Under the pieces are notes generated by a model. The model saw only the letters and a list, made by a program, of their open reading frames with translations, was not told the DNA's origin and searched no databases. A program made the translations under genes and the position numbers. Shown piece by piece: positions 1 through 25,481 of a stretch of 25,481 nucleotides of DNA. Position 1 is the stretch's first letter; each line of letters starts with the position of its first letter. The DNA comes from a bacterium (lineage in GTDB: Bacteria; JAJVIF01; JAGGVT01), in contig JAGGVT010000088.1 in assembly GCA_021157815.1 (NCBI GenBank), forward strand, positions 1 to 25,481, written 5' to 3'.

Positions 1-51
1 ATGACATTGAATACAATTACGGATTTTTTATTATTACTTCCTTGCTTATTA

Positions 52-84
52 AACCTTTTCCGACAGGCTCGTTAGTGAGAGGTA
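52..84. repeat. R1-type repeat end fragment
   Basis: The stretch starting with CCTTTTCCGACAGGCTCGTT closely matches the reverse complement of the left end of the R1 element at 6949-7147 and the bases outside it (CCTTTCCCGACAGGCTCATT, followed in both by AGTGAG and GGTA). Similarity fades after about 32 bp and no second terminus is visible in the window. It is probably a remnant, or one end of a copy that runs off the left edge. The rest of 1-190 shows no gene; a short palindrome (CATCCTGCCAGGATG) lies at about 120-134. Confidence 0.5.
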
Positions 85-190
85 ATCTCGGCTATAATCA
101 CAATAGAGGTGTTATTGCCATCCTGCCAGGATGGGTGCGAAGTCAGGAAAATATTCAACAAATCGCAGAGAAAAGCATATCTTGCCACCC

Positions 191-222
191 AAAACAAAAA
201 AGCCCGATCAATTGATCGGGCT
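191..222 (-). terminator. Intrinsic terminator of the 260-2476 lipoprotein gene
   Basis: Positions 201-222 form a perfect 22-bp palindrome (arms AGCCCGATCAA / TTGATCGGGCT). Read on the minus strand it is followed by a T-rich run (191-200). It lies about 40 bp past the stop codon of the minus-strand lipoprotein gene, the expected place for a Rho-independent terminator. Confidence 0.85.
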
Positions 223-259
223 TGGTAATTCCTAATATAAGTTCCTAAAACTTGTCAGA

Positions 260-2476
260 TTATGAATCTGAAAGAGTTCCGGCGAATGTTCCAGAGACGA
301 TGATGTTATCGATGAGCACACCAGCCTGGCCGCAGCTGCCGCCTGAAAAGTAGTTACCACTGTCCTGATGTCGGAATCTGAACATGATATTGCTGCCGGA
401 GTAGCTTGAGAGATCAATAGAAGTATCATTCGTGCATCCGTCGCCGCCGACCTGATCATATAACTGAACCCATGGACCTGCACAACCTGCTTCAGAAATA
501 TAGAGGTACAGATGTGAGCCACCATTATTTGCTCGGCAGTGATCCCACTCAATCGCGCTGTCTGTTGCAGCCGGCAAGTTAGTCGTGGGACCTGTAATGT
601 TCCAGTCATGGCTGAGGTAATCAGTGATAAAAGAAGTACAACTGGAGCCGTCTCCACCGGTTGCTACATAGTAGCCCACCATGTCGGTGCATCTTGTTCC
701 GTAGTTGTTACAGAACTTCATGCGTCCCCAGGCATCTCCGTTTGGAAGGCCACAGCCACCTGCTGACCAACCCTGGCATGCGTATGTGGTGCATCCACTT
801 GCGAAATCATAAACAAGCTCCTGATAAGAAGCACATTCACCAATTTCAACGTCGCATACATCCGTGAGCAATATGTTTGCAGGATCGCAACTGTCTGTGA
901 TCTGGAATGCGATGAAGTGATGAGTTCCGACAACACAGGGGTCATCAAGAATTTCCACATCGAAGATTCCGGTGCTGTTCTGCGGATAGAGCGGGTCGGC
1001 AATAAAGCCATCGTTAACGTCATAGCTCGTATCGACATCGTAAAACACCGGGTCGCCGCCGTTATCACTGTGCGCGGCAACCACGAAGTTAATAACCGTA
1101 CCATTCGAGATGGTCGCAGTTGGGCAGCCAGTGAGACTGTCAAGAGTGATTGGACCGCATCCAACAACTACAGTTGCCGGGAATGTCTGATAGGTCGCGT
1201 ATTCAGGCATCGAATAATTATCAAGTACGATTCCATCATCTGTATCGATGAGGAAATCTCGACCATCAGCGGGAGCGAGAACCGCTCGTTCGTCCGTTAC
1301 CTTGACAAGGCCAAGATACTCACCAGGAACGAGTAAATTCTCATTAGCTACCCCAATAGTGTAAACCCAGGGATCGTCAGGCATTCCGGTAGCCGCGGGA
1401 TCATCTGCCGCTGTAGCAGATGGAAGAGTCGCGTTCATGCCGGGAACCTCAACAGAAACAAGTGAAGGTTCACTTGCGGCAAAGACTTCTGACGAAGCAG
1501 CATCGCCGAATTCTGTCGCGGTTGCCACTGTCGCGCCAATCTGCCAGTCATAAACATCAACTGTCACATTGAACGGAGTTGTGGAATCATTGTCCTGCCA
1601 GGTGTTGCCCATTGCAGGAGGATCCACACCACATGGCGGTGTAACTACAACTTTCCACGCAGCATTGCGGTTGAACTCGGGGTTGTAGTATTTGGGTGTC
1701 AGTCTGTCGGGTCTTCTAGCGCTGAAGCCATAACCCATTGTCAGATACATGTCAAATCTGAGAGAACCAGCTGACATGTCGAATACGACATCAAAGGATG
1801 AGTCCACGGTACCCATGGCAAATTTGTTCCATGTTGAGACTGGCGGGTCCTCATCCGTGCTGTCATCAATGACGAGGAAATACGGAAGTGCCGCATCGTC
1901 GCCAACGACATCAGCAAGTTCACATGTGAAGCCATCCGCACCAACGCAGAATCCGTCATAAACATCCGCACCTGTGAGAGCGTAGGCTGTTGGAGTTGGT
2001 GCAGGATCTCCGCCTGGGAAAATGACCATAGCGACATCAAAAACATCGAGGTCGTTACGGTTTGACGCAGTCGGCGGATCACTGGTGATACCTGGTTTGA
2101 ACGGATGGGAAATTGAGAAAGTAAGCTGCAAATTCCCTCCGACCAAGCCGATACCGGCAATTTTCAAGCAGTCCGCACATGGCGCGACTGTGAAAAATGC
2201 AATACCACTAACAATATAATCCTCCCCAATGCTGCTGACTCGTTTGTTCACCAATTCAGCGGATAAATCATCAGGATTAATGTACAATTCGTATGCTCCC
2301 ATCAATCCAATCGCATTAAAGGTGTCATTCGTGTCAGTTAATCCAATAATCGGTACACTGTCCAGCGACTCCGGTGATTTGTCCGGAGCGATAGGGTTGC
2401 CACCACCTGAACAGCCAAGAATCAATGCTATCATCGCGACAAAAGCAATGATAACCAAAGACCTGGTATAAGACAT
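260..2476 (-). CDS. Large cysteine-rich lipoprotein, paralogous family A
   Basis: 738 residues. The N-terminus is a lipoprotein signal: basic MSYTR, a hydrophobic run, then lipobox LILGC with Cys22, followed by a Ser/Gly/Pro-rich linker. GGAGG about 6 nt before the ATG supports this start. Residues ~30-280 share a domain with the lipoproteins at 3596-6829 and 23527-25314. Landmarks are the segment APCADCLKI, then SHPF, then NRNDLDVFDV with a hydrophobic strand, and PDRLTPKYYNPEF before AAWKV. The C-terminal ~190 residues are rich in cysteine and glycine and contain a repeated aromatic/Asp pattern ending in VLIDNIIV, like a jelly-roll or MAM-type surface domain. No enzymatic motif was recognised. 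It is probably surface-anchored and disulfide-bonded. It is monocistronic, with its own sigma-70-type promoter (2616-2644) and terminator. The function is unknown; the lipoprotein call is firm, the fold call is inference. Confidence 0.85.
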   Translation of the reverse strand: MSYTRSLVIIAFVAMIALILGCSGGGNPIAPDKSPESLDSVPIIGLTDTNDTFNAIGLMGAYELYINPDDLSAELVNKRVSSIGEDYIVSGIAFFTVAPCADCLKIAGIGLVGGNLQLTFSISHPFKPGITSDPPTASNRNDLDVFDVAMVIFPGGDPAPTPTAYALTGADVYDGFCVGADGFTCELADVVGDDAALPYFLVIDDSTDEDPPVSTWNKFAMGTVDSSFDVVFDMSAGSLRFDMYLTMGYGFSARRPDRLTPKYYNPEFNRNAAWKVVVTPPCGVDPPAMGNTWQDNDSTTPFNVTVDVYDWQIGATVATATEFGDAASSEVFAASEPSLVSVEVPGMNATLPSATAADDPAATGMPDDPWVYTIGVANENLLVPGEYLGLVKVTDERAVLAPADGRDFLIDTDDGIVLDNYSMPEYATYQTFPATVVVGCGPITLDSLTGCPTATISNGTVINFVVAAHSDNGGDPVFYDVDTSYDVNDGFIADPLYPQNSTGIFDVEILDDPCVVGTHHFIAFQITDSCDPANILLTDVCDVEIGECASYQELVYDFASGCTTYACQGWSAGGCGLPNGDAWGRMKFCNNYGTRCTDMVGYYVATGGDGSSCTSFITDYLSHDWNITGPTTNLPAATDSAIEWDHCRANNGGSHLYLYISEAGCAGPWVQLYDQVGGDGCTNDTSIDLSSYSGSNIMFRFRHQDSGNYFSGGSCGQAGVLIDNIIVSGTFAGTLSDS

Positions 2477-2615
2477 GGCATACCTCCAAAAATGGAATGT
2501 GAATAGTATTTGCTCTACCGGTTGCCCGATATATGCTGTGTTGCTGGTAAAACCAAAAAAGAAAAACTTTCTGAGAGTAGGACTATACTGCCCCCATCTT
2601 TAAATACCTTAGAGA

Positions 2616-2644
2616 ATAATATACAAAATTGATTTATTTGTCAA
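2616..2644 (-). promoter_or_regulatory. Sigma-70-type promoter for the family A lipoprotein
   Basis: On the minus strand there is an exact TTGACA (-35, 2639-2644), a 17-bp spacer and TATTAT (-10, 2616-2621). The predicted start near 2609 gives a leader of about 130 nt before the ATG at 2476. No known riboswitch was recognised in that leader. Confidence 0.75.
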
Positions 2645-2724
2645 GGTGATTTACATTATGTTTAATGATATTAATCAGCTAACCCGGAAAGTTAGTTCTA
2701 ATGCCTGTAACGCATAATTTCAAA

Positions 2725-3192
2725 CTATTTTTCTGACGCCTTGTACCTTGGGAAGATAATCAGGATGATGCTGAATATACAGATAACCGCGCCTCCTGAC
2801 AACCACACCCAGTCGAATTCCCTGATTGTGACAAATCCCTGAATTGTTACCCAGGCAACCAGAATGATTGCGATTAACGCATACCATATCTTCAACCTGT
2901 TTCTGTACTTCCAGCCAACCTCAGCCTCCTTTTTTATGCCAATCAATCTAATGCGTTCCAGTATCAACCCGGCGATTGTAAATATCGCAAATCCGCCCAG
3001 AAGAATCATCTCAATCATACTCACCTTTATCGTAAGTGATTCCACACCGAACGGAACTATCGAATAATTCATGATTGGTGAATTGAAAAATGATTTCTCC
3101 GATATCAGATAGACGATATTCATGAGCAGATGGATATACAGCAGAAGGAATCCGAAAGTGTAAAAAACATTTGATGTCTGTCCGCTTTTCAT
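2725..3192 (-). CDS. Small four-helix integral membrane protein, unknown function
   Basis: 155 residues with four hydrophobic segments at roughly 10-31, 55-78, 100-120 and 126-148, and a basic linker (about 80-100, with ERIRL, KKEAEVGWKYRNRLKIW) between helices 2 and 3. The C-terminal tail is short and charged (PRYKASEK). There is no signal-peptide cleavage site and no catalytic or transport motif I recognise. The start ATG has AGAGG 6 nt upstream. It stands alone between two lipoprotein genes, convergent with nothing, about 250 bp downstream of the promoter of the divergently placed repeat-free gap. Membrane location is well supported; the role is unknown. Confidence 0.7.
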   Translation of the reverse strand: MKSGQTSNVFYTFGFLLLYIHLLMNIVYLISEKSFFNSPIMNYSIVPFGVESLTIKVSMIEMILLGGFAIFTIAGLILERIRLIGIKKEAEVGWKYRNRLKIWYALIAIILVAWVTIQGFVTIREFDWVWLSGGAVICIFSIILIIFPRYKASEK

Positions 3193-3442
3193 ATTAACCT
3201 CTTACGATAAGTCTTTAACTGATTCTGCATTCTGTCTGGATATGAAATGACAGCCTCCTATGCCGCCAATGTTTTTTCAAGGGGATATGATAGAGAGCAT
3301 TGGGAAGAATTTCAAGCTGTTCCCTGCCATTCTATCTATTAATAGTAACATTTTACCGGAATAATATTTTTTCCCATGGAAATACCGTCTAATTTCATGG
3401 TGTGGCTTGAATGGTTGATACTTTAAAATCACTTGATTGTTC

Positions 3443-3451
3443 TGGTATAAT
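3443..3451 (+). promoter_or_regulatory. Extended -10 promoter for the PKD/propeller lipoprotein
   Basis: TGGTATAAT is an extended -10 (TGN followed by a perfect TATAAT); no good -35 is seen. The predicted leader of about 138 nt contains a perfect 7-bp hairpin (ACTGAAT at 3464-3470 with ATTCAGT at 3482-3488). The rest of 3193-3595 shows no gene, only AT-rich sequence. Confidence 0.5.
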
Positions 3452-3595
3452 ATTAAAACCGTTACTGAATGGATCGGGATTATTCAGTGATATTCATTCT
3501 TTATAGATTACACGTTTGAAAATCAGCACAAAAACGATAAGGGGTTTTCCATTTAAGACATTTGTGAAATTGCATAATTGATATGGAGACGTAAC

Positions 3596-6500
3596 ATGAT
3601 TATCAACAAGTGGAAATTAACAGGATTATTTACATTCTATTTCATTATTACAGGGCTTATTGGAAACGGCTGCTCGAAGGGTATCGATTCTCCGTTAACG
3701 CCGGATAATATCACCCAGGGCATTAAATCTCCCTCAACAGCTTTGGATAACCTGCCGATCGCGTTTTCCGATTCCCTTCCCGATGGCGGAAGCACGGGAA
3801 TAGGCGCGCTTGGAGTTTTCGATGTTAATCTTGACCCGGTTGAACTTACCGCGGATATATCATCACTCCGGACAGGTTCAGCGATTGGCGATAGTTACAT
3901 TGTGGATATTTCAAATTTCCTTTCCATAACTCCGTGCGCTGACTGTGTGAAGATTGACTCAATTTCAATCAACACTGATGAAAACATCGTTGTCAGGTTC
4001 GCGATTCGACATCCTTTCAAAGCTGGAAACCTTGGTGAACCCCCATCAGCCATCAACCGGCTTGATCTTCATGTGTTTGATGTTTTCGGTATTTTGCATT
4101 TTCCCGGTGAATCAGTAACATTCCCATTGTCAGGCAAAGTGCTTTCTCCTGTCAGGCTTGTCAACGCAGATGGATATACGGACAGATTCGATGAGCGCAT
4201 TGATTTATTTTTTCCGACAGAGGGAGATCTTCATCCGTACAAGGTCATGGCACTCGACCCGTGTAATGGTAATTACGACCCGTCAAGTGAACTTGGATTC
4301 ACAAATATTCTCGCACCGACAGGACACAACGTTCTGCCAATGGGCGGAGATTTTCAATATTCGGATTTTGAAATCCAATTTCAAAATTCTGATGCGTTGT
4401 CTTTTACACTTGTCGTTACAGCAGCATACGGACATTCAGCGAAAAAAAATGACAGGCTTTATCCGGTTTACTGCCTGCCTGAATTTCATCGCAAGGAAGC
4501 ATGGAAAGTCGATGTTGAAGTAACTGAAAACACGCTCTTCCACGGAATGGCAGACACATACTGCAACCTTGCAATTGAAGTTTGGGACTGGAATCATGGC
4601 GCGAATGTGGATCCGGAACTCACACAGAAGGATTCAATCAAAGCTGAGAGCGATGTGGTATCAGTGGCAATTGAAATCCCCGGTGTTGCTCTGAATCCTG
4701 TAATCGCATCCGGCCCAGTCGGAGGCGACGGCCAAACCGCTCCGCTTGAATTTTCCGCGCAGGTTTTCAATACAGCTGCCGGGGAATACGGCATGAAGCA
4801 GGGACTTGTCAAGGTGATTGATTCGCGAATTCCAGGTTTGAATGCCGGTGGCGTTGGCGAATGTGTTGACCGCGACGGCGTAACGATTTTCCCGCTGAAC
4901 GAATTCGCGACATATCAAACGTTCGAGGTAGAGGTTTCCACACCGGCGCCGATTCCTGTTATCGATACTATGCCTGATCCTCCTGAGGTTTATCCAAATG
5001 AATCTATAACTTATGATGGCTCCAACTCCTATGATAACGAAACCACCATTGTCAGTTATGAATGGGATTTTGACTATGATGGTGAAACCTTTGATGTGAA
5101 TTACACAGGACCCACACCGCCGTCACAGCAATCCGAAAATAACCATAATACAGACAATTATGAAGTTACGATTGCTTTAAGAGTTACTGACAACGATTCA
5201 CCCATACAGTACAGCGCAATTGGAACACGAATTATCACCGTTCTGCCTAACCGAACACCTGTCGCTAATTTCAGCATATCGCCACCGGGACCATATCGCC
5301 GGGGAGACACTATCGATTTCGACGCCACGACATCGTTTGATCCTGACGGCGATTTAATTACTTACGAATGGGATTTTGATTATCAGTCGGGACAGTTTAC
5401 AACTTCGCCGGATTTAAGCTCGACAGTATCACATGAATTCAACCAGATGGGAGCTTATCGAGTCGCGTTGAGAGTCGCGGACGAGGGCCAGCCTGAACCG
5501 CGCCACGCACTGTATGAAGAAACGGTGTATATTATTCCAAGGTTTGATCCGTCACAGGAAATTGACGCTAGTATGCTGACACGCCAGACGAACCACAGTA
5601 TGTACTCATCAGTTATATGCTCCGATCCAAATACGGATGATGTCTATGTGGCATACTCAGGCAGGTATGGCAGCCACTGGAGAATCAGGGCACACAGAAG
5701 TTCGGATGGCGGTGTAACCTGGAGTGGGCCGATGGTCGTCAACAACTCGCAGTATGACACCGGTCAACGCGGACTCGCAATGTGTGTTGTCCCTAATTCC
5801 GTTCCGGGAACTGTTTTTGTCTTCTGGATTTCTCAAAGATATAACTCAGGCAGTGTGACATATGATGGCTGGAACATCAGGATGAATAATGGTGTACCAA
5901 AGGCTGGAAATGATGTTAAATGGGATGACTCATGGAACCAGGACATAACCATGTGGTGCCTGAGTGGTCCATCCTCTAATCCTTACAGATACAGCAGCAA
6001 TTACTATCGTTACTCCGAACCGACAGATCTTTGCGTTGTCGCTGACCAGGTTTCAATCGGACATGTTTATCTTGCATATGTTGAGGGAAATTCAACGGTT
6101 GGCCGTTCTGTAAGGCTTATTAAAACCACCAACATTGATGCTTACCCCAATACGGCATGGCAGCCAATGACCATAACTGAACATGTTGACAACACATCAT
6201 CCACTTACAATTTCGACCAGGTTGACCTCGCGATAGACAACTCTCATAACATATATGTTTCGTGGGATGACAACGCGAACGGCCAAATTGAAATCCGGAA
6301 ATACCCGTATGGCGCGGCGCCGGGAAATGCGGCGCAGGTTGTGGCATCAGATTCCGACCGCACTCACCTGCATAGCCCAAGAATCGCTCTGGACGGAAAC
6401 GGCTATCCGGTTGTCGTTTACTGTGATACACATTTTTCAGGCGGAACAGCGGGTATTTCAGATGTTGCCATGTGTGTTGGAACAGGTTCAACACCGACAA

Positions 6501-6829
6501 TGAGCACTCCAATACTTATCAACACTGCGGCAAGCCAGTCGGTAAACCAGTATTCACCTGAAGTGGCAACTCACGAAGACAGCGGAATGATTTTCGTTTT
6601 GTATGAGGATCGCCGCGACAATGTCTCCTATGGTGAAATCTACTGGACTATTCTTTCTCCATCTTTCAATACGATTCTGGCGGATGAACTGGTTAATACA
6701 TCCGATCCGGGACACACACTCACTGATTTTGATGTGCACGCGGTAATGAACGAGGGTGGATCAAATGTAAATCTGGTTGCCACGTGGGAAGAGTATAATG
6801 AGGATACCTGGGTGGGGAGAGCGTATTGA
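3596..6829 (+). CDS. Lipoprotein with family A domain, two PKD domains and BNR-type beta-propeller
   Basis: 1077 residues from the ATG at 3596, which has GGAG 7 nt upstream; an in-frame TTG at 3578 lacks such a site. The signal peptide ends at Cys26 with an atypical lipobox (IGNGC). Residues ~30-310 are the domain shared with the two other large lipoproteins (TPCADCVKI, RHPFKAGN, NRLDLHVFDV, NDRLYPVYCLPEF). Two PKD domains follow at about 450-549 and 552-648, each with the YEWDFDY core. The C-terminal ~420 residues resemble a sialidase-like propeller: an Asp-box SSDGGVTW at about 702-709 and repeated patterns such as DVYVAYSG and NIYVSWDDN. Known propellers of this kind bind or cleave glycans, but I see no convincing catalytic triad, so a binding or structural role on the cell surface is more likely. 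It is monocistronic; no clear terminator follows before the R1 repeat at about 6890. Confidence 0.85.
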   Translation: MIINKWKLTGLFTFYFIITGLIGNGCSKGIDSPLTPDNITQGIKSPSTALDNLPIAFSDSLPDGGSTGIGALGVFDVNLDPVELTADISSLRTGSAIGDSYIVDISNFLSITPCADCVKIDSISINTDENIVVRFAIRHPFKAGNLGEPPSAINRLDLHVFDVFGILHFPGESVTFPLSGKVLSPVRLVNADGYTDRFDERIDLFFPTEGDLHPYKVMALDPCNGNYDPSSELGFTNILAPTGHNVLPMGGDFQYSDFEIQFQNSDALSFTLVVTAAYGHSAKKNDRLYPVYCLPEFHRKEAWKVDVEVTENTLFHGMADTYCNLAIEVWDWNHGANVDPELTQKDSIKAESDVVSVAIEIPGVALNPVIASGPVGGDGQTAPLEFSAQVFNTAAGEYGMKQGLVKVIDSRIPGLNAGGVGECVDRDGVTIFPLNEFATYQTFEVEVSTPAPIPVIDTMPDPPEVYPNESITYDGSNSYDNETTIVSYEWDFDYDGETFDVNYTGPTPPSQQSENNHNTDNYEVTIALRVTDNDSPIQYSAIGTRIITVLPNRTPVANFSISPPGPYRRGDTIDFDATTSFDPDGDLITYEWDFDYQSGQFTTSPDLSSTVSHEFNQMGAYRVALRVADEGQPEPRHALYEETVYIIPRFDPSQEIDASMLTRQTNHSMYSSVICSDPNTDDVYVAYSGRYGSHWRIRAHRSSDGGVTWSGPMVVNNSQYDTGQRGLAMCVVPNSVPGTVFVFWISQRYNSGSVTYDGWNIRMNNGVPKAGNDVKWDDSWNQDITMWCLSGPSSNPYRYSSNYYRYSEPTDLCVVADQVSIGHVYLAYVEGNSTVGRSVRLIKTTNIDAYPNTAWQPMTITEHVDNTSSTYNFDQVDLAIDNSHNIYVSWDDNANGQIEIRKYPYGAAPGNAAQVVASDSDRTHLHSPRIALDGNGYPVVVYCDTHFSGGTAGISDVAMCVGTGSTPTMSTPILINTAASQSVNQYSPEVATHEDSGMIFVLYEDRRDNVSYGEIYWTILSPSFNTILADELVNTSDPGHTLTDFDVHAVMNEGGSNVNLVATWEEYNEDTWVGRAY

Positions 6830-6892
6830 TGATTTTTGGCTTTATGTAATGACTAGCAATAACTATGAACTATCCAAACCTCGAATTACTAT

Positions 6893-7164
6893 CCGAGCCT
6901 CGAACGTGAGTGAGAGGTAGTAACAATGGCCACATACCCCTCACTAATGAGCCTGTCGGGAAAGGCGTCGCAAACAAGAAGCCCCCACCCCAGCCCTCCC
7001 CGCGAGCGGGGAGGGAGAGTGTTGTTTCTCCTCTTCGATAGTATAAAATCAGATATATTGTTTATAATGTAAAAAAAAATCTCCCCCCGCTCGCGGGGGG
7101 ATTAAGGGGGGGGATGAGATATAAAAATGACTTTTCCCGACAGGCTCTAACATTCGAGGCTCGG
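6893..7164. repeat. R1 inverted-repeat element, copy 1 (MITE-like)
   Basis: The outer arms 6893-6907 and 7150-7164 are inverted repeats (CCGAGCCTCGAACGT against ACATTCGAGGCTCGG, one mismatch). The inner arms 6949-6965 and 7131-7147 are inverted repeats of GAGCCTGTCGGGAAA(R)G. Between them lie two GC-rich hairpins (6994-7015, arms CCCTCCCCG/CGGGGAGGG; 7083-7100, arms CCCCCCGC/GCGGGGGG) separated by an AT-rich spacer. The inner 200 bp recurs at 15721-15929. There is no open reading frame of merit inside. It occupies most of the 526-bp gap between two lipoprotein genes. Confidence 0.8.
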
Positions 7165-7288
7165 TTTTCAAGATTTGGCTTTATAGAAATTATACACCGA
7201 ACGTCGGGATGAGTTTTAACCCTACCCCTGCAGCTTTTTCAGAAACGACCAGCAATACCCAAACAGCCGGGGAAAAACAGCCTGCAAT

Positions 7289-7318
7289 AAAAAAAAGCAG
7301 AGGATAAAACACTCTGCT
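7289..7318 (-). terminator. Intrinsic terminator of the 7357-8385 lipoprotein gene
   Basis: On the minus strand, arms AGCAGAG and CTCTGCT (7312-7318 and 7296-7302) enclose a 9-nt loop and are followed by eight T. It lies about 40 bp past the stop codon. Confidence 0.85.
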
Positions 7319-7356
7319 TGATAATCATCGTTTTAATTTGTCAGATATTTCTAATG

Positions 7357-8385
7357 CTACTCCGACCCAATATGCTGAGTGCCAAGGTAGAAGACTCTGA
7401 ACTTTTTGTTCTGGAAAACAAATTCATTTTCCTGGCTGTCCTCACCCTCGAAGAAATCAATCCAGATCTGAACAAGGTCACCGGGCGCGGCAATTTGAAC
7501 AGGTTGGCCATCAATAATGCAATAGGACATCGGATGATCCATCACAAAACGAGCAACACCCTGAACGTAATCAACCACGTAGATGGAACCATTTTCAAGC
7601 ATGGTGTCCATACCCATAGAATATGATTTTTGGGAGTACTGGTTGTTGATAACAAATCTGAAATCAATCAGGTCAGCGAATTTGTAGGGGTTAAGCTGGC
7701 AGTTGAAATCGATTGTTATATCAAATACATCCCCCAGCGGGATCATGTTGATTTCCTCATCAGAGATTTCATAGGAGCCGATTCTGAAACCTTCAATGAA
7801 CCCTTCAGAGTCGATATCATCCAAACCAACCGGGAGAGAGAAGATCTCACTGGCGCAGCAAGTTCTGTAAGTATCGGAAAAAAGCAGGAAAGTTTTCTGG
7901 TCCGCATACTTAAATGTGAAGAATTGAACATCCAGGATAACTTCATCACCCGGATATATGTAGTAAGTCGGGTAGAAACCGCCACCACCGCAAGGTTCCA
8001 TCATCACATCAAGAGCGTGATTGGCATTGTAATAAACCACGCTTCCCAATTCGTTATCGACGATTGAAATCGAACCATTGTTCCAAACATCATATGTGCT
8101 GACAATGTTGGACCACCCCTGAGTGTTGTTGTGGACAAGAACACTCATGCTGAATTCGTCGTCCGCATTCTTGGGGCTGATGTTTTTCAGGAATTGGAAA
8201 GAAATCCTATTCTCTTTACCGTACGCAATAAGATTGGTCGTTTCGGGATCGAATACGGCGCTTCCAAAACGGACCTCGTGCAGGGATTCATCACCTACAG
8301 GATCTGGTGGCGCTTTTGAACGACCGCATCCTGAAAGGATGAAAATTAAAATCGTTATCCCGAGGATGATTCTGGCAAATGTCAT
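7357..8385 (-). CDS. Lipoprotein of unknown function (342 aa)
   Basis: The start ATG is preceded by GGAGGAG at 6 nt. The signal peptide has a clean lipobox (ILSGC, Cys20) and the mature N-terminus is CGRSKAPPDP. The remainder appears beta-rich, with aromatic strands such as FYPTYYIYPGDEVILDVQFF and an acidic segment DFFEGEDSQENEF near the C-terminus. It lacks the C-x-x-C and HPF landmarks of the family A lipoproteins, so I do not group it with them. Two similar half-domains may exist (SFQFLKNIS...DDEFSMSVLVHN near residue 50, DVFDITIDFN...LIDFRFVIN near 220), which is only a visual impression. Promoter and terminator flank it, so it is monocistronic. It is probably anchored in the periplasm or on the outer membrane. 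Confidence 0.75.
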   Translation of the reverse strand: MTFARIILGITILIFILSGCGRSKAPPDPVGDESLHEVRFGSAVFDPETTNLIAYGKENRISFQFLKNISPKNADDEFSMSVLVHNNTQGWSNIVSTYDVWNNGSISIVDNELGSVVYYNANHALDVMMEPCGGGGFYPTYYIYPGDEVILDVQFFTFKYADQKTFLLFSDTYRTCCASEIFSLPVGLDDIDSEGFIEGFRIGSYEISDEEINMIPLGDVFDITIDFNCQLNPYKFADLIDFRFVINNQYSQKSYSMGMDTMLENGSIYVVDYVQGVARFVMDHPMSYCIIDGQPVQIAAPGDLVQIWIDFFEGEDSQENEFVFQNKKFRVFYLGTQHIGSE

Positions 8386-8429
8386 GTCATCTCCTCCGAT
8401 GGGATGAATATTCAGTACTTAACCTAATG

Positions 8430-8458
8430 ATTATAAAGCAACCACTGGCTTCATGCAA
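8430..8458 (-). promoter_or_regulatory. Promoter of the 342-aa lipoprotein gene
   Basis: On the minus strand, TTGCAT (8453-8458), a 17-bp spacer and a perfect TATAAT (8430-8435). An inverted repeat (ACTGG/CCAGT) overlaps the spacer and -35, so an operator is possible but unproven. Confidence 0.6.
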
Positions 8459-8630
8459 CCAGTTTCATTTAATCGTTTCTAAATGCAATTAAACAGCTGC
8501 CAGGGATATAATCGAATCGTGCGTGAAAAACTTTAAACCATGCCTGAATGAAAACCTGTCAATTGTGCGCGATTCGAGAATTAACTCCCTAATTATTTCA
8601 AATCAATACTTCAGGACAGTATGTAAGGGT

Positions 8631-8686
8631 CGAAAACCTAAGTAGGCAATCTTGCCTGTCGCAATTTCAAGCAGGCGGGTTTCCTT
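8631..8686 (+). other. Possible structured leader upstream of cpaB
   Basis: GAAAACC at 8632-8638 can pair with GGGTTTC at about 8677-8683, enclosing a hairpin AGGCA-ATCT-TGCCT. GCCTG can alternatively pair with CAGGC at about 8671-8675, so two exclusive folds are possible. It sits about 140 nt before cpaB in a 437-bp gap with no gene. It matches no riboswitch consensus that I know. Confidence 0.3.
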
Positions 8687-8823
8687 TGAAAGCAACTATT
8701 TTTAACAGCTGAACGCTATTAGTATCTAAAAGGAAATTTGTTGAAATTTGGCAAAAATTATATGCCTGAAAGGGAAACTATAAGCGTAAAGCGAATTTAA
8801 TCAACCTGGGAGGTTATATCGCA

Positions 8824-9735
8824 ATGGTCAATAAAAAACCTCTTATCATAGCTGCAATTATGGGAATCATAGCGGTAGCTTTGGTTTTCAGCTATCTGAA
8901 GAAAGTGGAGCAGTCAAACCTGGCAACCGAGATTGAATACGGCAAGGTTGTTGTGGCGAAAACCCAGATTCCTGTTCGAACGAAAATTAAGGAACCGATG
9001 CTGGATGAAATCATCGTTCCTCTGGATGCAATCCACAAGGATGCTGTCCTGGAAGTGGATGAAATTCTCGGGAAAGTTACCAACCAGGTAATTTTCGAGG
9101 GTGAGCAGATCCTCAGCGCAAAATTTGAGGATGCGTTAAACCTTCGTGATCTCGCGTTTATCATCGATGAGGGAAAGCGTGGAGTTGCGATTGGTGTCAG
9201 CGACATAAAGGGGCTTGGTGGAAATGTGAAACCCGGCGACCACGTTGACGTTGTCGGAGTGTTTCAATCAAGCATAACCGGGGTTGATTCCTCATTCACG
9301 ATTCTCACGGATGTCATGGTTAAAGCGGTTGGCAAATCGCTTGGTCCTGAGGATGAGGATGAAAGCGGCAAAAGCAACGCTCGAACGGTAACTCTTGAGG
9401 TTACACCGCAGCAGGCAGAAAAACTGATCCTTTCGGATGAGAAGGGCAGCCTCAGGCTGACACTGCGACATCCGGATGAAATCTACACACCGCTAAGCAA
9501 CGGCACCAATATTTTCGATGTTGTCAAGTATTTTGAGCCACCCAACAGAGATAAGGAAACAGTCACAAAGGAACCGCTTCCTGAATATCCGGATTATTTC
9601 AACGGCACACCGGAACCTGATGGTGAAGTTGAATTCGATTTCGATTCATTCACTCCAGTGGAGAAAATCAGGATCGAATTGATAATGGGCGGCAAGCTTG
9701 AGGAAATTTTCATCGAGAAGCCGATAGCATGGTAA
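8824..9735 (+). CDS. cpaB: Tad/Flp pilus assembly protein CpaB (RcpC), SAF domain
   Basis: 303 residues, with GGGAGG about 10 nt before the ATG. A single N-terminal membrane helix (about 6-25) is followed by a SAF-like domain (about 42-105: VVVAKTQIPVRTKI, MLDEIIVP, GKVTNQVIFEGEQIL). A CpaB/RcpC core follows (about 112-240) with RGVAIGVSD, NVKPGDHVDVVGVF, the variable loop, and TVTLEVTPQQAEKLILSDEKGSLRLTLR. The last 60 residues are an acidic tail rich in Pro/Glu/Asp. In Tad systems CpaB is a periplasmic partner of the CpaC secretin. The secretin gene follows on the same strand, as is usual, but a terminator-like hairpin lies between them. The ATPase (tadA), platform (tadB/C), prepilin peptidase and flp genes are not in this window. 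Confidence 0.9.
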   Translation: MVNKKPLIIAAIMGIIAVALVFSYLKKVEQSNLATEIEYGKVVVAKTQIPVRTKIKEPMLDEIIVPLDAIHKDAVLEVDEILGKVTNQVIFEGEQILSAKFEDALNLRDLAFIIDEGKRGVAIGVSDIKGLGGNVKPGDHVDVVGVFQSSITGVDSSFTILTDVMVKAVGKSLGPEDEDESGKSNARTVTLEVTPQQAEKLILSDEKGSLRLTLRHPDEIYTPLSNGTNIFDVVKYFEPPNRDKETVTKEPLPEYPDYFNGTPEPDGEVEFDFDSFTPVEKIRIELIMGGKLEEIFIEKPIAW

Positions 9736-9809
9736 CCAAATGTGGAAAGCAAATGGTTAAAAGGCTAAAGAAGAGCAGTGATTAAGGCGAAAACAATATT
9801 GGATATATG

Positions 9810-9833
9810 AAAAATCCTTCGGGATTTTTTTTT
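9810..9833 (+). terminator. UUCG-loop terminator between cpaB and the secretin gene
   Basis: AAAAATCC and GGATTTTT arms enclose a TTCG tetraloop and are followed by a run of T. It would stop or reduce readthrough from cpaB into the secretin gene 70 bp further on. Confidence 0.75.
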
Positions 9834-9904
9834 ACCAGCACCTTAAATATTTTTTAATTAGATTACAGGTGACCATCATCATCTTAACAAGGATGGGAAC
9901 AAAT

Positions 9905-12667
9905 ATGAGACATCATATTAACTTTAAAACCACACTGGGAACAATCATCGTACTTATGATGATGCTTTTCCCAACGGCTCAGAATGCATACTCTGCGGGT
10001 CAGAATGCCAGCCTGAGCAGTCTTGATGTCAGTTCAGAAGGGACACTAGTTAGAATCAGCCTGGATGGCGCAATCAAGACACGAACTTTCCATCTGGATG
10101 GGCCTCCCCGATGGGTAATGGATATTTCTCCGGCGACCTGGTCGAAGGATATTGAGAGAATTATCTTTCCGGAAAACGACAAATATTTCGGGCAGGTAAG
10201 AACCGGACAATGGAAGGCAAACACCGCAAGGCTCGTTATTCATACGCGGGGTATGTATCCGGAGGTTGATGTCAACGATGATGAAATTCTGATTCTATTT
10301 GAGAATCAGAGTGGATCTGTAGTTGCCAATGAAGCACTGCCAAAATTGAGCCCTCCTGAAAAGGTGGAGAACAAACCGGCGAGCTCTCTATCAATTGAAC
10401 CTCTTGGCAAACCCAAATCCACAAGCTCAACAAAGAAGGATTCCGGGCATAAAGTAGTTCAAATTCCAAAGGTTGAATCAGAAAAGACTGCGGCGTCATC
10501 AATAATGCAGGTTAAATCCGCGAGTATTCAGAATACTCAGAATGAGAATCGGAAAATCAGCTCCGGCGATACGATTGAAAAATCGCCTGAGTTCCAGATA
10601 CTCAGCGATGGCGCAATGACAATAATTCACATCCCGCTTACCGGTGACATGTCTTTTGACATTCGCCGGGACAGGTATCCTGACAGGCTTACGATTGAAT
10701 ATCCTTCCCGCAAGAATATTTCAGGCACGATGAAAGTGAAATACACATCGCTTGGCAAGGAGAATATGCCGGTTGGAATAGTTGAATACTGCCAAAGGTT
10801 TGTTAGCAGGACCGTTCCGGATTATTACAAACTGGTTTTTTATACAGGTTCCAAATATCAGTATAAGAGCATGATTCAAAAGGGAATCCTGACAATTGAG
10901 GTACGCTCAAAAGATTTCTCATCCCGTAATCTCGGGCTGGAAACAGCAAAGGCGTCAGCAGTGGAAGTTGAAAAAACCGAACTGCAATTATCCGAACAGG
11001 TCAACCTGCTGGAAAATGATAATCCAGAGGTAACAACAAATCCTGAGGCAACAACGGTTTCGGTTGATCAAACAAAGGAATCTCTGGAAACCACAAAGTC
11101 AGCATTTGAAGGCGATACACAGACCTTCACACCTCCTGAGCAAAAATACTCATTTATTATTGATAAGCCTCAGCAGGTTGATGGAACTGAGCATACAGTC
11201 CCCGAAGCGTCGCTGAAAACACGAATAAACAAGGTTGAGGCCATCGGCGATGTTCGTCAGGCATCTGTCCGCGAAATGACAAAGTTCCTTCCTGAATTCG
11301 CGGATTCGAGTTTGATTAAAGGTTCCGAATCTCTTAAGACAAATAAGACAAACAAAGAGACAGATGAAAATCTTGTTTCCGGCGGACCTATGATGTTTGA
11401 GCCATCGATGGAATCAAAACCACTTCCAAAAGGCACCAGGCCGGCGGCTGATTTATTCCTTTCAAAAGGCGAATCGGTTATTCTCCCGACAACCACGTTA
11501 ATCAGAGCATCCGTGGGTGACCCGGAAGTGCTGGTGGTCAATGTGCTTTCGCAGAATGAACTGCTTATAACAGCAAAAGCGAAGGGCAGAACCTCCCTGA
11601 TTCTGTGGGAGGACGGAATTGGCAGAAGCGTTCGCTGGGTCAATGTTGGCAAGAGCTCTTTGCTTGAGACAATTGATGTCGAACGTGTAATCAACAATCC
11701 GAAAATCAAGGTTAATTTTGTAGGCGAAAAAACCATCGTTCTCGAAGGCAAGGTTCAAACGGAAGAGGAGATGAACCGCGCGGTGAAAATCGCGGCAGGC
11801 GCTGTTGAATCCGTGGATAATGTTGTCAACCTTATAGAGATGACAGACCCGAAGCAGGTTCTTGTCAAGGTGCGTTTTGTCGAGATTCAAACCAAGAACA
11901 AGGATGAATTCTTCAAGCAGTTTGGCACAGGCACTCGAACAGAAAAAGGCGACTTCCAGTTTAATATCCTTACGGATATAATCGACCCCGAGTTCGGGTC
12001 AGGTGGAATTTTCGATACTTCACTGCATCCCAGTATTCTCAAAGGCGATGGCAGCGGTGACATGAGATTTGACGCCATAGATTTGGTTCTGTCATACCTT
12101 GAACAGTCCAGATGCGGACGAATTCTGTCGCAGCCTAACCTGGTTACACTTTCCGGACATCCTGCCGAGTTCAGGGTCGGTGGAGAAATACCATACACAT
12201 ACCAGAATGAAAATGGTTTCAATGTGGTGGACTTCAGGGAGTTCGGTGTTGAGTTAAAGATGGTTCCTAATGTTGACAGCGATAATAACATCAACATTTT
12301 CCTCGAGCCATCTGTCCGCGTACCTGATTTCACACTTGCGATTGCCGGAATCCCCGGATTTAAAACGCGTCTTGTGAGTACCACTATTCAGGTTGGAGAT
12401 TCGCAGACAATTGTAATCGGTGGTTTGTTGCAGAACGAGCATACAACGATTAAGTCGAAAGTTCCGCTACTTGGAGATGTTCCTCTTCTGGGTGAACTCT
12501 TCCGTTCGAAGAAAACCACAAACGAAGAGACCGAGCTGTTGATATTCCTCACGCCGGTCGTAGTCAAGAATGTATCCGCGGTTGAGCAAGCGATTACATC
12601 CGATGATGATGTTTCGTTAAGCCCGTACTATCAGAAAGAGGCTGTGGAAGGATTCAAGGAAGATTAA
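9905..12667 (+). CDS. cpaC: Type II/IV/Tad secretin, CpaC-like, with N-terminal AMIN-type domains
   Basis: 920 residues from the ATG at 9905. This start gives a standard signal peptide (MRHHINFKTT, hydrophobic core, cleavage after AYSA) and has AAGGA 11 nt upstream; a GTG at 9869 is in frame but would put extra residues before the signal. In order: an AMIN-like domain (about 36-135, VRISLDGAIKTRTFHL...PPRWVMDI); a low-complexity linker; a second AMIN-like domain (about 228-335); a Ser/Thr/Glu linker; a pilus-secretin N domain (about 512-582, SKGESVILPTTTLIRASVGD); a BON-like segment (about 585-645, VILEGKVQTEEE-type); and the secretin barrel (about 648-895) with QPNLVTLSGHPAEFRVGGE and VPLLGDVPLLGELF. 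It forms the outer-membrane pore of the pilus. Usual CpaC proteins are about 450-550 residues and lack AMIN domains, so this is a hybrid with PilQ-like peptidoglycan-binding modules. PilQ is the alternative name, but the upstream cpaB favours CpaC. Confidence 0.88.
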   Translation: MRHHINFKTTLGTIIVLMMMLFPTAQNAYSAGQNASLSSLDVSSEGTLVRISLDGAIKTRTFHLDGPPRWVMDISPATWSKDIERIIFPENDKYFGQVRTGQWKANTARLVIHTRGMYPEVDVNDDEILILFENQSGSVVANEALPKLSPPEKVENKPASSLSIEPLGKPKSTSSTKKDSGHKVVQIPKVESEKTAASSIMQVKSASIQNTQNENRKISSGDTIEKSPEFQILSDGAMTIIHIPLTGDMSFDIRRDRYPDRLTIEYPSRKNISGTMKVKYTSLGKENMPVGIVEYCQRFVSRTVPDYYKLVFYTGSKYQYKSMIQKGILTIEVRSKDFSSRNLGLETAKASAVEVEKTELQLSEQVNLLENDNPEVTTNPEATTVSVDQTKESLETTKSAFEGDTQTFTPPEQKYSFIIDKPQQVDGTEHTVPEASLKTRINKVEAIGDVRQASVREMTKFLPEFADSSLIKGSESLKTNKTNKETDENLVSGGPMMFEPSMESKPLPKGTRPAADLFLSKGESVILPTTTLIRASVGDPEVLVVNVLSQNELLITAKAKGRTSLILWEDGIGRSVRWVNVGKSSLLETIDVERVINNPKIKVNFVGEKTIVLEGKVQTEEEMNRAVKIAAGAVESVDNVVNLIEMTDPKQVLVKVRFVEIQTKNKDEFFKQFGTGTRTEKGDFQFNILTDIIDPEFGSGGIFDTSLHPSILKGDGSGDMRFDAIDLVLSYLEQSRCGRILSQPNLVTLSGHPAEFRVGGEIPYTYQNENGFNVVDFREFGVELKMVPNVDSDNNINIFLEPSVRVPDFTLAIAGIPGFKTRLVSTTIQVGDSQTIVIGGLLQNEHTTIKSKVPLLGDVPLLGELFRSKKTTNEETELLIFLTPVVVKNVSAVEQAITSDDDVSLSPYYQKEAVEGFKED

Positions 12668-12704
12668 TCGAATCGGCTTGGCTATCCACATGGATGAAAA
12701 TATC

Positions 12705-12735
12705 AAAACCGACCTTTTTACAGGTCGGTTTTTTT
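12705..12735 (+). terminator. Intrinsic terminator of the secretin gene
   Basis: AAAACCGACCT pairs with AGGTCGGTTTT around a short T-rich loop, followed by a T run, starting about 38 bp past the stop codon. Confidence 0.9.
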
Positions 12736-12748
12736 CTTGAATAATATT

Positions 12749-12990
12749 TGTGGTGCGGGCTTCCATGGGCTTTTGAAAAAGGGATAGATTTTAACGTAAC
12801 CCGGAATGCCTTTATAAAAAAGCATAAATCAATTCTACAACGTTCGCAGGCATTCCGGGATTGCGCATATCTACCCACTTCCCCGGCATGCCTGATTCAC
12901 CTTATAGATAATTGTTGATTTTGTTCGGGACGGCATGACCGGGTTACGGTGGATATAACCTTTTTCAACAGCCGCTTCCAGCCTGCATCC
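12749..12990. repeat. R5 repeat arm, interrupted by R4
   Basis: TTGTGGTGCGGGCTTCCA (ending 12765) joined to GCCTGCATC (from 12981) rebuilds a sequence close to the intact R5 arm at 21503-21530 (TTGTGGTGCGGGCATCCT then GCCTGCATC). The R4 element 12766-12973 interrupts it. Only one arm of R5 is recognisable here. Confidence 0.55.
12766..12973. mobile_element. R4 inverted-repeat element, long divergent copy
   Basis: About 208 bp. The left end GGGCTTTTGAAAAAGG and the right end (reverse complement GGCTGTTGAAAAAGG) are inverted, and the similarity extends inward to a shared CGTAACCCGG. A further internal pair is CCCGGAATGCC (about 12799-12809) with GGCATTCCGGG (12849-12859). The element is flanked by GCTTCCA at 12759-12765 and 12974-12980, read as a 6-7 bp target duplication. 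No coding region. With R5 it fills the 353-bp gap after the secretin gene. Confidence 0.7.
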
Positions 12991-13020
12991 GGTTTGATGT
13001 ATTTTGAATGCAACATGGTA

Positions 13021-13431
13021 TCAATCGCCAGACTGCTCTTCAGCACGAGTTTCGCCGGAGGCAATTCGACGCGCTTCATCAAGAGAATCGACAAACAGAA
13101 TATGAAGGTCAAGAGATGTAATCTTGAAAACCCTTTTAACCGTCTTCTGCGGAGTCAATATCATCAACTGCCCTCCCCGGTCTTTGGTATGCTTATGAAT
13201 CCCGACAAACACGCCAAGCCCCGCCGAGTTGATATATGACACATCGCTCATGTCGCAAACAATGAAGTTGTCCTTGTCTTCAATGTTTGCGATAAATACA
13301 TTCCTGAGTACAGGAGCGCCGTTGACATCAAGATCCCCCTGCATTTTGCAAATAACCAGGCGCTCTTCTCTTTCCACTGTTGCGGAGAATGGTGCTCTTT
13401 GTGTACTCTTTTCCGTTTTCATAATATCCAT
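13021..13431 (-). CDS. STAS-domain protein (anti-sigma factor antagonist type)
   Basis: 136 residues from the ATG at 13431; a TTG at 13452 (2 nt after the jag stop) and an ATG at 13422 are alternative starts, and none has a strong ribosome site. A single STAS domain covers about residues 15-115: ICKMQGDLDVNGAPVLRN, then IVCDMSDVSYINSAGLGVFV, in which Ser69 of NSAG matches the phosphorylated serine of SpoIIAA/RsbV-type antagonists, then GGQLMILTP and KRVFKITSLD. The tail (EARRIASGETRAEEQSGD) is charged. Such proteins bind an anti-sigma kinase; no kinase or sigma factor gene is adjacent here. It is the last gene of the minus-strand block and is probably translated from the jag transcript. Confidence 0.85.
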   Translation of the reverse strand: MDIMKTEKSTQRAPFSATVEREERLVICKMQGDLDVNGAPVLRNVFIANIEDKDNFIVCDMSDVSYINSAGLGVFVGIHKHTKDRGGQLMILTPQKTVKRVFKITSLDLHILFVDSLDEARRIASGETRAEEQSGD

Positions 13432-13454
13432 ATCGTTAGTTTTGTACGCCAACC

Positions 13455-13985
13455 TTAATTTACCATGAAATCATGGCCTTTGTCATTATTAGCCGGTAAA
13501 ATAATCACTCTTCGATTGTTTCCCTCACCACGTGATTCTGATCTGACATCGACAAGGTCCCTGCACAGAATGTGGATTGTTTTTCTATCAGAGGGTGACA
13601 TCGGGTCGAGTGGCACCTCATCGTTCGTGCTGATCACAGCATCCCTTGCGCTGAACAGAATTTTCGAGAGAACGTTTTTCTTTTTCTCCCTGTATCCCTG
13701 AGCATCAAGGACAAGCTGTTTTGAATTGTCATGGCGTTTTCGATGCACAATGTTCAGAATAAACTCAAGGGCCTCCAGAGTCTGTCCATGCCTGCCGATT
13801 ACCAGGCCAAGATTGTTGCCATGAATTTCCAGAAAGATATTTTCATCCTGCTCATGATAGAAAACCTGCGCATCAATTCCCATACCCTCCAATATCCGGC
13901 TAAGTTCATCCATCGCAATCTGAGCTTGATTTATATCAGGTTTATTTTCGTATGCTTCGCTTCCAGGTTCGAAATTATCTTGCAC
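13455..13985 (-). CDS. jag: Jag/KhpB-type RNA-binding protein (KH + R3H)
   Basis: 176 residues from a GTG at 13985, preceded by AAGGAGG at 6 nt; upstream in-frame ATGs lie inside or before this ribosome site and are unlikely starts. A KH domain covers about 45-95, with VIGRHGQTLEALEFI carrying the GxxG loop. An R3H domain covers about 117-166 (PMSPSDRKTIHILC, with Arg134 and His138, then VRSESRGEGNNRRVIILP). The usual Jag_N domain is missing, so the protein is shorter than the Firmicutes form (about 200 or more). In many bacteria jag follows yidC directly; here a 555-bp gap with an R2 repeat separates them. It is thought to bind RNA and influence envelope growth and membrane-protein biogenesis. 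Confidence 0.9.
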   Translation of the reverse strand: MQDNFEPGSEAYENKPDINQAQIAMDELSRILEGMGIDAQVFYHEQDENIFLEIHGNNLGLVIGRHGQTLEALEFILNIVHRKRHDNSKQLVLDAQGYREKKKNVLSKILFSARDAVISTNDEVPLDPMSPSDRKTIHILCRDLVDVRSESRGEGNNRRVIILPANNDKGHDFMVN

Positions 13986-14298
13986 ATTATTCCTCCTTAC
14001 CATTGGATAAATAGTAAAAATCACGAGATTATGACATCGAAGCCATTGCTCCGCTTGCCGTAAAACTCATATTCATAATTCTTAATACTAAAAGCAAGCA
14101 AGTGTTTTGGATAGTGAGGAGTGTTTTTCCCCTCATTCCCAAAGTTAACATACAAAATTTCCATGTAAAAATCAAGCAGGTTTTCTGTAAAATCTGCGAT
14201 TGATAAATATGCAAAAGCATATTTTTGATAGAGTCTCTGTCTTAATGGGATTCCTAAGCAGTGTGGAGGGGAATTAGAATAATCCAAGTGTGCGTAAA

Positions 14299-14500
14299 GC
14301 AGGGGTCGTGGCAATAAAGGTGTCTCAGAATATCATGTTTTCTGTCATTCTGAACGAAGTGAAGAATCTATTCGCGATAACATAAATATTTCTTAATGGA
14401 TATAATCACCAACACAGTAGCATATAGATTCTTCGCTGCGCTCAGAATGACAATGTATCCTGTTTAAATCAAAGTTCTAAGACATTTACCAGGCAGCGCC
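14299..14500. repeat. R2 inverted-repeat element, copy 1
   Basis: The core 14344-14451 is 108 bp. The termini GTCATTCTGAACGAAGTGAA and (reverse complement of the right end) GTCATTCTGAGCGCAGCGAA continue identically into GAATCTA, 24 of 27 matching. Outer arms extend the inverted repeat: GCAGGGG...TGTCTCAGAA on the left and TTCTAAGACA...CAGCGCC on the right. The same 108-bp core occurs in inverse orientation at 18629-18736. It sits in the yidC-jag gap. The remainder, 13986-14298, holds no convincing gene. Confidence 0.8.
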
Positions 14501-14540
14501 CAACGATAACAGCGCTGATTCACGTTCTTTCGCAAACAAT

Positions 14541-15404
14541 TTATTTACGGCGTTTTTTCTTGCGTTTTTTGGGTGGAGGCGGTGGTTTGGCTGCATCCTT
14601 TTCAATTTCCACAGAATCGCCTTTGGCTTTGAGAATATCATCCGCTTTTCGAATGGAAGCGTACTGCTGCATCTGGAATAGATTCGACAATGCAAAATAA
14701 AGAAGCAGTCCGATAGGGAAAATAAGACCGAACCACAGGAAAAGAGGAAGCATGAAATTCATCTGGCTCGACTGGCCCTGCGTATTCTGCGCCTGCATCT
14801 GTTTCGTCTGCAGGATTGTTGTCACGATATAAACCACGAAAAGAGGCAGCGCGGGAAGATAAAGAAACTTGTCCATGAGAAATGGAGTGTTTATCAGGCT
14901 TCCCATGTCAATCATTCCGGGGAGTGATTCGATGTTGGGAAAGGGCGCGCTTTCATATGCTCGAACGGTTAGCTTCGCGCCGAACATTGACGCCTGCCCG
15001 AATCCCGGCAGAAGATTATAAAATCGGGGGCTTCTTAGAACCCAGAAAAGGCTGATAAGAATCGGCATCTGGATTAGCATTGGGAAACAGCTCATGAATG
15101 GATTGACATTGTGCTTCTTGTACAACTCCATCATTTGCTTCTGCTGTTCCTGCGCTTTTCTCTGTTTCTCCTCAGCGTTATCATCCGGATTTGCTTTGAA
15201 TTCCTCCTGAAGTTCCTTCATCTGGGGCTGGATTTCGTTCATTTTTTTCATCGTCTTTGTCTGCATACGATTGACAGGACTGATGACAAGTCGAACGAGC
15301 ATCGTGAGAAGGATAATATCAATCCAATATGTATGGGTAACACTGTGGAAAATACTTATCATGGTCACCATTATTGAAGCGAGAAAATCAATTGTTGCGC
15401 TCAT
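14541..15404 (-). CDS. yidC: Membrane protein insertase YidC (short form)
   Basis: 287 residues. It lacks the large periplasmic domain of proteobacterial YidC and corresponds to the Oxa1-type core. Hydrophobic segments lie near 24-44, 105-125, 181-198 and 217-243. Arg38 in MLVRLVISPVNRMQ matches the groove arginine. A long charged cytoplasmic hairpin (about 50-98, MKKMNEIQPQMKELQEEF, then EEKQRKAQEQQKQ) follows, then NPFMSCFPMLIQMPI. The tail is a basic PPPPPKKRKKKRRK stretch, typical for ribosome contact. AGGAGG lies 11 nt before the ATG. The start overlaps the yidD stop in TAATG, which indicates translational coupling. The N-terminus may begin without a classical signal peptide, as is usual for the short form. 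Confidence 0.95.
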   Translation of the reverse strand: MSATIDFLASIMVTMISIFHSVTHTYWIDIILLTMLVRLVISPVNRMQTKTMKKMNEIQPQMKELQEEFKANPDDNAEEKQRKAQEQQKQMMELYKKHNVNPFMSCFPMLIQMPILISLFWVLRSPRFYNLLPGFGQASMFGAKLTVRAYESAPFPNIESLPGMIDMGSLINTPFLMDKFLYLPALPLFVVYIVTTILQTKQMQAQNTQGQSSQMNFMLPLFLWFGLIFPIGLLLYFALSNLFQMQQYASIRKADDILKAKGDSVEIEKDAAKPPPPPKKRKKKRRK

Positions 15405-15646
15405 TAATCGGGTTTCCTCCTGGTGTTTCGCGGGAGGGGGACCGGATCATATCCGCCCGGATTGAATGGATTGCATCTGATTACTCTATATGTTGCCAGA
15501 AAAGTTCCCTTGAGAAACCCATGTATCTTTAATGCCTCGCAGGCGTATTCACTGCACGATGGATAAAATCTGCAGGATGGCGGTGTCAGCGGCGAGATGT
15601 ACCGCTGGTAGATTCTTATGATAAAGATGAATATTTTCGCAACCAT
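15404..15646 (-). CDS. yidD: Membrane protein insertion efficiency factor YidD
   Basis: 80 residues with the full family signature: [20 protein letters not shown], then SEYACEAL, then [14 protein letters not shown]. The N-terminal hydrophobic/amphipathic helix would associate with the inner membrane. The conserved cysteines (CRFYPSC and RCNP) are present. It is coupled to yidC by a 1-nt overlap. The usual direct junction with rnpA is broken here by a 311-bp gap containing an R1 element. Confidence 0.95.
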
Positions 15647-15720
15647 GTTACTCGCTATCCAAACCAGTTAATTCTCTTGTTTGATAAAAAATGCAACGAG
15701 AAATTATAGCAAATCTGAGC

Positions 15721-15929
15721 AGAGGGTTTAATAGCATATCGGAAAAGCTTTCGCAAACAAGTCGCCCCCACCTCACCCCTCCCCGCGAGCGGGGAGGAAG
15801 AATGTTGCCTCTCCCCTTCGCAAGGATATATACCGGATATATTATTTACAAATAAAAAAAATCTCCCCCCGCTCGCGGGGGGATTAAGGGGGGAAGAGAT
15901 ATCAAAACTAACCTTTCCCGATACCCTCT
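15721..15929. repeat. R1 inverted-repeat element, copy 2
   Basis: It has the same architecture as 6949-7147: GCAAACAAG, a pyrimidine-rich stretch, a hairpin CCTCCCCG/CGGGGAGG (about 15778-15796), an AT-rich spacer, a hairpin CCCCCCGC/GCGGGGGG (about 15865-15882) and GATTAAGGGGGG. The right terminus AACCTTTCCCGATACCCTCT pairs with the left terminus AGAGGGT...ATCGGAAAAG, where the left copy carries about 10 extra bases. It sits between rnpA and yidD. A 99-codon open frame across it is a by-product of the repeat. Confidence 0.75.
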
Positions 15930-15957
15930 TAAACCATCTGCTATTCAAAAGCATGTA

Positions 15958-16302
15958 CTAAATGGTTTGTTTTATCAAATTCGATTTCCTCAGCAAATCG
16001 ACAAGCGTGTCCTGCACATAACGCATACGATTAATATCAGGGGCGCGCCGTACAAATACCACAATGTCAAATCCCGGTTCAATCTCATACGACATCGTTC
16101 TGAATGACTCCTTGAGAAACCGTCGGATTCTGTTTCGGTTAACCGCAAGCCGTACCGCTTTTTTCGGAATGACAAAGCCCGTTCGATTGAATCCAAGGTT
16201 GTTTTTCAAAACTCGCAGTTGAAGATACCCGCTGCCAAACCGTTTTCCCTTCCGGGATACGCGTTCAAAGAGAATTCTGCCCCTTAGTGAGGCTGGTTTC
16301 AT
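15958..16302 (-). CDS. rnpA: Ribonuclease P protein component
   Basis: 114 residues. It contains the RNR motif region [17 protein letters not shown] (about 53-69), the preceding [11 protein letters not shown], and [11 protein letters not shown]. It binds the RNase P RNA for tRNA 5' maturation. The ATG overlaps the rpmH stop codon in ATGA (16299-16302), so translation is coupled. The N-terminus [15 protein letters not shown] matches the expected position of the family start. Length is normal. Confidence 0.95.
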
Positions 16303-16454
16303 TTTTTGTAACGCTCATCCGAAACTGTGAGTTTTTTACGGCCTCTCGCACGCCTTCGGCTAAGAACCCTTCGGCCCGCTTTGGTTGCCATCCTGGATCT
16401 GAAGCCATGGCATTTGGCTCTCTTGCGTTTCTTTGGTTGATATGTCCGTTTCAT
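16299..16454 (-). CDS. rpmH: 50S ribosomal protein L34
   Basis: A 51-residue ORF read directly from the minus strand: [18 protein letters not shown], then [20 protein letters not shown], then [13 protein letters not shown]. This is the full L34 pattern, with a slightly longer C-terminus than the usual 44-46 residues. Its stop overlaps the rnpA start. GTGGAG lies about 10 nt before the ATG. In most bacteria dnaA lies divergently upstream; here ridA does, so no origin signal is expected or seen. Confidence 0.97.
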
Positions 16455-16471
16455 TTAGTCAACAACTCCAC

Positions 16472-16498
16472 AAAAAAATTGCCCGTATCCCGGTACGG
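16472..16498 (-). terminator. Terminator-like hairpin in the rpmH leader
   Basis: On the minus strand GCCGTA-CCGGGA-TACGGGC (one bulge) is followed by AATTTTTTTG and then, within 20 nt, the rpmH ribosome site. It may end ridA transcripts, or attenuate rpmH if transcription starts at the promoter just upstream. Confidence 0.5.
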
Positions 16499-16509
16499 CG
16501 CAATCGGAA

Positions 16510-16518
16510 ATTATAACA
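16510..16518 (-). promoter_or_regulatory. Extended -10 promoter for rpmH operon
   Basis: TGTTATAAT on the minus strand is an extended -10 with perfect TATAAT; the -35 is poor. It lies in the 95-bp ridA-rpmH gap, so the predicted start (about 16503) precedes the hairpin at 16472-16498. Confidence 0.5.
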
Positions 16519-16549
16519 TATCCTGTCGAAAATACATCAGGATATTCAA

Positions 16550-17011
16550 TTATTCCATTATTTCAATTATCGCATCTATCTCGACCGGTGAATTCAGCGG
16601 AAGTGAATTGACACCCATGACCGCGCGAGTGTGCTTGCCAATGTCGCCAAAGACCTCTACAAACAGGTCGCTTGCGCCGTTAATTACATTTGGCTGCATG
16701 GTAAAATCATCGCTGCACTGGACAAATCCATTCAAGCGAACAATCCGTTTGACCTTCGCCAAATCCCCTATCTCGCCCTTGATTGCCGCCATGATATTTA
16801 TCGCGGCTATTTTCGCTGCTTCATAGCCATCCTCAATGCTTAAATCAACTGGAACTTTACCCTCGAATATGAGTTTGCCGTCGCGGATTGGAAGATTTCC
16901 AGAGATGAAAATGTAATTGCCGACTCGAAGCGAGGGGACATAACTCGCGAGCGGTTTGGCGGTTTCGGGCAGTTCAATCCCAAGTTCCCTGAGTTTATCT
17001 GATGGGTTCAT
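16550..17011 (-). CDS. RidA-family (YjgF/UK114) protein
   Basis: 153 residues, with AAGGA 8 nt before the ATG. The RidA fold is indicated by VGNYIFISGNLPIRDGK, EGKVPVDLSIEDGYEAAKIAA, KVKRIVRLNGFVQ, then KHTRAVMGVNSLPLNSPVEIDAI, in which Arg129 matches the catalytic arginine of RidA. RidA hydrolyses reactive enamine/imine intermediates from PLP enzymes in the cytosol. The longer N-terminus (LRELGIELPETAKP) puts it in the ~150-residue subgroup rather than the ~125-residue archetype, whose substrate range is less certain. It lies 95 bp upstream of rpmH on the same strand, separated by a hairpin and a promoter, so it is probably a separate transcript. Confidence 0.88.
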   Translation of the reverse strand: MNPSDKLRELGIELPETAKPLASYVPSLRVGNYIFISGNLPIRDGKLIFEGKVPVDLSIEDGYEAAKIAAINIMAAIKGEIGDLAKVKRIVRLNGFVQCSDDFTMQPNVINGASDLFVEVFGDIGKHTRAVMGVNSLPLNSPVEIDAIIEIME

Positions 17012-17182
17012 TTTACTATTCCTTAATTATGTGAATGTCTTTTAAAATTTGATATTAGCATGATGTGTATGATTGATTCAAGGATAAATGAATGGCAGAT
17101 GGTTTTAGAGGATGTCGGGAAAGCGCAATTATTGGCGACTGATACCATTTAGTTGTTCTTAAATCAGACTAAGTATGATAGT

Positions 17183-17297
17183 CCGTCATTCCCGCGAAAG
17201 CGGAAATCCATTTTTCTTTGCAGAAGAGTTGACGCCTCTCATTTTTAAATGGATCTCTGAGGACAGACTAAAAAAACCGCTTTCGCGGGAATGACGG
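17183..17297. repeat. R3 inverted-repeat element, copy 1
   Basis: 115 bp. Perfect 21-bp terminal inverted repeats lie at 17183-17203 and 17277-17297, starting CCGTCATTCCCGCGAAAG. A second inner pair is ATCCATTT / AAATGGAT. The ATTCCC-spacer-GGAAAT arrangement recalls the dRS3-type repeats of Neisseria (ATTCCCN8GGGAAT), a resemblance only. A solo R1-like terminus (GATGTCGGGAAAGC) lies at about 17111-17124. The rest of the 511-bp gap holds only a possible -10 (TATAAT, 17430-17435) for pfkA. Confidence 0.85.
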
Positions 17298-17522
17298 GTT
17301 AATTGCCGAATAAGAATTTCAGTTGCCAATTTTGTTTTTTACCCTCTGCCTTCCTACTACCCTTGCTGAAATATTGTGGAAATCGAAAGATTTAATCAAA
17401 CTTAATAGATTTAATCCCATTTTATGGTTTATAATCTGACGGAATTTCTTTGCTTTGAACATATCATGTAAAAAAGACGATTCTAATTATATGTAAACGA
17501 TTATCGTACCTGGAGAATCAGG

Positions 17523-18530
17523 ATGACCAAGAACAGCACCGGCAAATCGAAGAAGAAAATGCCTGAGGGCTTTAATAATGTTGCCTTATTGACCAGCGGC
17601 GGGGATGCTCCCGGGATGAATCCATGCATACGAGCTGTTGTTCGAACGGGAATATATCACGGTTTCGCGATGTTTGGCGTGAAAAACGGTTACGAGGGAC
17701 TTATTAGCGGTGATATTGACCAATTAGGTTCAAGAGATGTGGGCGGTATTCTCCATCGCGGAGGCACGATTCTTGGAACAAGCCGTTGCCCTGAATTTTT
17801 GAAGGATAAAACACAAATTCAAGCTATTGCCAGCATGAAAGCTCATCGAATAGATGGGCTGATTGTTATCGGTGGAGAGGGTTCACTTCACGGTGTGGAG
17901 GATCTAATTAAAAAGGGATTTCCTGTTATCGGAGTACCGGCAACAATCGACAATGATGTCAACAAAACCGACTATGCAATCGGATTCGATACGGCCGTGA
18001 ATACTGTTCTTGAAGCGATATACAAACTTAGAGATACTGCCGCGTCTCATCGGAGAATAATTGTGCTGGAAACGATGGGACGTGACGCGGGGCATATCGC
18101 GCTTTCCGCCGGATTGGCTGGTGGCGCTGAAATTATCCTGACGCCTGAAAAGAAACTCAGCATGGATGAGATTAATGACATGGTCCAGCAGTGTATCAAC
18201 CTGCATAAACTGTTTACCATGATTGTTCTTGCTGAGGGCGCAGGTAACGCTTTTGAAATATCTGATGAAATAAAAAAGAAATCCGGGCATGAGGTCTCGA
18301 CAACCGTTCTGGGTTATATCCAGCGAGGCGGCACTCCGACCGCTTTTGATACGCTTCTTGCAAGCCAAATGGGCGCTCTTGCAATTGATGGTTTTCTGCA
18401 GGGGGAAAATGCTATGATGACATCATTCATGGATGGGAAATACCAGCTGGTACCCATAAAGGATGTTCTCCAAAAGCAGAAAGAACTTAACCACGATCTT
18501 TACGAGCTGTATAAGATTCTTGCGTTGTAA
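17523..18530 (+). CDS. pfkA: 6-phosphofructokinase, ATP-type
   Basis: 335 residues, ATG preceded by GGAG at 7 nt. Motifs: LLTSGGDAPGMN (about 23-33), GGTILGTSRCPEF (80-92), VIGGEGSLHG (115-124), PATIDNDV (139-146), GFDTAVNTVLEAI, METMGRDAG-type VLETMGRDAGHIAL (181-194), LAEGAG (236-241) and GYIQRGGTPTAFD (264-276). It phosphorylates fructose 6-phosphate in glycolysis. The glycine after the acidic residue of GGEGS (GGDGS in E. coli PfkA) is retained, where PPi-dependent enzymes have aspartate (GGDDS), and the lysine of the PPi-type PKTIDND is alanine. Both favour ATP. Glu in place of Asp in GGDGS is unusual. An N-terminal extension of ~18 residues is basic. It is monocistronic; no strong terminator follows, and repeats begin within 30 bp. 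Confidence 0.93.
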   Translation: MTKNSTGKSKKKMPEGFNNVALLTSGGDAPGMNPCIRAVVRTGIYHGFAMFGVKNGYEGLISGDIDQLGSRDVGGILHRGGTILGTSRCPEFLKDKTQIQAIASMKAHRIDGLIVIGGEGSLHGVEDLIKKGFPVIGVPATIDNDVNKTDYAIGFDTAVNTVLEAIYKLRDTAASHRRIIVLETMGRDAGHIALSAGLAGGAEIILTPEKKLSMDEINDMVQQCINLHKLFTMIVLAEGAGNAFEISDEIKKKSGHEVSTTVLGYIQRGGTPTAFDTLLASQMGALAIDGFLQGENAMMTSFMDGKYQLVPIKDVLQKQKELNHDLYELYKILAL

Positions 18531-18557
18531 CAAAACGTTTTTCGAATACTCATACCC

Positions 18558-18596
18558 TTGTGCCTGCCCTTGGAACAGCATAAATACAGGGCAACC
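18558..18596 (-). repeat. Truncated R4 fragment
   Basis: The reverse complement reads GGTTGCCCTGTATTTATGC, then GGGCAGGCACAAG, matching the centre of R4 copies (compare GGTTGCCCTGTATTTATGCC from 23161 and GGCAGGCACAGAG from 19943). No R4 termini are present. It abuts the R2 copy 2. Confidence 0.6.
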
Positions 18597-18762
18597 ATCT
18601 CAGAACCTTATTATATGCGTGAAACACTGTCATTCTGAGCACAGCGAAGAATCTATATGCTACTGAGCCGGCGATTATATATGATGATAAACACTTACAT
18701 TATCGCGAATAGATTCTTCACTACGTTCAGAATGACAGAAAATATGGAGTTCTGAGACAGCT
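18597..18762. repeat. R2 inverted-repeat element, copy 2
   Basis: The core 18629-18736 (108 bp) is the inverse-orientation homologue of 14344-14451: GTCATTCTGAGCACAGCGAA on one side and its counterpart TCACTACGTTCAGAATGAC on the other. Outer arms ATCTCAGAACC and GGAGTTCTGAGACAGC flank it. It ends 3 bp before the DUF5320 stop codon, so it would be transcribed into that operon's 3' end. Confidence 0.8.
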
Positions 18763-18765
18763 TCC

Positions 18766-19149
18766 CTACTCGTCACCCGATTTTTTCTCCAGCTCTGTTA
18801 TTCGGCTCAGAATCTCTTTCAGAGTATTTTCAAGATACCCCGCCTGTTGCTTGAGATCCTCAATCTGGATTTCATTGGGTACATCAGGATATATCGGCTG
18901 AACCGGGGTGGGAGCTGCTACCATTCCACGTTGCCAACCATATTGGCCGGTTGCGTAGAACATGTTTCTATAGCCGCGTCCTCCGCCTCTGCCCATACCG
19001 CCTCCACGTCCCATGCCTCTTCCGAATCCCATATAACTTCCCCCTATCGGGTTCGTGCTTCCCGGAGTGCTGTATCCTGAGCAGTATCCAAGTCCTCTTC
19101 CAGTTCTTGATCCTCCACCTCTCGGTCCTGATCTGTCACCACCTGGCAT
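18766..19149 (-). CDS. DUF5320-type glycine-rich protein
   Basis: 127 residues from the ATG at 19149, preceded by AGGAAGG at about 8 nt; an in-frame GTG at 19158 is inside the ribosome site. The N-terminus MPGGDRSGPRGGGSRTGRG then GYCSGY matches the DUF5320 family, which begins MPxGDxTGP and has a GYC motif. A Gly/Arg/Met-rich middle (MGRGMGRGGG-type, about 45-65) is followed by a C-terminal coiled coil (about 95-125, LKQQAGYLENTLKEILSRIT). In anaerobes these genes cluster with NifX/NifB-type cofactor proteins, as here. The biochemical role is not established. The gene is 54 bp downstream of the NifX-type gene and likely in its operon. Confidence 0.8.
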   Translation of the reverse strand: MPGGDRSGPRGGGSRTGRGLGYCSGYSTPGSTNPIGGSYMGFGRGMGRGGGMGRGGGRGYRNMFYATGQYGWQRGMVAAPTPVQPIYPDVPNEIQIEDLKQQAGYLENTLKEILSRITELEKKSGDE

Positions 19150-19203
19150 ATTAATCACCTTCCTGTATTGTTAATTAAATTTACAAAATATTTAAAGAAA
19201 ATA

Positions 19204-19611
19204 TTACCGATTCCTGTTTCCACGACCACGACCTTGACCTTGACCTTGACCGCCGCTTCTGTGTTTGCGTCCCCGCCCGCGGCATCCGGGCATACGAAAA
19301 TTCCTGTTATCAAGGCTGTTACTTATATAACCATCCAAGACCGAATTGATATCGCCCATCGTTCCGCTTATCACGTTGATGTCCCATCTCATTAATAGAG
19401 AAACCATAATTCCCGAGATACCGCCGCAGATTAGAACATCCACTTTCCTTTCAGCAAGATAATTCGCTCTATTATTTAAAGAGCTGTTGGGAATTCTTTC
19501 CTCCGACATCTGTGTAATTTGGCCATTGGCAACATCAGCGATAACGATTCTTTCCGCTGTGTCAAAAAGCGGTGATACTCTTTGCTGCCATGTCGGTATA
19601 GCAATTCTCAT
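19204..19611 (-). CDS. NifX/NifB C-terminal-type (dinitrogenase Fe-Mo cofactor biosynthesis family) protein
   Basis: 135 residues. Residues 1-100 match the small NifX-like fold: MRIAIPTWQQRVSPLFDTAE, VIADVANGQI, then AERKVDVLICGGISGIMVSLL and WDINVISGTMGD. The remaining ~30 residues are Gly/Arg/Gln-rich (GGQGQGQGRGRGNRNR), a low-complexity tail resembling that of the neighbouring DUF5320 protein. Related small proteins (e.g. ORP of Desulfovibrio) bind metal-sulfur clusters; binding here is inference. The gene starts only ~6 nt after the start site predicted by the sigma-54 promoter, with no clear Shine-Dalgarno, so a very short leader is possible. No nifHDK or MinD-like ATPase genes are adjacent. 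Confidence 0.82.
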   Translation of the reverse strand: MRIAIPTWQQRVSPLFDTAERIVIADVANGQITQMSEERIPNSSLNNRANYLAERKVDVLICGGISGIMVSLLMRWDINVISGTMGDINSVLDGYISNSLDNRNFRMPGCRGRGRKHRSGGQGQGQGRGRGNRNR

Positions 19612-19626
19612 TACATATCTTTAAAT

Positions 19627-19644
19627 TAGCAATTGTGATGCCAA
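19627..19644 (-). promoter_or_regulatory. Sigma-54 (-24/-12) promoter of the NifX-type gene
   Basis: The minus strand reads TTGGCATCACAATTGCTA: TGGCAY-N5-TTGCW with exactly 10 bases between GG and GC. It lies 16 bp before the ATG, on the side facing the sigma-54 activator gene. Confidence 0.8.
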
Positions 19645-19727
19645 AATTGTTTAAATCGGTGAAATACTTGAAATCACGATAAATACAGGCGTTTTGAGAT
19701 AGATTTTCAGAAATGCGCTTTGGGGGA

Positions 19728-19744
19728 AGTCGCATTATGCGACT
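19728..19744. promoter_or_regulatory. Palindromic upstream activator site candidate
   Basis: AGTCGCATTATGCGACT is a perfect 17-bp palindrome (8-bp arms, one central base). Its centre is about 95 bp upstream of the -24 element, the usual distance for enhancer sites bound by Fis-type sigma-54 activators. A weaker half-site-like ATGCGC is at about 19713. Confidence 0.55.
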
Positions 19745-19810
19745 GATATGTCATTTTACAGTTGCAGAAGAGGATTATCGAAAGGATAAAAAATATCCAG
19801 TTAATTTGTG

Positions 19811-20006
19811 CTGCAGGCATCCTGCCTGCATCTATTTACATCTCAAGATTGCAGGCAGGATGGGCTTGTTGAAAAAGCTTGTTTTATCCCGAACCGTAGG
19901 GGCAGCCCTCTGTGGCTGCCCTGTATTTACAGCAAACCTAAAGGCAGGCACAGAGACCTGCACCTACATAATTAGGTTTTCAACAGTCCCAGGATGCCTG
20001 CATCAC
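19811..20006. repeat. R5 repeat, interrupted by R4
   Basis: The left arm TGCAGGCATCCTGCCTGCA (19812-19830) and the right arm, split as GCAGGCAGGATG (19851-19862) plus CCTGCATCAC (19997-20006), are inverted. Removing 19863-19990 and one AGGATG restores the arm. Confidence 0.75.
19863..19990. mobile_element. R4 inverted-repeat element inserted in R5
   Basis: 128 bp. Left end GGCTTGTTGAAAAAGC, right end (reverse complement) GGGACTGTTGAAAACC. It is flanked by an exact 6-bp duplication AGGATG at 19857-19862 and 19991-19996. It contains hairpins GGGCAGCC/GGCTGCCC (19900-19907 with 19914-19921) and GCAGG/CCTGC (19944-19948 with 19957-19961). No coding region. It lies between the sigma-54 activator stop and the putative activator site. 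Confidence 0.8.
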
Positions 20007-20021
20007 AACAATTTCCTGTTT

Positions 20022-21377
20022 TCATTTTACGGGGCGCTTAATATCAAAGCGCTCAACCTTACGATAAAGAGTCGATTTATGAACGCCGAGCTCATCGGCT
20101 GTCTTCTTGAAATTCCAGTCGTTTCTATCCAGAGCATCGCGAATAATGTAAATCTCGATCTCATCAAGTGTCGCAGTGTGTGAGATTTTATTTACGGCTT
20201 TTTGTTTTCTGGAAATCAGCGATTCGGGAAGGTGTTTGGTTTCTATTACACCGCTGTGGCATAAAACAAATGCGCGTTCGATTATGTTCTCCAATTCGCG
20301 CACATTCCCGGGATAATCATGCGACATGAGTACGCTCATGGTGTCATCTGAAATCCCGGCAATATCCTTTCCCTGCAGGTGATTGAACCGGCTAATGAAA
20401 TGACCTGCCAGAATGGGGATATCCTCGCGGCGCTCTCTGAGCGGCGGAAGAGTAATCCTGACGATGTTTACCCTATAATATAAATCCTGCCTGAACGTTC
20501 CATTCTCGACCAGTTTGTCAATGTCGCGATTTGTCGCGGCGATTATCCGCGCTTCAGTTTTGGCGCTTTCGGTTGCGCCAAGAGGCTCATACATTTTTTC
20601 CTGCAGTACTCTGAGAAGACGCACCTGCATTGATTGGGAGATGTCGCCGATTTCATCAAGGAAAAGAGTGCCTTTTCCAGCAAGCGCAAATCGTCCCGGC
20701 TTGTCCTGGTGAGCATCCGTGAAAGCTCCTTTTTTATAGCCGAACAGTTCGGATTCAAGCAGCGTATCAGGAAGCGCGGCGAGATTTACCGCGATAAAAG
20801 GCTCATCGACTCGATTGCCAAGATTGTGAATAGCCCGTGCAATCAGTTCCTTGCCAGTGCCGCTTTCGCCATCGATTAGTACGGTAGCCGATGACGCCGC
20901 TATCTCAGGCAGTATGTTGAATATCTCCTGTATTTTATGGTTGCGTGAGACAATATCGCCGAGAGAGTATTTTTTATCAATCTCCTTTCGAAGATTCTCA
21001 ACGAGAGTTAAATCGCGAAATGTTTCAACTCCGCCGATTACATTTCCTTTGTTGTCTTTTAATAAGGCGGTGGAGATGCTTACAGGAATGCGGTTGCCAT
21101 CGATATCGACAATATAGATCATTTTTCCAACGACAGGTTTTCCGGTTTTGATTGTTTCCCTCAAGGCGCATTGTGTTTCACAGATTGACGCTTTGAAAAC
21201 ATCGCAGCATCGCTGTCCGATTGCCTCCTTTTTGGTTACGCCTGTAATCGTCTCAGCTGAGGCGTTGAATGACTGAATGAGCCAGTTATCATCGACGGTG
21301 AAAACGCCATCCGCGATTGAATCAAGGATGATTGAATTGATATCGGGTTGAGTTGCTTTTTGCGACTTTGGCTTCAT
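20022..21377 (-). CDS. PAS-domain sigma-54-dependent transcriptional activator (PAS-AAA+-Fis)
   Basis: 451 residues. A PAS domain (about 10-125) contains a cysteine group CCDVFKASICETQC (57-70) that could hold a cofactor or sense redox. The AAA+ domain has Walker A GESGTGKE (170-177), GAFTDA (217-222; usual GAFTGA), Walker B GTLFLDEIGD (236-245) and the FRQDLYYRVN region. A Fis-type helix-turn-helix follows at about 415-445 (DWNFKKTADELGVHKSTLYRKV). It would remodel sigma-54 RNA polymerase at the NifX-type promoter (19627-19644). A TATAAT (21393-21398) lies 16 nt upstream of the ATG, so the leader is very short and the ribosome site weak. The layout resembles the Desulfovibrio ORP locus, where such an activator controls NifX-type genes. 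Confidence 0.92.
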   Translation of the reverse strand: MKPKSQKATQPDINSIILDSIADGVFTVDDNWLIQSFNASAETITGVTKKEAIGQRCCDVFKASICETQCALRETIKTGKPVVGKMIYIVDIDGNRIPVSISTALLKDNKGNVIGGVETFRDLTLVENLRKEIDKKYSLGDIVSRNHKIQEIFNILPEIAASSATVLIDGESGTGKELIARAIHNLGNRVDEPFIAVNLAALPDTLLESELFGYKKGAFTDAHQDKPGRFALAGKGTLFLDEIGDISQSMQVRLLRVLQEKMYEPLGATESAKTEARIIAATNRDIDKLVENGTFRQDLYYRVNIVRITLPPLRERREDIPILAGHFISRFNHLQGKDIAGISDDTMSVLMSHDYPGNVRELENIIERAFVLCHSGVIETKHLPESLISRKQKAVNKISHTATLDEIEIYIIRDALDRNDWNFKKTADELGVHKSTLYRKVERFDIKRPVK

Positions 21378-21436
21378 TTTGCGTCCGCTACTATTATACT
21401 CGGTTTTTGTAGGAATTACTGAAATCTCATTAAATT

Positions 21437-21457
21437 AATTTGTACCGGGTACGAATT
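21437..21457. repeat. R6 palindrome, copy 1
   Basis: AATT-T-GTACCGGGTAC-G-AATT, a 21-bp near-perfect palindrome. Similar copies lie at 21580-21600 and 21687-21707. No other copy was seen in the window. Confidence 0.7.
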
Positions 21458-21510
21458 AAATTGACCTGTTTTATACTTTGGATTGGAAATTACATGAAGT
21501 TGTTGTGGTG

Positions 21511-21574
21511 CGGGCATCCTGCCTGCATCTTGAGATGTAACTTAAGATGTTGATAGATGCAGGCAGGATGCCCG
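21511..21574. repeat. R5 repeat, intact copy
   Basis: A perfect 20-bp inverted repeat CGGGCATCCTGCCTGCATCT (21511-21530) with its complement at 21555-21574 around a 24-bp spacer. It provides the reference for the two R5 copies interrupted by R4. Confidence 0.85.
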
Positions 21575-21579
21575 AAATT

Positions 21580-21600
21580 AATTTGTACCCGGTACGAATT
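21580..21600. repeat. R6 palindrome, copy 2
   Basis: AATT-T-GTACCCGGTAC-G-AATT, directly after the intact R5 copy and directly before the trpS remnant. Confidence 0.7.
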
Positions 21601-21611
21601 AATTTACATGG

Positions 21612-21684
21612 CATTGCTGAGGCAAAAAAATAGTGAAACAAAGATAAATAGGGTGCTTAGCGGAAATCATTCCACAGGACAAAA
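21612..21684 (+). pseudogene. Decayed partial copy of the trpS 5' end
   Basis: The sequence aligns with the leader and first ~20 codons of the intact trpS at 21787-21865: CATTGCTGAGGC against CATTGCCGAGGC, then, after a 1-nt deletion near the start codon, translation reads ETKINRVLSGNHSTGQN against EIKKKRVLSGNRPTGPS. The start codon is lost (ATA in place of ATG) and the copy stops at the R6 palindrome at 21687. It is probably the remnant of a tandem duplication. Confidence 0.75.
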
Positions 21685-21686
21685 TC

Positions 21687-21707
21687 AATTCGTACCCGGT
21701 ACCAATT
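21687..21707. repeat. R6 palindrome, copy 3
   Basis: AATT-C-GTACCCGGTAC-C-AATT, immediately after the trpS remnant and about 98 bp before the intact trpS start. Confidence 0.7.
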
Positions 21708-21804
21708 TATATAAAGCGATTGCGTGAATTCATCTGCACTGTTATATTTGCATGATGCAGTATGTTTATGAAATCAGTTTTCGAGACATTGCCGAGGCGA
21801 AACG

Positions 21805-22848
21805 ATGAGCGAAATAAAGAAGAAACGAGTGCTAAGCGGAAACCGTCCAACAGGCCCAAGCCATCTGGGACACCTTTTCGGTGTGCATGATTTCTGGGTA
21901 AGCCTTCAGGACAAGTACGACTGCTTCTTCTTCATCGCGGACTACCACGCACTGACAACGTCATACGACAAGGTTGAAATGATTCAGGACAATATTCGCG
22001 AGGTAACACTCGACCTTCTCGGCGCGGGACTCGACCCGAAAAAATCGACCATTTTTTTGCAGAGTGACATTCCTGAAGTCGCAGAGTTGAATCTTCTAAT
22101 ATCCATGGTTACTCCAATGGGACTGCTTGAGCGCAATCCGACATACAAAGCCCAAATGCAGGAATTGAATATCAAAAAACCAAACCTTGGGCTTTTCCAG
22201 TATCCGGTAATCCAGACAGTCGATATCGTCATTTACAAAGGTGAATATGTTCCCGTAGGGAAGGATCAACTCCCGCATGTGTGGATTGCCGCTGATATAG
22301 CGAAAACATTCAGGCATCGCTACGGCGATATTTTCCCGATACCTGAGGAACTTGTCGGGGAATTTCCAAATGTTCCGGGCAGTGACAACAGAAAGATGTC
22401 CAAATCGTACGGCAACACAATTGATGTCCGCGATGATGAGGAAACCACATTCAAGAAAATCAAGAAATTCTATACTGACCCGGAAAAGATTCGCATCGAT
22501 GATCCGGGGCATCCTGATGGCTGCCCGATTTTCTATTTCCACACGATGGTCTCCGGCAAAGAGCATTGTGATAATGTCAAATCGGAATGTGAAAGCGGCA
22601 AGCGCGGATGTGTCCAGTGCAAGAGCGAAATGTGCGAGAATCTTAATAATCATTTGAAACCGATCCGTGAGCGCAGGACGGAATTTGCCCGGAATCCGGA
22701 TGAGGTTGATAAAATCCTTCTCGAGGGCGGATTAAAAGCTCGGGAAGAAGCGCAGAAAACGGTCCAGGCTGCTCGCAAGGCGATGGGCCTGACTGAACGT
22801 TCGAGGCTTATTCAAACGCCGACCATAAAATACAAATTTATTAAATAG
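21805..22848 (+). CDS. trpS: Tryptophanyl-tRNA synthetase, putative iron-sulfur type
   Basis: 347 residues, a class I synthetase that charges tRNA-Trp. GAGG lies 7 nt before the ATG. The HIGH-type motif is PSHLGH (18-23) after SGNRPTG, and KMSKS is at 197-201 (SDNRKMSKSYGN). The tryptophan pocket region QYPVIQTVDIVIYKGEYVPVGKDQ is typical. In the C-terminal helical part there are cysteines 240, 262, 269 and 272 (C-x21-C-x6-C-x2-C), nearly the C-x22-C-x6-C-x2-C pattern that ligates a [4Fe-4S] cluster in Thermotoga maritima TrpRS; Cys255 and Cys277 are extra. Length is normal. It is monocistronic. The upstream 400 bp hold three R6 palindromes, an R5 repeat and a decayed 5' copy of this gene. 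Confidence 0.95.
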   Translation: MSEIKKKRVLSGNRPTGPSHLGHLFGVHDFWVSLQDKYDCFFFIADYHALTTSYDKVEMIQDNIREVTLDLLGAGLDPKKSTIFLQSDIPEVAELNLLISMVTPMGLLERNPTYKAQMQELNIKKPNLGLFQYPVIQTVDIVIYKGEYVPVGKDQLPHVWIAADIAKTFRHRYGDIFPIPEELVGEFPNVPGSDNRKMSKSYGNTIDVRDDEETTFKKIKKFYTDPEKIRIDDPGHPDGCPIFYFHTMVSGKEHCDNVKSECESGKRGCVQCKSEMCENLNNHLKPIRERRTEFARNPDEVDKILLEGGLKAREEAQKTVQAARKAMGLTERSRLIQTPTIKYKFIK

Positions 22849-22940
22849 CTGTTCAAATAATCCTCATTTTCAGAAATGATGAGTCTTTTGCAGGGGCGCC
22901 GCTTGGAATCTGCCTCAAAACCTGCAAACAGAAAGAAAAA

Positions 22941-23255
22941 CGTCATTCCCGCGAAAGCGGGTTCTTTAGTCTGTCCTCAGAAATCCAATTATTTCTTTAT
23001 TCAGACTATCGTACAGGTCTTTCCATTCCTGATTAAATCTATCATTCAACTCAATCTTTCATGCATCGTCTTATAATCGAATCAGAAGAAAAATAGATTC
23101 CCGCTTTCGGGGCTGTTGAAAAAGCCTATTATATCCCAGACCGTAGGGGCAACTCTCCGTGGTTGCCCTGTATTTATGCCAATATTTAGGGTAGGCACAG
23201 AGACCTACCACCTACATCCAGCCCTTTTTCAACAGGCCCTTTCACGGGAATGACG
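22941..23255. repeat. R3 inverted-repeat element, copy 2, interrupted by R4
   Basis: The left end CGTCATTCCCGCGAAAGCGG (22941-22960) is followed by TAGTCTGTCCTCAGA, matching the reversed copy 1. The right end is split as CCCGCTTTC (to 23108) and ACGGGAATGACG (23244-23255). Removing the R4 element restores CCCGCTTTC(R)CGGGAATGACG. Confidence 0.8.
23110..23238. mobile_element. R4 inverted-repeat element inserted in R3
   Basis: 129 bp. Left GGGCTGTTGAAAAAG, right (reverse complement) GGCCTGTTGAAAAAG. Flanked by CTTTCG (23104-23109) and CTTTCA (23239-23244), a 6-bp duplication with one change. Hairpins: GGGCAACT/GGTTGCCC (23147-23154 with 23161-23168) and GGTAGG/CCTACC (23190-23195 with 23204-23209). 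About 75-80% alike by eye to 19863-19990. Confidence 0.8.
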
Positions 23256-23447
23256 TGTTATTCAACCTAATGGTGGTAATCGAATGTAAGAAAGGGATTC
23301 CGACCATTCGCTTCTCGAATATCCTGAGCGGAATCGAATGGGGCGAATGTCGGAATGACGAACTATATATGTTTTGATGATGTTCTGAGACGCTTTCCAA
23401 GCAACGCCCCTGCATCAAAGCAAGCAGATGATATATACATTTACATT

Positions 23448-23501
23448 TGATATACTTAAATTGAATTGAATTACCTCTGGCGCAATTTCGCGCCAATTTT
23501 T
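23448..23501 (+). promoter_or_regulatory. Promoter and leader hairpin of the third family A lipoprotein
   Basis: An extended -10 TGATATACT (23448-23456) predicts a start near 23463. A hairpin TGGCGC-AATTTC-GCGCCA (23478-23495) followed by ATTTTT lies within the ~64-nt leader, 26 nt before the ATG. It looks like an intrinsic terminator and could attenuate the gene, or stop readthrough from the repeat block. Confidence 0.45.
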
Positions 23502-23526
23502 CAGCATGCTTTTCTGGAGGTTCGAC

Positions 23527-25314
23527 ATGAATCGATTATTTATTGCTTTATTCCTGACACTGATTTTTACGGGATGCAGTTCATCGAGTATCCCAACACT
23601 GCCTGACAATTCTCAGTCGGCAGATTTAAACACCCCTATTGCGGATGGCGATTATTTCAGGGGCGATATGTCTCTTGGAGTCTGGGAGGTTGAGGTTGAC
23701 CTTGAGACTCTTAAAGCGAATTACAATATGGTTCGCAGCGCCAGCGCAATCGGACAGGCTCTTCCTGAATGCCTTTTGAATACATACCTTACCGCAACGC
23801 CATGCTCTACATGCATGAGGATGGATGTCATTGGATTTAATTACGCGACACAAAGGCTCACGCTTTCAATCGGTGTGCGCCATCCGCTGGCTGCATTCAA
23901 TCCAGGGTTACCAATTACCGCTGCGAACCGTGCCGACTTGGATGTTTTCAACGTGATGGGAATTATCATCCTGCCCAAATCTGATGATGTTGACTTTAAC
24001 TATTTGATTGACGGCACGACCGAAATAGAGACTGATCCATTCAAATGCACCAATCCGGATGGTTTCACTCATTCGCTTTATGATGTAGTAACCGATCCGG
24101 AGTTTCTTAACCCAAACTACGCTGAACCAATTTCCACGCTGAATCCGTTCAAATACTATTTCACAAGCCTTGATTATCGCAGGTTCATTCAGGGCGATCC
24201 CTTTGAGATGCATGATTTTACTTTCGATACGCGAAAATCAATGGGGGAATTAAGATTCTATACGGCTTTCAGGGCGTCCTATGGGCAATCTGCGACATGG
24301 GCGAGATCAGTCGAGGACCCATGGCAACTCGGAAGCAGAGCGAATCCGAAATATTACCTGCCAGAGTTTTGCCAGACTGAGGCTTATGATGTCGAACTCG
24401 ATCAGACAGGCGAGATAGCCTGGGGTGATACAACATCGACAGCTGAAATTTCAGTTAAATGCTGCGATTTCCAGGCCGGCATGACCGGAATCGGAAGGCC
24501 GCTCATGGAGATTGACGATCAGAATGTTATTTCATACACAAGCGATGTCAGTAAAGTTGTGATTGATATTCCGGCGATTTCAGATACACCGTTTGAAACC
24601 ACAACAAGAATAAGCGGTACAGGCGTACCGGGTGACCCCTATGAATACGCGTTGACTATTCAAAATTATCTTGGCGCGACATTCGGAACGTATCCATATT
24701 TTGCGATTGTCGAGGACAGCCGAATTTTCGAGCCTGTTCACGCTTACCAGATTGGTTATCTGACAATCGATTATGATGACAGTTTCGACCCCGACCTTAC
24801 AGAATCACTTGGATGGACTGTTACAACATACCGCGGCGAGGGCTGGGCGATTGTTGACGAGGGCGCGCCCAGTGATAATGTATGGGATGAGTCAAACGGC
24901 GGTTCATACGGTAATGAGGACTCAACACGGCTGACATCACCTGTCTTTGACTTAACCTACAGTTCAACCATGCCGGTGCTTGAGATTACTCATATATATA
25001 CAACCGCTGACAGGTGGGATGGCGGTTCAGTATTCCTGAGTCTTGACGGTGACACATCTTTTGATTATTCGAAGGCAATTCCCGTGTTCGCCGGCCATGG
25101 TTATGATGAAAGGCTTGATGGATGCAATCTCTCGAATACTCTTCTTAAAGGCAAACAGGGTTTCACGGGAACAAGCGGCGGTCTTGTCAATACACAGTTT
25201 GACCTGTCGGAAGCAAGATATCATTCCAATGTCTGTGTCCAGTTTGTCTTTGAATCCGATGCAAACAATAGCGCTGTTGGCTGGACTATCCTAAACGTGA
25301 AGATTTTGCCGTAA
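23527..25314 (+). CDS. Large lipoprotein, paralogous family A
   Basis: 595 residues from the ATG at 23527 (GGAGG 6 nt upstream; an in-frame TTG-type start at 23506 would precede the ribosome site). Lipobox FTGC gives Cys17 after MNRLFIALFLTLI. The family A landmarks are all present: TPCSTCMRM, RHPL, NRADLDVFNVMGIIILP, and ANPKYYLPEFCQTEAYDV. The middle carries a beta-rich region (VVSYTSDVSKVVIDIPAIS-like strands). The C-terminal ~180 residues (SFDPDLTESLGWTV, EGWAIVDEG, then SPVFDLTYSST, LEITHIY and WTILNVKIL) resemble a jelly-roll/MAM-type domain as found near the ends of secreted proteases. No catalytic motif is seen. Monocistronic. Function unknown. Confidence 0.85.
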   Translation: MNRLFIALFLTLIFTGCSSSSIPTLPDNSQSADLNTPIADGDYFRGDMSLGVWEVEVDLETLKANYNMVRSASAIGQALPECLLNTYLTATPCSTCMRMDVIGFNYATQRLTLSIGVRHPLAAFNPGLPITAANRADLDVFNVMGIIILPKSDDVDFNYLIDGTTEIETDPFKCTNPDGFTHSLYDVVTDPEFLNPNYAEPISTLNPFKYYFTSLDYRRFIQGDPFEMHDFTFDTRKSMGELRFYTAFRASYGQSATWARSVEDPWQLGSRANPKYYLPEFCQTEAYDVELDQTGEIAWGDTTSTAEISVKCCDFQAGMTGIGRPLMEIDDQNVISYTSDVSKVVIDIPAISDTPFETTTRISGTGVPGDPYEYALTIQNYLGATFGTYPYFAIVEDSRIFEPVHAYQIGYLTIDYDDSFDPDLTESLGWTVTTYRGEGWAIVDEGAPSDNVWDESNGGSYGNEDSTRLTSPVFDLTYSSTMPVLEITHIYTTADRWDGGSVFLSLDGDTSFDYSKAIPVFAGHGYDERLDGCNLSNTLLKGKQGFTGTSGGLVNTQFDLSEARYHSNVCVQFVFESDANNSAVGWTILNVKILP

Positions 25315-25353
25315 ATTTGCACGATTGATAAAATGCGAAACCATAAAACGTAT

Positions 25354-25373
25354 TGCGGACAACTTTGTCCGCA
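25354..25373. other. Perfect hairpin between lipoprotein and oxidoreductase genes
   Basis: TGCGGACAA pairs with TTGTCCGCA around a 2-nt centre. No T run follows on the plus strand (GAAATAGC), so it is a poor Rho-independent terminator; an operator or processing site is possible. Confidence 0.4.
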
Positions 25374-25413
25374 GAAATAGCAGTCAATACCGATACTGGA
25401 GGATGCCAAATCG

Positions 25414-25481
25414 ATGCAGGTGATAATTGCCGGAGGGGGACCGGCGGGAGCCATTGCTGCAGAAAAACTGTCCGCAAGCGG
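25414..25481 (+). CDS. FAD/NAD(P)-binding oxidoreductase, N-terminal fragment
   Basis: The window ends after 22 codons. MQVIIAGGGPAGAIAAEKL is a classic Rossmann dinucleotide-binding start (GxGxxG within GGGPAGAIAA), as in geranylgeranyl-reductase-type or related flavoproteins. GGAGG lies 10-12 nt upstream. The product cannot be narrowed further from this much sequence. It is preceded by a hairpin and lies about 100 bp past the lipoprotein stop. Confidence 0.7.
   Translation, partial: MQVIIAGGGPAGAIAAEKLSAS

What the first reader, a model, noticed from the sequence alone, without database searches (positions are those of the whole stretch)
12759..23244. R4: a small element found three times, each time inside another repeat, with ~6-bp target duplications
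R4 copies at 19863-19990, 23110-23238 and 12766-12973 share GGGCTGTTGAAAAAG-type inverted ends. Direct flanks are AGGATG/AGGATG, CTTTCG/CTTTCA and GCTTCCA/GCTTCCA. In all three, deleting the element plus one flank rebuilds a known palindromic repeat (R5, R3, R5). That is direct sequence evidence of transposition-like insertion, and of a preference for arms of palindromes. No transposase is encoded in the window, so the element would be mobilised in trans.
Basis: seen in the sequence. Interest (0 to 1): 0.75.

Follow-up and report, generated by a model that had tools for sequence, protein, structure and literature searches.

The report
Tiny transposons nested in DNA hairpins
The three repeats are members of a large family of miniature, gene-less transposons that probably borrow the enzyme of an IS1182-type insertion sequence and land almost exactly at the tip of DNA hairpins, copying the few bases around the hairpin loop at each end.

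Summary
R4 is a MITE family of three subfamilies: 128 bp, 129 bp, and about 208 bp. The 208-bp form shares only the ends with the other two. Its end motif CTGTTGAAAAAG occurs 161 times exactly, against 1 for the reversed control. However, an internally deleted IS1182-family transposase gene on contig 90 has the same left end (24 identical bases), and intact rhizobial relatives (about 48% identical) carry GGGGCTGTTGAAGAA ends.

The insertion rule is sharper than "arms of palindromes". In 51 clean copies the duplicated core is 4, 5 or 6 nt (26, 20, 5 copies). Its length goes with the hairpin type, and in 47 of 51 its centre lies on the dyad axis of the restored hairpin. Flanking stem pairing is 6.5 of 8 positions, against 2.0 at random sites. 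A further 12 copies have inverted flanks, as if the top of a larger hairpin had been lost.

IS1272, also IS1182-family, is known to target hairpins but replaces them and makes no duplication. Loop duplication was only a hypothetical pathway in that paper. R4 is therefore a new variant of a known kind. The trans-acting transposase and the hairpin intermediate are inferred, not shown.

The parts
12766..12975 (+). R4c element (208 bp between GGGC/GCCG plus one terminal base each side)
   Evidence: ends GGGCTTTTGAAAAAG / CTTTTTCAACAGCCG; relatives genome-wide
12761..12765 (+). left target duplication TTCCA (within CTTCCA)
12976..12980 (+). right target duplication TTCCA (within CTTCCA)
12749..12990 (+). 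R5-type hairpin (TGCGGGC[TTCCA]GCCTGCA) split by R4c
   Evidence: restored site tggtgcgggc[TTCCA]gcctgcatcc
19862..19990 (+). R4a element
   Evidence: ends GGGCTTGTTGAAAAAG / GTTTTCAACAGTCCC
19857..19861 (+). left target duplication AGGAT
19991..19995 (+). right target duplication AGGAT
19806..20003 (+). R5 composite palindrome; left hairpin intact (19816-19826), right hairpin holds R4a
23109..23239 (+). R4b element
   Evidence: ends GGGGCTGTTGAAAAAG / CTTTTTCAACAGGCCC
23105..23108 (+). left target duplication TTTC (loop of CCCGC-TTTC-GCGGG)
23240..23243 (+). right target duplication TTTC
22937..23260 (+). R3 composite palindrome; left hairpin CCCGCGAAAGCGGG intact at 22948-22961, right hairpin holds R4b
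17183..17297 (+). R3 copy without R4 in either arm (unoccupied paralogous site)
21505..21574 (+). R5 copy without R4 (both hairpins intact; unoccupied paralogous site)

Best explanation
R4 is a family of non-autonomous miniature transposons (MITEs) moved in trans by an IS1182-family DDE transposase that chooses its target by DNA hairpin structure. Shown from sequence: shared 16-nt ends GGGGCTGTTGAAAAAG; a deleted IS1182-family copy with the same left end in the same genome; insertion centred on the dyad of hairpins with a 4-6-nt duplication whose length goes with the target hairpin type; use of unrelated hairpin sequences, both arms and both orientations. Inferred: the transposase acts on an extruded cruciform or single-stranded hairpin, and the element's two 3' ends attack the two strands at the edges of the apical loop. 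The loop is thus left single-stranded on both sides and is duplicated by fill-in. The 12 inverted-flank copies arose either by recombination between R4 copies in the two arms of one composite palindrome, or by the hairpin-replacing outcome known for IS1272.
For: End motif CTGTTGAAAAAG: 79+82 exact hits against 1+0 for the reversed control. Three subfamilies at 92-96% mean identity to consensus. Of 51 clean duplications: core 4 nt x26 (all GAAA/TTTC hairpins), 5 nt x20, 6 nt x5; duplication centre equals dyad centre in 47/51; paired flanking positions 6.53/8 against 2.02/8 at 20,000 random positions; at least 6/8 paired in 39/51 against 0.5% at random. Three hairpins whose loops are not closed by C.G (GCCGCA[GTAGCC]TGCGGC, TAGGGTGGAT[TTAAA]ATCTACCCTA, GCTGGT[TTCTA]ACCGGC) fix the element ends as GGGG/CCCC. 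Distal flanks are unrelated among copies (116 flanks, only same-locus overlaps) and both arms and orientations are used, so these are separate insertions, not copies of one composite. Contig 90 IS1182 remnant (993 bp): left 24 nt identical to R4b, right end TTTCAACAGCCCC, NCBIfam IS1182 E=1.2e-32 and PF13751. Intact rhizobial IS1182 elements, about 48% identical in transposase, have ends GGGGCTGTTGAAGAA/TTCTTCAACAGCCCC.
Against: No intact transposase with these ends is in the 91%-complete assembly, so current activity is unproven. The rhizobial relatives with the same ends insert with 5-bp duplications, mostly at a conserved spot in IS256-type transposase genes beside a GGCAGCGCTGCC-like palindrome and not at a hairpin tip, so hairpin-tip targeting is not a general property of this end type. 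For the 5- and 6-nt cases the duplicated core is the computed minimal loop plus one base pair on each side, so 'TSD = loop' holds only to within one pair. All evidence is from sequence; cruciform use is not demonstrated.
Confidence: 0.82

Rival explanations
1. Duplex-sequence targeting: the transposase recognises symmetric double-stranded palindromic sequence (for example C-N4-6-G in a G+C-rich dyad) as many DDE transposases do, without any extruded hairpin.
For: Most targets share C.G at the loop edges; ISRm22 inserts at the palindromy axis of REP sequences with a fixed 6-bp duplication (PMC1525189).
Against: A fixed-geometry strand-transfer complex gives one duplication length; here three lengths occur and each follows the hairpin type. 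Targets with A.T or T.A loop edges and unrelated sequence are also used. IS1272 of the same family is reported to recognise structure without sequence consensus.
Confidence: 0.25
2. Composite repeats: R4 inserted only a few times into R3/R5, and the R3+R4 or R5+R4 composites were then multiplied by the R3/R5 mobility system (the genome has nine Y1/HUH transposase genes).
For: R3/R5-type hairpins are numerous and REP-like; Y1 transposases are present.
Against: R4a and R4b are found in R3, in R5 and in other hairpins, and R4c in R5 and other hairpins (with two inverted-flank copies in R3); both arms and both orientations are used; distal flanks are unrelated; empty R3/R5 paralogues are common.
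Confidence: 0.07
3. R4 is a REP/REPIN-type sequence moved by a RAYT (HUH) enzyme.
For: Small, palindromic, intergenic, high copy; Y1_Tnp genes in the genome.
Against: Clear target duplications and long TIRs shared with a DDE IS remnant. The four Y1 loci scanned for host repeats showed no R3/R5 match; they were not scanned for R4 ends.
Confidence: 0.03
4. For the 12 inverted-flank copies only: hairpin replacement by transposition (the IS1272 outcome) and not recombination between two R4 copies.
For: An intact IS1182-family IS in another genome sits between GGGGTCAAGTCTTTAC and its exact reverse complement, and others show inverted flanks; replacement is documented for IS1272.
Against: In the R3 and R5 cases the breakpoints sit at the two arm-hairpin tips, which double insertion plus recombination predicts; L010 carries R4 in both arms of one R3-like repeat, a candidate intermediate.
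Confidence: 0.4

Closest known systems
IS1272 / TnSha1 (IS1182 family, Staphylococcus)
   Same: IS1182-family transposase; targets stem-loops rather than a sequence (PMC5678879, PMC4923244).
   Different: IS1272 removes the stem-loop with blunt cuts and makes no target duplication; R4 mostly keeps the hairpin and duplicates the loop region (4-6 nt). R4 is non-autonomous.
IS1182-family IS of Sinorhizobium/Bradyrhizobium/Novosphingobium plasmids
   Same: Same terminal inverted repeat GGGGCTGTTGAA(A/G)AAG (GGGGTCGTTGAAAAAG in Bradyrhizobium) and a related transposase (about 40-50% identity).
   Different: Autonomous, 5-bp duplication, mostly inserted at one conserved place in IS256-type transposase genes next to a short palindrome, not at a hairpin tip.
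MITEs of ISMac2 (IS1182) in Methanosarcina acetivorans
   Same: MITEs assigned to an IS1182 element, 160-169 bp, 25-26-nt ends, 4-bp duplication for one of two families (PMC3852290).
   Different: No hairpin-tip targeting is described in the passages read.
ISRm22, ISPsy8 and IS1397-type REP-targeting insertion sequences
   Same: Insert into repeated extragenic palindromes; ISRm22 and ISPsy8 at the symmetry axis (PMC1525189).
   Different: Other transposase families, one REP type per IS, fixed duplication length (6 bp for ISRm22, 3 bp for ISPsy8).

Membership tests
MITE (non-autonomous DDE transposon derivative) | Short, no transposase gene, terminal inverted repeats, multicopy | tested here: met
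   128-210 bp, 16-nt ends, 71 copies assigned to the three subfamilies; no transposase-like ORF seen in the window (read by eye)
MITE (non-autonomous DDE transposon derivative) | Target-site duplications | tested here: met
   52 of 88 flanked TIR pairs with clean duplications
MITE of an IS1182-family IS | Ends shared with an IS1182-family element | tested here: met
   contig 90 remnant, left 24 nt identical to R4b; 3' terminal TTTCAACAGCCCC; NF033551, PF05598, PF13751 matches
MITE of an IS1182-family IS | An intact autonomous partner in the same genome | tested here: inconclusive
   only internally deleted copies assembled; the assembly is 91% complete and breaks at repeats, so an unassembled intact copy is possible
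MITE of an IS1182-family IS | Transposase acts on R4 ends | not testable with these tools
   needs an in vivo or in vitro assay
IS1272-type hairpin-replacing transposition | Target is a hairpin | tested here: met
IS1272-type hairpin-replacing transposition | Hairpin removed, no duplication | tested here: not met
   most copies duplicate the loop region; 12 copies have inverted flanks compatible with replacement or recombination
REP/REPIN (RAYT-mobilised) | No target duplication | tested here: not met
   duplications present
REP/REPIN (RAYT-mobilised) | Y1/HUH partner gene flanked by the repeat | not tested
   nine Y1_Tnp genes exist; four of their loci were scanned for the host repeats R3/R5 only, without a match

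The most novel reading that the evidence does not exclude
R4 documents a natural, high-copy case of structure-directed DDE transposition in which the stagger of the strand attack, and hence the duplication length, is set by the loop of a DNA hairpin. This is the 'loop duplication' pathway drawn only as a possibility for IS1272. Together with the whole-hairpin duplication seen in Rhizobium sp. Q54 and the inverted-flank (replacement) cases, it suggests that IS1182-family enzymes can use one hairpin-recognising mechanism with three outcomes.
Probability: 0.45. Interest if true: 0.65.

Novelty: new variant of a known kind. Interest (0 to 1): 0.5.

Why it matters
Most DDE transposases make a duplication of fixed length. 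A family whose duplication length follows the hairpin it hits would be a clear sign of hairpin recognition in vivo, and would give a large natural data set for testing whether cruciforms form in bacterial chromosomes. It also explains why repeats are nested within repeats in this genome: the palindromic repeats serve as landing sites for the MITE.

Tried and rejected
C64:1139-2574, a TIR pair 1.4 kb apart, looked like an autonomous IS but spans a glycosyltransferase-like gene. The C155 transposase is an IS5/IS1182-like gene with different ends (GGTACCGTTGCAAAA). Search of relatives: R4b is absent from the three other held genomes of the phylum; close transposase relatives are absent from the relatives searched and from named genomes except distant Neisseria/Haemophilus hits at about 32%. 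Rfam and tRNA scans of the window: nothing. TIR pairs with 6 or more total mismatches were excluded from the duplication statistics as possible chance pairs. A survey of intact IS1182-family loci for a further example of loop duplication (read by eye) gave inverted-flank cases but no clear second loop-duplication case.

Full report
CHECK. The three R4 copies are real. They represent three subfamilies that share 15-16-nt inverted ends. R4a (window 19862-19990) and R4b (23109-23239) are about 80% identical over their first 98 nt. R4c (12766-12975, 208 bp) shares only the ends. In the whole genome (3.2 Mb, 221 contigs) the end core CTGTTGAAAAAG has 161 exact matches, against 1 for the same word read backwards. 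Subfamily searches give 14 R4a copies of at least 93% identity, at least 40 R4b copies of at least 95% (the listing is capped) and about 20 near-full R4c copies. Many copies lie at contig ends, so the true number is probably higher.

INSERTION RULE. From 100 fetched stretches plus the window and two transposase-search loci, 88 TIR-bounded pairs with at least 30 nt on both sides were tabulated. Of these, 52 have a clean direct duplication, 12 have inverted flanks, and 24 are mutated, hybrid or chance pairs. Three insertions into hairpins whose loop is not closed by C.G show that a G at the left and a C at the right belong to the element: GCCGCA[GTAGCC]TGCGGC, TAGGGTGGAT[TTAAA]ATCTACCCTA and GCTGGT[TTCTA]ACCGGC. 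The ends are therefore GGGGCTGTTGAAAAAG. With that reading, 51 copies have duplicated cores of 4 nt (26, all in CCCGC-GAAA/TTTC-GCGGG-type hairpins), 5 nt (20) or 6 nt (5). The centre of the duplication coincides with the dyad axis of the restored hairpin in 47 of 51. On average 6.5 of the 8 flanking positions pair, against 2.0 at 20,000 random positions. The window copies follow the rule: TTCCA, AGGAT and TTTC. DNA folding places the core on the apical loop, exactly for the 4-nt class and as loop plus one pair per side for the 5- and 6-nt classes. If the G/C edges are instead assigned to the target, the three lengths become mostly 6, 7 and 8; the variation with target type stands either way.

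INDEPENDENCE. R4a and R4b occur in R3, in R5 and in other hairpins; R4c occurs in R5 and other hairpins, and in R3 only as two inverted-flank copies. Both arms and both orientations are used, and sequences 400-900 nt away are unrelated between copies. Unoccupied R3 and R5 hairpins exist in the window (17183-17297, 21505-21574) and in the fetched stretches (24 perfect R3 and 13 perfect R5 hairpin cores). These are paralogous empty sites. Orthologous ones could not be tested, because no close relative is held.

PARTNER. Contig 90 holds a 993-bp internally deleted IS1182-family element. Its left 24 nt are identical to R4b, its right end is TTTCAACAGCCCC, and it matches NF033551, PF05598 and PF13751. 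Contig 56 holds a second, more truncated copy. Both lie against sequences resembling hairpin half sites used by R4 elsewhere (read by eye). Intact IS1182-family elements on rhizobial and sphingomonad plasmids have a related transposase (about 48% identity in the best cases) and the same ends. This makes IS1182-family mobilisation in trans the best-supported reading; activity today is not shown.

MECHANISM. For IS1272 of the same family, two papers report hairpin targets, loss of the hairpin and no duplication (PMC5678879, PMC4923244). [quoted passage not shown] R4 fits the last. In a small survey, an IS1182-family element in Rhizobium sp. Q54 is flanked by two copies of a whole ~24-nt hairpin. 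Other intact elements have inverted flanks compatible with replacement. The 12 inverted-flank R4 copies could be replacement events, or products of recombination between R4 copies in both arms of one composite palindrome; L010 carries R4 in both arms. I did not resolve this.

WHAT IS KNOWN AND WHAT IS NEW. Insertion at the symmetry axis of repeated palindromes is known for ISRm22 and ISPsy8 (PMC1525189), and hairpin targeting is known for IS1272. A MITE family with tens of insertions whose duplication length follows the hairpin is, in the papers I could search, not described; most subscription literature and the ISfinder pages were not available, so this is not a priority claim. Verdict: a new variant of a known kind.

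Noticed in passing
L162 (Rhizobium sp. Q54, LR606150.1), about 920-2510: An IS1182-family element is flanked on both sides by the complete hairpin ACCTCCGGTGGCTCCCACCGGAGG, i.e. a ~24-bp duplication of a whole stem-loop.
   Followed up: partly
L152/L173 (G170:C7), L171, L175, L184: Intact IS1182-family elements lie between inverted flanks, e.g. GGGGTCAAGTCTTTAC ... GTAAAGACTTGACCCC, as if the hairpin top had been replaced.
   Followed up: partly
L141, L143-L151, L157: Alphaproteobacterial IS1182-family elements (and L151 from another genome) repeatedly sit at the same codons (RVHFMRN-like motif) of what look like IS256/Mutator-type transposase genes (PF00872 confirmed for L145 only), beside a GGCAGCGCTGCC-like palindrome, with 5-bp duplications.
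   Followed up: partly
window 21432-21712: Three copies of a ~31-bp palindromic sequence AAATTAATTTGTACC(C/G)GGTACGAATTAATTT surround an intact R5; possible regulator sites or another repeat.
   Followed up: no
window 14317-14482 and 18598-18763: A 166-bp repeat in inverted orientation (81%) with TGTCATTCTGA...TCAGAATGACA ends; just before the second copy, 18578-18597 carries 20 nt complementary to R4b interior (23160-23179), perhaps a truncated R4.
   Followed up: no
window 6950-7111 and 15733-15893: A ~160-bp repeat (81-100% in parts) containing G+C-rich inverted segments, in two apparently intergenic regions.
   Followed up: no
L044, L056, L066, L070, L116: A further hairpin repeat, in several copies ending (G)TAGCGCTG...CAGCGCTAC, is also an R4/IS target; it resembles GTAG-tagged REPs, and the genome holds nine Y1 transposase genes.
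   Followed up: partly
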